NCBI RefSeq assembly: GCF_000737325.1
Contig: NZ_CP011125.1
Location: 3,100,001 to 3,164,000, forward strand
Direction: 5' to 3'
DNA length: 64,000 nucleotides
From: Sandaracinus amylolyticus
Lineage (GTDB): Bacteria > Myxococcota_A > Polyangia > Polyangiales > Sandaracinaceae
Below the pieces are notes generated by a model. It worked only from the letters and a program-made list of their open reading frames with translations. It was not told the DNA's origin and ran no database searches. Shown piece by piece: positions 1 through 64,000 of this stretch; positions within the stretch are counted from its first letter, which is position 1, and each line of letters starts with the position of its first letter. A program made the position numbers and the translations under genes.

Positions 1-744
1 GGCACGTACGCGCACCTCACGCCGGCGATCGAAGCGGACGCGCTGGGCAAGCTCGGGCTCACGCCGGAGACCGTCGCGACGCAGATCGTCCCGCGGGATC
101 GCCACGCGGTGCTCGCGAGCGCGATGGCGGTGGTCGCCGCGAGCGTCGAGCGCTTCGCGACGAACGTGCGCCACTGGCAGCGCACCGAGGTGCTCGAGGC
201 GGAGGAGCCGTTCGCGAAGGGCCAGAAGGGCTCGAGCGCGATGCCGCACAAGCGCAACCCGATCCTCAGCGAGAACCTCTGTGGCCTCGCGCGCGTGGTG
301 CGCGCGGCGGTGGTCCCGGCGCTCGAGAACGTGGCGCTCTGGCACGAGCGCGACATCAGCCACTCGTCGGTCGAGCGCATGATGATGCCCGACGCGACGG
401 CGACGCTCGCGTTCATGCTCGATCGCACCAAGCGCCTGATCGAAGGGCTCGTGGTCTATCCCGAGAACCTGAAGCGCAACCTCGAGAAGACGAACGGCCT
501 CTGGGCGAGCGAGGGCGTGCTGCTCGAGCTGGTGCACAAGGGGCTCGCGCGCCAGGCGGCGTACGTGCTCGTGCAGCGCAACGCGATGCGCGCGTTCGCG
601 GGCGAGGCGCCGTTCGTGACGCTGCTCGAGGCGGACGCGGACATCCGCGCGCACCTGAGCGCGGAGGAGATCCGCGCGCAGTTCGATCTGGGGCACGCGC
701 TCGCGCACTGCGATGTGATCATCGATCGGGCGCTCGCGAGCTAG
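1..744 (+). CDS. purB: Adenylosuccinate lyase, C-terminal part (5' end outside window)
   Basis: The reading frame is open from base 1 and ends at TAG 742-744; the start lies to the left. The fragment has the fumarase/aspartase-superfamily signature [11 protein letters not shown] (bases 229-261), whose serine lies on the mobile catalytic loop, followed by the C-terminal helical region with [12 protein letters not shown]. The family cleaves adenylosuccinate and SAICAR, giving AMP and AICAR with fumarate, in cytosolic purine synthesis. purC and purS lie about 7 kb downstream, so purine genes are loosely grouped here but not one operon. Identity is secure; only the N-terminal half is missing. Confidence 0.95.
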
Positions 745-758
745 CGCTTCGGCGTAGG

Positions 759-940
759 CGGGGGGTGGAGGGTCCGCCGCCCTGTGTGCTCCCGGGCTGC
801 TGTCATGAGAGGGCGCGAGCGTCGGGACGCGGTGGTCGCATCGCGGCGCGCGCTTCGCGCTCTGCCGCGATGCTTCGATCAGTCTCTGGTCGGCCCCGGC
901 GGCCCCCGTCGCACGAGGGCGTCGGACCCTCCACCCCCCG
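759..940. repeat. Long inverted repeat just after purB
   Basis: Bases 759-776 (cggggggtggagggtccg) are the exact reverse complement of 923-940. The pairing continues imperfectly inward (about 759-791 against 908-940), so transcripts could form a hairpin with arms of about 33 bases around a 115-base loop. There is no T-tract, so it is not a simple intrinsic terminator. It may be a small non-autonomous element or a 3'-end structure of purB. No target duplication is evident at its edges. No gene is supported inside it. Confidence 0.6.
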
Positions 941-1927
941 CCCGGTACCGCGGTTCTGCCGCCTCGCTGGGTTGGGGTGAGATGGCTCGCGACCGGTCCG
1001 CGCTTCGCCGCGGCCCGGACGCTCGCGGGTAGCATCGCGCTCCGCGCGTGTGCGCGCTGCGCGCGGGAATGGGAGCGCGATGCGCGAAGATGGGAACGCG
1101 CTGCGCGCGGGTGCAGGTTCCGGAAATTGTGAGCCGGGTTTTCCAGAAACTCTGAGCGCCTCGGTCTCGTCCTGATCGTCGTCCAAGGCGTTGTCTTCCG
1201 CCAAGTGCTTGGTGCGGATCGACGGGCCGTCGAGCTTGAGCAGGCGGCCTCTGTCGAGGATTCGATCGACGATGGCCTCGGCGAGGTCGTCGTCGTGCAA
1301 CACGGGTCCCCAGCGCTTCGGGTGCTTGTTGGTCGTGAAGACCATCGCGCGCTTCTTGATGTGTCGCTCGTTGACGACGTGGAAGAGCACGTTCGCGGCG
1401 TCATCGCCGTACGCGAGATAGCCGACCTCGTCGACGACGAGCACGTGCGGCTTCACGTAGCGCGCGAGCGCCTCGCGCAGCCGTCCCTCTCGGCTCGCGC
1501 ACGAGAGGTCGTCGATGAGCTCCGCGCAGTTCGCGAAGAGCGCGTCGAAGCCGTTCTGCATCGCGCGGTATGCGAGCGAGATCGCGAGGTGCGTCTTTCC
1601 GCGTCCGGTCTTGCCGAAGAGGATGACCGAGTTGCCCTCGGTCACGAAGTCGGGCGAGAGCAGCGAGCCGATGGTCGTCAGGCGCAGCGTCGACTGATAC
1701 GAGAAGTCGAACTCCTCGACGGTGCGCAAGAAGGGCAGCTCCGCGGCGCGCACCGCGCGCATCAAGCGCGTGCCGCGACGATGCGCGATCTCCTCGCTGA
1801 AGATCGTCTGAAGCAGCTGCTCGTACGACCACTCTTCGGTCTCGGCGCGGCGCACGAGGTCACGCCAGACGCGACGCGTGTTCGCGAGCGACAGACGCTT
1901 GAGCAGCGGGTCGAGGTCGCTGCTCAT
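803..1927 (-). CDS. istB: IS21-family helper ATPase IstB, frame running past the IS end
   Basis: IstB is the AAA+ helper of the IstA transposase and acts in target selection and strand transfer. A Walker A motif GKTGRGKT lies at residues 105-112 and a Walker B VLVVDEVGYL around 162-171. The ATG at 1927 overlaps the istA stop. Family members are about 250-270 residues long; here residues 1-272 are encoded inside the element, but no stop occurs before the left end at 1112, so translation would continue about 102 residues into flanking DNA and stop at 803. The extra Arg/Pro-rich tail is therefore host-derived and unlikely to be functional. I infer that a stop codon was lost or never present in this copy. 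Confidence 0.9.
   Translation of the reverse strand: MSSDLDPLLKRLSLANTRRVWRDLVRRAETEEWSYEQLLQTIFSEEIAHRRGTRLMRAVRAAELPFLRTVEEFDFSYQSTLRLTTIGSLLSPDFVTEGNSVILFGKTGRGKTHLAISLAYRAMQNGFDALFANCAELIDDLSCASREGRLREALARYVKPHVLVVDEVGYLAYGDDAANVLFHVVNERHIKKRAMVFTTNKHPKRWGPVLHDDDLAEAIVDRILDRGRLLKLDGPSIRTKHLAEDNALDDDQDETEALRVSGKPGSQFPEPAPARSAFPSSRIALPFPRAARTRAERDATRERPGRGEARTGREPSHPNPARRQNRGTGRGVEGPTPSCDGGRRGRPETDRSIAAEREARAAMRPPRPDARALS
941..1111. other. Gene-free stretch left of the IS element, ending in 21-bp repeat units
   Basis: I see no convincing gene here apart from the read-through tail of istB on the minus strand. Bases 1069-1089 and 1090-1110 are two 21-bp units of the form atggga-N-cgcg; the same unit recurs three times right of the insertion sequence (3592-3654). 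The element therefore split one tandem array. The array could be read as a Cys/Arg-rich heptapeptide repeat (MGARCAK-like), but no start site or conserved context supports translation. Confidence 0.6.
1107..1111. repeat. Left copy of the 5-bp target duplication (gcggg)
   Basis: It matches 3586-3590 exactly and abuts the TG end of the IS21-family element. Because the element sits in a repeat array, some similarity of the flanks is expected by ancestry, but the exact 5-bp match lies directly at both borders. Confidence 0.8.
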
Positions 1928-3585
1928 CGCGCACCTCGCTTGCGTTCCGCGCGCGGCGTTCGCTTCTTCGCGACGTGCGCTCGCGGAGCGCGCGGTTGCG
2001 CCTCGCGCGTGCGGTCGAGCTCGCGCTCGTCCTTCGCGCGGTCGCTCGATGAAAGTGCTTCACCCACCGCGCTGATGGTCAGCGTGCCTCGTGCGACGGC
2101 GCGAGAGATCGCAGCGCGCATCGCGTCGTCGTCGTGCTCTTCGTAGAGCGCGTAGAGGCGCTCGACGTGCTCGGCAGAGCGCGTCGGCGCCCGATGCGTG
2201 AGCGCCGTGAGCAGGGCGAGCGCGTCGGGTCCGAGCCGAAGCAGCTGCTCGCGCTTTTCGTAGAGGCGCGCTCGCGCGCCGTGCACTGCAGCGAGCTTGT
2301 CGGCGCGATGCTCCGGCAGCGACGCGGGCGGGTCGCCAGGCTTGCCGCGCGCGTGCTCGACCTCGTGGCGACCGGCGACAATGCGCAGTCGATCTTCGTA
2401 GACGAACGCAGTGCCGGGCACGTTCGCGGCTTGCGGCGGCATCGAGTACGCGCGCCCTTCGAACATGACTTCCGCAGTGGGCCCGACGAACACCGGTACG
2501 CGCATCGCGAGAGTTTCCGGAGTCAGGCGCACCGGCCGCAGACGCGGCAGCTCCTGCTGCCGACGCGCTTCCGGAATCTCTGCGGTCGCGCGATTCGGCG
2601 TCTCGAAATTCACCTGACGCACCCACGCGGCGAGCTGCGCCTCGAGGTCTCGTTCATCGGCGAACATGCGCCACTTGAAGAACGAGCTCTTCACCCACTT
2701 CACCAGCTGCTCGACCGAGCCCTTCTGATTGCCGCTGCGCGGCGCGCACATCTCGGCGCCCACGCCGAGCTCGAGCATCACCTCGGCGAACGTCGTGTTG
2801 AACTGCTCGACCTCGCGACCGGGACCGCTCTTGGTCACGATCGTGCGCGGTCGATCGAACACGGCGAGCAGCGGCACGCCGCCGAACTCCCTGAAGTGCT
2901 TCACGAGCGTGCGCACCAGCGTCTCGACGCGCTCGTTCGGCACGAGCGTGACTGCCACGAAGCGCGAGTACTTCAGGCGCGACGCGAAGAAGTGAACGCG
3001 CTTCTTCGTGCCATCGACGAAGCGAACGTCGACGTGCCCGAAGTCGTGCTGCGAGGACTCGCCCGGCAGTCCTTCGAACCGAACGACGGGCGCGGTACGC
3101 GCAGGACGAGCGGACGCGACGAGCGAATAGAACGCGCTCTTGCCGCCGCCGTAGCCCTTCTCCAGCGCGCGCCGAAGCAGCTCCTGCGTCGGCAGATCCG
3201 GCTCCTCCTCGAGCCAAGCGCGCACGTCATCGGCGAACGGTGCGGCCTTCGACGGCCGACCGATCCCGCGCTTGCGATGCTCGGCGCGATCATCGACGTG
3301 CTCGACGGGCGCCTCGTCGCGAATGCGCTTGATCGTCGCGACCGACACACCGGTCCGCTCCGCGATCGCGTCGAGCGGGATCGCGACCGAGAGCAAGACC
3401 TGGATCTCGTGGCGCTTGAGCAGAGGAAGCATGTCCTCCGCGCCGCGCCCATCGCGTCCACTCACCGCCACCGTTCCGAACAGCATGGCGCCCATCGCCA
3501 TCGCCAGCAGGGTCATCCTCGCTCCCTCCTCCGAGGGAGCTCAGATTTTCCGGAACGCTTCAGCTCAGATTTTCCGGAACCACCA
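1112..3585 (-). mobile_element. Complete IS21-family insertion sequence, 2474 bp
   Basis: The element begins TG and ends CA, carries istA and istB on the minus strand with a 4-bp ATGA overlap, and is flanked by the 5-bp direct repeat gcggg (1107-1111 and 3586-3590). Each end carries two copies of a roughly 20-bp sequence related to ggttccggaaaatctgagc: left at 1116-1135 and 1139-1157, right (reverse complement) at 3562-3581 and 3538-3556. Paired subterminal repeats, two overlapping genes and a 4-8 bp target duplication are typical of IS21. The exact duplication and intact genes suggest a fairly recent insertion. Confidence 0.9.
1924..3516 (-). CDS. istA: IS21-family transposase IstA
   Basis: The 530-residue protein has an N-terminal helix-turn-helix (about residues 45-67) and a DDE integrase core: D158 in SQHDFGHVDV, D221 in LLAVFDRPRT and E269 in GNQKGSVEQLV. 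It catalyses cleavage and joining of the IS ends together with IstB. The ATG at 3516 is preceded by a good GGAGGGAG ribosome site. A start at 3432 (MLPLLKRHEIQ) would resemble most relatives better but has GGAGG only two bases away. The stop overlaps the istB start by 4 bp, indicating coupled translation. Confidence 0.93.
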   Translation of the reverse strand: MTLLAMAMGAMLFGTVAVSGRDGRGAEDMLPLLKRHEIQVLLSVAIPLDAIAERTGVSVATIKRIRDEAPVEHVDDRAEHRKRGIGRPSKAAPFADDVRAWLEEEPDLPTQELLRRALEKGYGGGKSAFYSLVASARPARTAPVVRFEGLPGESSQHDFGHVDVRFVDGTKKRVHFFASRLKYSRFVAVTLVPNERVETLVRTLVKHFREFGGVPLLAVFDRPRTIVTKSGPGREVEQFNTTFAEVMLELGVGAEMCAPRSGNQKGSVEQLVKWVKSSFFKWRMFADERDLEAQLAAWVRQVNFETPNRATAEIPEARRQQELPRLRPVRLTPETLAMRVPVFVGPTAEVMFEGRAYSMPPQAANVPGTAFVYEDRLRIVAGRHEVEHARGKPGDPPASLPEHRADKLAAVHGARARLYEKREQLLRLGPDALALLTALTHRAPTRSAEHVERLYALYEEHDDDAMRAAISRAVARGTLTISAVGEALSSSDRAKDERELDRTREAQPRAPRAHVAKKRTPRAERKRGAR

Positions 3586-3999
3586 GCGGGAATGGGAGCG
3601 CGCTGCGCGAAGATGGGAACGCGCTGCGCGCGGATGGGAGCGCGATGCGCGCGAGGACGACCCGCTTCCTCTCTGCTCGTGCGCGCGCGGCGGACGCGTC
3701 GCGTCGATGGGCACGCACATCGTCGTGGTGTTCCTTCTCCTCCTGCCCTCCTCAGAAATTCTCGTCGTGCGAGCTCGGCGGACGCGTCGCGTCGACGGGC
3801 ACGCACATGGCCGTGGTGTTCCTCGCCCTTCCTGCGCTCCCGAGCGGCCCGGGCTCCTGCGCTCCTCGATGGATGGCGCGCCGTGTGCTCGTGCGAGAGG
3901 CCGACGCTGCGATCGAGCCGGAGCGAGCTCCGGGCTGTGGCGGGAGGCCGCAGCAGGGGAGGGACAGCGTGACCTCACCGCGCAGCGTCGGAGGAGCCG
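3586..3999. other. Gene-free stretch with two repeat types, right of the IS
   Basis: Bases 3586-3590 are the right target duplication. Three 21-bp units continue the interrupted array (3592-3612, 3613-3633, 3634-3654). A different 48-bp direct repeat with a few mismatches follows at 3688-3735 and 3776-3823, starting cggcggacgcgtcgcgtcga. No gene is supported. The last 150 bases must hold the promoter of the TPR gene that starts at 4000, but I cannot point to clear -10/-35 boxes. Confidence 0.65.
3688..3823. repeat. 48-bp direct repeat, two copies 88 bp apart
   Basis: Copies at 3688-3735 and 3776-3823 share cggcggacgcgtcgcgtcga and the ending gtggtgttcct, with four or five differences between. 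Their function is unknown. They lie next to the IS21 insertion and a separate 21-bp array, so the locus has accumulated repeats. Confidence 0.7.
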
Positions 4000-4806
4000 A
4001 TGCACCGCTTCGCCCGACGATTCGCCGTCCTCGCGCTGTCTTGCAGCGTGATCACAGCCGTGCTCGCGGATGCGAGCAGCGCCGACGCTCAACGCCGCCG
4101 ACGCCCCTCGGGGCGCGCGCGCGACGCGCAGACCCAAGCCCAAGAGCAGCAACGCGAGGGCGTCGATCCGCGGCTCGACGAGGAAGCGCGACAGCTCTTC
4201 CTCGCAGGGCAGACCGCGTACGACGCGGGCCGCTACGAGGCCGCGCTCGACTACTTCACGCGCGCCCACGCGCTGAGCGGGCGGCCGGGGCTGCTCTTCA
4301 ACATCGCGTCGGCCTCGGAGCGCCTGCGCCGCGACGACGAGGCGCTGCGCGCGTACGAGGACTACCTCCGCGCGATGCCCGACGCGCCGAACCGCGAGTT
4401 CGCGCAGCAGCGCATCGCCTTCTTGCGCGAGCAGATCGCGGCCGACGCGCGCCTGCGCGAAGCAGCGCAGCGTGCCCAGGGGAGCGACGTGCGCATCGAC
4501 GCGCGCGAGGAGGACGACGCGGCGGCTCCGTCGGGCGCGCCGCGCGTGCGCGCTGCCGAGCCTCGGCCTGTCGGGGAGCCCACGATCGCGCCGGGCGCGC
4601 TCGCGATCGAAGAGCAGCGCGACGATCGCGACGGCGGCGACATCACGGACGAGTGGTGGTTCTGGACGCTGGTCGGCGTCGCGGTGGTGGGCACGGGCGT
4701 CGGCGTGGGCGCCGCGATCGCGGCCGCGACCGACGGAGGCTCGGGCCCGCCGGTCGAGGGCGACTTCGGTCCGGGCGGCGTGATCGTCGCGCTGGAGGCG
4801 TTCTGA
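4000..4806 (+). CDS. Exported TPR protein with C-terminal membrane segment
   Basis: The 268-residue protein starts with a signal peptide (MHRFARRFAVLALSCSVITA, likely cleaved after about residue 30), has an Arg/Gln-rich stretch, then one or two tetratricopeptide units (EARQLFLAGQTAYDAGRYEA, followed by LLFNIASASERLRRDDEALR), an acidic linker, and a hydrophobic Gly/Ala-rich segment (WWFWTLVGVAVVGTGVGVG) near the C-terminus. Such proteins are common in Myxococcota envelopes as scaffolds. Its stop shares one base (TGATG) with the next gene, a MopE-repeat lipoprotein, so they are translationally coupled. The precise role is unknown. Confidence 0.85.
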   Translation: MHRFARRFAVLALSCSVITAVLADASSADAQRRRRPSGRARDAQTQAQEQQREGVDPRLDEEARQLFLAGQTAYDAGRYEAALDYFTRAHALSGRPGLLFNIASASERLRRDDEALRAYEDYLRAMPDAPNREFAQQRIAFLREQIAADARLREAAQRAQGSDVRIDAREEDDAAAPSGAPRVRAAEPRPVGEPTIAPGALAIEEQRDDRDGGDITDEWWFWTLVGVAVVGTGVGVGAAIAAATDGGSGPPVEGDFGPGGVIVALEAF

Positions 4807-6689
4807 TGCGCGCCCGTCTCGCGCTGCTGTGCGCCGCGATCGCGCTGGTCGCGTGCACGTCCGAGGACGACGACGCGACGCGCGTCGTGGTGACGATCGA
4901 CGCCGATGAGACGATGCGCGCGCAGGTCGCGTCGCTGCGGCTGCGCGTCGACCCCGACTCGCAGGGCGGCGAGGCGACGTTCGATCAGACGCTCGCCGCG
5001 CGCAGCTTCGACTGGCCGGCGCGCACGACGGTGGTGCCGCGCGAAGGGGACGCGTCGCGCACGTACCTCGTCGAGGCGATCGCGCTCGACCCGTCGGGCG
5101 CCCCGCTCGTGATCGCGCGCGCGATCAGCGGCTTCGTGCCGGGCGAGACGCGCGAGCTGCGCATCGAGCTGACGGCGGCGTGCCTCGGCGTCGAGTGCGC
5201 GGCGGAGGCCACGTGCGCTGCGGGCCAGTGCGTCGACGCGCGCATCGCCGCCGCGTCGCTGCCGCGCTTCGGCCAGACCGGCATGGACGCCGGCGTCGAC
5301 GACGCGGGCACCGATCCCGACGGCGGCGTCGACGCGTGCACGCCGGCCGCGACCTACGCCGACGAGGACGGCGACGGCTTCGGCGATCCCGCGACGCTCG
5401 AGACGAGCTGCACGGTGCCCGACGGTCGCGTGACGCGCGCGGGAGACTGCGACGACACGTGCGACACGTGCCGGCCCGAGGGCGTCGAGGTGTGCGACGG
5501 CGAGCGCGACGAGGACTGCGACGGCACCGCCGACGAGGGCTGCGCGTGCACGACCGGTGCGTCGCGTGCGTGCCCCGGCGCGAGCGACGTCGGCGAGTGC
5601 GTCGCGGGCACGCAGCGCTGCGTCGAGGGCACGTGGAGCGTGTGCGGCGATCGCGTCGACCCGCTGCCCGAGACGTGCGACGGCGGCGACGAGGACTGCG
5701 ACGGTCGCGTCGACGAAGGCCTGCAGCGCGCGTGTGAAGGCGCGTGCGGCACCGGCACCGAGACGTGCCGCGCGGGCGAGTGGCAAGGCTGCACGGTGCG
5801 CGCGCCGCGCGCCGAGACGTGCAACGGGATGGACGACGACTGCGACGGCAGCACCGACGAGGGCGTGCAGTCGACGTTCTATCGCGACGCCGACGCCGAC
5901 ACGTACGGCGCGGCGACGCAGACCGCGCTCGGGTGCCGCGCGCCGGCCGGGTACGTGACGCGCGCCGGCGACTGCGACGACACGTGCCGCACGTGTCGCC
6001 CGGGTGGACGCGAGACCTGCGACGGTCGTCTCGACGAGGACTGCAACGGCACCGTCGATCAGGGCTGCGCGTGCACCGCGGGCGCGACGCGCGCGTGCCC
6101 GGGCGGCGTCGACACCGGCGAGTGCAGCGCGGGCACGCAGACGTGCACCGGCGGCACGTGGGGCACGTGCACGGGCGCGGTCGAGCCCGCGGCCGAGACC
6201 TGCAACGCGCGCGACGACGACTGCGACGCGCGCGTCGACGAGGGCGTGCAGCGCGCGTGCGGGCCGATGACGGAAGTCGGCGTCTGCCGGCGCGGCACCC
6301 AGGCGTGCAGCGCGGGCGCGTGGGGCACGTGCAGCGGCGCGGTGAGCGCGGGCACCGAGAGCTGCAACGCGCTCGACGACGACTGCGACGGCACGACCGA
6401 CGAAGGCGTGCGCACGACGTTCTACGCGGATGCCGACGACGACGGCTACGGCGTGACGTCGAGCGCGATCCAGGCGTGCATGCGCCCGAGCGGCTACGCG
6501 ACGCAGGGCGGCGACTGCGACGATGCGCGCGACGACGTGCGACCGGGCGCGACCGAGACCTGCGACGGGATCGATCAGGACTGCGACGAGCGGGTCGACG
6601 ACGGCATCACGTGCATGCCCGACGCGGGCGCGCGCGACGCCGGCACGAGCACCGGGGTGATGGACGCCGGCGTGCCCGACGACGAGTGA
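4806..6689 (+). CDS. Lipoprotein with seven MopE-like Cys/Asp repeats
   Basis: The 627-residue protein starts at the ATG overlapping the previous stop; a lipoprotein signal with lipobox LVAC ends at Cys 17. An N-terminal beta-rich region of about 150 residues precedes an Asp/Gly-rich linker (GMDAGVDDAGTDPDGG). Seven copies of a CDG-x-D-x-DCDG-x-x-DEG motif follow, interspersed with other Cys-rich units. The motif is the putative metal-binding (MopE-type) module found in secreted myxobacterial proteins; Ca or Cu binding is a family hypothesis, not shown here. The tail is Asp/Ala/Gly-rich. It is probably a surface protein; partner and ligand are unknown. Confidence 0.85.
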   Translation: MRARLALLCAAIALVACTSEDDDATRVVVTIDADETMRAQVASLRLRVDPDSQGGEATFDQTLAARSFDWPARTTVVPREGDASRTYLVEAIALDPSGAPLVIARAISGFVPGETRELRIELTAACLGVECAAEATCAAGQCVDARIAAASLPRFGQTGMDAGVDDAGTDPDGGVDACTPAATYADEDGDGFGDPATLETSCTVPDGRVTRAGDCDDTCDTCRPEGVEVCDGERDEDCDGTADEGCACTTGASRACPGASDVGECVAGTQRCVEGTWSVCGDRVDPLPETCDGGDEDCDGRVDEGLQRACEGACGTGTETCRAGEWQGCTVRAPRAETCNGMDDDCDGSTDEGVQSTFYRDADADTYGAATQTALGCRAPAGYVTRAGDCDDTCRTCRPGGRETCDGRLDEDCNGTVDQGCACTAGATRACPGGVDTGECSAGTQTCTGGTWGTCTGAVEPAAETCNARDDDCDARVDEGVQRACGPMTEVGVCRRGTQACSAGAWGTCSGAVSAGTESCNALDDDCDGTTDEGVRTTFYADADDDGYGVTSSAIQACMRPSGYATQGGDCDDARDDVRPGATETCDGIDQDCDERVDDGITCMPDAGARDAGTSTGVMDAGVPDDE

Positions 6690-6694
6690 TCCGA

Positions 6695-6735
6695 GGCTGC
6701 GGCGCGGGCGATCAGCGAACGTCCGCGCCGCAGCC
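6695..6735. terminator. 13-bp hairpin between two convergent genes
   Basis: Bases 6695-6707 (ggctgcggcgcgg) pair perfectly with 6723-6735. The 15-base loop contains the stop codon (6712-6714) of the minus-strand gene, so one arm codes for its last residues. It probably ends transcription of both convergent genes; no T-tract is present. Confidence 0.55.
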
Positions 6736-7722
6736 GGGGCACTTCGGGATCCCGCGCGGGAAGGGCGCGCGGCACGCGTGGCAGATCACGCGCCCGCCGA
6801 TCGAGTGCTCGGCGATGACGACCATCGCGGGATGACGCGCCTCGAGCTCGCGCGTGCTCATCTTCGCGCCCTCGGCGGGCGGGGACCAGACGAGATCGCC
6901 GGCGATCATCTCGTGCGGCTGCACGCTGCGCAGGCCGCGCAGCGCGATCGCGAGATCGTTCGCGTCGTTCGCCTGCACGTCGACGAGCTCGCGCGAGGCA
7001 GCGACGATCACGGTGATCACCACCGCGCCCTCGGCGGGGTGCGCGCTGGGATCCGCGATGCCCGACGCGTCCGACGTGATCGCGGCCCGCGCTCCGTCGG
7101 CGAGCGAGCGGAAGTGGTGCTCGGCGTCGGGCGGCGACATCGGGTGGAAGTTCGAGACCTCCGCGCGCAGCCACGCGACGCGCGCTTCGTCGAGCGCCTG
7201 CGCGATCGCGGCGACGTGCTTCACGAGCCCGGGCTTCTTGCGCGCGTCGGCGCCCTTCGCGAGCTCGAGGTAGCGCTTGCGCACGAACGCGCGCGCACGC
7301 CAGTCGATCGCGATGCGCACCGCGGTGATGTCGACCTGGTTCCAGAGCGGCGAGCCCGCGGCGGGCGGGCGGCCGAACGGCATGCCGGCGTCGCCCGCGC
7401 TGCGCCGCGAGCCGCGCACGAGGAGCCACGCGCCGCCCGCGAGCACGACGATGATCAGCGTCGGGATCGGCCCGACGGTCACGAGCAGCACGCGGATGAG
7501 CATGAAGACGAGGTACGCGGCGCCCCCACCGTCGTCGTCCGACGAGCTCCCACCACCGCCGCCGCCACCGCTCCCGCCGCCGCCCCAGTTGCCGCCGCCG
7601 AAGCTGCCGCCGGTGCCCTGCGCGAGCGCGCTCTCGGGCCAGAAGAGCAGCGCGAACGCGGCGATCAGCGCCGCGAGCCAGAGCGCCCACGAGCGCGTCG
7701 TGATCCCTCGCATCGGGCGCAT
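6712..7722 (-). CDS. DUF1517-like membrane protein with C-terminal zinc ribbon
   Basis: The 336-residue protein (start ATG 7722; a second ATG at 7713 is equally possible) has a signal or anchor segment, a Gly/Ser-rich run ([13 protein letters not shown]), a second membrane segment ([20 protein letters not shown]), then a soluble domain. The domain ends with a pattern like the DUF1517 C-terminus ([20 protein letters not shown], then E-x-x-x-RHPAM). A CxxC...CxxC zinc ribbon ([19 protein letters not shown]) caps the C-terminus, which I do not know from ordinary DUF1517 proteins. It diverges from purC with 52 bp between starts. The function is unknown; family assignment is by motif memory. Confidence 0.75.
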
Positions 7723-7774
7723 CGTACACCCCCTTTCGCGCCCAGGTTCCTCTGCTAGTCTCCGCGCCGCCGCG

Positions 7775-8761
7775 ATGCCCATCGACACCGACACGCTGCG
7801 CAAGGGCCTCGAGCTCACGCTCGACGCGACCGACCTCGGAGGCCCGCCGCCGCGCGGCCTCGGCACGAAGTACGAGGGCAAGGTCCGCGACAATTACCTG
7901 CCCGGCGACGGTCGCCGCATCCTCGTCACGACCGACCGCATCAGCGCGTTCGATCGCGTGCTCGGCACGCTGCCCTTCAAGGGCCAGGTGCTCAACCAGC
8001 TCGCGGCGTGGTGGTTCGATCAGACGAAGGACGTCGCGTCGAACCACGTGCTCTCGATCCCCGATCCGAACGTCACGATCGGCATCGACTGCCGCCCGCT
8101 CGAGGTCGAGCTCGTCGTGCGCGCGTACCTCACCGGCGTCACGTCGACGAGCATCTGGACGCACTACGCGAAGGGCGCGCGCACGTTCTGTGGGCACGCG
8201 CTCCCCGACGGGCTCGCGAAGAACGACGCGCTGCCCGCGCCGATCCTCACGCCGAGCACGAAGGCGGAGAAGGGCGGCCACGACGTGAGCGTGTCGCGCG
8301 ACGAGCTGCTCGCGATGGGCCGGGTGAGCGCGGAAGAATTCGATCGCGCATCGCAGCTCGCGCTCGCGCTGTTCCGCCGCGGCCAGGAGCTCTGCGCGAA
8401 GCGCGGGCTGATCCTCGTCGACACGAAGTACGAGATGGGCGTCGACCCGAGCGGGCGCATCGTCGTGATCGACGAGATGCACACGCCCGACTCGTCGCGC
8501 TACTGGTTCCGCGAGAGCTACGAGGAGCGCCGCGCGCGGGGCGAGGAGCCCGAGAGCTTCGACAAGGAGTACGTGCGTCGCTGGCTCGCGGCGCAGGGCT
8601 GGACCGGCGACGGCCCGATGCCGCCGATCCCCGACGAGGTGCGCATCGAAGCGTCGCGCCGCTACGTCGAGGCGTGCGAGACGATCATGGGCCGCGCGTT
8701 CGTGCCCGACCTCGAGGACCCGCAGGTGCGCTTGCGCCGCAACCTCGGCCTCACGCGGTAG
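7775..8761 (+). CDS. purC: SAICAR synthetase
   Basis: The 328-residue enzyme makes SAICAR from CAIR, aspartate and ATP in cytosolic purine synthesis. Visible motifs are [20 protein letters not shown] near the N-terminus, [14 protein letters not shown], the central [12 protein letters not shown], and [11 protein letters not shown] followed by [15 protein letters not shown] (nucleotide and substrate loops). At 328 residues it is the longer form rather than the roughly 240-residue form. The ATG at 7775 gives the expected N-terminus; no strong ribosome site is visible. purS follows 75 bp downstream. Confidence 0.96.
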
Positions 8762-8836
8762 ACGCTCTCCGGAGCGTCGCGACCCGACACCGTGCGTTCT
8801 CGTCGAGACTCCAACGAAACCTCCGGAGAGGCGGAA

Positions 8837-9079
8837 ATGAAGGCCAAGATCTACGTCACGCTGAAGCGCGAGGTGCTCGATCCCCAGGGCGACGCGGTGC
8901 GCCGCGCGCTCGGCTCGATGGGCTTCGAGGGGGTGCGCGACGTGCGCATCGGCAAGCTCGTCGAGATGCAGATCGATCGGACGGATCGCGCGGGCGTCGA
9001 GGCCGACGTGAAGTCGATGGGCGAGAAGCTCCTCGCGAACCCGGTGATCGAGGACTTCCGCTTCGAGATCGTCGACTGA
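8837..9079 (+). CDS. purS: FGAM synthase subunit PurS
   Basis: This 80-residue protein matches PurS in length and pattern: MKAKIYVTLKREVLDPQGDA, then RDVRIGKLVEMQID and a C-terminal FRFEIVD. PurS bridges PurQ and PurL in the formylglycinamidine synthase complex and helps ammonia transfer. The ATG at 8837 is preceded by ggagagg. Between purC and purS lies a small palindrome (gacgct-ctccgg-agcgtc, 8761-8778). purQ and purL are not in this window downstream. Confidence 0.93.
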   Translation: MKAKIYVTLKREVLDPQGDAVRRALGSMGFEGVRDVRIGKLVEMQIDRTDRAGVEADVKSMGEKLLANPVIEDFRFEIVD

Positions 9080-9081
9080 GC

Positions 9082-9794
9082 TCAGGCGATCTCGAGCGCG
9101 TCGGCCACGTCGCGCGCGCTCGGGCGCTCGGCGGGATCGAGCGCGAGGCACGCCTCGAGGATCGTCACGATCGCGGGATCGCCGCTCGGCCAGTGAGGCG
9201 CGAGCGGGAGGCGTGGCGGTGGCCTGCGCTCTTCGAGCACGGCGAGCGCGACCGGCTGGTCGTACGGCTTGCGCCCGATCAGCAGCTCGTACGCGAGCAC
9301 GCCGAACGCGAACAGGTCGGACGCCGGACGCAGCGCGTCGGGGCCGCGCGCCAGCTCGGGCGCGATGTAGAGCGGCGTGCCGGGGAGCAGCCCGGTCTCG
9401 GTGAGCGGCGGGCCCTCGTCCGATGTGGGCGCGGAACTCTCCTCGCGATCGCCCACGAGCGCATGGACGCGCTCGATCGAGGTCTCGCTGAACGCGCGCG
9501 GCGTCTCGACCCGATAGCCGTCGAGCAGCGGCGGCGCGATGTCGTCGAGCGGCTCTCCGTCGCCCTCGACGCGCACCCGCGCGGGCAGCCTCACGATCCG
9601 CAGATCGAGCGCGCGATCCCGCAGCGCCTCGGGCACGCGGATCTCGGCGCGCAGCACGTACTCGAGATCGCGGCTCGGCAGCTCGAGGTGCGCGGGCAGC
9701 GCGACCGTCTGCTCGCGCCGTCGACCTCGAGCACGGCTCGATCGATCTCGATCACCTCGGCGTGCGTGGCGCACCCCGCGACGACGAACATCAC
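9082..9794 (-). pseudogene. Frameshifted lipoprotein fused to a kinase C-lobe remnant
   Basis: Read from GTG 9794 (or ATG 9791), one frame gives a lipoprotein-like start (FVVAGCATHAEV) and EIDRAVLEVDG, then loses sense. A one-base shift near 9725 restores a convincing continuation, EQTVALPAHLELPSRDLEY and LRAEIRVPEALRDRALDLR, like the sensor part of 7TMR-DISM proteins. The frame then changes character to a protein-kinase activation segment and C-lobe: LTETGLLPGTPLYIAPELA and SDLFAFGVLAYELL. The N-lobe, Lys, HRD loop and DFG are absent. I infer a decayed gene with a large internal deletion or fusion plus a frameshift; a sequencing error could explain the shift but not the missing kinase half. 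The stop lies 2 bp from the purS stop. Confidence 0.65.
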
Positions 9795-9880
9795 GATCGC
9801 GGCCGCGCGCGGAGCAAGCCGGGGCCTCCGGGCCCGCTTGGTGACGGCCTCGCGGCGCGCGTGCTATGAGCCGCGCCGAT

Positions 9881-11593
9881 ATGCGTTACTCCCAGGCCTT
9901 CATCCCCACGCTCAAGGAAGTGCCGAAGGAAGCGACGACTCCGTCGCACGTGCTCCTCCTGCGTGGTGGGTTCGTCCGCATGGTCGGCGCCGGCATCTAC
10001 GAGATGCTCCCGCTCGGCCTGCGCGTGATGACGAAGATCGCGGCCATCGTGCGCGAGGAGATGGATCGCGCGGGCGCGCAGGAAGTGCTGATGCCGGCGC
10101 TCCTGCCGAAGGAGTACTTCGAGGAGTCGGGCCGCTGGGAGTCGTTCGGCGACACGCTCCTGCGGCTCAAGGATCGCAAGGCGGGCGAGTACCACCTCGG
10201 GCCGACGCACGAGGAGATCATCACCGACATGGTGCGGCGGGACGTGAAGAGCTACCGCCAGCTCCCGCTGAACCTCTATCAGATCCAGATGAAGTTCCGC
10301 GACGAGGCGCGCCCGCGCGCGGGCCTGCTGCGCTGTCGCGAATTCATGATGAAGGACGCGTACTCGTTCGACACGAGCGAGCAGAACGCGATCGCGTCCT
10401 ACGAGGCGATGCGCGAGGCGTATCACCGCATCTTCCGGCGCCTCGGGCTCGACTACCGCATCGTCGCGGCGGACTCGGGCGCGATGGGCGGCTCGACGAG
10501 CGCGGAGTTCCAGGTGCTCGCGCAGAACGGCGAGGACGCGATCGTCGCGTGCACGAAGTGCGACTACGCGGCGAACGTCGAGGTCGCGGCCCAGGTCGTT
10601 CCCGCGAAGAAGACCGACGCGGTGAGCGCGCCGTCGAAGGTCGCGACGCCGGGCAAGAAGACGATCGAGGACGTCGCGAAGTTCCTCGGGCTGCCCGCGT
10701 CGCGCACGATGAAGACGCTGATGGTCGTCGCCGACGGCAAGCTCACGATGGTGCTCGTGCGCGGCGATCACGAGGGCAACGACGTGAAGATCGCGCGCGC
10801 TGCCGGTGCGCGCGAGGTGCGCATGGCGAGCGACGTCGAGATCCGCGAGGGCGTCGGTCCGGTCGGGTACCTCGGGCCCGTCGGCTGGAGCGGGCCGGTG
10901 ATCGCGGACATGTCGCTCGACACCGGCGAGGGCTTCGTGAGCGGCGGCAACGAGGTCGACGTGCACCTGCGCGACGTGGTGCTCGGGCGCGACTTCCAGG
11001 CGAAGCTCGCGGACGTGCGCACGGTCGGCAACGGCGATCCGTGCCCGCGCTGCGGCGGTGAGCTCAAGAGCTATCGCGGCATCGAGGGCGGGCACATCTT
11101 CGTGCTCGGCACGCACTACAGCGCGAAGATGCGCGCGACGTTCCTCGACGAGAACAACGTCGAGAAGCCGATCGTGATGGGCTGCTACGGCATCGGCGTG
11201 TCGCGCCTCGTCGCGACGTCGATCGAGCAGCACCACGACGAGAACGGCATCAAGTGGCCGATCGCGATCGCGCCGTACCACGTCGTCGTCACGACGGCGG
11301 GCAAGGGTGACGATCTCGATCAGGCGGCGGTGCGCATCTACGACGAGCTGCGCGCGAAGGGCGTCGAGGTGCTCTTCGACGATCGCGACGAGCGCCCCGG
11401 CGTGAAGTTCAAGGACGCCGATCTCATCGGCATCCCGCTGCGCGTCGTGATCGGCAAGAAGGGCCTCGCCGAGGGCAAGGCCGAGGTGAAGTCGCGCGAG
11501 GAGAAGGACCCGACGATGGTCCCGCTCGCCGAGGTCGCAGCGTCGATCGAGCAGCGCATCGTCGCGGGCGGCGGGCGCCTCCGCGCGAGCTGA
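9881..11593 (+). CDS. proS: Prolyl-tRNA synthetase, bacterial type with editing domain
   Basis: This class II enzyme charges tRNA-Pro. It has the typical start MRYSQAFIPTLKEVPKEA, motif 2 around KFRDEARPRAGLLRCREF, an inserted YbaK-like editing domain (about residues 225-395, with TIEDVAKFLGLPASRTMKTL), motif 3 CYGIGVSRLVATSIEQHH, and an anticodon-binding domain ending in VLFDDRDERPGVKFKDAD. An ATG at 9866 in the same frame would add five residues; I prefer 9881 because family members start with M-R-x-S-Q. A conventional length of 570 residues supports integrity. The small membrane-protein gene follows after 5 bp. Confidence 0.97.
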   Translation: MRYSQAFIPTLKEVPKEATTPSHVLLLRGGFVRMVGAGIYEMLPLGLRVMTKIAAIVREEMDRAGAQEVLMPALLPKEYFEESGRWESFGDTLLRLKDRKAGEYHLGPTHEEIITDMVRRDVKSYRQLPLNLYQIQMKFRDEARPRAGLLRCREFMMKDAYSFDTSEQNAIASYEAMREAYHRIFRRLGLDYRIVAADSGAMGGSTSAEFQVLAQNGEDAIVACTKCDYAANVEVAAQVVPAKKTDAVSAPSKVATPGKKTIEDVAKFLGLPASRTMKTLMVVADGKLTMVLVRGDHEGNDVKIARAAGAREVRMASDVEIREGVGPVGYLGPVGWSGPVIADMSLDTGEGFVSGGNEVDVHLRDVVLGRDFQAKLADVRTVGNGDPCPRCGGELKSYRGIEGGHIFVLGTHYSAKMRATFLDENNVEKPIVMGCYGIGVSRLVATSIEQHHDENGIKWPIAIAPYHVVVTTAGKGDDLDQAAVRIYDELRAKGVEVLFDDRDERPGVKFKDADLIGIPLRVVIGKKGLAEGKAEVKSREEKDPTMVPLAEVAASIEQRIVAGGGRLRAS

Positions 11594-11598
11594 GCGTC

Positions 11599-11847
11599 AT
11601 GGCGGCGCGCAAGCACGACGTCGCACCGACGAGCGCCGAGCTGCAGCGCGGCTCGCCGCTCGCGGTGACGATCGGCCTGTTGATCGGGTTCCTCGTGCTC
11701 GCGATCGTCGGCGTCGTGACCGTGGTCGTCCCCGAGGTCACGGACGACGGCGACGAGGAGACGCAGGACGCCGAGGGCGATCGCCCGGCCGACGCGCCCG
11801 AGAGCGACGCTCCGGCCTCGCCTCCCGCCGCGGCCGCCGCGCCCTGA
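11599..11847 (+). CDS. Small single-span membrane protein
   Basis: The 82-residue product has a short polar N-terminus, one hydrophobic helix (PLAVTIGLLIGFLVLAIVGV, about residues 20-44) and an acidic, Ala/Pro-rich tail. It begins 5 bp after proS and probably belongs to the same transcript. The last 110 bp overlap, on the opposite strand, the 3' end of the esterase gene; that esterase tail is unconserved-looking Arg-rich sequence, so the overlap is tolerable. I do not recognise a family. Confidence 0.6.
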   Translation: MAARKHDVAPTSAELQRGSPLAVTIGLLIGFLVLAIVGVVTVVVPEVTDDGDEETQDAEGDRPADAPESDAPASPPAAAAAP

Positions 11848-12874
11848 CGCGCGGAGGCTCCTCTTCGATCACCTCGGGCGCCGGCAGCGGCTCGACGAGC
11901 CGTGACTCGCCGCGCGCGATCGCGGTGAGGGCGCGCTCGAGCCACGCGTGGAACGTCGCGTCCATCTCCGCCGACATCGCGTGGCCGGCGCCGTCGTACG
12001 TCGAGAGCTGCAGATCCCAGCCGAGCGTGCGCAGCCGCTCGTAGCTGTCGCGCGTCGGCTCGAACGGGATGCGCTCGTCGTCGAGCGCGTGCATCGCGCG
12101 GATCGGCGCCGCGCCCGTGGGCGGTCGGGCCTCGGGCCACAGCGGCGGCGGGAGCCAGCCGGCGAGCGGGAACGCGACGCCGACCAGCGTCGGGTACCGC
12201 ACCGCGAGCGTCACCGCGAGCATCCCGCCCTGCGAGAAGCCGCTGACCATCGTCGGGCCGATCGTCGGGCGCGACGCGCGCACTTCTTCGATGAGCCGCG
12301 AGAGCCTCGTGCTCACGTCGCGCAGCCCGGCCGCGAGCAGCTCGGTGCGTCCTTCGAGCACGCGCACCGGGAGCCAGCCGAAACCCTCGCCGACGATCAT
12401 CGGGCCGCGCGGCATGATCACGCGCACCGGGTGCGTGAGCCCTTCGAAGGGCCCGCCGGGCACGCGCGGTCGATCGCCGCGACCGTGCAGCACCACGATC
12501 ATCGGGAGCGGATCGTGGGGGTCTGCATCGCCGAGCACGATCTCGAGGAACCCGATCCCTTGCGACTCGCCCTCGCGGACGCGCACGCCGGGCGCGCGCG
12601 CTTGGTAGTGCTCGCGCGGCGTCGGCGGCGGCAGCGGCACGCTCGGCTCGGGCACGCTCGCGGCGACCGCCGGCTCGGGCAGGGGTGCTTCCTGCTCTGC
12701 GACCGGCGGCACCGTCGGCACCGGGGGATCGCTCGGCGGAGGCCACGCAGCGACGGGAGGCGTGCGCTCCTGCCTCGCCTGCGTCGCGCGCGGAGGCGAA
12801 GCGCCACACGCGCTCAGCGATGCGAGCGTGATCAGCAGCGCGACGAAATCAGAGCAGCAGAGTCGACGTCGCAC
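11738..12874 (-). CDS. Lipoprotein alpha/beta-hydrolase (carboxylesterase/phospholipase type)
   Basis: From GTG 12874 the product is 378 residues with a lipoprotein signal (FVALLITLASLSACG), a Pro-rich linker, and an alpha/beta-hydrolase domain: MIVVLHGRGDRP (oxyanion region), nucleophile motif VSGFSQGGML, acid in MHALDDERIPFEPT, and histidine in YDGAGHAMSAEM. These fit the YpfH/carboxylesterase family that hydrolyses short acyl esters. No ATG precedes the signal peptide, so the GTG start is chosen. The Arg/Pro-rich tail after the domain overlaps the small proS-linked gene on the other strand. Substrate unknown; likely periplasmic or outer-membrane bound. Confidence 0.85.
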   Translation of the reverse strand: MRRRLCCSDFVALLITLASLSACGASPPRATQARQERTPPVAAWPPPSDPPVPTVPPVAEQEAPLPEPAVAASVPEPSVPLPPPTPREHYQARAPGVRVREGESQGIGFLEIVLGDADPHDPLPMIVVLHGRGDRPRVPGGPFEGLTHPVRVIMPRGPMIVGEGFGWLPVRVLEGRTELLAAGLRDVSTRLSRLIEEVRASRPTIGPTMVSGFSQGGMLAVTLAVRYPTLVGVAFPLAGWLPPPLWPEARPPTGAAPIRAMHALDDERIPFEPTRDSYERLRTLGWDLQLSTYDGAGHAMSAEMDATFHAWLERALTAIARGESRLVEPLPAPEVIEEEPPRVRARRPRREARPERRSRARRPGDRPRRPASPRRRRP

Positions 12875-13010
12875 GAACGAGGGCTCGACGTGAGCGCGAT
12901 GGGGACGATGCCTGGAAGAACGAGGGGTTCGCGCGTCCGTTTTTTGCGCGCGTGAGCGCGATCGCACATCTTGAGTGTCGGACTCGGAATCCGAACGGGG
13001 GTTGTTTGCC

Positions 13011-15641
13011 GTGATCAGGACCGAGCGAGTGCGCGGCAATTCCGCGTGGTGCTGCCTTCTGTCGCTGGCGTCGATCCTCGTGATCGCCGGCGGCGCGACG
13101 CCCGCGAGCGCGTGGGACGGGCCGATGTGCGCGTCCGACGGCGTGTCGATGTGGGGCGTGTCGACCGCGGGCGATGCCACGTGGAGCGAGGCGGGTGTTG
13201 CTCCGTCCTCGAGGTTCTCCGACGCGAGTCTGACGTCGGGGCCGCGGGAAGGCGAGCCCGCCGTGCTCGCTTGTCTGCCCAGCGCTCCGGCGTACACGGG
13301 CGCTCCCGCCTACATCGGGCCGTCGTCGCCCACGTCGGCGGCCCCGACGCTCGACGCGCGCTTCGAGGCTGCACGCCGCGCGTACGCGTCGCTCGCCGCA
13401 CATCGCGCGGCGAGCCGTGACGCCGATGCGCTCATCTCGCTCGCGACGCTGCGCGAGCTGGTGCCCGAGCTCTCCGATCGCTGGGATCTGATCGAGGGCG
13501 AGATGCGCCCCGCCGATCGTCGAGGCTGCGAGGCGTACGAGCGCGCGGCAGCGAGCCCGCACTCCGCCGTCGCGGCGCGCGGTCGCGTCGGTCGCGTGCG
13601 CTGTCTGCTCGAGGTGCGCGATCGCCGCGCCGACGTCGAGCTGCGCGCGCTGCTCGCGCGCTACCCCGAGCTGCCCGAGGCGCTCGATCTTCGCCTGCTC
13701 GAGGCGGAGGTGCGCGAGGAGCGCGGCGACGTGCGCGGCGCGATCGCGATCCTTCGCGACATCGATCTCACGAGCCCCGACGTGCCCGCGGCGGAGCGGG
13801 CGCGCGCGTCGGTCGCGCGACTGGAGGCAGCCGGTCATCGGGTTCCGCCGTTCACGCCCCTCCAGATCGTCGAGCGGCTCGATCGCATCGTGCGCCGCGG
13901 CGCGCCCGACTTCGCGCGCGCCGAGATCGAGCGCGTGCAGTCGATGCGCCTGCCGCGCCGCGAGCTCGCGGAGGTGACGCTGCTCGCGGCGCGCATCGCG
14001 CGCGTCGAGGGGCGCTTCGAGGATGCGGCGCAGCTGATGCACCAGGCGCGCGGCGCGACCGACGACGCCGACATCCGCGCGCAGGCCGAGGACCTCGCGG
14101 CGGCGGCAGTCGCGCGCGCGGAGGACGATGCGCGCGCCGAGCTCGCGCGCTTCACCGGTCGCGCGCGCACGCTGCGCACGGTGAACACCACGCGTCTCTT
14201 CGGGTACCTGCGCACCGCGGCGCGCGCGGGGCTGCGCCCCGAGGTCGACGCCGCGCTCGACGAGCTCGCGACGCGCTCGCTGCCCTGCGGGCTGCGCCTC
14301 GAGGCAGGCGTGCTCGCGAGCGGCGCGGGCGACGACGAGCGGGTCGCGCGCGTGCTCGAGCAGTGCGTGAGCGCGCCGGGATCGATCGGCGTCGCGTCGC
14401 GCTACCACCGCGCCCGCGCGCTCGAGCGCCTCGGACGTCACGACGACGCGCGCGCCGAGCTCTCGCAGGTGATCACGCAGGATCGCACCGAGACGCGCTG
14501 GTACGCGCTCTGGGCGCGTCAGTGGCTCGGCGGCGAGCAGGTCGCGAGCGCGACGACGACGAGCGCGCTCGAGCCCGGCAAGGCACGCGAGCACGACGGC
14601 GGCGCGCCTGCACCGACGCTGGTCGTCGACGCGCCGAGCCCGCGCACCACGGTGGTCGCGCCGCAGCCCGCGCCGAGCCCGACCAGCGAGGACGCGAGCG
14701 AAGAAGAGCTCGATGCGCCCATCGACGCGCCCGCGCCGCGCTTCCGCCCGATGCCGCGCGACGAGATCGAGCAGCGCCTCGCGGCGATCGCGGAGACGCA
14801 TCGTGTCGGCTATCCGTGGCTCACGCGCGCGCTCGCGATGCTGCGCCTCGGTGACGACGCGGGCGTCACCGACGAGCTCCACGAGGCCTTCCTCGCGTGG
14901 TACCAGGCGCGCGGTCGCAGCGCGCTGCGCGCGGGCGTCGAGGCGGTCTATCGCGGCGCCACGCCGCCGCGCATGCGCGCCGAGTCCGGTGAGGTGCTGC
15001 GCGCGCGCCGTCAGCTCGGCGTCGCGGATGCGGGCGTGCTCGGCGACATCGCCGCGTCGCTCGGCGACTTCGGTCTCGCGATTCGCTTCGGCGGCCGCTC
15101 GCGCGCCGCGATGCGGCCGCGCGCGTACGAGCAGATCGTGAACGAGGTCGCGCGCGAGCGCGGGCTCGATCCGAACCTGCTGCTCGCCGTGATGCGCGTG
15201 GAGAGCGTCTACAACCCGCGCATCGTCTCGTACGCGGGCGCGGTCGGTCTGCTGCAGATCATGCCGCGCACCGGTCGCCTCATCGCGCGCTCGATGGGCC
15301 GCGAGGCGGAGTTCGGCGTCGACGATCTGCTCGATCCGCGCACCAACATCGAGTTCGCGGCCTGGTATCTGTCGTCGCTGATCCGCCGCTTCGAAGGGCG
15401 CGTGCCGCTCGCGATCGCGTCGTACAACGGCGGTCCGCACAACGTGCGTCGCTGGCTGCGCGATCACTCCGAGGACATGCCGATCGATGCGTTCTGCGAG
15501 CGCATCCCGTTCGATCAGACCCATCGCTACGTGCGTCGCGTGCTCGGCCACTGGGCGGCGTATCGCGCGCAGCAGGGCCTCCCGATGGTCGAGCTCGATC
15601 CGAGCATCCCCGAGCTCGAAGCGGATCGCGTCGCGTTCTGA
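13011..15641 (+). CDS. Soluble lytic murein transglycosylase-like protein (SLT domain)
   Basis: The 876-residue protein has a signal peptide, a long helical repeat region of TPR/superhelix character (about residues 110-650) and a C-terminal SLT domain. The catalytic glutamate sits in VMRVESVYNP, followed by GAVGLLQIMP and IASYNGGPHNVRRW, all diagnostic of Slt70-type enzymes that cleave peptidoglycan to 1,6-anhydromuropeptides. An in-frame GTG at 12975 would add 12 residues; I chose GTG 13011 because it starts directly before the signal peptide (VIRTERVRGNSAW). It diverges from the esterase gene. A hairpin terminator follows. Confidence 0.9.
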   Translation: MIRTERVRGNSAWCCLLSLASILVIAGGATPASAWDGPMCASDGVSMWGVSTAGDATWSEAGVAPSSRFSDASLTSGPREGEPAVLACLPSAPAYTGAPAYIGPSSPTSAAPTLDARFEAARRAYASLAAHRAASRDADALISLATLRELVPELSDRWDLIEGEMRPADRRGCEAYERAAASPHSAVAARGRVGRVRCLLEVRDRRADVELRALLARYPELPEALDLRLLEAEVREERGDVRGAIAILRDIDLTSPDVPAAERARASVARLEAAGHRVPPFTPLQIVERLDRIVRRGAPDFARAEIERVQSMRLPRRELAEVTLLAARIARVEGRFEDAAQLMHQARGATDDADIRAQAEDLAAAAVARAEDDARAELARFTGRARTLRTVNTTRLFGYLRTAARAGLRPEVDAALDELATRSLPCGLRLEAGVLASGAGDDERVARVLEQCVSAPGSIGVASRYHRARALERLGRHDDARAELSQVITQDRTETRWYALWARQWLGGEQVASATTTSALEPGKAREHDGGAPAPTLVVDAPSPRTTVVAPQPAPSPTSEDASEEELDAPIDAPAPRFRPMPRDEIEQRLAAIAETHRVGYPWLTRALAMLRLGDDAGVTDELHEAFLAWYQARGRSALRAGVEAVYRGATPPRMRAESGEVLRARRQLGVADAGVLGDIAASLGDFGLAIRFGGRSRAAMRPRAYEQIVNEVARERGLDPNLLLAVMRVESVYNPRIVSYAGAVGLLQIMPRTGRLIARSMGREAEFGVDDLLDPRTNIEFAAWYLSSLIRRFEGRVPLAIASYNGGPHNVRRWLRDHSEDMPIDAFCERIPFDQTHRYVRRVLGHWAAYRAQQGLPMVELDPSIPELEADRVAF

Positions 15642-15644
15642 GAA

Positions 15645-15681
15645 CGAAAACGCGCCCGGAACCGCGTGGGATCCGGGCGCG
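15645..15681 (-). terminator. Intrinsic terminator for the minus-strand lipoprotein gene
   Basis: Bases 15651-15660 (cgcgcccgga) and 15672-15681 form a perfect 10-bp stem with an 11-base loop; on the minus strand it is followed by TTTTCGTT. It also lies just after the lytic transglycosylase stop, so it may act in both directions. Confidence 0.8.
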
Positions 15682-15701
15682 TGCTCGCTCGAGAGCAGGG
15701 C

Positions 15702-15980
15702 TCAGGTCCCGGCGTCGCTGCCGGCGTCGGTGTCGCCCGCGTCGGCGCCGCCGCCGTCCGCGTCTCCACCGTCCGCGCCGGAGTCGGGCGCGCCCGAGTC
15801 CGACGGCGATCCCGAGTCGACCGGCGGCGGCTCGCCGGTGCCCGCGTCACCGGTGAAGAGGCACACGCGGCGCTCGTGGTTGTAGGTGAACCCCTCCGGG
15901 CACGCCACGCCGAAGTCGCACGCGGTCGCGACGACACCGAAGACGCCGAGCACACAGATCAGCACGATCCGATTCGTCAT
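15702..15980 (-). CDS. Small Asp/Gly/Ala-rich lipoprotein
   Basis: The 92-residue product has a lipoprotein signal (IVLICVLGVFGVVATACD), a short Cys-containing region CPEGFTYNHERRVCL, and a low-complexity Asp/Gly/Ser tail typical of surface-exposed linkers in this genome. It starts 10 bp after the outer-membrane protein gene and ends before an intrinsic terminator, so it is the second gene of that operon. The CPEGFTYN pattern looks like a small disulfide-bonded module. No known family is recognised. Confidence 0.75.
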   Translation of the reverse strand: MTNRIVLICVLGVFGVVATACDFGVACPEGFTYNHERRVCLFTGDAGTGEPPPVDSGSPSDSGAPDSGADGGDADGGGADAGDTDAGSDAGT

Positions 15981-15990
15981 CGTCGCCTCC

Positions 15991-17961
15991 TCAGAACACG
16001 AACGCGATGCGGCTCTGCAGCGTCCACGCGATGTCGTCGGTGAGGCGATTGCCCGTCGAGATCGGACCGCCGGCGCCGAGCGCGTCGCCCACGCCCATGA
16101 TGCCGAACTCGTTGCTCCACCGCATCTCGTCGTGCGGGCCCCAGCTCAGCTTGAGCGCCAGGTCGGCCTCCCAGCCGAGGAGACACTCGCTGCCGATGCC
16201 GCAGCCCTGCGACGCGTCGACCGGGCGCGTGTTGCGCAGCGGCGCGTTGAGCTGATCGGCGAAGCCCATGAGGAACTGGCCGATGATCTCGACGCCGCCG
16301 TTGTAGCCGAGCGGACGCAGGCGACCCTGCGCGAGGAAGTAGATCGAGTTCCAGACGCCGCCGTTCGACCAGAGCGCCGAGGCCGGATACTGGTTCGCCG
16401 TGCGCACGTTCAGCACGATCGGATAGAGCAGCAGGCCGACCTGGTAGTTCGGGTTGTTCGGGCGCTGCGTCAGCGTGCGGATCGCGAAGATGTTGCCTTC
16501 CTGACCGGTCGAGAAGCCCGACTCGAGCGTGACCGCCCAGTACGAGTCCTCGACGCCGAGGCGCGCCGCGCCGCCCCAGATGTTCGCGCCGCCCGTCGTC
16601 GCCGTACGACCGACCGGCACCGCGATCGGCGGTGCGCTCGGGTTCGTCGGATCGGGCAGCACGCAGCCGTTCGGGTCGTTGCAGAAGTCGCCGGTGAGCG
16701 CGACGCCGTTGGTCTCGCCCTGGATCGTCCAGAGCTCGCCCTCGCTGTAGATCAGCGGCGCGCGACGCCCGAACGCCGACCAGCGGAGACGGTAAAAGAT
16801 GTCGCCGATCCACACGTCGGAGCTCGTCGACGCCTGGCCGCGGTGGACGAGCACGACACCCGCGCTGAGCTCGTCGCGCGCGTTGACGCTCATGTTGAAG
16901 TCGGCGTCGCTCCACGCGAGGACGAGCGTGGTCTGCCAGACGTCGTCCTCGCCCGCGCGATCACCCAGGAACGCGTAGGGCACCGGGCTGCGGGCGCGAC
17001 GCTGCGCCTCCGCGAAGTCGCGCTCACCCGCGGGCGTCGGATCCGCCGCGCGCTGATACGTGAGCTGATCCTCGACGAGCCAGTCGTACGCGACGGCGAA
17101 CACGAGCGGCGTCTGCCGGCTGTCGCCGCGCGCCAGCGTGTTGATGATCGTCAGCGGGCGCGTCGCGAAGAGGACGCGGTCGAACGTCGTGCCGCTGAGC
17201 GCGTCGCCGAAGTCGTTGCGGAAGTCGTTGCCGTCGTTGAACAGCAGGCCCATGCCGCCCTGCGAGGGCTGACGACCGATTCGGATCTGACCGACGGGCG
17301 TCATGAACTCGAGCCAGAGCCGGCGGACGAAGATCGGATTGATGTCCTGGCTCCAATTGAAGCCGGACAAGAGGCTCGTGTTGCTCGGGTCGTTCGCGAA
17401 GATCGGCGTGCCGTTGAGGCGCGCGTTGTCGCCGAACACGACGTTGTCGAGGATGTCGAACTGCGCACGCAGCGCGGCGACCGGCTGGGCGCGGTTCGAG
17501 CCGAACACGATCGCGGGATCGAGGCGCAGGCGCATGAACCCGAACGCCACGTCGGTCGCGCCGTCGCGGAACGCACCGATCGTCGGATCGGGGTTCGGGA
17601 TCGGCAGGCTGTCGATCACCGCGAGGCGCGCGCGGTAGTAGCCGTGCAGCTGGAAGTCGATCGGGATGTCGCCGCCGGGCGCGTCCTCACCGCCGCCACC
17701 GCTGGCCGGCGGAGGGGGTGGAGGAGGAGGCGGCGGCGGAGGGGGCGGAGGAGGCGGCGGCGGAGGTGTCTGCGCTTCCTCGGGCCCGACCGGCGCTTCG
17801 CCGGAGACGGTCTCGCCCTCGCCCGGAACATCCTGGGTCTCGACGGGTTGGACTGTACCCGCCTCGGTCTCGACGTCTGTCTGCTGAGCGCTCGCGAGCG
17901 ATGGAATCGTCCCGCACGCGAGCAGCAGCACGATCGCGAGCGTGGACCGGAATCGTTGCAT
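15991..17961 (-). CDS. Predicted outer-membrane beta-barrel protein with Pro-rich segment
   Basis: From ATG 17961 the product is 656 residues: a signal peptide cut near SLASAQQ, a polyproline segment (about residues 72-92), then a long region of amphipathic strands ending in WTLQSRIAFVF, a terminal Phe as in barrels inserted by BamA. Segments such as RRLWLEFMTPVGQIRIGRQP resemble a myxobacterial outer-membrane family (I think TIGR04551; recalled, not searched). Transport or structural role is not known. A TGAAC-N4-ATTCAG palindrome lies 182 bp upstream of the start. Confidence 0.75.
   Translation of the reverse strand: MQRFRSTLAIVLLLACGTIPSLASAQQTDVETEAGTVQPVETQDVPGEGETVSGEAPVGPEEAQTPPPPPPPPPPPPPPPPPPPPASGGGGEDAPGGDIPIDFQLHGYYRARLAVIDSLPIPNPDPTIGAFRDGATDVAFGFMRLRLDPAIVFGSNRAQPVAALRAQFDILDNVVFGDNARLNGTPIFANDPSNTSLLSGFNWSQDINPIFVRRLWLEFMTPVGQIRIGRQPSQGGMGLLFNDGNDFRNDFGDALSGTTFDRVLFATRPLTIINTLARGDSRQTPLVFAVAYDWLVEDQLTYQRAADPTPAGERDFAEAQRRARSPVPYAFLGDRAGEDDVWQTTLVLAWSDADFNMSVNARDELSAGVVLVHRGQASTSSDVWIGDIFYRLRWSAFGRRAPLIYSEGELWTIQGETNGVALTGDFCNDPNGCVLPDPTNPSAPPIAVPVGRTATTGGANIWGGAARLGVEDSYWAVTLESGFSTGQEGNIFAIRTLTQRPNNPNYQVGLLLYPIVLNVRTANQYPASALWSNGGVWNSIYFLAQGRLRPLGYNGGVEIIGQFLMGFADQLNAPLRNTRPVDASQGCGIGSECLLGWEADLALKLSWGPHDEMRWSNEFGIMGVGDALGAGGPISTGNRLTDDIAWTLQSRIAFVF
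17708..17766. repeat. Low-complexity ggcgga/ggagga tract encoding polyproline
   Basis: This 59-bp purine-rich tract codes on the minus strand for the proline run of the barrel protein. Simple GGN repeats like this can slip during replication, so length variation between strains is plausible. Confidence 0.7.
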
Positions 17962-18142
17962 CGTTCCTCCCGGACTCTCCACGGGTCTTTGAAGCAGCAG
18001 TGACGCGCTCGCTCTCCCCATCCACCGAGAGCGCGCACGACACACGAATGAAACGCGGCGGGCCCATTGAACACGAAGGGACGCCGATCGAGAAGGGCCG
18101 ACGTGCGATTGGCACGCACGATAGGCTCTCGATGGATCGAGC

Positions 18143-18158
18143 CTGAACGCTGATTCAG
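18143..18158. promoter_or_regulatory. Possible operator CTGAACGCTGATTCAG
   Basis: It is an inverted repeat CTGAA-N6-TTCAG, sharing TGAAC-N4-ATTCAG with the sites at 27529-27544 and 51771-51786. It lies 17 bp downstream of one lipoprotein gene and 182 bp upstream of the outer-membrane barrel gene, which reads away from it. Binding by the TetR protein encoded at 51764 is an inference from shared sequence only. Confidence 0.4.
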
Positions 18159-18174
18159 TGTGTTTCGTCGGCGA

Positions 18175-19122
18175 TCACTCCGCGGCGCACGGATGGCCAG
18201 CGCCGTAGTCGCTGCGCAGCGGGCCGAGGTTGACGATCGTCACCGCGTCGGCGAGCACGCGCACGGCCTCGCATCCGATGCGCACCGGCGGTCCTTCGGT
18301 CGGGCGGCCCCACGCTTCGATGCGCAGCACGTCCTCGGCGGCCGCGGGCACCGGGATCTGGATCGCGACGTAGAGCCCGTCGGCGTGCGTGAACGTGCCC
18401 GTGCCGGCCGGGAACGAGTCGCCGTCGAAGTAGCGATAACGAGGATCGGTGGGGCGCTGTCCTTCGTCGATGCGCGTCGCGCCGGAGTACGCGCGGATCT
18501 CCGCGCCGTACACCGGGGTGCCGTCGCAGTCGAGCACGATGCCCGCGAGCATCGCGGTGCGCGGCACGCGCTCGATGTCGAGCACCGCCGGAATGAGGTC
18601 GAGCGAGCCGTGCGACACCGCATTGCCGGTCACCGAGGAGTCGGCGGCAGCGGGCGCGGGCTCGTTGTACTGCATCGAGTCGATCACCGTCGTCGGCGGC
18701 GTCGCGCCTTCGCGCGGGAAGACGCGGTATGCGTACCAGCCGTTCGCCGGCAGCGTGACGGTCGCGTTGCCGTCGGCGCTCGTCGTGATCTCCTCGCACT
18801 CGGGCGCGGCGCACGCGTCGCGCACCACGTTGTCGCGGAACAGCCAGAATCGCGCGTCGCCGACCGCCGTGCCGGTCTGGAAGTCGCGGAGCTCGAATCG
18901 CGTGCTCACGGGCTCGCCCGCGGTGGGCCGGCTCGCGGTCCCGTTGCACGCGTAGTCCGCGACGCCCTCCGTCGGGTTCAGCTGCGTGCCGGTGCTCAGC
19001 AATGGAAGAGCGCTCGTGCCCGCGTCCGGATCGGCGGGCGCGTCGTCGCCTCCGCCGCAGCCCACGACGCTCAGCGCGAGCGCGACGCGCACCACGTTCC
19101 ACGAAGCGAGTCTCGAGCCCAT
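18175..19122 (-). CDS. Lipoprotein with beta-sandwich (carboxypeptidase-regulatory-like) region
   Basis: The 315-residue product starts at ATG 19122 behind a strong GGGAGGGG ribosome site. A lipoprotein signal ends at VVGCGGG. The mature part has segments such as AMLAGIVLDCDGTPVYGAEI that resemble carboxypeptidase-regulatory-like beta sandwiches, and EITTSADGNATVTLPANGWY. Several cysteines could form disulfides. The next gene upstream diverges with a 147-bp gap. Role unknown; probably an envelope or surface lipoprotein. Confidence 0.75.
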   Translation of the reverse strand: MGSRLASWNVVRVALALSVVGCGGGDDAPADPDAGTSALPLLSTGTQLNPTEGVADYACNGTASRPTAGEPVSTRFELRDFQTGTAVGDARFWLFRDNVVRDACAAPECEEITTSADGNATVTLPANGWYAYRVFPREGATPPTTVIDSMQYNEPAPAAADSSVTGNAVSHGSLDLIPAVLDIERVPRTAMLAGIVLDCDGTPVYGAEIRAYSGATRIDEGQRPTDPRYRYFDGDSFPAGTGTFTHADGLYVAIQIPVPAAAEDVLRIEAWGRPTEGPPVRIGCEAVRVLADAVTIVNLGPLRSDYGAGHPCAAE

Positions 19123-19269
19123 CGCAGTCCCCTCCCTGCCGCTCCCACGCGGAGCGCGCGCATCCTCTCACGAAACGCGCGGTGCGGAGCGTGGCAGTCC
19201 GATTCGCCGTGCTCACCCGATCGACGAGTGGGCGGAGCGGCGCGGGCGTCGTGGTATGAGCGGGCAGCG

Positions 19270-21129
19270 ATGATCGGACGCGCACCCAATGTCTCGCTCG
19301 CGACCTTCGTGATCGTGTCGCTCGCGCTCGTCGCCTGCGATTCGTGCGAGCGGGGAGGGCCCGTGCCGTTCGGGCTCGACGGCGGGAGCGCGGGTCGCGC
19401 GCGGACCGAGGGCCCGGGCGAGACGCAGGCGCGCCCCGACGCACCGGCGCGTGCGTCGATGGTCACCCGCGAGCTGCCCGACGGCACCGCGCAGGTGGAG
19501 GTCGAGGGCGCGTCGATCGCGATCGAGGGCGAGAGCCTGCGCGCGCTCGGCGCGATCGATCTCGACCGCGACGGCGATCGCGACGTCGTGTTGGTGACCG
19601 GTGGGACCGGCGCGCACGGACCGCGCGTGCTCTTCGCATCGCGCGACGGCGCCGCGTTCGCCGCGCCGATCGAGCTCGCGACCACGCCGGCGCTCGCGAG
19701 CGGGTGCACGATCGATCGTGCGACGCTGCGCGCGCTCTCGGACGACCGCCTGGCCGCCGAGGCCGACGCGACATGCGCGTCGGGCGACGCGCCGCGCGTG
19801 CTGCACGTCATCGCGATCGCTGCCGAAGCGCGCCCGCGCGTGCTCGAGCGCTTCGTGCTGCGCGCGCGCGCAGTCGACGTCGCGCCCGCGGAGTCGCTGG
19901 CGCTGCGCATCGAGGATCGTGACGGAGACGGGCACGCGGATCTCGTCGCGGACGTCGCGCTGCGCGCCGAGGGCGTCGAGGCCGCGGCCGACGTGTCGCT
20001 GGCGTTCCTCGATCGACCGGCGGGCCTCGCGCGCGACGCGACCGAGCCCGAGGCGCGCATCGCGGCGCTCGCTCAGGAGGCGCGCACCGCGCTGCGGCGT
20101 CATCCCGATCGCGCACGCGCGATCGCGTCGCGCGCGCTGACGCTCTGGGACGCGCTCTGTCGCGAGCCGGGCCGCGCGCGTCTCGAGATCGGCGGTGCCG
20201 CGGGCGTGCCGTGTGGGCGCTCGGCGGGCGCGGGCCGCGCGCTCGCGGTGCTCGCACAGGCCGCGGCGCGCACGAGCGATCCGCTCCTCGCGCTCGATGC
20301 GCTGTCGCGGCTCGGGTCCACGTCGCAGATCTCGGTGCGCGACGGCGAGCGTGACGCTGCGCGGAGCGCGCTCGACGGGCTCGCGAACGCGGCGCTCACG
20401 ATCCACGAGGGCCCGGCGCTCGAGGCCCCGCGCGAGCGCGGTCCGCGTCGCTCGGTGCTCGCGTTCCTCGCCGAGGATCGTCTGCTCGTGCGCGGCAGCG
20501 CACCGCGCGTGATCACGCTCGAGAGCGGCGGAGAGCAGCGCGGCGCGGACGCCGAGAGCTCGCTCGCGATGGTCGATCCGTCGGGGGGCCGTCGGCTCGT
20601 CGCGATCGAGCGTCGATGTGCGGGCACGGTGCTCGTCATCGGCCCGGTCGACGCGCTCGCCGATCTCGGTGGTGCGCGCCACGACGCGCTGATCGCGCCG
20701 CGTCGTCCTCCGCCCGGCGCGCCGTGCCCCGACCTCACGCCTGCGCTCCGCGCCGACGAGGACGGCTGGCGCGCGCTCGGCTGGGCACCGCAGGGCGTAC
20801 TGCTCGCGCGCGGCACCGAGCTCCGCGTCGTGCCGCTCGACCTCGAAGGGCGCGCCGCGGGCGATCCCGTGGTGCTCGAGGCGGGCGCCGCGATCCCCGC
20901 GCCGATCGCGCCCGGGCACGCCACCGCCGACGCGCGCGTGTACGCGTACGCGACGAGCGCGGGGCTCGTCGTGATCACGCTCGCGCCCGAGCGACGCGCG
21001 GAATTCGTGCGCCCGGCGGGGTGGGTCGCGCCCGAGGGCGCGTCGATCGACGTCGCGGTCTCGCCCTCGGGCAGGCGGCTCGCGTGGATCGCGGACGGGC
21101 GTGTGCGCTGGATCGAGCGCGCACCCTGA
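19270..21129 (+). CDS. Lipoprotein with Asp-rich FG-GAP-like motifs
   Basis: The 619-residue lipoprotein (lipobox SLALVACD) carries two calcium-site-like motifs, DLDRDGDRDVVLVTGG and EDRDGDGHADLVADV, as in FG-GAP/VCBS beta-propeller blades, followed by an Ala/Arg-rich helical part and a C-terminal region with propeller-like strands (ISPSGRRLAWIADGRVRW-like ending). It likely forms an extracytoplasmic propeller. It heads a same-strand series with the PQQ-like lipoprotein, rnr and deoA, though the 117-bp gap before the next gene may hold a promoter. No enzyme function is visible. Confidence 0.7.
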   Translation: MIGRAPNVSLATFVIVSLALVACDSCERGGPVPFGLDGGSAGRARTEGPGETQARPDAPARASMVTRELPDGTAQVEVEGASIAIEGESLRALGAIDLDRDGDRDVVLVTGGTGAHGPRVLFASRDGAAFAAPIELATTPALASGCTIDRATLRALSDDRLAAEADATCASGDAPRVLHVIAIAAEARPRVLERFVLRARAVDVAPAESLALRIEDRDGDGHADLVADVALRAEGVEAAADVSLAFLDRPAGLARDATEPEARIAALAQEARTALRRHPDRARAIASRALTLWDALCREPGRARLEIGGAAGVPCGRSAGAGRALAVLAQAAARTSDPLLALDALSRLGSTSQISVRDGERDAARSALDGLANAALTIHEGPALEAPRERGPRRSVLAFLAEDRLLVRGSAPRVITLESGGEQRGADAESSLAMVDPSGGRRLVAIERRCAGTVLVIGPVDALADLGGARHDALIAPRRPPPGAPCPDLTPALRADEDGWRALGWAPQGVLLARGTELRVVPLDLEGRAAGDPVVLEAGAAIPAPIAPGHATADARVYAYATSAGLVVITLAPERRAEFVRPAGWVAPEGASIDVAVSPSGRRLAWIADGRVRWIERAP

Positions 21130-21246
21130 ACGCGCGACGCGGACGCCACTTTCTGCTACAGGTGGCCCGGCCAGGGACCGCTGGATCCGCGCGTGAGCCC
21201 ACGCTGCATCGCCACCGGCCCGCTCTTCCCGCGTACAACTCGCCCC

Positions 21247-22560
21247 ATGCCGAGCCGTCTCTTCGTTCCATGCGCGTCCGCGCTCGCAGCGCTGCTCGCG
21301 TCGTGCGGCCCCGCGATGCCGCAGCCCGGGCCCTGCATGTCGGATCGCGAGTGCCGCGGCGACCGCATCTGCCACGAGGGCCGGTGTCGCTTCGAAGAAG
21401 AGGTGCGCACCGAGCTCGCGGAGCGGAACCGCGCGCTCTCGAGCGGCGGCGAGATCGGCCCCGACGCGGGCGCGCCGATCGAGACGATCACGCCCGACGC
21501 CGGCACGCCGATCGCGCGCTCGACCGAGCTCCCGATGTTCATGGGCGGCCCGCGCCACACCGGTCGCGCCGCGGCCGCGGGCCCCGCGTCGGAGCCGCGC
21601 GTGCGCTGGGTCCACCGCACGGGCGCGCGCGTTCCCGCGGCACCGATCCTCGGCGCCGACGGCACGGCGTACGTGGGCTCGACCGACCGCAGCTTCGTCG
21701 CGATCGCGCCCGACGGCTCGCTGCGCTGGCGCTACGCGGGCGCGGACCGCTTCTACGCGTCGGCGGCGATCGCGAGCGACGGAACGATCCTGGTCGGCAA
21801 CCACGACGGCTCGGTCGTCGCGCTCACGCCGCAAGGCCAGGTGCGCTGGCGTCGCGCGCTCGGCGCGCCCGTCGACGCGAGCCTCGCGATCGACGAGGAC
21901 GGCACGATCTACGTCGCGGCCGACGGCCTGTGGGCGCTCGATCGTGCGGGCAATCCGCGGTGGCACGTCGCCACGGCCGAGGCGCTCCGCACCGCGCCGG
22001 CGATCCACCCGAGCGGCCTCGTGATCGTCGGGACCACCGACGGCCGTGTGATCGCCGTGCGCCGCAACGGCGCGGTCGCGTGGGAGGCGCGCGCGGGCGC
22101 GAGCGTCGACGGAGGCGCTTCGATCGGCGACGACGGCACGATCTACGTCGGCAACGATCTCGGCGAGGTGCTCGCCATCGCGCCCGCCGACGGAACCGTG
22201 CGCTGGCGCTACCAGGCCGAGGGAGACGTACGCGCGACACCTGCGATCGCGCGCGACGGGACCATCGTAGTGGGGAGTGACGATCGCTCGATCCACGGCA
22301 TCGCGCCCGACGGTACGCAGCGCTTCCGCGTGCGCACGTCGGGTCGCGTCCGGGCTTCGGCGCGCATCGACGCAGAGGGAAGGATCTACGTGGGCTCGCA
22401 GGACGACTACCTCTACGTGCTCGCCCCCGACGGCACGCTGATCTACCGCCACAACCTCGGCCACGACGTGGACTCGACGGCGGCGATCAGCGAAGACGGC
22501 GTGCTGATCGTCGGCACCGACGACGGCGGCATCTACGCGCTCGAGGCGGCGGCTCGATGA
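21247..22560 (+). CDS. Lipoprotein with PQQ-type beta-propeller
   Basis: From ATG 21247 the product is 437 residues: lipoprotein signal (lipobox LLASC), a short Cys-rich segment (CMSDRECRGDRICHEGRCRF), an Asp/Ala linker, and about eight repeats of the type G-x-ALAPDG-x-x-RWR with DGTIYVGS strands. Such repeats build PQQ-like/BamB-type propellers, usually protein scaffolds rather than quinoproteins; no quinone ligand residues are evident. An in-frame ATG at 21193 would place the signal peptide internally, so I rejected it. Its stop overlaps the rnr start by 4 bp. Confidence 0.82.
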   Translation: MPSRLFVPCASALAALLASCGPAMPQPGPCMSDRECRGDRICHEGRCRFEEEVRTELAERNRALSSGGEIGPDAGAPIETITPDAGTPIARSTELPMFMGGPRHTGRAAAAGPASEPRVRWVHRTGARVPAAPILGADGTAYVGSTDRSFVAIAPDGSLRWRYAGADRFYASAAIASDGTILVGNHDGSVVALTPQGQVRWRRALGAPVDASLAIDEDGTIYVAADGLWALDRAGNPRWHVATAEALRTAPAIHPSGLVIVGTTDGRVIAVRRNGAVAWEARAGASVDGGASIGDDGTIYVGNDLGEVLAIAPADGTVRWRYQAEGDVRATPAIARDGTIVVGSDDRSIHGIAPDGTQRFRVRTSGRVRASARIDAEGRIYVGSQDDYLYVLAPDGTLIYRHNLGHDVDSTAAISEDGVLIVGTDDGGIYALEAAAR

Positions 22561-24959
22561 GCACGACGAAGTCGATCGGCCGCGAGCAGGTGATGAACGC
22601 CCTGCGCGCGGGCGGCGGACGCAGCCTGCACGTGATGGAGATCGTGCAGATCCTCGGCGCGCCGAAGAGCGCGAGGGACGAGGTGCGCGATCGCCTGCAG
22701 GACCTGAAGGAGCTCGGGCTCGCGAAGGAGCTGCCGGGCAATCGCTACAAGGTCGGCCCGGGGCGGAAGCACGCAGCGCCGCCGCCGCCCGAGGCGTTCG
22801 TGACGAAGCCGCGCGCGAAGCGCGAGGCCGAGCAGGAGGCCGCGGAGCGCTTCGAGAAGCCGCGCGCGCCGGGCGGCCCGGCGGTCACGGGGTGGCTCAC
22901 GATCACGCCGCGCGGCTTCGCCTTCGTCGCGGCGGACGACGGCGGCCCCGACGTGTTCGTGTCGGCGCGCAGCCTCGCGAACGCGATGCACGGTGATCGC
23001 GTCGAGGTCAGCGCGCGACGCACCGAGAAGGGCCGCGAGGGCGAGGTGCTGCGCATCGTCGACCGCGGTCTGCTGCGCATCGCGGGACGGCTCACGCGCG
23101 CGCGCCGCGTGTACCTGATCGAGACGCACGACGCGCGCTTGCCCGAGGTGTTCCGCGTGAGCGGCACGCTCCCGCTCGAGACCGAGCCGGGCATGGACGT
23201 CGTCGCGCAGATCACGAAGTACCCCGAGTTCCCGGGAGAAGTGCCGGAAGCGCGCGTGCTGCGCGTCCTCGGCCCGCGCGGGTCGGCCGAGGTCGAGATC
23301 GCGAAGATCCTGATCCGCGAGGGGGTCGTCGAGGAGTTCCCCGAGGACGTCGTCCAGGAGGCGCTCGGCTTCCCCGCGCAGGTGCCGGACCACGACATCC
23401 GCGAGCGCGAGGATCTGCGTCACCTCGATCTCGTCACCATCGATCCCGAGGACGCGCGCGATCACGACGACGCGGTGTGGGCCGAGCAGACGCCCGACGG
23501 CTTCCGCGTGATCATCGCGATCGCCGACGTCTCGCACTACGTGCGCGACGGCAGCGCGATCGATCGCGAGGCGCTCACGCGCGGCACGTCGATCTACCTG
23601 CCGGGCCGCGCGATCCCGATGCTGCCGCCCGAGCTCTCGACGAACCTCGCGTCGCTCGTGCCCGACGAGGACCGCCTCACGCTCGCCGTCGAGGTGCGCC
23701 TCGGCAAGCTGGGCAAGATCCTCTCGCATCGCCTCATCGAAGGCGTGATGCGCTCCAAGGCGCGCATCAGCTACGGCGGCGCCGCGCGCGCGCTCGGGCT
23801 GACCGAGGACGCGCCGCGACAGGAGAGCGCGGAGCAGCACCTGCCGCTCCTGAAGGTGCTCCACCAGATCTCGCGTCGACTGCGCGCGCTGCGCAACCGA
23901 CGCGGCGCGCTCGGCTTCGAGCTGCCCGAGGCCAAGGTGCTGCTCGACAAGAGCGGCGAGCCGCGTGACGTCATCCGCTCGCGCAGCGACGCGGGCATCA
24001 AGGAGGCGTACGAGATCGTCGAGGACCTGATGCTCCTCGCGAACGAGGTCGTCGCCGAGGACCTCACGCGCCGCAAGGTGCCCGCGATCTTCCGCGTCCA
24101 CGGCAAGCCCGATCCGCACAAGGTCGAGACGTTCGCGGCGGTGGCCGAAGCGTTCGGCCACGCGCTCGAGGAAGACGCCGCGGAGAGCCCGAAGAAGCTG
24201 CAGAAGTTCCTCGAGCGCATCGCGGGCACGCCGCACGCGCAGTCGCTCGGGTTCCTGCTCTTGCGCGCGATGCAGCAGGCGACCTACGACACGCGCAACC
24301 TCGGTCACTTCGCGCTCGCGGCGCGCGACTATCTGCACTTCACGTCGCCGATCCGTCGTTATCCCGATCTCGCGGTGCATCGCGTCGTCCGCGCGCTCGC
24401 GCGCGGCGAGCGCATCGAGGCCGCCGCGTTGCGCGAGAAGCTCCAGCAGCAAGCGCAGCAGTCGAGCCGCATGGAGCGGCGCGCGATGACGGTCGAGCGC
24501 GAGTCGGTGAACCTCTATCGCTGCCTGCTGATGAAGAATCGCGTCGGCGAGGAGTTCGAGGGCACGATCACCGGCGTGACCGAGCACGGGCTCTCGGTCG
24601 CGCTCGATCTCCCGTTCGTCGAGACGCGCGTCCCGATCGAGCGCCTCGGCGAGGACTATTACGAGCTCGATCGGCTCGGCATCCGCCTCGTCGGTCGTCG
24701 TTCGGGGCACTCCTTCGCGCTCGGCGGTCGGCTCACGGTGCGGCTCGAGTCGGTCGTGATCGAGCGCCGCGAGATGGTCGCGGTGCCGACGACCTTGCCC
24801 GAAGCACGTCGCGCCGAGCGGCGCCGCACCGAGCTCCCGCGCGCGCACGCCGAAGAGCCGCCGCGCCGCGAGCGTCCGTCTTCGCGCGCACCGCGTCCCT
24901 CGTCGCGCCCGCAGAAGCCCACGAAACATCGCGATCGCGGCCCGCGCCGCAGCCGCTGA
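22557..24959 (+). CDS. rnr: Ribonuclease R
   Basis: The 800-residue exoribonuclease degrades structured RNA 3'-5'. Domains in order: N-terminal winged helix (about 1-65), cold-shock domains (about 110-250, with GFAFVAADDGGPDVFVSARS), RNB catalytic domain with acidic site IDPEDARDHDDAVW (about 300-315) and FTSPIRRYPDL further on, S1 domain (about 650-735) and a basic Arg/Lys tail. All four catalytic aspartates are present. The ATG lies in an ATGA overlap with the propeller lipoprotein, an unexpected partner, so coupling may be only positional. Confidence 0.96.
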   Translation: MSTTKSIGREQVMNALRAGGGRSLHVMEIVQILGAPKSARDEVRDRLQDLKELGLAKELPGNRYKVGPGRKHAAPPPPEAFVTKPRAKREAEQEAAERFEKPRAPGGPAVTGWLTITPRGFAFVAADDGGPDVFVSARSLANAMHGDRVEVSARRTEKGREGEVLRIVDRGLLRIAGRLTRARRVYLIETHDARLPEVFRVSGTLPLETEPGMDVVAQITKYPEFPGEVPEARVLRVLGPRGSAEVEIAKILIREGVVEEFPEDVVQEALGFPAQVPDHDIREREDLRHLDLVTIDPEDARDHDDAVWAEQTPDGFRVIIAIADVSHYVRDGSAIDREALTRGTSIYLPGRAIPMLPPELSTNLASLVPDEDRLTLAVEVRLGKLGKILSHRLIEGVMRSKARISYGGAARALGLTEDAPRQESAEQHLPLLKVLHQISRRLRALRNRRGALGFELPEAKVLLDKSGEPRDVIRSRSDAGIKEAYEIVEDLMLLANEVVAEDLTRRKVPAIFRVHGKPDPHKVETFAAVAEAFGHALEEDAAESPKKLQKFLERIAGTPHAQSLGFLLLRAMQQATYDTRNLGHFALAARDYLHFTSPIRRYPDLAVHRVVRALARGERIEAAALREKLQQQAQQSSRMERRAMTVERESVNLYRCLLMKNRVGEEFEGTITGVTEHGLSVALDLPFVETRVPIERLGEDYYELDRLGIRLVGRRSGHSFALGGRLTVRLESVVIERREMVAVPTTLPEARRAERRRTELPRAHAEEPPRRERPSSRAPRPSSRPQKPTKHRDRGPRRSR

Positions 24960-24982
24960 ACGTCACGAGAACACCGAGCACC

Positions 24983-26362
<1,380 letters not shown>

Positions 26363-26363
26363 C

Positions 26364-27506
26364 TCAGTAGCCCTCGGCCTTCGAGATGATCTCGTTCATG
26401 ATCTCTCGAGTGCCGCCGCCGATCGGATAGAGGCGCGCATCGCGATAGAGGCGCTCGACGAGCACCTCGCGCATGTAGCCCATTCCGCCGTGGATCTGCA
26501 CGGCCTGGTCGCACACGAACGAGCACGCGTCGGTCGCGACGTTCTTCGCCATCGCCGCGAGGGCGGGAACCTGCTCGCCCTTCGCGTGACGCACCGCGAG
26601 CTCGCCGGTGAGCGCGCGCGCCGCCGCGATGCGCGACGCCATGTCGGCGAGCTTGTGCCGGATCACCTGGAATCCGGAGATCGACTTGCCGAACGCGACT
26701 CGCTCCTTCGCATATCGAATCGACTCTCGATACGCGAGCTCCGAGATCGCGACGCACTGCGACGCGAGCAAGAGCCGCTCTTGCGCGAAGTTCATCATGA
26801 TCGAGATGAACCCTGCGTTCTCGATCCCGACGAGGTTCTCGGCGGGAACGCGGCAGTCCTCGAACGTCAGCTCGGCGGTGTCGCTCGCCCACCAGCCGGT
26901 CTTCTTGAGCTTCTTCGAGACGTGGAAGCCCGGCGTGCGCGACTCGATGATCAGCAGGGACACGCCGCCGTGCCCGGGCCCACCGGTGCGCACTGCGGCG
27001 GTCACGAAGTCGGCGCGCGCGCCCGACGTGATGAACGTCTTGCTCCCGTTCACGACGTAGTGGTCCCCATCGCGCACCGCACGCGTCCGCAGCGATGCGA
27101 CGTCACTGCCGCCGCCGGGCTCGGTGATCGCGAGCGCCGAGATCAGCTCGCCGCGCAGCGTCGGCGCGACGAACCGCTGCTTCTGCGCGTCGGTGCCCGA
27201 GTGCAGGATCGGCGGCAGCGCGATGCCGTGCGAGCCGAGCCCGACGGTCGTGCCCACGCTTCGCCCGGCGAGGATCATCTCCTCGGCTGCGACGACCACG
27301 TGCGTCACGTCGCCGCCGCTCCCGCCGACCGCCTCGGGATAGCCGGTGCCGAGCACGCCCGCGCCGCCGGCTCGGCGGTAGAGCTCGACCGGGAATTCCT
27401 CGTCTTCTTCCCAGCGATCCGCGTGCGGCGCGATCTCGTTCTGGGCCCAGCGACGGACCTGCGCGCGCAGCGCCGCGTGCTCCTCGGTCTCGAACAGATA
27501 GGTCAT
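26364..27506 (-). CDS. Acyl-CoA dehydrogenase (long-chain/isovaleryl-type active site)
   Basis: The 380-residue FAD enzyme has ALAITEPGGGSDVASLRTRA and the C-terminal QIHGGMGYMREVLVERLYRD. At the position of the medium-chain catalytic glutamate (YEGT) this protein has GGGT, while E243 lies in AQERLLLAS as in long-chain enzymes, so the base is probably E243 (inference). Electrons would pass to the ETF encoded at 52568-54421. The stop is 1 bp from the deoA stop. A TetR-type palindrome lies 23-38 bp upstream of the ATG. Confidence 0.92.
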   Translation of the reverse strand: MTYLFETEEHAALRAQVRRWAQNEIAPHADRWEEDEEFPVELYRRAGGAGVLGTGYPEAVGGSGGDVTHVVVAAEEMILAGRSVGTTVGLGSHGIALPPILHSGTDAQKQRFVAPTLRGELISALAITEPGGGSDVASLRTRAVRDGDHYVVNGSKTFITSGARADFVTAAVRTGGPGHGGVSLLIIESRTPGFHVSKKLKKTGWWASDTAELTFEDCRVPAENLVGIENAGFISIMMNFAQERLLLASQCVAISELAYRESIRYAKERVAFGKSISGFQVIRHKLADMASRIAAARALTGELAVRHAKGEQVPALAAMAKNVATDACSFVCDQAVQIHGGMGYMREVLVERLYRDARLYPIGGGTREIMNEIISKAEGY

Positions 27507-27528
27507 GGCGGGGCGAGCCTATCACCGA

Positions 27529-27544
27529 CTGAACCGTCATTCAG
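27529..27544. promoter_or_regulatory. Candidate TetR operator CTGAACCGTCATTCAG
   Basis: An inverted repeat CTGAA-N6-TTCAG lies directly upstream of the acyl-CoA dehydrogenase gene. On the minus strand a poor -35 (TTCTGA) and -10 (GATAGG) spaced 17 bp would straddle it. It matches the site in the tetR gene (51771-51786) at 13 of 16 bases, so regulation by that TetR is likely but unproven. Confidence 0.6.
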
Positions 27545-27554
27545 AACGGGGGCA

Positions 27555-27571
27555 AATGACCCCAGGTCATT
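27555..27571. promoter_or_regulatory. Second palindrome AATGACC-CCA-GGTCATT
   Basis: A perfect 7-bp inverted repeat with a 3-bp centre lies 11 bp beyond the first operator, between the acyl-CoA dehydrogenase and the Cys-rich lipoprotein gene. Its sequence differs from the TetR-type site, so a different regulator is likely. Only one copy was noticed in the window. Confidence 0.45.
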
Positions 27572-27649
27572 GACCCGATTTCAGTTCGATTTCGACCCCG
27601 TGTACGCTCGCTGCGCAGCTTGCTCTTTGGCAGGGGGAAGGGGGTCGTG

Positions 27650-30316
27650 ATGAGAAGGCGATGGAGAGCGGTAGGTGCCCTCGTGCTCGCGCTGGCGCTC
27701 GGTACAGCGGCGTGCGGTGACGACGACGGAGATCCGGGCGACGCGTCGACCGGTGTCGACGCACAGGTCGGGACCGACGCGGGGCCGTCCGAGACCCGCT
27801 GCGGCGACGGCACGGTGCAGATGGGCGACGGCGAGATCTGCGACGACGGGAACACCACCGACGGCGACGGGTGCAGCGCCGACTGTCGGAGCGACGAGAC
27901 GTGCGGCAACGGCGTCCTCGACGAGGCCGCCGACGAGGTCTGCGACGACGGCAACACCGCCGACGGCGACACCTGCCGCGGCGACTGCGCATCGGACTAC
28001 CGCTGCGGCAACGGCGTCGTGGACACCACCGCCGACGGCGCCAGCAGCGACGAGGTCTGCGACGACGGGAACACCGCCAACGGCGACGGATGCAGCGCGT
28101 CGTGCAGCTCGGACGAGTCGTGCGGCAACGCCATCGTCGACCTCGGCGCCGGCGAGATCTGCGACGACGGCAACACCGAGGATGGCGACGAGTGCAGCGC
28201 GGACTGCCTCACGAGCTTCCTCTGCGGCAACGGCGATCTCGATGGCGCCGAGGAGTGCGACGACGGGAACGACGCCGACGGCGACGGTTGCAACGCGTCG
28301 TGCCAGCAGGAGCGCTGCGGCAACGGCCGCGTGGACGCGGGCGAGGCGTGCGACGACGGCAACGACGTCGAGACCGACGGGTGCCAGCTCGATTGCACGT
28401 TCACCTGCTCGAGCGACGCCGACTGCGACGACGGCGCGGTCTGCAACGGCGCCGAGGTCTGCAGCGCGCCGGGCACCACGACCAGCGCCTGCGCGCCCGC
28501 GGCGAGCCCCGCGCCCGACGGCGCCGCCTGTGGCACCGGCCAGATCTGCCTGACCGGCGGCTGCGTCGCGAGCGCGTGCGGCGACGGCTTCACCGACGCC
28601 TCGCGCGGAGAGCAGTGCGACGACGTCAACACCGTGAGCGGCGACGGCTGCGAGAACGACTGCACGTTCACGTGCTCGAGCGCGGCGGACTGCAGCGACG
28701 GCGCGGTGTGCAACGGCCCCGAGGTCTGCATGAACGCCGGCAGCGTCGCGAGCCGCTGCGCGGCGGGCTCGCCCGCCTCCAACGGCACGTCGTGCGGCGG
28801 CGGGCAGATTTGCATCGGCGGCGCCTGCACCACGGCGGGCTGCGGTGACGGCGTGGTGAGCGGCGCCGAGCAGTGCGACGACGGCAACACGAGCAACGGC
28901 GACGGCTGCGACGCCGACTGCCGCTGGACCTGCACCGCCGCGACGGCGGTGGCGGACTGCGGCGACGGCAACGCGTGCAACGGTGTCGAGGTCTGCACGG
29001 CCGGCGGATCGCTCGCGAGCCGCTGCGGCCCCGGCACGGCGCCGGCGAACGGCGCGAGCTGCGGCGGGACGAACATCTGCGTCGGCGGCGCCTGCGTCGC
29101 CCGCCGCTGCGGCGACATGATCGTCAGCACGGGCGAGCAGTGCGACGACGGAAACACCGCGAACGCCGACGGCTGCGACAACGACTGCACCTGGACCTGC
29201 GCGGGCGCCGCCGACTGCTCCGACGGCAACGTCTGCAACGGCGCCGAGGTCTGCACGTCGCCGAGCACGCTCGGAAGCCGATGCGGCGCGGGCACGCCTG
29301 CGGCGACCGGCACCACCTGCGACCGCGACGCCAACGCGTCGACGCGCGACATCTGTCGCTCGAGCGTGTGCGTCGCGTCGGCGTGCGGCGACGGCTACGT
29401 CGACGCGATGTCGAGCCCCGTCGAGCAGTGCGACGATGGCAACACGGCAGGCGGCGACGGCTGCAGCGCGACCTGCACGATCGAGATGTCGATGCCGCCC
29501 ACCGGGTTCCGCATCACCTCGCTGACGCTGATCTCGCCGCGCGTGATCGTCGACGTCCCGCTCGGCGGCTGCCAGGACATCACCGTCAACTGTGCCAGCG
29601 TCTTCGGCGGGTGCGCGGCCGACGGCGTGAACACGATGCTCGCGCAGGCGCTCAACCCGACGACGACGACGGGCGGCGAGTACTCGCTGCACCTCGTCCC
29701 GATCTTCCGGCCCTACGCGCCGGGCACCGCCACGACGCCCGCGGACTTCCACTTGAACGCGGAGTGCAACCAGTCGCCGACGCCCGACTCGTGCGGTCCG
29801 GCGGCCACCGCGCCGAGCGTCGCGATGTCGAGCGTGACGAACCGCTCGACGGGCACCTGCTTCACGCCGATCGCGTCCGAGGTGAACACGCGCGCGGGCA
29901 CGCCGGCGGCGTATCCCACGGTCAACACGGTCAGCGGGCCTTGCTTCATCAGCGACGCAGAGACGCTGACGATCGACATCGGCGGCATCCTCGTCCCGCT
30001 CCGGGACGCGACGCTCTCGGCGGCCTACGACGGCACCGCGGTCGGCTCGCGCCGGCTCGTGAACGGCGTGGTCCGCGGCTTCCTCACCGAGGCGGACGCG
30101 CTCACCGCAGCGCTGCCGGCCGACCTGCCGCTGGTCGGCGGCGATCCGCTCTACGAGCACCTGCAGGCGGGCAACCGCACCGTCAGCGGCGTCGCCGACG
30201 CGTGCAACGTCGGCGGCGGCACCAACGAGGACGACGCCGACATGAACGGCACGACGCGTGGGTTCTGGTTCTTCCTGAACTTCACGGCGGAGGAGATCAC
30301 CTGGACCGGGACCTGA
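27650..30316 (+). CDS. Large lipoprotein with ten DUF4215 Cys-rich repeats
   Basis: The 888-residue product starts at ATG 27650 behind a gggggaaggggg purine run. A lipoprotein signal ends at GTAACG. About ten copies of the myxobacterial Cys-rich repeat CGDG-x(6-12)-E-x-CDDGN-x-x-x-GDGC-x-x-C follow, with extra modules of the type CNGAEVCxxxG between later repeats. The last 280 residues are a different, repeat-free domain. This is a surface or secreted architecture; repeats probably act as disulfide-stabilised stalks. A perfect hairpin terminator follows. The binding partner is unknown. Confidence 0.88.
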   Translation: MRRRWRAVGALVLALALGTAACGDDDGDPGDASTGVDAQVGTDAGPSETRCGDGTVQMGDGEICDDGNTTDGDGCSADCRSDETCGNGVLDEAADEVCDDGNTADGDTCRGDCASDYRCGNGVVDTTADGASSDEVCDDGNTANGDGCSASCSSDESCGNAIVDLGAGEICDDGNTEDGDECSADCLTSFLCGNGDLDGAEECDDGNDADGDGCNASCQQERCGNGRVDAGEACDDGNDVETDGCQLDCTFTCSSDADCDDGAVCNGAEVCSAPGTTTSACAPAASPAPDGAACGTGQICLTGGCVASACGDGFTDASRGEQCDDVNTVSGDGCENDCTFTCSSAADCSDGAVCNGPEVCMNAGSVASRCAAGSPASNGTSCGGGQICIGGACTTAGCGDGVVSGAEQCDDGNTSNGDGCDADCRWTCTAATAVADCGDGNACNGVEVCTAGGSLASRCGPGTAPANGASCGGTNICVGGACVARRCGDMIVSTGEQCDDGNTANADGCDNDCTWTCAGAADCSDGNVCNGAEVCTSPSTLGSRCGAGTPAATGTTCDRDANASTRDICRSSVCVASACGDGYVDAMSSPVEQCDDGNTAGGDGCSATCTIEMSMPPTGFRITSLTLISPRVIVDVPLGGCQDITVNCASVFGGCAADGVNTMLAQALNPTTTTGGEYSLHLVPIFRPYAPGTATTPADFHLNAECNQSPTPDSCGPAATAPSVAMSSVTNRSTGTCFTPIASEVNTRAGTPAAYPTVNTVSGPCFISDAETLTIDIGGILVPLRDATLSAAYDGTAVGSRRLVNGVVRGFLTEADALTAALPADLPLVGGDPLYEHLQAGNRTVSGVADACNVGGGTNEDDADMNGTTRGFWFFLNFTAEEITWTGT

Positions 30317-30345
30317 TCGCGTCTCGCGCCACGTGATGCAGATGG

Positions 30346-30375
30346 ACGGCCCGGTGCGTTCTCGCACCGGGCCGT
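30346..30375 (+). terminator. Strong 13-bp hairpin after the Cys-rich lipoprotein gene
   Basis: Bases 30346-30358 (acggcccggtgcg) pair perfectly with 30363-30375 around the tetraloop ttct. There is no T-run after it on either strand. It lies between convergent genes and may serve both. Confidence 0.7.
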
Positions 30376-30486
30376 TCGCGCTCGTGCGCCGAAGCGTGGC
30401 GCTGACCCGAAGGCGGGAACGCTCCGGCGATCGTCGAAGCGGCGTGCGGTGTCAGCGGGAGCCGACGGCGGAGCCCCGACGCCGGA

Positions 30487-31164
30487 TCAAGGCACCAGCA
30501 CGCCGGCCCACACCGCGATCGGCATCGACGCGAAGCCCGCGCACACCAGCACCGCGAGCGCGATCGCCACCACGTTGCGCGTCTTGTCGACCTGCGGATC
30601 CACGAGCCCGAGCGTCTGGAACAAGCTCGACGCGCCGTGCGCGAGATGGACCGTCAGCGCGCCGTTCGCGATCACGTAGAACGCCGCGACCCACGGCACC
30701 TGGAAGCTGCGCACCACGTTGCCGTAGTAGTCGTGCGGATCGTGCGCGAGCCCCGCGGGCATCGCCGCGCCGACCGTCAGATGGAGGATGTGGTAGACGA
30801 GGTAGAGCCCGACGAGCGGGCCAGTCCAGCGCATCGTCCGCGCCGCGTACGACGTCACCACGTCCTTCTTCACGTGATAGCGCTGCGGGCGCGACTCGAG
30901 GCTCCGTCGCGTGATCACGATCGACGTCCCGACGTGCACCACGATGCCCGCGATCAGCACGCCGCGGATGCCCCAGAGCATCGCGGGGCTCTCCTTCAGC
31001 GCGTCGTAGTACGCGTTGAACGAGTCGCGCCCGAGGAACATGTGCAGGTTCGAGTAGAGGTGGTTGATCAGGAAGAAGAACCACCCCGCGCCGCTCAGCG
31101 CGAGCAGCGTCTTGAGGAAGAGCGAGGTCGAGAGCGAACGAGCGCGGAGCGATACGGCCTGCAC
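30487..31164 (-). CDS. sdhC: Succinate dehydrogenase cytochrome b558-type subunit
   Basis: The 225-residue membrane protein has about five hydrophobic helices and histidines suited to haem ligation (LINHLYSNLHMF, VLIAGIVVHVGTS, YLVYHILHL, LTVHLAHGASS). Length and pattern fit the b558 family that anchors succinate:quinone oxidoreductase. The GTG start at 31164 has GAGGTG upstream. Downstream on its strand there is no sdhA or sdhB: the next gene is convergent. It is therefore an orphan subunit in this window and must pair with subunits encoded elsewhere, or be a duplicate. Confidence 0.88.
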   Translation of the reverse strand: MQAVSLRARSLSTSLFLKTLLALSGAGWFFFLINHLYSNLHMFLGRDSFNAYYDALKESPAMLWGIRGVLIAGIVVHVGTSIVITRRSLESRPQRYHVKKDVVTSYAARTMRWTGPLVGLYLVYHILHLTVGAAMPAGLAHDPHDYYGNVVRSFQVPWVAAFYVIANGALTVHLAHGASSLFQTLGLVDPQVDKTRNVVAIALAVLVCAGFASMPIAVWAGVLVP

Positions 31165-31239
31165 GGCGACACCTCGTCGAAATCGGCCCGAGGATGGGCT
31201 CTACCTGGATGACGTGCCAGCACTTCGTGGCGTGACATC

Positions 31240-31866
31240 TCAGCCGCGCGCGACCGACCGCCCGAGCGCGTCGAACGCCTCGTATCGCACCTTCGTCGCT
31301 GCGCTCGCGCCGAGCTCGTCGGCGAAGAGCGACCAGATCATCCGGTCGCACTCTCGCCCCCGCGGATCGAGCGCACGCCGGCGGAGCGTCGCGTCGTGCG
31401 TGTACCCGAGCCGCCTCGGCACCGCTGCGCTCCGCACGTTGCGCGGATCGCAGTGGATCTCGACGCGCGCCACGCGATGCACGTCGAACGCGACGCGCGT
31501 GAGCGCGCCCGCCGCCTCGGTCACGTACCCGCGGCCCTCGTGCGCGACCGAGATCCAATAGCCGATCTCCAATGCCTGCGGGCCGACGCGCGCATGGAGC
31601 CCGATGCCGCCCATCAGCTCGCCCGAGCTCCCGTCGAAGATCCCGTACACGAGATCACTCGCCGGGCGGTCGAGGTCCGCACGGGCACGACGAATCCACG
31701 CGAGCCGCGAGTCGATGGTGGTCGCCTCCATCGTGGCCCACGGCATCCATCGCGCGAGGTGCTCGAGGTTCGCCTTCAGGAGCTCGCCCGACGCGGCAGC
31801 ATCGGTGGGCTCGTATCCGCGCACCAAGAGCCGCTCGGTGCGCACCGAGTACACGGGACCTTCCAT
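31240..31866 (-). CDS. GNAT-family N-acetyltransferase (RimJ/RimL-like)
   Basis: From ATG 31866 the product is 208 residues. It has the RimJ-type start VRTERLLVRGYEPTDAAA, the strand DLVYGIFDGSSGELMGGIGL, the acetyl-CoA loop IGYWISVAHEGRGYVTEAAG, and CDPRNVRSAAVPRRLGYT. The usual N-x-x-S-x-x-V-x-x-K-x-G-F ends in R-x-L-G-Y here. Relatives acetylate ribosomal-protein N-termini or small molecules; the substrate is unknown. An in-frame TTG at 31887 would add seven residues. It lies between sdhC and the rpoC terminator. Confidence 0.85.
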   Translation of the reverse strand: MEGPVYSVRTERLLVRGYEPTDAAASGELLKANLEHLARWMPWATMEATTIDSRLAWIRRARADLDRPASDLVYGIFDGSSGELMGGIGLHARVGPQALEIGYWISVAHEGRGYVTEAAGALTRVAFDVHRVARVEIHCDPRNVRSAAVPRRLGYTHDATLRRRALDPRGRECDRMIWSLFADELGASAATKVRYEAFDALGRSVARG

Positions 31867-31883
31867 CCCGCGCTCATAGCGCA

Positions 31884-31923
31884 CCAAAGCGAAAAGGGCC
31901 GCGAGCCCATCGGCTCGCGACCC
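31884..31923 (-). terminator. Intrinsic terminator of the rpoBC operon
   Basis: On the minus strand a 12-bp stem (31912-31923 with 31896-31907, one G-T-type mismatch) with a 4-base loop is followed by TTTTCGCTTT (31884-31895). It lies 47 bp after the rpoC stop and ends the super-operon that starts at 46.5 kb. Confidence 0.85.
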
Positions 31924-31970
31924 TCTTCACGTGCGACTGGCACCCTCGGCGAGGGTGTCGGGTCAGGCGC

Positions 31971-36146
<4,176 letters not shown>

Positions 36147-36154
36147 CGTCTACC

Positions 36155-40360
<4,206 letters not shown>

Positions 40361-40519
40361 CGGAACGTACCTCTATGCGTCTTGGTTCGGGAGCCCGGAA
40401 GCTAGTCGAAGGACGGGGTAGAACCCCAGAAAACGTGCGGCAGAGTCAGGCGACCCGTGCGGGGTCGAGCCAGCGACTCAGCCGAAAGCGCCGCAGATGC
40501 GGGCGTCAGAAAGACGGAG
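40361..40519. other. rpoB leader, gene-free
   Basis: The segment downstream of the attenuator-like hairpin holds no gene. On the minus strand a short local inverted repeat (ggggttctacccc, about 40417-40429) could be a processing site. No ribosome site stronger than gaggtac precedes the rpoB ATG. Confidence 0.5.
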
Positions 40520-40553
40520 CACGGCGCAGGGGCCTTCCGGCCCCCGCACCGTG
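40520..40553 (-). terminator. Hairpin between rplL and rpoB (attenuator candidate)
   Basis: Bases 40520-40534 and 40539-40553 form a 15-bp stem with two mismatches around a ttcc loop. On the minus strand it is followed by CTCCGTCTTTCTG, a weak T-rich tail. In E. coli a leaky terminator at the same place sets the ratio of L7/L12 to RNA polymerase, so partial termination is a reasonable inference here. Confidence 0.6.
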
Positions 40554-40588
40554 ATCCTTTCAGCCGTGCTCGTGATTGCAGATCCCGG

Positions 40589-40975
40589 TCACTTCAGCGT
40601 GACCTTGGCGCCAGCCTCCTCGAGCTTCTTCTTCATGTCCTCGGCGTCGGCCTTCGACACGCCTTCCTTGACGACCTTCGGCGCGGCCTCGACGAGGTTC
40701 TTCGCGTCCGCCAGGCCGAGGCCCGTCAGCTCGCGAACGACCTTGATCACGTTGATCTTCTTGTCGCCGCCGCTGGTGAGCTCGACCGTGAACTCGGTCT
40801 GCTCCGCCGCGGGGGCCGCCGCCGCGCCGCCGCCCGCCGGGGCCGCGACCGCGACCGCCGCCGGCGCCGCCTTGACGCCCCACTTCTCCTCGAGCGCCTT
40901 GATGAGGTTCGCAACCTCCATCACGGTCCAGCTCGAGAGCTCATCGACCATCTTCTGCTGATCCATCGTCGCCAT
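40589..40975 (-). CDS. rplL: 50S ribosomal protein L7/L12
   Basis: The 128-residue stalk protein has the N-terminal dimer helix ([20 protein letters not shown]), an Ala/Pro/Gly-rich hinge (about residues 40-60) and the C-terminal factor-binding domain with [20 protein letters not shown]. It recruits elongation factors to the ribosome. The ATG at 40975 is preceded by agaagg; the frame is open upstream to 41023 but the conserved start supports 40975. It lies 102 bp after rplJ. Confidence 0.97.
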
Positions 40976-41077
40976 GTTGACCTTCTCTTCCCTGCAATCA
41001 CGCGCACTTGAGCAGGTGCGCAAATCTCATGTTCTGGTTCGTTTCGGTGAGTTGGAGTACGAGCGAATCGCTCGGGC

Positions 41078-41641
41078 TCAGCCGCCGCTGCTCTCTTCGA
41101 GCTGCTTGCGGCGCGCCTCGAGCACGTAGACGAGGTTCTGCAGGGGGGCCTGCAGCTGCGCGACGAGGTTCTGCGCCGGCGCCTGGAGGGTCGCGAGGAG
41201 CATGGCGCGGAGCTCGTCCTTGCCAGGCATCGAGGCGAGCTGCTTCTCGACGTCACCGCCAGCCATGACGGCGTTGTCGAGAACCGCGGCCTTGACCTCG
41301 AGCTTCTCCTGCTTGTCGCCTTCCTTGCGGAAGTCGCGCACGACCTTCGCGGCCGTCGAGGGATCCTCGAACGAGAACGCGACGGCGGTCTCGCCGGCGA
41401 GGACCTTCCCGAGCTTGCCCTCGAGGGGGGTCCCCTTCAGCGCCTGCTCGACGAGCTTGTTCTTGACGACCTTGTACTCGACGCCCGCCTTGCGGAACTT
41501 CGAGCGCAGGTCCGTCACCGTGATCACGTCCATGCCCTTGAAGCCGAGGAACACGACGCTGGTCGCCTTGTCGAAGAGGCCCTTGACCTCGTCGACGACC
41601 TTCGCCTTGTCCGCGCGGGCAGTGCTGGTTCCGTTGGCCAT
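41078..41641 (-). CDS. rplJ: 50S ribosomal protein L10
   Basis: The 187-residue protein begins at ATG 41641 behind GGAGG; a GTG at 41647 in frame is possible but would overlap the rplA stop. Typical features are KAKVVDEVKGLFDKATSVVF, DLRSKFRKAGVEYKVVKNKL, and the C-terminal helix that carries L12 dimers (residues 145-185). Only 2 bp separate it from rplA, so there is no room for the usual L10 autoregulatory leader in front of rplJ. Confidence 0.96.
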   Translation of the reverse strand: MANGTSTARADKAKVVDEVKGLFDKATSVVFLGFKGMDVITVTDLRSKFRKAGVEYKVVKNKLVEQALKGTPLEGKLGKVLAGETAVAFSFEDPSTAAKVVRDFRKEGDKQEKLEVKAAVLDNAVMAGGDVEKQLASMPGKDELRAMLLATLQAPAQNLVAQLQAPLQNLVYVLEARRKQLEESSGG

Positions 41642-41643
41642 GA

Positions 41644-42354
41644 TCACGCCTCCGCAGTCGCCTGCTCGACCGTCGCCGTGTCGACCTTGACGCCCGCGCC
41701 CATCGTGGTGCTGATGGTGATGCTGCGAAGGTAGGTGCCCTTGGCCGCCGACGGCTTCGCCTTCATCAGCGCAGCAATCAGTGCACGGGCGTTCTCCTCG
41801 AGCTTGTCCGGCGAGAACGACTTCTTGCCGATCGGAGCGTGGACGATGCCACCTTCCTTCTCGGCGCGGAACTCGACCTTGCCGCCCTTGGCCTCCTTGA
41901 CCGCCTTCGTGACGTCGAACGTCACGGTGCCGGTCTTGGGGTTGGGCATCAGACCGCGGGGACCGAGCACACGACCGAGACGACCGACCTGACCCATCAT
42001 GTCGGGCGTCGCGATCACGGTCTCGAAGTCGAGCCAGCCTTCTTGGACCTTGGCCACCAGGTCGTCGGCGCCGACAAAGTCAGCTCCGGCCGCCTGGGCC
42101 TCCGTCGCCTTCTCGCCCTTTGCGAAGACCAGGACACGAACGGTCTTGCCGATGCCGTGGGGCAACACGGTTGCTCCACGAACCATCTGATCGGCGTGCT
42201 TCGGGTTGACCCCGAGCCTGACCGCGATGTCCACACTCTCGTCGAACTTGGCGAAGCTCGCCTTGGCGACGAGAGCGACGGCCTCCGGGAGGGCATAGCG
42301 ACGATCACGATCGATCGACTCGATCGCGCTCTTGCGCTTTCTTCCCGTCTTCAT
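41644..42354 (-). CDS. rplA: 50S ribosomal protein L1
   Basis: The 236-residue protein starts at ATG 42354 behind GGAGGAGCG. It has the L1 signature around [20 protein letters not shown] and the mobile-stalk RNA-binding residues near the C-terminus ([15 protein letters not shown]). In many bacteria L1 also represses the rplK-rplA transcript. A 162-bp spacer separates it from rplK, longer than is common. Confidence 0.97.
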
Positions 42355-42516
42355 CGCTCCTCCATTCGGCGGCCCCGACCCCATTGTCGGCGTTCCCGCC
42401 TCCCACCGACGCCGTCACTTCTCAGCGGCAGTGGTTCGATCACCGACGTTCCACCCATCCAGCGGGAAGGGTGTTGCGACGATGTCAGTCCGAACTCGAA
42501 TCGTCGCTCGAGCAGG

Positions 42517-42957
42517 TCAGTCGACGACGTCGACGCCCATCGAGCGGGCGGTGCCCGCCAGCGAACGAACGCACGCCTCGATCGAGGCCGCGTTCGTGTC
42601 CTGGATCTTCTCCGCCGCGAGCTTCGCGAGCTGCGCGCGGGTGATCTTGCCGACCTTGTCCTTGTTGGGACGCGACGAGCCGCTCGCCGGCTTCTTGCCG
42701 ATCTTCAGCCCGAGCTCGCGCTTGATGAGCACCGAGGCGGGCGGCGTCTTCGTGATGAAGGTGAACGAGCGGTCGGAGAAGACCGTGATCACCACCGGGA
42801 TGATCAGCCCCTCCTGCTTGTTCGTCCGCGCGTTGAACTCCTTGCAGAACTGCATGATGTTCACGCCGTGCTGACCGAGCGCGGGACCGACCGGGGGCGA
42901 GGGGTTCGCCTTGCCGGCGGGGAGCTGGAGCTTGATCTGACCAGTGACCTTCTTCAT
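42517..42957 (-). CDS. rplK: 50S ribosomal protein L11
   Basis: The 146-residue protein has the complete L11 pattern: [38 protein letters not shown], and the RNA-binding C-terminal domain ending in [11 protein letters not shown]. It forms the GTPase-associated centre with 23S rRNA and L10/L12. The ATG at 42957 gives the standard start [12 protein letters not shown] leader with two hairpins (43011-43053) precedes it. Confidence 0.97.
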
Positions 42958-43010
42958 GGCTGCGTCCTGAAATCCCGCGCGCGCGGAGCGAAGCGACTCG
43001 AAACCGTCTG

Positions 43011-43053
43011 CTGGGCTCGTCGAGACCCAGCCTCAATCACCGCAATGGCGGTG
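43011..43053 (-). promoter_or_regulatory. Two stem-loops in the rplK leader
   Basis: Bases 43011-43030 (ctgggctc-gtc-gagacccag, one bulged base) and 43038-43053 (caccgc-aatg-gcggtg) form adjacent hairpins in the 156-bp nusG-rplK spacer. This is where an L1 autoregulatory target occurs in other bacteria; I infer a similar role but did not recognise the exact L1 loop consensus. Confidence 0.4.
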
Positions 43054-43113
43054 CGGAAACCAGAGTTGCAGCACCGAGAGTGACGACCACTCGACCGGCG
43101 ACTGCGCTGAGAA

Positions 43114-43647
43114 CTACTGCGTCTTCTCGACCTGCCCGTACTCGAGCTCGACCGGCGTCGCGCGGCCGAAGATCGAGACCAGCACCGTGACCTTCTGCTT
43201 CGCCGGGTTCACTTCCTGGACGGTGCCCGTGAAGTTCGCGAACGCCCCGTCGGTCACGCGCACGTGATCGCCGGTGTCGAACACGACGCGCGGCTTCGGC
43301 TTGGCGGCGCCCTCCGCGACCTGCTGGAAGATCGCGTTGATCTCACTCTCCGGAACCGGGCTCGGGTGACGGCCACCGACGAACCCGCTGACCTTCGGCG
43401 TGTCCTTGACCAGGTGCCAAGTGCGCTCGTTGAGGTCCATGTTCACGAACACGTAGCCCGGATAGAAGGTCCGGCTGGACACGCGCTTCGTGCCGGTCTT
43501 CGTGGTGTCCTGGACGTTCTCCTTGGGGATCAGGATCTCCCCGAAGAACTCCTCCATCCCGTGCTGACGGACGCGCTCCTCGAGGGCGGACTTCACCTTG
43601 CCCTCGTAGCCCGAATACGCCTGCACCACGTACCACTTCTTGGCCAT
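43114..43647 (-). CDS. nusG: Transcription termination/antitermination factor NusG
   Basis: From ATG 43647 (start MAKKWYVVQAYSGYEGKVK) the product is 177 residues, with an NGN domain (GYVFVNMDLNERTWHLVKDT) and a C-terminal KOW domain (VTDGAFANFTGTVQEVNPAK). It links RNA polymerase to ribosomes or Rho. Upstream in-frame residues to 43695 do not match the family. It lies between secE and rplK as in most bacteria. Confidence 0.97.
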   Translation of the reverse strand: MAKKWYVVQAYSGYEGKVKSALEERVRQHGMEEFFGEILIPKENVQDTTKTGTKRVSSRTFYPGYVFVNMDLNERTWHLVKDTPKVSGFVGGRHPSPVPESEINAIFQQVAEGAAKPKPRVVFDTGDHVRVTDGAFANFTGTVQEVNPAKQKVTVLVSIFGRATPVELEYGQVEKTQ

Positions 43648-43727
43648 CGAAGCCCCACTCTCGCGCCGGCTGTCGAGGCGCCCTTCGTACTGCATGGGCC
43701 TCTCGCTTCGAGCGCGCCCCCGCTCGA

Positions 43728-44282
43728 TCAGACGTTGTAGATGAGGTCGGTGAACGCCGACCAGAGCGCGTCGAAGACGCCGGTGTAGACCGCAGCGATG
43801 ATCGAGGTGACGATCACGACGACGGTCGAGTAGTAGGTCTCGTCGCGCGTCGGCCAGGTCACCTTGCTCAGCTCACCCACGACCTCGTGGGCGAGCTCGT
43901 TCACGCGCGGGTGGCGATAGAGCAGGAACGAGCCGACGATGCCGATCAGCGCCGCGGCGCCCGAGACGATCGTGGGATCCGGCTCCGCGAAGAAGCCCCA
44001 CGCGAACGTGATCAGCCGGTCCGACAGGTAGAACGTGATCACCGCGGCCGCGATGAACGCGAACTGGACCCAGCGCTCGATGCCGAGCAGGCTGGTGACC
44101 GGGTTCGCCTCGTTCTCGGCGGCGGCCTCGGCGAGCTCGCGCTCCTCGCGCTCGATCGCGGCGGCCTCGCGGCGCGCGACGTCGTCGTCGGCGCCAGCGT
44201 CGTCGGAGTCCCCGGCCGCGCTCGGGTCGGAGGTGTCCTCGTCGCCGTCGCGCTCGAGGTCCTTGTCGTCTTCGTCCGCCAT
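43728..44282 (-). CDS. secE: Preprotein translocase subunit SecE with acidic N-terminal extension
   Basis: The 184-residue product starts at ATG 44282 (MADEDDKDLERDGDED). Residues 1-75 are very acidic and charged; three hydrophobic helices follow (about 86-107, 118-137, 158-180). The conserved amphipathic helix and cytoplasmic loop appear as HEVVGELSKVTWPTRDET, diagnostic of SecE. Single-helix SecE proteins are about 65 residues, so this is the three-helix form plus an extra acidic arm. It stabilises SecY in the inner membrane. Confidence 0.94.
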   Translation of the reverse strand: MADEDDKDLERDGDEDTSDPSAAGDSDDAGADDDVARREAAAIEREERELAEAAAENEANPVTSLLGIERWVQFAFIAAAVITFYLSDRLITFAWGFFAEPDPTIVSGAAALIGIVGSFLLYRHPRVNELAHEVVGELSKVTWPTRDETYYSTVVVIVTSIIAAVYTGVFDALWSAFTDLIYNV

Positions 44283-44321
44283 CCGTGTTCCAGCGTTCGT
44301 TTGATATCGACCCGTCGAGGT

Positions 44322-44394
44322 CAGGCCAGGAGGGATTCGAACCCCCAACCCTCGGATTTGGAATCCGGTGCTCTACCGTTGGAGCTACTGGCCT
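44322..44394 (-). tRNA. tRNA-Trp(CCA)
   Basis: The minus strand folds as a standard 73-nt cloverleaf: acceptor AGGCCAG/CTGGCCT, anticodon arm CGGAT-TCCAAAT-CCG with anticodon CCA, T-loop GGTTCGAATCC, discriminator G. CCA is not encoded. It lies between rpmG and secE inside the super-operon and must be cut out of the transcript. Confidence 0.96.
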
Positions 44395-44398
44395 ATTC

Positions 44399-44432
44399 TC
44401 GAGAGCCTCGTTTTCTTCGTCGAGGCTCTCGA
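44399..44432 (-). other. 12-bp hairpin between rpmG and tRNA-Trp
   Basis: Bases 44399-44410 (tcgagagcctcg) pair perfectly with 44421-44432 around a 10-base loop. On the minus strand it is followed directly by the tRNA, with no T-run, so a processing signal (for example RNase III) is more likely than a terminator. Confidence 0.55.
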
Positions 44433-44436
44433 ACGG

Positions 44437-44589
44437 TCACTTCGACTCTCGATGAGTCGTGTGCTTCTCGCAGCGGGGGCAGTACTTCTTGATTTCCAGA
44501 CGCTCGGCCTGCTTCCGAGACTTCGTCGTCTGATAGTTGCGCGCGTCGCACTCGCTGCAGACGAGCGCGACGCGCACTCGATCCCCCAT
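44437..44589 (-). CDS. rpmG: 50S ribosomal protein L33
   Basis: A 50-codon gene from ATG 44589 to TGA at 44437-44439. The product has the L33 pattern: [20 protein letters not shown] and [20 protein letters not shown]. Both CxxC pairs are intact, so this is the zinc-binding (C+) form. It starts 14 bp after tuf and precedes tRNA-Trp, a common bacterial order. Confidence 0.95.
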
Positions 44590-44603
44590 CTAGCGAGCTC
44601 CGA

Positions 44604-45794
<1,191 letters not shown>

Positions 45795-45838
45795 CGCGCC
45801 GTGCTCCTATTTTCTCTTATTCAGCGTGTGCGGTCTCG

Positions 45839-45910
45839 AGCCCAGGATGAGAATCGAACTCACGACCTCCTCCTTACCAAGGAGGTGCTCTACCTCTGAG
45901 CTACCTGGGC
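45839..45910 (-). tRNA. tRNA-Thr(GGT)
   Basis: The minus strand gives a 72-nt cloverleaf with acceptor GCCCAGG/CCTGGGC, anticodon arm CCTCC-TTGGTAA-GGAGG (anticodon GGT), and T-loop AGTTCGATTCT. Discriminator is T and CCA is not encoded. It is the last tRNA before tuf. Confidence 0.96.
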
Positions 45911-45988
45911 GTACGGTTCTGGGAATCTGCGAAGAACGAGATTTTCAGAGAAGTTTTCGCGGGAGGTGAGTCCGCGAACGTCGAACAG

Positions 45989-46061
45989 AGCGGGAGACCG
46001 GATTCGAACCGGCGACGTTCAGCTTGGAAGGCTGACGCTCTACCAACTGAGCTACTCCCGC
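45989..46061 (-). tRNA. tRNA-Gly(TCC)
   Basis: The minus strand gives a 73-nt cloverleaf with acceptor GCGGGAG/CTCCCGC, anticodon arm TCAGC-CTTCCAA-GCTGA (anticodon TCC) and T-loop GGTTCGAATCC. Discriminator T; CCA not encoded. Confidence 0.96.
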
Positions 46062-46094
46062 GTAGCGAACGAGCGGGGATATGGAGAAGCGGAT

Positions 46095-46177
<83 letters not shown>

Positions 46178-46359
46178 GGGATGTCTAGCGATTTCGTCGT
46201 CTACTGAGCTGCGTCGTTCGGTGGCTGGCGTGCAGGGCTGGTTCAGCGGGGCCGGTCAGTAGCAGGTCGTTCGCGAGAAGACCGTTCGTTCGCGGAAAGA
46301 GAGTGAGAAAACGAGCCCGTCGAGCCAGCGTGTCAATCGGAGCGAGGGAATCGGGCTCG

Positions 46360-46432
46360 AGCTGACGGTGGGACTCGAACCCACGACCCCCTGTTTACAA
46401 AACAGGTGCTCTACCGATTGAGCTACGCCAGC
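46360..46432 (-). tRNA. tRNA-Thr(TGT)
   Basis: The minus strand gives a 73-nt cloverleaf with acceptor GCTGGCG/CGTCAGC (one G-T pair), anticodon arm CCTGT-TTTGTAA-ACAGG (anticodon TGT), and T-loop GGTTCGAGTCC. Discriminator T; CCA not encoded. It is the first gene after the operon promoter, and a 182-bp spacer separates it from tRNA-Tyr. Confidence 0.96.
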
Positions 46433-46524
46433 ACACCTTCCTGGCGCCCCGGAGAAGCAGAGCGGGCCGACACGGACTGCGGAGAACGGACCACTCCACC
46501 CGCGCGGGGAACGCGAGGGCGCGT

Positions 46525-46553
46525 TATGTACGGTGCCCTCGCAAAGCTGTCAA
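46525..46553 (-). promoter_or_regulatory. Sigma-70-type promoter of the tRNA-tuf super-operon
   Basis: On the minus strand TTGACA (46553-46548) and TACATA (46530-46525) are spaced by 17 bp, an excellent match for a housekeeping promoter. Transcription would start near 46518, about 85 bases before tRNA-Thr(TGT). An 8-bp inverted repeat (gcgagggc 46513-46520, gccctcgc 46535-46542) brackets the -10 box and could be an operator or affect initiation. Confidence 0.8.
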
Positions 46554-46621
46554 GCGAGATCGATGCACCCGGGTACGACGCTTGCTCGGATGCCGTCGTC
46601 GAGAGCCCCAGATCGTGGGGA

Positions 46622-47845
46622 TCATTGGTGAACAGGTGCGCTCGACGGGGCTGCCGCAGTGCTGGTCGGGGGGCGATCGGGAGCGTCGGCGGGCGATCCG
46701 AGAGCCCGCGCCGGCTCGGGCTCCAGGGGCGTGTCGGAGACCGGTCCTCCGAGCAGGAGCTGTCGGGCACGGTCGAGGTCGGTGCGCGTGCGCTCGACCC
46801 AGTCCGAGCGAACGCCGGTGCGCTCGACCATCAGCAGGGTCAGCTCCCAGTAGCGGATCGCGTGACGCACGAGCGGTCGGACGCGATCCGCGAGCTGACC
46901 GCGGTACTCGCGCCGGTAGATCTCGAGCGCGTCTCCGGTGAGGGGACGATCCGGCGGCGGGGGCGGAACGGGCGCTTCGGTGATCGCGCGATAGAGCTGC
47001 TCGTACATCGCGCCGATGCGGTAGCCCGCCGCGGCTGCCCAGCGCGCGTCGGTGTGGCGCATCGTGTCGAAGTACGCGCGCTGCGCGTCGAGGAGGAGCT
47101 GCGCGCGCCGATCGAGCGTCTCGCGCTGCGTCACCACGTCGGAGTCGGGGAGCACGAGCGCTTCCGAGCGAGCGCGGATCGTCTCGGCGAGCACGAAGTT
47201 CGCGGCGGCCGCGAAGTACTCGTCGGCGATGATCTCCTCGCCCTGGCGCGTGCGGTAGTAGGCGAGGGCGTCTCGTGCCGCGCGCTCCGCGTCTTCGACA
47301 CGACGGAGGCCGAAGAGCGCCTCGGCTCGACGCGCCATCGCCTCGAGCCGCTCGTCGCTGCGCAGATCGTCGCGATCGAGGAGCAGCTCGGCGGAGTCGA
47401 GCGCCGGCTCCCAACGCTCGAGCTCGACCAGCGCGGCGGTCATCAAGAAGCGCGCGTGCTTCGCGTCGGGCGCGTCGGGCGCGCGATCGAGCAGCATCGA
47501 CCAGCGCTCGACCGCGCCCGCGAGCTCGCCGCTGTTCTGGAGGCACAGCCCGGCGTTGTAGAGCGCAGGAGAGAGGAAGCGGCTGCTCGGGAACTCGGCG
47601 ACCACGCGATCGTAGAGCTCGACCGCCTGCGCGCACTCGCCACGCTGGCCGAGCTCGTACGCGCGCTGGAAGAGCTGGCTCGCGTCGTACGAGTCGAGCT
47701 CGAGCTCGCCGCCGCTCGTGCGGCGCGCGACGATGCGCGTCTCCTCGAGCTGCACCGCAGGGCCCGTCGCGGCGGTCGTGCGGGCTCCGCCGCACGCGGC
47801 GAGCAGAGCGAACGAGGACAGGGCGAGCAGCGCGCGCGTGATCAT
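46622..47845 (-). CDS. TPR-containing lipoprotein
   Basis: The 407-residue product starts at ATG 47845 with a lipoprotein signal (LALSSFALLAACGG). Helical repeats follow (for example QRGECAQAVELYDRVVAEFP and ALYNAGLCLQNSGELAGAVE), resembling BamD/YbgF-type TPR modules, then a Pro/Ala-rich tail. Such proteins organise envelope complexes. The gene ends 69 bp before the tRNA-tuf promoter, which reads in the same direction. Divergent from the sigma-factor gene. No specific partner can be named. Confidence 0.8.
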   Translation of the reverse strand: MITRALLALSSFALLAACGGARTTAATGPAVQLEETRIVARRTSGGELELDSYDASQLFQRAYELGQRGECAQAVELYDRVVAEFPSSRFLSPALYNAGLCLQNSGELAGAVERWSMLLDRAPDAPDAKHARFLMTAALVELERWEPALDSAELLLDRDDLRSDERLEAMARRAEALFGLRRVEDAERAARDALAYYRTRQGEEIIADEYFAAAANFVLAETIRARSEALVLPDSDVVTQRETLDRRAQLLLDAQRAYFDTMRHTDARWAAAAGYRIGAMYEQLYRAITEAPVPPPPPDRPLTGDALEIYRREYRGQLADRVRPLVRHAIRYWELTLLMVERTGVRSDWVERTRTDLDRARQLLLGGPVSDTPLEPEPARALGSPADAPDRPPTSTAAAPSSAPVHQ

Positions 47846-48177
47846 TCCGGCGAGGCCTCCGTCACGCGGGACAACGCGCGAACGGGAGAGTTCCTTGGGG
47901 CCTGAGCATGGGGCCGCGAGCAGCGGAACGGGAGCGTAACAGCGTAACAGGCTGTTGCGGTGCTCGGCCGTAACGCAGGGAGCCGAACGTTACGATCGGC
48001 GGCTCCGAGTTCTTCCTTCGTTCCGATTTTCTCTGTGATTTCGTGATCTAGCGGTCGGTGGCGCGAGTGGCACGCCGGCTGCTCAAGGGGCGGCCGCGGC
48101 TCGACGGGGACGACGAGCTGCGACCCGGACGGGGCCGGCAGCCTCGGGCTTTCTCTGCGGATCACGAAGGACGGGAC
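47846..48177. other. Gene-free divergent promoter region with repeated GTAAC
   Basis: It separates the TPR lipoprotein (minus) from the sigma-factor gene (plus). Bases 47934-47948 hold a tandem gcgtaac-agcgtaac; further cgtaac/gttacg copies occur at about 47969-47975 and 47986-47993. Such spaced GTAAC boxes resemble -35 elements of ECF promoters or activator sites; this is inference. The only reading frame (from 48058) is the unconserved-looking extension of the sigma gene. Confidence 0.5.
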
Positions 48178-48810
48178 ATGACGACGAATCGGTTCGAGAC
48201 GGCGGCGAAGCAGGCGGAGACGTGGAGCGACGACACCCTGCTCGCGCGGATGCTGCTGAAGGAGTCGCTCGCGTGGCGCGAGTTCCACCGCCGCTTCGAT
48301 CGCTTGGTCTATCGCTGCATCCACAAAGTCACGAGCCGCTTCCCGGGCTCGCTCTCGAGCGAAGACGTGCGCGAGATCTACGCGCAGTTCCTCCTCGGCC
48401 TGACGCGCCGCGACATGCACAAGCTCCGCACGTTCGACGCGGAGCGCGGCAACAAGCTGAGCTCGTGGGTCGGCATGCTCGCGACCAACGCAGCGTGGGA
48501 CTACCTGCGCACCGTCGCGCGCCAGCCGCAGTGCACGGAGCTCTCGGACGCGGAGAACGTCGGTGAGATCGAGGCCGACCCGTACACGCAGCTGCTCGAC
48601 AAGGAGCGCTGGGGCCGCATCGACGCGACGCTGCAGACCTTCTCGGCGAAGGATCGCACCTTCGTGCGCCTCTACTACATGGATGGCCTGACCCCCGAGG
48701 AGGTCGCCGAGGAGATGCACATCTCGGTGAAGACGGTCTACTCGAAGAAGCACAAGATCCGCTGCCGCCTCCAGCGCATGCTGCAGCCGATCGTCGATCA
48801 CGCGGCGTGA
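48178..48810 (+). CDS. ECF-type RNA polymerase sigma factor
   Basis: From ATG 48178 (MTTNRFETAAKQ) the product is 210 residues. Region 2 is visible as WREFHRRFDRLVYRCIHKV and LRTFDAERGNKLSSWVGMLATN, with AWDYLRTVARQ, and region 4 as FVRLYYMDGLTPEEVAEEM, then HISVKTVYSKKHKIR (a helix-turn-helix). No region 1.1 or 3, so it is group IV. The frame is open upstream to 48058, but that part is unlike the family. No anti-sigma gene is adjacent; plsY follows 36 bp later, so regulation must come from elsewhere or be transcriptional. Confidence 0.88.
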   Translation: MTTNRFETAAKQAETWSDDTLLARMLLKESLAWREFHRRFDRLVYRCIHKVTSRFPGSLSSEDVREIYAQFLLGLTRRDMHKLRTFDAERGNKLSSWVGMLATNAAWDYLRTVARQPQCTELSDAENVGEIEADPYTQLLDKERWGRIDATLQTFSAKDRTFVRLYYMDGLTPEEVAEEMHISVKTVYSKKHKIRCRLQRMLQPIVDHAA

Positions 48811-48846
48811 TGCCGCCGCGAGGCACGAGCCGTATGCTCCGCGGCC

Positions 48847-49440
48847 GTGCCGCCGTCCTGGATCGGTCCTGCGCTCGCGATCGTCGCCTATCTGGTGGGG
48901 TCGATCTCGTTCGCGCTGCTGATCGCACGACGCAAGGGCATCGACCTCTACGGTGAGGGAAGTGGGAATCCCGGTGCGACGAACGTCGGCCGGGTGATCG
49001 GGAAGAAGGAAGGACGCGCCGTCCTCCTGCTCGACGCGCTGAAGGGCGCGCTGCCGTACGGGGCGGCGGTGCTCGTGCTCGGTCGAGACGACGTGTGGAC
49101 CGCGGTCTGCGGCGTCGCAGCGGTGGTCGGGCATTGTTTGCCCGTGTGGCACCGCTTCCGCGGCGGGAAGGGCGCGGCGACGGCAGCCGGGGTGATGCTG
49201 GTCGCGCAGCCGATCGCGGGCGTGGCGGCGGTCGTCGGATACTTGGTGCTCAAACGAGTCACGCGGCGGGCGAGCGTGGGATCGCTCGTCGGCGCGGTGA
49301 TCGGTGCGGCGATCGTCGTCGCGCTCGAGGGCGCGCGATCGACGGTCGGGACGATGACGATCGCGGTCGCGGTCGTCGTGTGGCTGCGGCATGCGGACAA
49401 CCTGGTGCGGTTGGCGCGCGGGGAGGAGCCGCCGTCGTGA
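48847..49440 (+). CDS. plsY: Glycerol-3-phosphate acyltransferase PlsY
   Basis: The 197-residue membrane enzyme transfers acyl from acyl-phosphate to glycerol-3-phosphate, the first step of phospholipid synthesis. The three conserved motifs are present: SGNPGATNVGRVIGKKEG, GHCLPVWHRFRGGKGAAT, and the C-terminal RHADNLVRLARGEE. Five hydrophobic helices are visible. A GTG start at 48847 is chosen (MPPSWIGPALAIVAYLVGS). The stop shares one base with the M16-like gene. Confidence 0.95.
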   Translation: MPPSWIGPALAIVAYLVGSISFALLIARRKGIDLYGEGSGNPGATNVGRVIGKKEGRAVLLLDALKGALPYGAAVLVLGRDDVWTAVCGVAAVVGHCLPVWHRFRGGKGAATAAGVMLVAQPIAGVAAVVGYLVLKRVTRRASVGSLVGAVIGAAIVVALEGARSTVGTMTIAVAVVVWLRHADNLVRLARGEEPPS

Positions 49441-51731
49441 TGCGCGCGCTCGCTGTGATCGTGGCGAGCGTGGTGCTCGTCGCGTGTGGAGGCGCGCCGC
49501 GGGCGGTGGTGCCACGCGCCGTGAGCTCGTCGGGGGACGAGCACGTCGCGTCGATCGGCGATGCGTCGCTCTCGGTGATCGCGCGGCCGAGCGATGGGCG
49601 CACGTGGGTGTCGCTCTGGATCGACGCGGGATCGCGCGATGCGCAGCCGGCGGCGATCGCGACGGTCGCGGCCTGGGCCATCGCAGACGGGCGCGAGATC
49701 GAGGCGCGCGTGATCCCGGACGGGACCGAGCTGCACGTCGGGTGCGAGAGCGCGCAGATCGAGGTGTGCGTCGAGGCGCTCGCGGGCGTGCTCGCGACGA
49801 GGACGATCGACGAGCACGCGCTCGATGCCGCGTTGGAGCGGCTGCGCGCGGCGCGGCGTGGCTCGCGCGCGGACGTCGAGCGGGCGGCCGATCGGCTCGC
49901 GATCGCCGCGCTCACCGGCGATGCGCCCGGGATGGACCCGCTCGGCGACGCGAGTGAGGATGCGTCGATCACGCGCGCCGAGATCGAGCGCTTCGTCGCG
50001 ACCCACTACGGGCCGGCGCGCGCGCTGTTCGTGGTGATCGGAGACGCGGACGAAGCGCGGGTGCGCGCGGCGATCGCGGACGCGCTCGGGCGCGCCCCCG
50101 GCGCGATGACGAGCCGCACGGTGCGCGCGTTCGAGCCGAGCGTCGGCGCGCGCGTCGAGGTCGACGACCAGAGCGCGACCAGCGTCGCGATCGCAGTGCG
50201 CGACGTGCCGCACGCGCTCGCAATCGCGCGGCGTGCGACCGCCGAGCTCGAAGGCGGGAGCGCGAGCGTGTTCCCGCTGCGTGGCGGTGAGATCGTGCTC
50301 GTGCGCGGCCGCGACGCGGACGAGGTGATCGCGGCCGCGACGTACGCACGCGCGCTCGGAGGAGAGCGCCCGGACGCGCTCGCCGAGGACGATCCGCGCT
50401 CGCTTGCGCGGCGAGTCGGCGCGCGGTGGGTCGCGCGCACGAGCGAGCGCGTCGAGGGTGGGCTCGGCGTCGGTGCGGTGATCGCGGGCGGGCGCGGCGA
50501 CGCTGACGCCGACGATCCCGATGCGCGAGCGCGCGAGGAAGCGACCGCGCGGATCGACGCGCTCGCACGCGCGAGCGACGCCGCGTCGCGCGGCGAAGGA
50601 TTGCGCGAGGAGACGAGCGCGCACGGCGTTTCGATCCGCGATGCGCACGGCACCCGTGTCGCGGTGCGCGCAGCGCCGATCGGACGCGTCGCGATCGCGG
50701 TGTCGATCGCGGGCGGCGTGCGCGACGAGCCCGCTCGCGTGCAAGGGCGGAGCGCGCTCCTCGCGCGCCTGCTCGCGCGCTGCATCGACGCGCACGAAGC
50801 GGGTGCGTGGGTCGATGCGAGCTCGTTCGGCGCGAGCGTGGAGGTCGCTCCGGCGCGTGCGCTCGACGCGATCGAGCACGTGACGCGCTGCGTGCGCAGG
50901 ATGGGGTGGAGCCCGGCGTCGCTCGAGGACGCGCGCGCGCGCGCGATCGCCTCGCTCGACGGCGACAGCGAGCGGCTGGCGCGCGCCGCATCGGTGCTGG
51001 TGCCGGGCGCGCCTGGGATGATCGCGCCTTCGGGCACGCTCGCGTCGCTCGCCGCGATCGACCCGCGTTCGGTCGAGCGCGCATGGGCGAGGCTCGCGAC
51101 GCGTGGCGCGGTGTCTCTCGCGATCGTCGGTGACGTCGACGCAGGGCCGATCGCGCGTGCGGCGTTGCTCGGGCTCGTGTCGCTGCCTGCGCCCGAGAGC
51201 ACGCGCCCGAGCGACGCGGTCGCGAGCGTCGGGGGAGAGGAGATCGTCGCGGTGCGCTCGCTCGACGAGCGCGTCGAGGTGACGATCGCGCTGCGTGATC
51301 CCACTCCGCGTGCGAGCGACGACGTGGGCGCGCGCGCGGCGCTCGATGCGTGGATCGCGGCGCTCGACGGGCCCGCGCTGCGCGTCGCGTGGGCGCGATC
51401 CGGTGCCGGTGCGGAAGGTGCGTGGATCGCGATCGCGGTGCGCGGCGACGAAGAGACGATCACGACGTTGCCGGCGCGCATCGAGCGCGCGCGAGAGGCT
51501 GCACGATCACGGATCGACGAGGCAGTCCAGGGCGCGATCCGAACGACGCGCGAGTCGCGCGCTCGAGACGCCGCGACCGCGCGGGCGAGCGCGCGCCATC
51601 TCGCGCGAGGCGACGACGATCACGCCATCGACGCGGACGCGTCCGCGCGCACCGCGCGCGCGCTGGTCGACGGCACGCCTCGTTACGTCATCGCGCGTCC
51701 GGCTGCGGCCGAGGAGCAGCGCGGGCGTTGA
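49440..51731 (+). CDS. M16-like lipoprotein, probably inactive
   Basis: The 763-residue lipoprotein (lipobox VLVACG) shows a two-half architecture like M16 peptidases: an N-terminal SLWIDAGSRDAQPAAIATVA block where active enzymes have HxxEH, later domains with HYGPARALFVVIGDADEARV, then a second half starting near VAIAVSIAGGVRDEPA. The zinc motif is missing in both halves, so it is likely a non-catalytic relative. It starts in a TGATG overlap with plsY. Family assignment rests on overall pattern only. Confidence 0.65.
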   Translation: MRALAVIVASVVLVACGGAPRAVVPRAVSSSGDEHVASIGDASLSVIARPSDGRTWVSLWIDAGSRDAQPAAIATVAAWAIADGREIEARVIPDGTELHVGCESAQIEVCVEALAGVLATRTIDEHALDAALERLRAARRGSRADVERAADRLAIAALTGDAPGMDPLGDASEDASITRAEIERFVATHYGPARALFVVIGDADEARVRAAIADALGRAPGAMTSRTVRAFEPSVGARVEVDDQSATSVAIAVRDVPHALAIARRATAELEGGSASVFPLRGGEIVLVRGRDADEVIAAATYARALGGERPDALAEDDPRSLARRVGARWVARTSERVEGGLGVGAVIAGGRGDADADDPDARAREEATARIDALARASDAASRGEGLREETSAHGVSIRDAHGTRVAVRAAPIGRVAIAVSIAGGVRDEPARVQGRSALLARLLARCIDAHEAGAWVDASSFGASVEVAPARALDAIEHVTRCVRRMGWSPASLEDARARAIASLDGDSERLARAASVLVPGAPGMIAPSGTLASLAAIDPRSVERAWARLATRGAVSLAIVGDVDAGPIARAALLGLVSLPAPESTRPSDAVASVGGEEIVAVRSLDERVEVTIALRDPTPRASDDVGARAALDAWIAALDGPALRVAWARSGAGAEGAWIAIAVRGDEETITTLPARIERAREAARSRIDEAVQGAIRTTRESRARDAATARASARHLARGDDDHAIDADASARTARALVDGTPRYVIARPAAAEEQRGR

Positions 51732-51756
51732 CCCTCCGCCACGCGCGTGGCATACG
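51728..51756 (+). promoter_or_regulatory. Promoter of tetR, apparently leaderless transcript
   Basis: TTGACC (51728-51733) and CATACG (51751-51756) are spaced by 17 bp. The expected start point, about 7 bp after the -10, is 51763-51764, exactly at the GTG start codon. The -35 overlaps the stop of the upstream gene. A leaderless mRNA is inferred. Confidence 0.55.
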
Positions 51757-51763
51757 CCCGCGC

Positions 51764-52459
51764 GTGCCGAATGAACGGCCATTCAGCGCAGGCGACGAGG
51801 GCGAGGAGGACGCCGCGCCCGCGCGCCCCACGAAGTCGAAGGCCAAGCGCGCGTCCGACCGCGGCGGCCCCGACAAGCGCGAGCGCATCCTGCGCGCCGC
51901 CATCCGCGTGTTCGCGCGCAAGGGCTTCTACGCCACGCGCGTCAGCGAGATCGCGAAGGCCGCGGGCGTCGCCGACGGCACCATCTATCTCTATTTCAAG
52001 AACAAGGACGACGTCCTCGTCTCGATCTTCGAGGACCGCATCTCGAAGCTCATCAAGGTGCTGCGCAGCGAGCTCGAGCAGGGCGGCACCTTCGACGAGA
52101 AGTTCCGTCGCGTGATCGAGCTCCAGCTCGGTCTGCTCGAAGGACAGCGCGACCTCGCGGAGGTCGTCACGGTGAACCTTCGTCAGTCGTCGCGATTGCT
52201 GAAGCAGTACGCGACGCCGCTCTTCACCGAGTACCTCGAGGTGATCGCGGGGCTCGTCGCGCAGGGACAGCGCGAAGGGGTCGTTCGTCCGGATCTGAAT
52301 CCCCGCATCCTGGCGCGTGCGTTGTGGGGCGCGCTCGATGGTGTCGCGGTGACTTGGGCGCTCGGTGGAGGGGGCGAATCGGGCCAGCTCCATCGCGCTG
52401 CTTCGCAGGTTGCGAGCGTGTTTCTGGAGGGTGTTCGTCGCAACGCAGACCGTGCTTGA
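51764..52459 (+). CDS. TetR/AcrR-family transcriptional regulator
   Basis: The 231-residue protein starts at GTG 51764. After a 35-residue charged arm comes the TetR DNA-binding domain: RERILRAAIRVFARKGFYAT, VSEIAKAAGVADGTIYLYF and KNKDDVLVSIFE, about residues 40-85, and a helical ligand domain resembling the FadR-type repressors of fatty-acid degradation. It lies directly upstream of etfBA, which supports a role in acyl-CoA oxidation. The palindrome ATGAACGGCCATTCAG overlaps codons 3-8, so it is probably autoregulated. The ligand (acyl-CoA?) is inferred. Confidence 0.88.
   Translation: MPNERPFSAGDEGEEDAAPARPTKSKAKRASDRGGPDKRERILRAAIRVFARKGFYATRVSEIAKAAGVADGTIYLYFKNKDDVLVSIFEDRISKLIKVLRSELEQGGTFDEKFRRVIELQLGLLEGQRDLAEVVTVNLRQSSRLLKQYATPLFTEYLEVIAGLVAQGQREGVVRPDLNPRILARALWGALDGVAVTWALGGGGESGQLHRAASQVASVFLEGVRRNADRA
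51771..51786. promoter_or_regulatory. Candidate TetR operator ATGAACGGCCATTCAG at its own start
   Basis: It is a 14-bp imperfect palindrome TGAAC-GGCC-ATTCA, located about +8 to +23 of the proposed transcript, inside the coding sequence. It shares TGAAC-N4-ATTCAG with 27529-27544 and 18143-18158. A repressor bound here would block its own transcript. Confidence 0.6.
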
Positions 52460-52500
52460 CACACTGCGTCGTGGCTTCTACATCGCCGCTGGTTTTCGTT

Positions 52501-52530
52501 GGTGACGCACCTCACGAGGTGCAGAGTCAC
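52501..52530 (+). promoter_or_regulatory. Stem-loop in the etfBA leader
   Basis: Bases 52507-52522 (gcacct-cacg-aggtgc) form a perfect hairpin, enlarged by outer arms gtgac (52502-52506) and gtcac (52526-52530) with a 3-base bulge. It lies between the tetR stop and the etfB ribosome site (taggaggg, about 52555-52562). It may be a weak terminator of tetR or a regulatory structure; there is no T-run. Confidence 0.5.
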
Positions 52531-52567
52531 CTGCTTCTTCCTCGATTCGTCCCGTAGGAGGGCTCAC

Positions 52568-53401
52568 GTGAAAATCCTCGTTCCCGTCAAGCGCGTCGCG
52601 GATCCCGACAACGCGAACAAGGTGAAGGTCTCGCCCGACGGTCAGCGCGTGACGTCGGACGGGCTCGAGTGGAAGCTGAACCCGTTCGACGAGTACGCCG
52701 TCGAGGCCGCGCTGCGCATCAACGAGAACGGCGCGAGCGGCGAGAAGCTCGGCGAGGTCGTCGTGGTGAGCCTCGGTCCGGACGACGTGCAGACGACGCT
52801 GCGTCAGCCGCTCGCGATGGGCGCGGACCGCGGCGTGCAGATCAAGGCGACCGACGATCAGCTCGACTCGAGCGTGGTCGCGAAGGCGCTCAAGGCGCTC
52901 GTCGACGCGGAGAAGCCCGACCTCGTGCTGATGGGCAAGCAGGCGGTCGACGGCGACTCGAACACCGCGGGCCAGATGCTCGCGGAGCTGCTCGGCTGGC
53001 CGATGGCGACGTTCGCGATGGCCCTCGAGGTCGACGCGAGCGGCAAGGCGATCAAGGTGGGCCGCGAGGTCGACACCGGCGTGCTCACCGTGAAGGTGAC
53101 GCTGCCTGCCGTCGTGACGGTCGACCTGCGCATCGTGTCGCCCGCCGCGGTGAAGAACAGCAAGACGCCGGACAGCCACAAGTACAACGAGGGCGCGCGC
53201 TACGCGTCGCTCAAGGGCATCATGGCCGCCAAGAAGAAGCCGATCGACGTCAAGTCGCTCGCGGATCTCGGCGTCACGAGCGCGCCCGTCGTGAAGTACT
53301 CGAAGTTCGAGCTGCCGCCCGCGCGCTCGGGCCAGGTCAAGTACGTCGAGTCGGTGCAGGAGCTCGTCACGAAGCTCCGCACCGAGGCGAAGGTCCTCTG
53401 A
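52568..53401 (+). CDS. etfB: Electron transfer flavoprotein beta subunit
   Basis: The 277-residue subunit starts at GTG 52568 after the strong ribosome site AGGAGGG. It has MKILVPVKRVADPDNANKVK at the N-terminus, VLMGKQAVDGDSNTAGQMLA with the nucleotide-binding residues, and the long C-terminal arm. With EtfA it takes electrons from acyl-CoA dehydrogenases and passes them to ETF:quinone oxidoreductase. At 277 residues it is slightly long for the family (about 250). Confidence 0.96.
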   Translation: MKILVPVKRVADPDNANKVKVSPDGQRVTSDGLEWKLNPFDEYAVEAALRINENGASGEKLGEVVVVSLGPDDVQTTLRQPLAMGADRGVQIKATDDQLDSSVVAKALKALVDAEKPDLVLMGKQAVDGDSNTAGQMLAELLGWPMATFAMALEVDASGKAIKVGREVDTGVLTVKVTLPAVVTVDLRIVSPAAVKNSKTPDSHKYNEGARYASLKGIMAAKKKPIDVKSLADLGVTSAPVVKYSKFELPPARSGQVKYVESVQELVTKLRTEAKVL

Positions 53402-53446
53402 GCCGCTGTTCCTGAACCCAGCGCGAGAAAGTAAGGAGACGGGAAC

Positions 53447-54421
53447 ATGACGGATGTCCTGGTTGTCGCGGAGCTCCTCGAAGGTGGGATGCGCCGCAGC
53501 ACGCTGAGCGCGGTCAACTTCGCCAAGCAGGTCGCCGAGGGAACGGGCGGCTCGTTCGACATCCTCGCGATCGGCGAGGGCGCGGACAACGCGGCGTCGC
53601 AGCTCTCGGGCTACGGCGCGCGCAAGATCTTCACTGCGGAGATCGAGGGCGGGTACGTCGCGGAGAAGTACGCGCCGACGGTCGCCGAGGTGGCGAAGAG
53701 CGGTGACTACGGCGTCGTGTCGGCGACGGCGACGACGTACGGCAAGGACCTGCTTCCGCGCGTCGCGGCGCGCCTCGAGGCGGGCGTCGCGAGCGACATC
53801 GCGAGCGTCGCGGTCGACGGCGGGAAGATCGTCTATCGCCGCCCGATGTACGCCGGCAACGTGTTCGGCTACTGCACGGTCGAGACGCCGATCCAGGTGG
53901 TCACCGTGCGTCAGACCGAGTTCGAGGCGGCGGCGGAGAGCGGTGGATCGAGCGACACCGAGTCGGTCTCGATCGCCGAGGACGACGCGGCGTCGCGCGT
54001 GGAGTTCGTGTCGCTCGAGTCGCAGAAGAGCGAGCGCCCCGAGCTCACTGAGGCGGAGATCGTCGTGTCGGGCGGTCGCGCGCTGAAGAGCGCGGAGAAC
54101 TTCAAGACGGTGCTCGAGCCGCTCGTCGACACGCTCGGAGCGGCGATGGGCGCGTCGCGCGCGGCGGCGGACGCGGGCTACGTGCCGAACGATCTGCAGG
54201 TCGGTCAGACCGGCAAGGTCGTCGCGCCGAAGCTCTACTTCGCGGTCGGCATCAGCGGCGCGATCCAGCACCTCGCGGGCATGAAGGGCTCGAAGGTGAT
54301 CGTCGCGATCAACAAGGACAAGGAAGCGCCGATCGCGCAGGTCGCGGACTACTTCCTCGTCGGCGATCTCTTCCAGGTCATCCCGGAGCTGACGGGCGAG
54401 ATCAAGAAGGCGCGCGGCTGA
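53447..54421 (+). CDS. etfA: Electron transfer flavoprotein alpha subunit
   Basis: The 324-residue subunit has the FAD-binding region typical of Etf[61 protein letters not shown] and [20 protein letters not shown]. The ATG at 53447 is preceded by aaggaga. It follows etfB by 45 bp and ends before an intrinsic terminator. Confidence 0.97.
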
Positions 54422-54449
54422 GCCATCGGATCGAGCTCGCGTGAACGAG

Positions 54450-54488
54450 ACCGCGCGCGGCGGAAGCTGCGCGCGGTTTCGTGTTCCG
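54450..54488 (+). terminator. Terminator of the tetR-etfBA operon
   Basis: Bases 54450-54458 (accgcgcgc) pair perfectly with 54469-54477, and TTTCGTGTTCC follows on the plus strand. It lies 28 bp after etfA. Confidence 0.75.
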
Positions 54489-54517
54489 TCGGTCGAACGT
54501 TGGTATGTTGCGCCCCG

Positions 54518-55900
54518 GTGAGCGTCGGTGAGCGTCGGGGTTGGGTCGCGCTGGTCGCGGCCGTCGTGATCGCGAGCGCGGCATCGAGCGCGCGTGCGGA
54601 CGGGCCCTACGAGGGCGATTGGCGCGCCGGGCCGATGCGCATCGACGTGCAGGTCGAGAGCTGGGGCGGCGACTGCGGGCCGCGTCCGGAGTCGACGACC
54701 GTGCCGGGCGGATCGACGGTCCACGTCACGCAGTCGGGCGACGATCTGACGTTCCAGGGGCGTCCCGCGCGCAGCACGCGCGGATGCTGGAGCGAGAACG
54801 CGTCGGTGCGGCGCGTGTCGTCGAGCTTCCAGGCGGGCACGTGGCGGATCGTGTGCCGCACGCCCGACGACGATCCGCGCGCCGAGACCGGGCAGTACAC
54901 GCTTCGCGCGGAGGGCACCGAGCGCATCGAGTTCCGCGACGTGAGCCGCTACGACTGGCAGCTCAACGAGTCGTCGTGCCGCGCGACGATCACGTCGACG
55001 CAGACGTTCGAGCGCGTCGGCGGCGCGAGCCCGACACCGGAGCCCGAGCCGATGCCGACTCCGACGCCCGAGCCGGAGCGCGAGCCCGCGTGCACGCCGG
55101 GCGCACCGGCGCGGATCTCGCTGCGCCCGGCGCAGTCGACGCTCGAGCCGGGCGGACGCGTGTGCCTGAGCGCGCGTGTCGTCGATGCGAACGGGTGCGC
55201 GATCCGCGGGCGATCGCCGCGGCTTGAGCTCCGTACGCCGCCGGGCGCGACGGGCCAGCTGCGCGGGACGTGCTTCGAGGCGGCAGCGAGCGCGGCGGAG
55301 GGCGAAGGCGAGTTCACGATCGTCGCGCGCGACGGAGCGATGGAGGCCCAGGTGCGCGTGCAGGTGCGCACGCCGGATCTCTCGGACCTCATCGCGCGTC
55401 GAGCCGAGGGCGGCGGCGCCGTGACGCTCGGCGATGCGGAGAGCACGTCGGAAGAAGCCGCGCGCGTTGCGGCGCGGAGCGAAGGCGCTGCGCGCGGGAC
55501 GCCGGCGTGGCTCGTCGCGGGCGCCGTGCTCGGGCTCGTCATGGTCGTCGTGGCGAGCATCGGGCTGGTCGTGGTCGGGCGGCGCCGCAGGAAGAAGAAG
55601 GAGCGACCGATCGTCGCGAGCGAGGTGCACGAGGCGCCCGTCGCGCCCGTGCCGGCGCCGGTCCCGCCGCCTCCGCCGGTCGCGAGCGGAGAGCCGAAGA
55701 TCTGCCCGACGTGTCGCCGCGGATATCCGCCCGACGCGACGACGTGCTCGGTCGACGGGACGCCGCTCGTCGCCTACGCGGACTTCGCCGCGGGCAAGGC
55801 CGCGAGCACCGCCGCGAGCGAGAAGATCTGCCCGGTCTGCGGCACTCGATATCCGGCCTCGACCCGCTTCTGCGGCAAGGACGGGACGACCCTGAGCTGA
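54518..55900 (+). CDS. Membrane-spanning protein: exported domains plus two cytoplasmic zinc ribbons
   Basis: The 460-residue product starts at GTG 54518 with a signal peptide, followed by a Cys-containing beta domain (about 30-175), a Pro/Glu-rich linker (PTPEPEPMPTPTPEPE), an Ig-like domain (about 195-295), one membrane helix (AWLVAGAVLGLVMVVVASIG, about 330-355), a basic stop-transfer run (RRRRKKKE) and two zinc ribbons: CPTCRRGYPPDATTCSVDG and CPVCGTRYPASTRFCGKDG. Both ribbons lie on the cytoplasmic side by topology. Next door is an AgmX/GltJ-like protein, also with a cytoplasmic zinc ribbon. No known function; a signalling or scaffolding role across the inner membrane is inferred. Confidence 0.75.
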   Translation: MSVGERRGWVALVAAVVIASAASSARADGPYEGDWRAGPMRIDVQVESWGGDCGPRPESTTVPGGSTVHVTQSGDDLTFQGRPARSTRGCWSENASVRRVSSSFQAGTWRIVCRTPDDDPRAETGQYTLRAEGTERIEFRDVSRYDWQLNESSCRATITSTQTFERVGGASPTPEPEPMPTPTPEPEREPACTPGAPARISLRPAQSTLEPGGRVCLSARVVDANGCAIRGRSPRLELRTPPGATGQLRGTCFEAAASAAEGEGEFTIVARDGAMEAQVRVQVRTPDLSDLIARRAEGGGAVTLGDAESTSEEAARVAARSEGAARGTPAWLVAGAVLGLVMVVVASIGLVVVGRRRRKKKERPIVASEVHEAPVAPVPAPVPPPPPVASGEPKICPTCRRGYPPDATTCSVDGTPLVAYADFAAGKAASTAASEKICPVCGTRYPASTRFCGKDGTTLS

Positions 55901-55901
55901 C

Positions 55902-55937
55902 ATCGCGCTGAGGCGCGATCGCTACACCCAAGGGTGT
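55902..55937 (+). terminator. Two small hairpins after the zinc-ribbon membrane protein
   Basis: Perfect stems atcgcgc-tgag-gcgcgat (55902-55919) and acaccc-aa-gggtgt (55924-55937) follow the stop by 1 bp. No T-run is present. They may terminate the 54518 gene or separate it from the AgmX-like gene. Confidence 0.45.
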
Positions 55938-56102
55938 GCGCGTCGTCGGTTCTATCAGGCCGAACGAGATGTGAGCCGAGCTTGATCGGCGCGTCGCGAG
56001 ACGGGTATCCTCGCACGCGCTTTCGGGCCGCTCCGCTATCGTTCCGAGCTGTTTTGTCGCTCGGGGGACCAGGCCATTCGACCGATCGAGGGGATCACCG
56101 AG

Positions 56103-57965
56103 ATGAAAATCGTCTGCGACAGCTGTGGCGCCAAGTACTCGATTGCCGACGAGAAGGTGGCAGGCCGGGTCTTCAAGATCCGGTGCAAGAAGTGCGGCGC
56201 GGCGATCGTCGTGCGCGGTGATCAGTCGTCGTCGCAGGAGAGCGCGGCCGCGGGTGGAGCGGCGCCCGCCGGCAACTTCGACTACGGCGGCGAGGCCGTG
56301 TGGCACGTGGTCGTCGAGGGCGAGCAGCAGGGCCCGTTCTCGCCCGCGCAGCTCGGCCAGATGATCTCGGCGAACACGATCGCGTGGGACGCGTACGTGT
56401 GGCGCGAGGGCTACGACGACTGGAAGCCGGCGCAGGACATCGAGGAGCTCGTCCAGGCGATCATGAACCCGGGCGGCGGCGCCGCGGGTGGCGGTGAGGC
56501 GGCGGCGAGTGACGATCCGTTCGCCGAGGCCGCCGCGGCGCCCGCGAGCAAGCCGGCGCCGGCGGCGTCGTCGGGCTCGGATGCAGGCGCGGATCTCTTC
56601 GCGCAGAGCGAGTCGGCGAGCCCGTTCGGCGGTGGAAGCCCGTTCGGTGGCGGTGGTGACGACGACGACGTGGTCGCGTCGGCGCCGAGCCCGCGGGTGA
56701 GCGCGAACCAGGCGATGACCGGCGCGCGCAACGAGAACTCGGTGCTGTTCTCGCTCTCGAACCTGCAGGCGCTCGCGACCGGCGGCTCGAGCCCCGGGGC
56801 GTCGACCAGCTCGTCGTCGAGCGCGGCGAAGTCGTCCTCGTCGTCGGCGGCCGCGGCGCGGCCGGGGATGGCGGCGGGCGAGGGCTCGGGCCTGATCGAC
56901 ATCCGCGCGCTCGCGAGCGCGACCGGTGTCGCGGGCGGCGGTGCGGCGACGGGCGGGATCGCGCCCGCGGCGTCGCCGGCGCGCGTCGATGATCTCCTCA
57001 GCATCGGTACGGCTTCGCCGGGTCTCGGGTCGGCGCTCGGCGCGCCGGTGATCATCCCCGAGAAGAAGGAAGAGGGCGGCGGCAAGGGCCTGGTGATCGG
57101 CATGTCGATCCTGGGCGGCTGCATCCTCGTGGCGGCGATCGCGATCGTCGTCGTGATGTCGAACCAGCCCGACCCCGCGACGATCGCGGCGGCCGACACG
57201 GCGGCTGCGGGCGCGCTCGCGCCGGGTGCGACGGCGGCCGCGCCGGGCGCGACGGCGGTGCCCGGCACGACGGCCGTTCCGGGGACCGCCGCGCCGACGC
57301 CTGCGACGGGCACCGAAGTCGCGGCGGCAGCGGGTGGGACGACGGGCGGGACGACCGCGCCGGCGGCGCCCGCGACCGGCACCTCGGGCGCCACGGCGCG
57401 CGAGGAAGAGGGCAGCAGCGAGGGCCGCAGCGGTGGCGGCAGCGGTCGTCGTCGTGAGCGCGGCGCCTCGGGCTCGTCGGGCGGCGGCAGTGAGCCGGCG
57501 GCTGCGAGCAGCGGCGGCGGCGGCTCGTCGGGCGGCAGCGCGGCGTCGGGTGGCTCGTCGTCGGGCAGCCGCAGCGGTGGCGGCGGTGGCGGCGGCAGCG
57601 ACATCGACAGCCTGCTCCAGGGCGCGCTCGGCGGCAGCGGCGGTGGCGGCCGTAGCGGCGGTGGCGGTGGCAGTGGTGGTGGCGGCGGTGACTCGTCGCT
57701 CCCGCAGACCCCGTCGCGTGACGACGTCGTGCGCGCGATGGGCAGCGTGCAGAGCGCGGTCGCGGCGTGCGGCGGCGGTCAGCACGGCACCGCGACGGTC
57801 GCGATCTCGGTCGCGGGCACGTCGGGTCGCGTGACGAACGCGACGGTCGGCGGTCAGTTCGCGGGCACGCCGGTCGGCTCGTGCATCGCGCGTGCGGTGC
57901 GTGGCGCGTCGTTCCCGCGCTTCCAGCGCGCGACGTTCACGATCAACTATCCGTTCCGCCTCTGA
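56103..57965 (+). CDS. AgmX/GltJ-like protein: zinc ribbon, GYF domain, TonB-like C-terminus
   Basis: The 620-residue product starts MKIVCDSCGAKYSIADEKVA with an MJ0042-type zinc ribbon (CDSC...CKKC, residues 5-32), then a GYF-type domain (WHVVVEGEQQGPFSPAQLGQ to about 117), a long Ala/Ser/Gly/Pro-rich linker, one membrane helix (about 330-354), a Gly/Ser-rich periplasmic stretch, and a C-terminal TonB-like AgmX domain (about 530-620, GTATVAISVAGTSGRVTNAT). In Myxococcus the GltJ/AgmX protein of the gliding motor has this order and its zinc ribbon and GYF domains bind regulators. The homologue here may serve motility or another envelope motor. Confidence 0.85.
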   Translation: MKIVCDSCGAKYSIADEKVAGRVFKIRCKKCGAAIVVRGDQSSSQESAAAGGAAPAGNFDYGGEAVWHVVVEGEQQGPFSPAQLGQMISANTIAWDAYVWREGYDDWKPAQDIEELVQAIMNPGGGAAGGGEAAASDDPFAEAAAAPASKPAPAASSGSDAGADLFAQSESASPFGGGSPFGGGGDDDDVVASAPSPRVSANQAMTGARNENSVLFSLSNLQALATGGSSPGASTSSSSSAAKSSSSSAAAARPGMAAGEGSGLIDIRALASATGVAGGGAATGGIAPAASPARVDDLLSIGTASPGLGSALGAPVIIPEKKEEGGGKGLVIGMSILGGCILVAAIAIVVVMSNQPDPATIAAADTAAAGALAPGATAAAPGATAVPGTTAVPGTAAPTPATGTEVAAAAGGTTGGTTAPAAPATGTSGATAREEEGSSEGRSGGGSGRRRERGASGSSGGGSEPAAASSGGGGSSGGSAASGGSSSGSRSGGGGGGGSDIDSLLQGALGGSGGGGRSGGGGGSGGGGGDSSLPQTPSRDDVVRAMGSVQSAVAACGGGQHGTATVAISVAGTSGRVTNATVGGQFAGTPVGSCIARAVRGASFPRFQRATFTINYPFRL

Positions 57966-57989
57966 TCGCGAGCGCGTGAACGCGCGAGG

Positions 57990-58025
57990 AGCCCCGTCCG
58001 CGTGAAGCGGGCGGGGCTTCTTCGT
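57990..58025 (+). terminator. Intrinsic terminator of the AgmX-like gene
   Basis: A 12-bp stem (agccccgtccgc 57990-58001 with 58007-58018, one G-T-type pair) with a 5-base loop is followed by TCTTCGTTC. It lies 24 bp after the stop, between convergent genes. Confidence 0.75.
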
Positions 58026-58033
58026 TCCGTCGG

Positions 58034-58747
58034 TCAGCGGCGTCGGCGCACGAAGAACGCGATCAGACCCGCGACGAGCGCGACGAGCCCGACCGCGAGC
58101 GCGACGAGCGGCATGCGCGACTCGCTCCGCGTCGGATAACGCACGCGCGCGCCGAACGTCGTCGGCTGCGCGCCGCCGCGCACGATGCCGAGCTCGTCCT
58201 CGTCGCAGCGCGCGGGATCACGCTCGGGGCCGCACGCAATCATCTCCGCGCCGTCGTGCGCGCGGAACGCGACGTCGGTGCGATCGAACGTCTCGCGCCG
58301 GACCATTCGATCCTCGAAGACGACGTGGTGCTCGCGCGCGTCGGTCGGCAGGTGCGCGACCATCTCGACCGTCAGCGGCACCTCGCGCACGCGCCCGATC
58401 GGATCGAGCCAGCCGTCGGTCCACGCGAGCTCGACGGGCGCGCCGTCGAGCTCGACCGGCACCTCGGTGCGCAGCCCCTCGCCCCACTGCGCGAGGTAGC
58501 GATCCGCTTCGTCGCGCGTGACCTCGTGATCGCCGTTCGCGTCGGCGGCCGCGAGCACGCGCTCGCCTTCTTCCGCGCCGAGCATCAGCGAGACCACGAG
58601 CCGCGTGTCGCCCTCGGTCGCGTCGAGCTTGAGGTACCGCTCGGCGCGCAGGATCACGTGACCGAGGTGCGCGCGCGCCGGACGCGCGATCGCGATCGCG
58701 CCTCCGATCAGCGCGACCGCGATCGCGAGCCGACGACGTTCACGCAC
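58034..58747 (-). CDS. Exported EF-hand protein with C-terminal anchor
   Basis: The 237-residue product starts at GTG 58747, overlapping the pepA stop by 8 bp. It has a signal peptide, a single EF-hand-like loop (AADANGDHEVTRDEADRYLA, about residues 67-86) and a final membrane helix with an Arg-rich end. The exported part resembles accessory domains seen with periplasmic metal-related proteins, but I cannot name a family. It is translationally coupled to pepA, perhaps without functional link. Confidence 0.7.
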   Translation of the reverse strand: MRERRRLAIAVALIGGAIAIARPARAHLGHVILRAERYLKLDATEGDTRLVVSLMLGAEEGERVLAAADANGDHEVTRDEADRYLAQWGEGLRTEVPVELDGAPVELAWTDGWLDPIGRVREVPLTVEMVAHLPTDAREHHVVFEDRMVRRETFDRTDVAFRAHDGAEMIACGPERDPARCDEDELGIVRGGAQPTTFGARVRYPTRSESRMPLVALAVGLVALVAGLIAFFVRRRR

Positions 58748-60230
58748 TCTCGCCGAGCGCCTCGAGGAAGCGCACCGCGGTCGTCACGCCGAAGCCCGTG
58801 CCGCCCTTGGGCGCGGTGCCATGCGGACGATCGAGGAACGCCGGGCCCGCGATGTCGAGGTGCATCCACTTCGACTGGCCGATGAACTCGCGCAGGAAGA
58901 GCGCCGCCGTGATCGAGCCGCCGTACTGCTCGCCGACGTGCTTCATGTCCGCGATGTCGCTCTTGAGCAGCTCGCGGAGCTCCTCGTCGAGCGGCATCCG
59001 CCAGAACGTCTCGCCCTCGGCGTCCGCGGCCTTCTGGTAGCGGCTCGCGAGCTCGTCGTCGTTCGCGAAGAGACCCGCGCGCCACGGACCGAGCGCGACC
59101 ATGCACGCGCCGGTGAGCGTCGCGTGATCGATCAGGTAGTCGGGCTCGATCTCGCGCGCCGCGTACGTGAGCACGTCGGCGAGCACGAGGCGGCCCTCGG
59201 CGTCGGTGTTGATGATCTCGACGGTCTTGCCGTCGAGGCTCGAGAACACGTCACCGGGCCGGTACGCCGCGGGGCCCGTCATGTTCTCCGTCGCGCCGAT
59301 GAAGCCGTGCACCTCGACCGGCAGACCGAGCCGCGCGCACGCGACGAGCACGCCGATCGTCACGGCCGCGCCCGCCATGTCGCACTTCATGTCGACCATC
59401 GACTTCGGCGGCTTGATGCAGAGACCACCCGAGTCGAACGTCAGGCCCTTGCCGACGAACACGATCTTCTTGGCGCCCTTCTTCGCGCCCGCGGGCTTCC
59501 ACGCCATGTGCACGAGGCGCGGCTCCTCGGCGCTCCCGCGGTTGACCGCGAGGAAGAGGTTCATGCCGAGCTTCTCGATGCCCTTCTTGTCCCAGACCTT
59601 GCAGCTCAGGCCGTGGGCCTCGGACTGCGCGCGCGCCGCCTCGGCGAGCGCGGTCGGCGTGAGATCGTTCGGCGGCGCGTTCACGAGGTCGCGCACGAAG
59701 TTGATCGTCTCGCCCAGCGCGGTGCCGCGACGAAGCGCGTCCTTCGCGCCGGCTGCGCTCTTCGCGACCGCGATCTTCGCGGTCTCGGTGCGGCGCTTGG
59801 GGAGGCGATCGCCGGTCAGATAGCGCGTGTACTTGTAGCTGCCGGTGATGAGCCCCTCGGTCGCGACGCGCACAGCGCGCTCCTCGTCGGGCACGTCCTC
59901 GGGCAGCACGAGCGCGACGTGGTGATAGCGGCTCGCCGCCTGCGCGGCCTTCACCGCGATCGAGCGAACGTCGCGCTCCTTGCGCTCGCCGTCGCCGAGA
60001 CCGAGCACCAGCACGACGGGCGCGCCGAGGCCGCTCACCGTGACTCGGAGCGACTCGCCCGTCTTGCCCGTGAAGTCTTCGCGCTTCGCCGCCGCCGCGA
60101 GCGCACCGTCCGTCGCCTTGTCGAGCTGCTTGAAGACGGTGTCCTTGCCGAGTTGACCGGCGCGCACGCCGATGGCGAGGAGATCCGCCTTGATCTTGGT
60201 GGGCGCGTCGGTGGTGAGGCTGACCTTCAT
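58740..60230 (-). CDS. pepA: Leucyl aminopeptidase (M17)
   Basis: From ATG 60230 behind CCGGAGG the product is 496 residues. The M17 signature NTDAEGRLVLADVLTYA and the metal-binding KGLTFDSGGLCIKPPKSMVD with DMKCDMAGAA are complete. The enzyme removes N-terminal residues from peptides in the cytosol and often acts as a hexamer; some relatives bind DNA. The frame is open to 60440, but the upstream part does not resemble the family. Confidence 0.96.
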   Translation of the reverse strand: MKVSLTTDAPTKIKADLLAIGVRAGQLGKDTVFKQLDKATDGALAAAAKREDFTGKTGESLRVTVSGLGAPVVLVLGLGDGERKERDVRSIAVKAAQAASRYHHVALVLPEDVPDEERAVRVATEGLITGSYKYTRYLTGDRLPKRRTETAKIAVAKSAAGAKDALRRGTALGETINFVRDLVNAPPNDLTPTALAEAARAQSEAHGLSCKVWDKKGIEKLGMNLFLAVNRGSAEEPRLVHMAWKPAGAKKGAKKIVFVGKGLTFDSGGLCIKPPKSMVDMKCDMAGAAVTIGVLVACARLGLPVEVHGFIGATENMTGPAAYRPGDVFSSLDGKTVEIINTDAEGRLVLADVLTYAAREIEPDYLIDHATLTGACMVALGPWRAGLFANDDELASRYQKAADAEGETFWRMPLDEELRELLKSDIADMKHVGEQYGGSITAALFLREFIGQSKWMHLDIAGPAFLDRPHGTAPKGGTGFGVTTAVRFLEALGESA

Positions 60231-60385
60231 GATCCTCCGGAGAGCGTGCGGGGCAATCGCCGCGCGGTCCCCCCGGCGCTCGGCGCGCGCGATGGTGCCA
60301 CGGTGCGCTCGCAGTCTCAAGAGACGAGGGCAGCTGACGGCCGCCATCCCTCCGCCACCGATCCCGCCAGATCGGCTCGCGTTTT

Positions 60386-60399
60386 CCTTTGTTTTCTCA
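60386..60399. repeat. AT-rich 14-mer CCTTTGTTTTCTCA (also at 63351-63364)
   Basis: The same 14 bases occur in two intergenic spots 3 kb apart, unusual in DNA this G+C-rich. Here it lies 77 bp upstream of the 82-residue gene; the second copy spans the stop codon of the last gene in the window. Function unknown. Confidence 0.5.
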
Positions 60400-60475
60400 C
60401 ACCGCGGGAGCGGATCGCGAGTTGCGAAGGAGACGAGCACGCCGCGCGATGGCGGCGAGAGGAGGTCGAATCGAA

Positions 60476-60724
60476 ATGGAGAGCGCCAGCAGCAGGTCGC
60501 CGCTCGTCGTCTACACGATCGTGGAGCGCGAGCGCGACGGGAAGAAGTTCTGGGTTCGTATCGGAGCCGCGTTCCGCAACCGCGACGGGAGCCTCAACGC
60601 GTTCCTCGATGCGGTGCCGGTGAACGGCACGATGCACATCCGCGAAGCGCGCCCGTGGAACGAGCGCGACGCCGGCGAAGTGCCGCACGACGATCTCGCG
60701 GTCGCGGACGCGCTCGCGCAGTGA
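60476..60724 (+). CDS. Small conserved-looking cytosolic protein
   Basis: The 82-residue product starts at ATG 60476 behind GAGAGGAGG. Its core [20 protein letters not shown] and [20 protein letters not shown] is compact and charged with a beta-hairpin-like pattern. I have seen similar small proteins in myxobacteria but know no function. An upstream ATG at 60389 would add an Arg-rich stretch without support. The exported ComEA-like gene follows after 82 bp. Confidence 0.75.
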
Positions 60725-60806
60725 ACGAGAGCACGACTGCCTCGCTCGTCGAGCATGGCAGTCGAGAGTGTCAGTCGAAGAGAAAAGAAAAAGGAGAGTC
60801 GGAGTC

Positions 60807-61280
60807 ATGGAAAAGCAGAATCGTTCGATGTTCGGAATGGGCCTCGTGCGCGCGACGATCGCCGCGCTCGCGATCTCCACGCTCGCGGCGACGCCGCATG
60901 CCGATGCGCAGCGACGTCAGGTCGCGACCGCGCAGACCAGCGCCTCGCGCGCGCCTGCCGCTGCGCCCGCGACGGCGAGCGCCGAGGGGGTGGTGAACAT
61001 CCAGACCGCGAGCGTCGAGGAGCTGCAGCGGCTGCCCGGCATCGGGCCCTCGAAGGCACAGGCGATCGTCGCGTTCCGCGAGCGCACAGCGTTCCGCCGC
61101 GTCGAGGACATCTTGCGCGTGCGCGGCATCGGTCGCGCGACCTTCCGCCGCCTGCGCCCGATGATCACGGTCACCGGCCCCACCACGCTGACGCAGGACG
61201 TGCGCTCGCCGCGTCGCGCGCAGTCGTCCGAGGACGCCGCGGACGCGGAGAGCGAGTCGGAGCCCGACGGCGAGGAGTGA
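60807..61280 (+). CDS. Exported ComEA-like helix-hairpin-helix protein
   Basis: The 157-residue product starts at ATG 60807 behind aaggagag, with a signal peptide (about 1-38), an Ala/Pro-rich spacer, and a double helix-hairpin-helix: VNIQTASVEELQRLPGIGPS and FRRVEDILRVRGIGRATFRR, about residues 65-130, then an acidic tail. This matches the DNA-binding module of ComEA, the periplasmic receptor in natural transformation. No other competence gene is adjacent, and some ComEA-like proteins serve other roles. Its stop lies 5 bp from the hisG stop. Confidence 0.85.
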   Translation: MEKQNRSMFGMGLVRATIAALAISTLAATPHADAQRRQVATAQTSASRAPAAAPATASAEGVVNIQTASVEELQRLPGIGPSKAQAIVAFRERTAFRRVEDILRVRGIGRATFRRLRPMITVTGPTTLTQDVRSPRRAQSSEDAADAESESEPDGEE

Positions 61281-61285
61281 CGGAG

Positions 61286-61997
61286 TCAGCCCGCGGATCG
61301 CGAGGCTCGGCGCGTGCCGGGGCTCGCGGTCCGCGCGTCCGTCGTCGCGGCGCGCGCGGGCTCGAGCGCCGCGAGGATCGGCGCGATCGCGTCGCGCTTG
61401 AGCTTGAGCGCGGCGCGGTTCGCGACGACCACCGAGGACACGTCGCAGATGGTCTCGAACGTCACGAGCCCGTTCTGACGCAGCGTCTCGCCGCTCTCGA
61501 CGAGATCGACGATGACGTCGGCGAGCCCCGTGATCGGCGCGAGCTCGACCGAGCCCTGCACGAAGATGATCTCGACCGGGATCCCACGACGCGCGTAGTG
61601 CGCGGCCGCGATGTTCGGGAACTTCGTCGCGACGCGCAGCGTACGCGGCGGGGCAGGGCGGTCGGGCAGCCCCGCGACCATCATGCGGCAGCGGCCGATC
61701 CCGAGATCGACGGGCGCGTAGAGGTCGTACTCGCGCTCGAGCAGCACGTCGCGACCGACGACGCCGAGATCCGCGGCGCCGTACTCGACGTAGGTCGGCA
61801 CGTCGTCCGGCTTGAGCAGGAGGAACGACACGCCCGCCTCGCGATCCTCGCGCATCAGCGTGCGATCGTCGGCGAGCAGCGCCTCGCGACGCACGCCGAC
61901 CTTCTCGAGCAGATCGGCGAGCGGCTTCAGGATGCGGCCCTTCGGGACCGCGATGGTGACGCCGCGGCCGCCCAGGGCGCGCAGCGTCGGACGCTTC

Positions 61998-62005
<8 letters not shown>
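61286..62005 (-). CDS. hisG: ATP phosphoribosyltransferase, short form
   Basis: From GTG 62005 the product is 239 residues. It has [20 protein letters not shown] and the active-site region [16 protein letters not shown]. The enzyme starts histidine synthesis from ATP and PRPP. It lacks the roughly 80-residue C-terminal regulatory domain, so it should need the HisZ partner, which is not in this window. Its start overlaps the murA stop by 8 bp, so it is cotranscribed with a cell-wall gene. Confidence 0.93.
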
Positions 62006-63263
<1,258 letters not shown>

Positions 63264-63350
63264 GGTGCGGCTCCTCCGGTGAGGCCCACGATGGGCCGGG
63301 CTCCATGTAGCAACGCCGCGACGGGGCGAGCAACATTCCTCACGCGCGCG

Positions 63351-63364
63351 CCTTTGTTTTCTCA
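63351..63364. repeat. Second copy of the AT-rich 14-mer CCTTTGTTTTCTCA
   Basis: Identical to 60386-60399 and overlapping the TGA stop (63362-63364) of the minus-strand gene. See the first copy for context. Confidence 0.5.
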
Positions 63365-64000
63365 AGCGAGCGCGAGCCCGAGCAGGAACGAGCCGAACCC
63401 GAGGATCCACACCGTTCCCCACACGCGCGCTTGGGCGGCGACGAGCCGATCTTCCTCGTCGATCGCGCGGGTCACGAACGCGAGCGCGGCCACGATCCAC
63501 GTCGCGAGGCCGAGCAGCGCGACCAATCCCCAGAACGGCGAAGGACGCGGGACGTCGCGCAACAGCTCGAGGTGCGCGGCGCGTCGCTCCGCCTCGCTCC
63601 GACCGGCGTCGACCGGGGGCGGCGGCAGCGCGGCCATCAGCGTCGCGATGTGCTCGTCGGCGCGCTCGAGGCGCTCCGCGTGAGGCACGTAGAAGCTCCG
63701 CGCGCCGAGGATCGCACCGCGCACCGAGCGCCACGCCGCGAGCGCGAGATCGCGATCCCCCGCGGCCTCTGCGCCTCGCGCGATCTCCGCGAGGCGATCG
63801 AGCGCGTCGGTCGAGTACGGATTGCCCGGCGCGTACCACCGCGCTGCGCGACGGTAGTGCGCGACCGAGGCATCGACGTCGCCGCGCTCGCGCAGTCGAT
63901 CCGCCTCGACGAGCTCGGCGCGCGACGCGGTCACCACGCGCACGGCGAGCACCAGCAGCAGCACGCCCGCGATCCCGACCGCGCGTGCGATGCGCCGCGC
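63362..64000 (-). CDS. TPR-like membrane protein, 5' end outside window or at the edge
   Basis: The minus-strand frame is open from the window edge to TGA at 63362. At least 200 residues (from GTG 63964) are visible: an N-terminal hydrophobic segment ([18 protein letters not shown]), a helical-repeat part ([20 protein letters not shown] and [20 protein letters not shown]), and two membrane helices near the C-terminus ([20 protein letters not shown] and [19 protein letters not shown]). GTG 63964 is one possible start but the frame continues upstream. Role unknown; it precedes murA on the same strand. Confidence 0.75.

Follow-up and report, generated by a model that had tools for sequence, protein, structure and literature searches.

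The window analysed here is a stretch of 64,000 nucleotides (G000:C1:3100001-3164000) in the 10.33-Mb single-contig genome of Sandaracinus amylolyticus. The initial annotation had placed two neighbouring open reading frames, here called P1 and P2, on its forward strand, and their coordinates and strand were confirmed (Table 1). The etfB and etfA genes precede P1 and P2 in the window.

Table 1. Features of the P1-P2 locus, numbered from the first nucleotide of the window.
Feature	Position	Strand	Basis or remark
TATGTT, probable -10 element of P1, 8 nt before GTG	54504..54509	+	
P1, 460-aa single-pass membrane protein (predicted), GTG start	54518..55900	+	matches in 150/183 genomes of the order
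P1 predicted signal peptide, residues about 1-28	54518..54601	+	sequence
P1 predicted calycin-like beta-barrel domain, residues 28-169	54599..55024	+	AlphaFold, fold matches, conservation
P1 predicted bacterial Ig-like domain (Big_2/LigA type), residues 193-286	55094..55375	+	structure match
P1 predicted transmembrane helix, residues 330-354, then basic stretch	55505..55579	+	
P1 putative zinc ribbon 1, CPTC-x10-CSVD, residues 396-413	55703..55756	+	
P1 putative zinc ribbon 2, CPVC-x10-CGKD, residues 438-455	55829..55882	+	the invariant one among homologues
Inverted repeat ACACCCAAGGGTGT between P1 and P2	55924..55937	.	
Promoter-like TTGATC-N18-TATCCT ahead of P2	55982..56011	+	
P2, 620-aa GltJ/AgmX-like protein	56103..57965	+	
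P2 MJ0042-type zinc ribbon, residues 1-37	56103..56213	+	matches solved GltJ ribbon 7zok, E 4e-8
P2 GYF_2 domain, residues 67-116	56301..56450	+	matches solved GltJ GYF 7z3c, E 6e-5
P2 transmembrane helix, residues 329-351	57087..57155	+	sequence
P2 C-terminal AgmX/PglI-type (GltG/GltJ tail) domain, residues 561-620	57783..57962	+	NF033768

The topology, folds and zinc sites of P1 and P2 and the disulfides of P1 described below are predictions from models and sequence. Modelled alone with AlphaFold, residues 28-169 gave an antiparallel barrel (pLDDT 95, pTM 0.87), the best matches of which among solved structures were nearly all calycin-like (FABP, CRABP, CpeS and the PknI sensor; Z 7.8-9.4). 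Matches to solved calycins covered the whole domain, with Z 8-9.4 (also the range obtained with FABP/CRABP), an rmsd of about 3 Å and a TM-score of about 0.4, and a fold match at Z 8-9 and such an rmsd can be a common arrangement. The N-terminal domain of P1 may share the fold of FABP/CRABP, CpeS-type lyases and the PknI sensor domain. It differs from these barrels by a sequence identity of about 10%, by four invariant cysteines and by its predicted periplasmic location. An acidic proline-rich linker separates the barrel from a predicted Ig-like sandwich matching solved Big domains (LigA and Big_2 structures, Z about 11), including 8gyr (Z 10.9, rmsd 2.4, 84 aligned residues) and 7r3t (Z 10.7). 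Pfam profiles of such domains matched few of the 58 family members compared (Big_1 two, Big_2 one). Residues W49, C53, C90, C113, C154, C192 and D223 are invariant in these 58 homologues and C227 is kept in 57; the barrel cysteines are probably disulfide-bonded. A cytoplasmic C-terminus was favoured by net charge in 49 of the 58.

Both putative ribbons of the P1 tail read C-x2-C-x10-C-x2-D. The family-wide form is CxxC-x(8-12)-Cxx[D/H/C], the fourth ligand of complete ribbons being D, H or C. In the last ribbon, three cysteines are invariant in the 58 homologues and the fourth position is D in 53 and C in 5. Such alternation within one column supports Asp as a ligand, without proving it. As homologues carry one to three ribbons, a double ribbon is not a defining trait of the family. 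P1 has two adjacent CxxC..Cxx[C/D/H] ribbons, as in Pfam DZR (PF12773), on which it scored 26.8 bits, just under the gathering cut-off of 27.3. A DZR match at E <= 0.01 was obtained with 46 of the 58 homologues, and the homologue at locus L076 scored 30.4 bits. The tail ribbons are of the same type as the DZR/Zn_Ribbon_1 domains (PF12773, PF13240) that myxobacterial Hanks kinases carry N-terminally. They are distinguished by a fourth ligand that is mostly Asp or His and by their predicted place in the cytosol, behind the single transmembrane helix of a protein whose other domains are periplasmic.

P2 matched Zn_ribbon_4 with 46 bits (cut-off 30) and GYF_2 with 70 bits (cut-off 26), and its tail matched NF033768 (myxo_SS_tail) weakly, with 27 bits, below the cut-off of 40. 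The order of MJ0042-type ribbon, GYF_2, transmembrane helix and AgmX/PglI tail, the last under its own cut-off, is that of GltJ/AgmX (MXAN_4862 of Myxococcus xanthus). Both cytosolic domains of P2 also match solved GltJ domains by sequence. P2 resembles GltG/PglI (NF033760), another single-pass inner-membrane protein in which a cytosolic signalling head is combined with this kind of periplasmic tail; the head is FHA in GltG/PglI and ribbon plus GYF in P2. On the GltJ equivalog NF033761, for which the cut-off is 450 bits, P2 scored 101; none of the 282 genomes of the phylum sample reached this cut-off. A second GltJ-like gene of the genome (G000:C1:6328949) scored 127 bits on GltJ and matched the GltJ GYF domain better (48.6 bits versus 25.1 for P2), P2 being slightly ahead for the GltJ ribbon (35.4 versus 31.4 bits). 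P2 was therefore rejected as a GltJ orthologue, having missed the cut-off in a genome with a better overall candidate. It further departs from GltJ/AgmX in not lying in a Glt cluster and in being paired with P1. In a tree of ribbon-GYF-tail sequences, P1-linked P2s split with full support from the group holding G000:C1:6328949, though a further paralogue group and a single long-branch paralogue were placed among the P1-linked P2s. The gene at G000:C1:6328949 adjoins an MshEN/response-regulator/TPR gene.

The architecture suggested in the initial annotation was borne out. That both proteins span the inner membrane with cytoplasmic ribbons and periplasmic domains agrees with the predicted transmembrane helices, the net charge of P1 homologues and the domain matches. 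Likewise, a beta domain, an Ig-like domain and two ribbons in the 460-residue protein are supported by the model, the Big_2/LigA match and the ribbon motifs, the epithet 'double' being right for P1 of the window and not for its homologues at large. The description of P2 as AgmX/GltJ-like holds for domain order and solved-domain matches, but P2 does not reach the GltJ cut-off.

Of 183 genomes in the order (Sandaracinaceae and relatives), 150 had a P1 match, in some cases ribbon-only; at this frequency the observation is not due to chance. Matches also occurred in further families of the class, and elsewhere in the phylum they were mostly ribbon-only or divergent. A search for plasmid homologues of P1 gave none. 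The comparison of gene neighbourhoods covered 69 order loci and 20 outside the order, drawn for the most part from the top P1 matches, and every open reading frame in them was searched with three profiles (P1, P2 head and P2 tail). At 59 of the 69 order loci, representing 37 of 44 genera, the next gene downstream of P1 was P2-like and had the same orientation. At the remaining loci the P2 head was elsewhere in the locus (2), lost to a contig end (1) or absent (7). In other orders of the class (f20, f16 and f27), P2 was adjacent in 5 of 9 loci, adding 4 genera, and three of the other four loci end within 400 bp of P1. None of the examined loci of P1 relatives in f23, f33, f38 and f48 had an adjacent P2. 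The outcome that the initial annotation had named as refuting its proposal, P1 occurring mainly away from AgmX-like genes, was thus not observed within the class.

The gene upstream of P1, scored at 56 loci, encoded EtfA (23), a divergent OmpA/TSP3 outer-membrane protein (18) or something else (15). Since the upstream neighbour varies and P2 stays, P2 is the constant neighbour of P1. The two genes were still adjacent where P1 identity had fallen to about 26-30%. Some small genomes encode a P1 of about 200 residues (transmembrane helix and ribbons), again followed by P2 (L173-L176), an indication that the shared core is the cytosolic tail. Evolutionary distances of P1 and P2 were correlated (0.88), and the partial r with EtfA as control was 0.67 (23 loci, permutation p 5e-4). 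As EtfA evolves slowly, the correlation may reflect the slow control protein, so that the mirror-tree result is supporting, not decisive, for co-evolution. P1 is a genuine and conserved genomic neighbour of a gene for a GltJ-like protein, and neither P1 nor the P1-P2 pair was found described in the literature searched. The divergent OmpA neighbour was also considered as TraB and rejected, as its 168 bits fell short of the cut-off of 700 and it shared only the TSP3 plus OmpA architecture.

Signals around the two genes suggest that they are transcribed separately. Upstream of P1 starts, TA occurred at -20..-11 in 32 of 55 homologues, compared with 3-10 in other 10-nt bins. This placement indicates that P1 probably has its own promoter and a leaderless mRNA, an arrangement that also supports the GTG start codon. 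In the P1-P2 gaps, which measure 64-462 bp (median 236), a TTG[AC]-N18-20-TAnnnT pair was found in 48 of 61 cases, whereas 1.6 were expected in shuffles; P2 therefore probably has its own promoter. A tight operon was rejected on the gap lengths and this conserved promoter-like pair before P2, and with probably separate promoters co-expression of P1 and P2 is not guaranteed. The core ACCCAAGG of the ACACCCAAGGGTGT repeat was present in 10 of 61 gaps as compared to 0.2 expected in shuffles, and a ACACCCAAGGGTGT-like element is common to Sandaracinaceae.

We propose, with moderate confidence, that P1 and P2 work together at the inner membrane as a conserved unit of two proteins, in which P1 is a receptor or anchor coupled through cytosolic ribbons to a GltJ-like trans-envelope protein. 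P1 would be a type I membrane protein exposing the cysteine-rich calycin-like barrel and the Ig domain to the periplasm, with one transmembrane helix and one to three cytoplasmic ribbons. P2 would have the opposite orientation, its ribbon and GYF domain being cytoplasmic and its transmembrane helix leading into the periplasm, where a long stalk of low complexity would carry a TonB-like tail, possibly as far as the cell wall or the outer membrane. Most likely, P1 would sense or hold something periplasmic and its ribbons would pass the periplasmic state to the cytosolic head of P2, so that the pair would couple the state of the envelope to a trans-envelope connection. What was observed is the presence of the two genes, their conservation, adjacency and correlated divergence; for such a unit we infer physical contact between P1 and P2, a direction of signalling, a ligand, an outer-membrane partner and an output. 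Against it stand the P1 homologues without an adjacent P2 (9 of the 69 order loci and all those examined in f23, f33, f38 and f48), as well as the probably separate promoters, the selection of loci by P1 match, the fold match behind the calycin assignment, the slow EtfA control and the low score of the P2 tail. The P1 linker of the window protein contains PVPPPPP, and a role of the linker as proline-rich ligand of the P2 GYF domain was considered. Several P2-adjacent P1s (L082, L092) have no linker proline, and median proline content hardly differs between P1s that have an adjacent P2 (0.14) and those that do not (0.13); this is therefore not a conserved mechanism.

GltJ-like proteins have multiplied in these genomes and, to our knowledge, have been studied only within gliding. 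A conserved and hitherto undescribed partner would give a handle on the role of the other GltJ-like modules and would open coupling between zinc ribbons at the inner membrane to direct tests. Were the mechanism wrong, P1 would still represent a new, clearly bounded protein family whose gene neighbour is fixed.

Phospho-signalling genes often lie near P1 relatives without P2, which provides a lead. P1 might be a periplasmic sensor subunit of Ser/Thr phospho-signalling, the ribbons of which recruit zinc-ribbon Hanks kinases (or FHA/PP2C proteins), P2 being one of several outputs; we regard this as rather unlikely. At the f48 loci L163, L164 and L165 (three of three with sequence there), a Hanks kinase gene immediately precedes P1 in the same orientation, and an N-terminal CxxC ribbon was seen on the L163 and L165 kinases. 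The f23 loci L170 and L171 have a kinase and a PP2C gene within 5 kb of P1. Overall, kinase-like open reading frames were found in 6 of 12 outer-family P1 loci versus 2 of 65 P2-adjacent ones (Fisher p 9e-5, related loci being treated as independent). In addition, the nearest P1-type ribbon elsewhere in the same genome heads a kinase (L196), and the PknI sensor domain is one of the structures that the P1 barrel resembles (Z 7.8). However, nearly all P2-adjacent loci have no kinase beside the pair, and kinases are numerous in myxobacteria, with zinc ribbons common among them. A broader view, in which P1 would be the founding member of modular myxobacterial envelope receptors combining a calycin-Ig sensor, Asp-ligated ribbons and interchangeable ribbon-bearing outputs (GltJ-like in most lineages, Hanks kinases in others), seems to us doubtful as well. 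At L081 and L095, two loci of order members that lack P2, genes for an FHA protein and a PP2C lie upstream of P1.

The zinc ribbon and GYF domain of GltJ reportedly switch the gliding motor of Myxococcus, and the initial annotation had seen in P1 an unrecognised partner of such a machine. P1 and P2 would then be overlooked parts of the Agl-Glt apparatus, with P2 as GltJ and P1 as its partner responding to an MglA-like GTPase, which we consider improbable. The domain order of P2 and its matches to the solved ribbon and GYF domain would suit this role, and a GltG-like protein was found in 16 of 16 genomes searched. The genome also has a Glt-core-like cluster at G000:C1:4.84-4.87 Mb, with GltC (272 bits), GltG (438 bits, at G000:C1:4853616), and TPR proteins, one of them GltE-like. 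No GltJ is found within this cluster, so that any GltJ must sit elsewhere. However, P2 falls below the GltJ cut-off and is surpassed by the other GltJ-like gene with its better GYF match. Moreover, P2 lies at 3.156 Mb, about 1.7 Mb from the Glt-core-like cluster, and is not encoded with other glt genes. None of the features tested ties P1-P2 to that cluster, no gliding gene was found beside P1 among the examined loci, and the f23, f33, f38 and f48 relatives of P1 have no adjacent P2. Because M. xanthus GltJ is an MglA effector (PMC12288465), the analogy was reasonable as a way of working; membership of the gliding machinery was not supported. The part of the proposal that did find support is P1 as a neighbour of a GltJ-like gene, with the pairing across genera, the co-varying distances and the OmpA/TSP3 gene often next door.

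Lastly, the adjacency of P1 and P2 could be inherited gene order without a functional tie, two ordinary envelope proteins having stayed together in one order, as the probable separate promoters and the origin of most data in a single order would allow, but this is very unlikely given that P2 persists while upstream neighbours differ by lineage and P1 identity drops to about 26-30%, that shortened P1s still keep P2, and that P1-P2 distances co-vary beyond EtfA.

Translation of P1, the 460-aa single-pass membrane protein with cytosolic zinc ribbons, appears to use a leaderless mRNA as template, both in the window and in the homologues. A -10-like element about 12 nt 5′ of the P1 start is kept among the latter. 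At the C-terminus, Asn is the exact last residue in about half of the P1 homologues (32/65), with a conserved terminal peptide, often -LVLLN or -LVPLN, that is missing from window P1. Before the gene of P2, the downstream GltJ/AgmX-like protein, an inverted repeat possibly represents an operator. Its core, ACCCAAGG, is kept in Sandaracinaceae and some relatives.

Coordinates of the features (G000, own genome; L, fetched loci)
Feature	Position	Remark
P1 start region with -10-like element	window 54502-54518	also in homologues
Inverted repeat ACACCC-AA-GGGTGT	window 55924-55937	upstream of P2
Glt-core-like cluster	G000:C1:4838000-4872000 (L212, L213)	GltC, GltG, TPR proteins
MshEN/response-regulator/TPR gene and best GltJ-like gene	G000:C1:6327352-6330838 = L179:5353-8839	

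A divergent OmpA/TSP3 outer-membrane protein gene adjoins P1 in 18 loci (range L068-L100); a CAP-domain protein gene comes after P2 in five loci. In three loci of family f48, outside the order (L163, L164, L165), the gene immediately 5′ of the P1-like gene, on the same strand, encodes a Hanks-type kinase; in L163 and L165 this kinase carries a CxxC ribbon at its N-terminus.

The best GltJ-like gene of G000 is directly preceded by an MshEN/response-regulator/TPR gene, and similar genes occupy the same position in two further genomes (L187, L188). This is a second GltJ-like pair, distinct from P1-P2. GltJ is absent from the tabulated interval of the Glt-core-like cluster, whose TPR proteins measure 289, 1277 and 3356 aa. 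Another genome, G040, has part of the same cluster.
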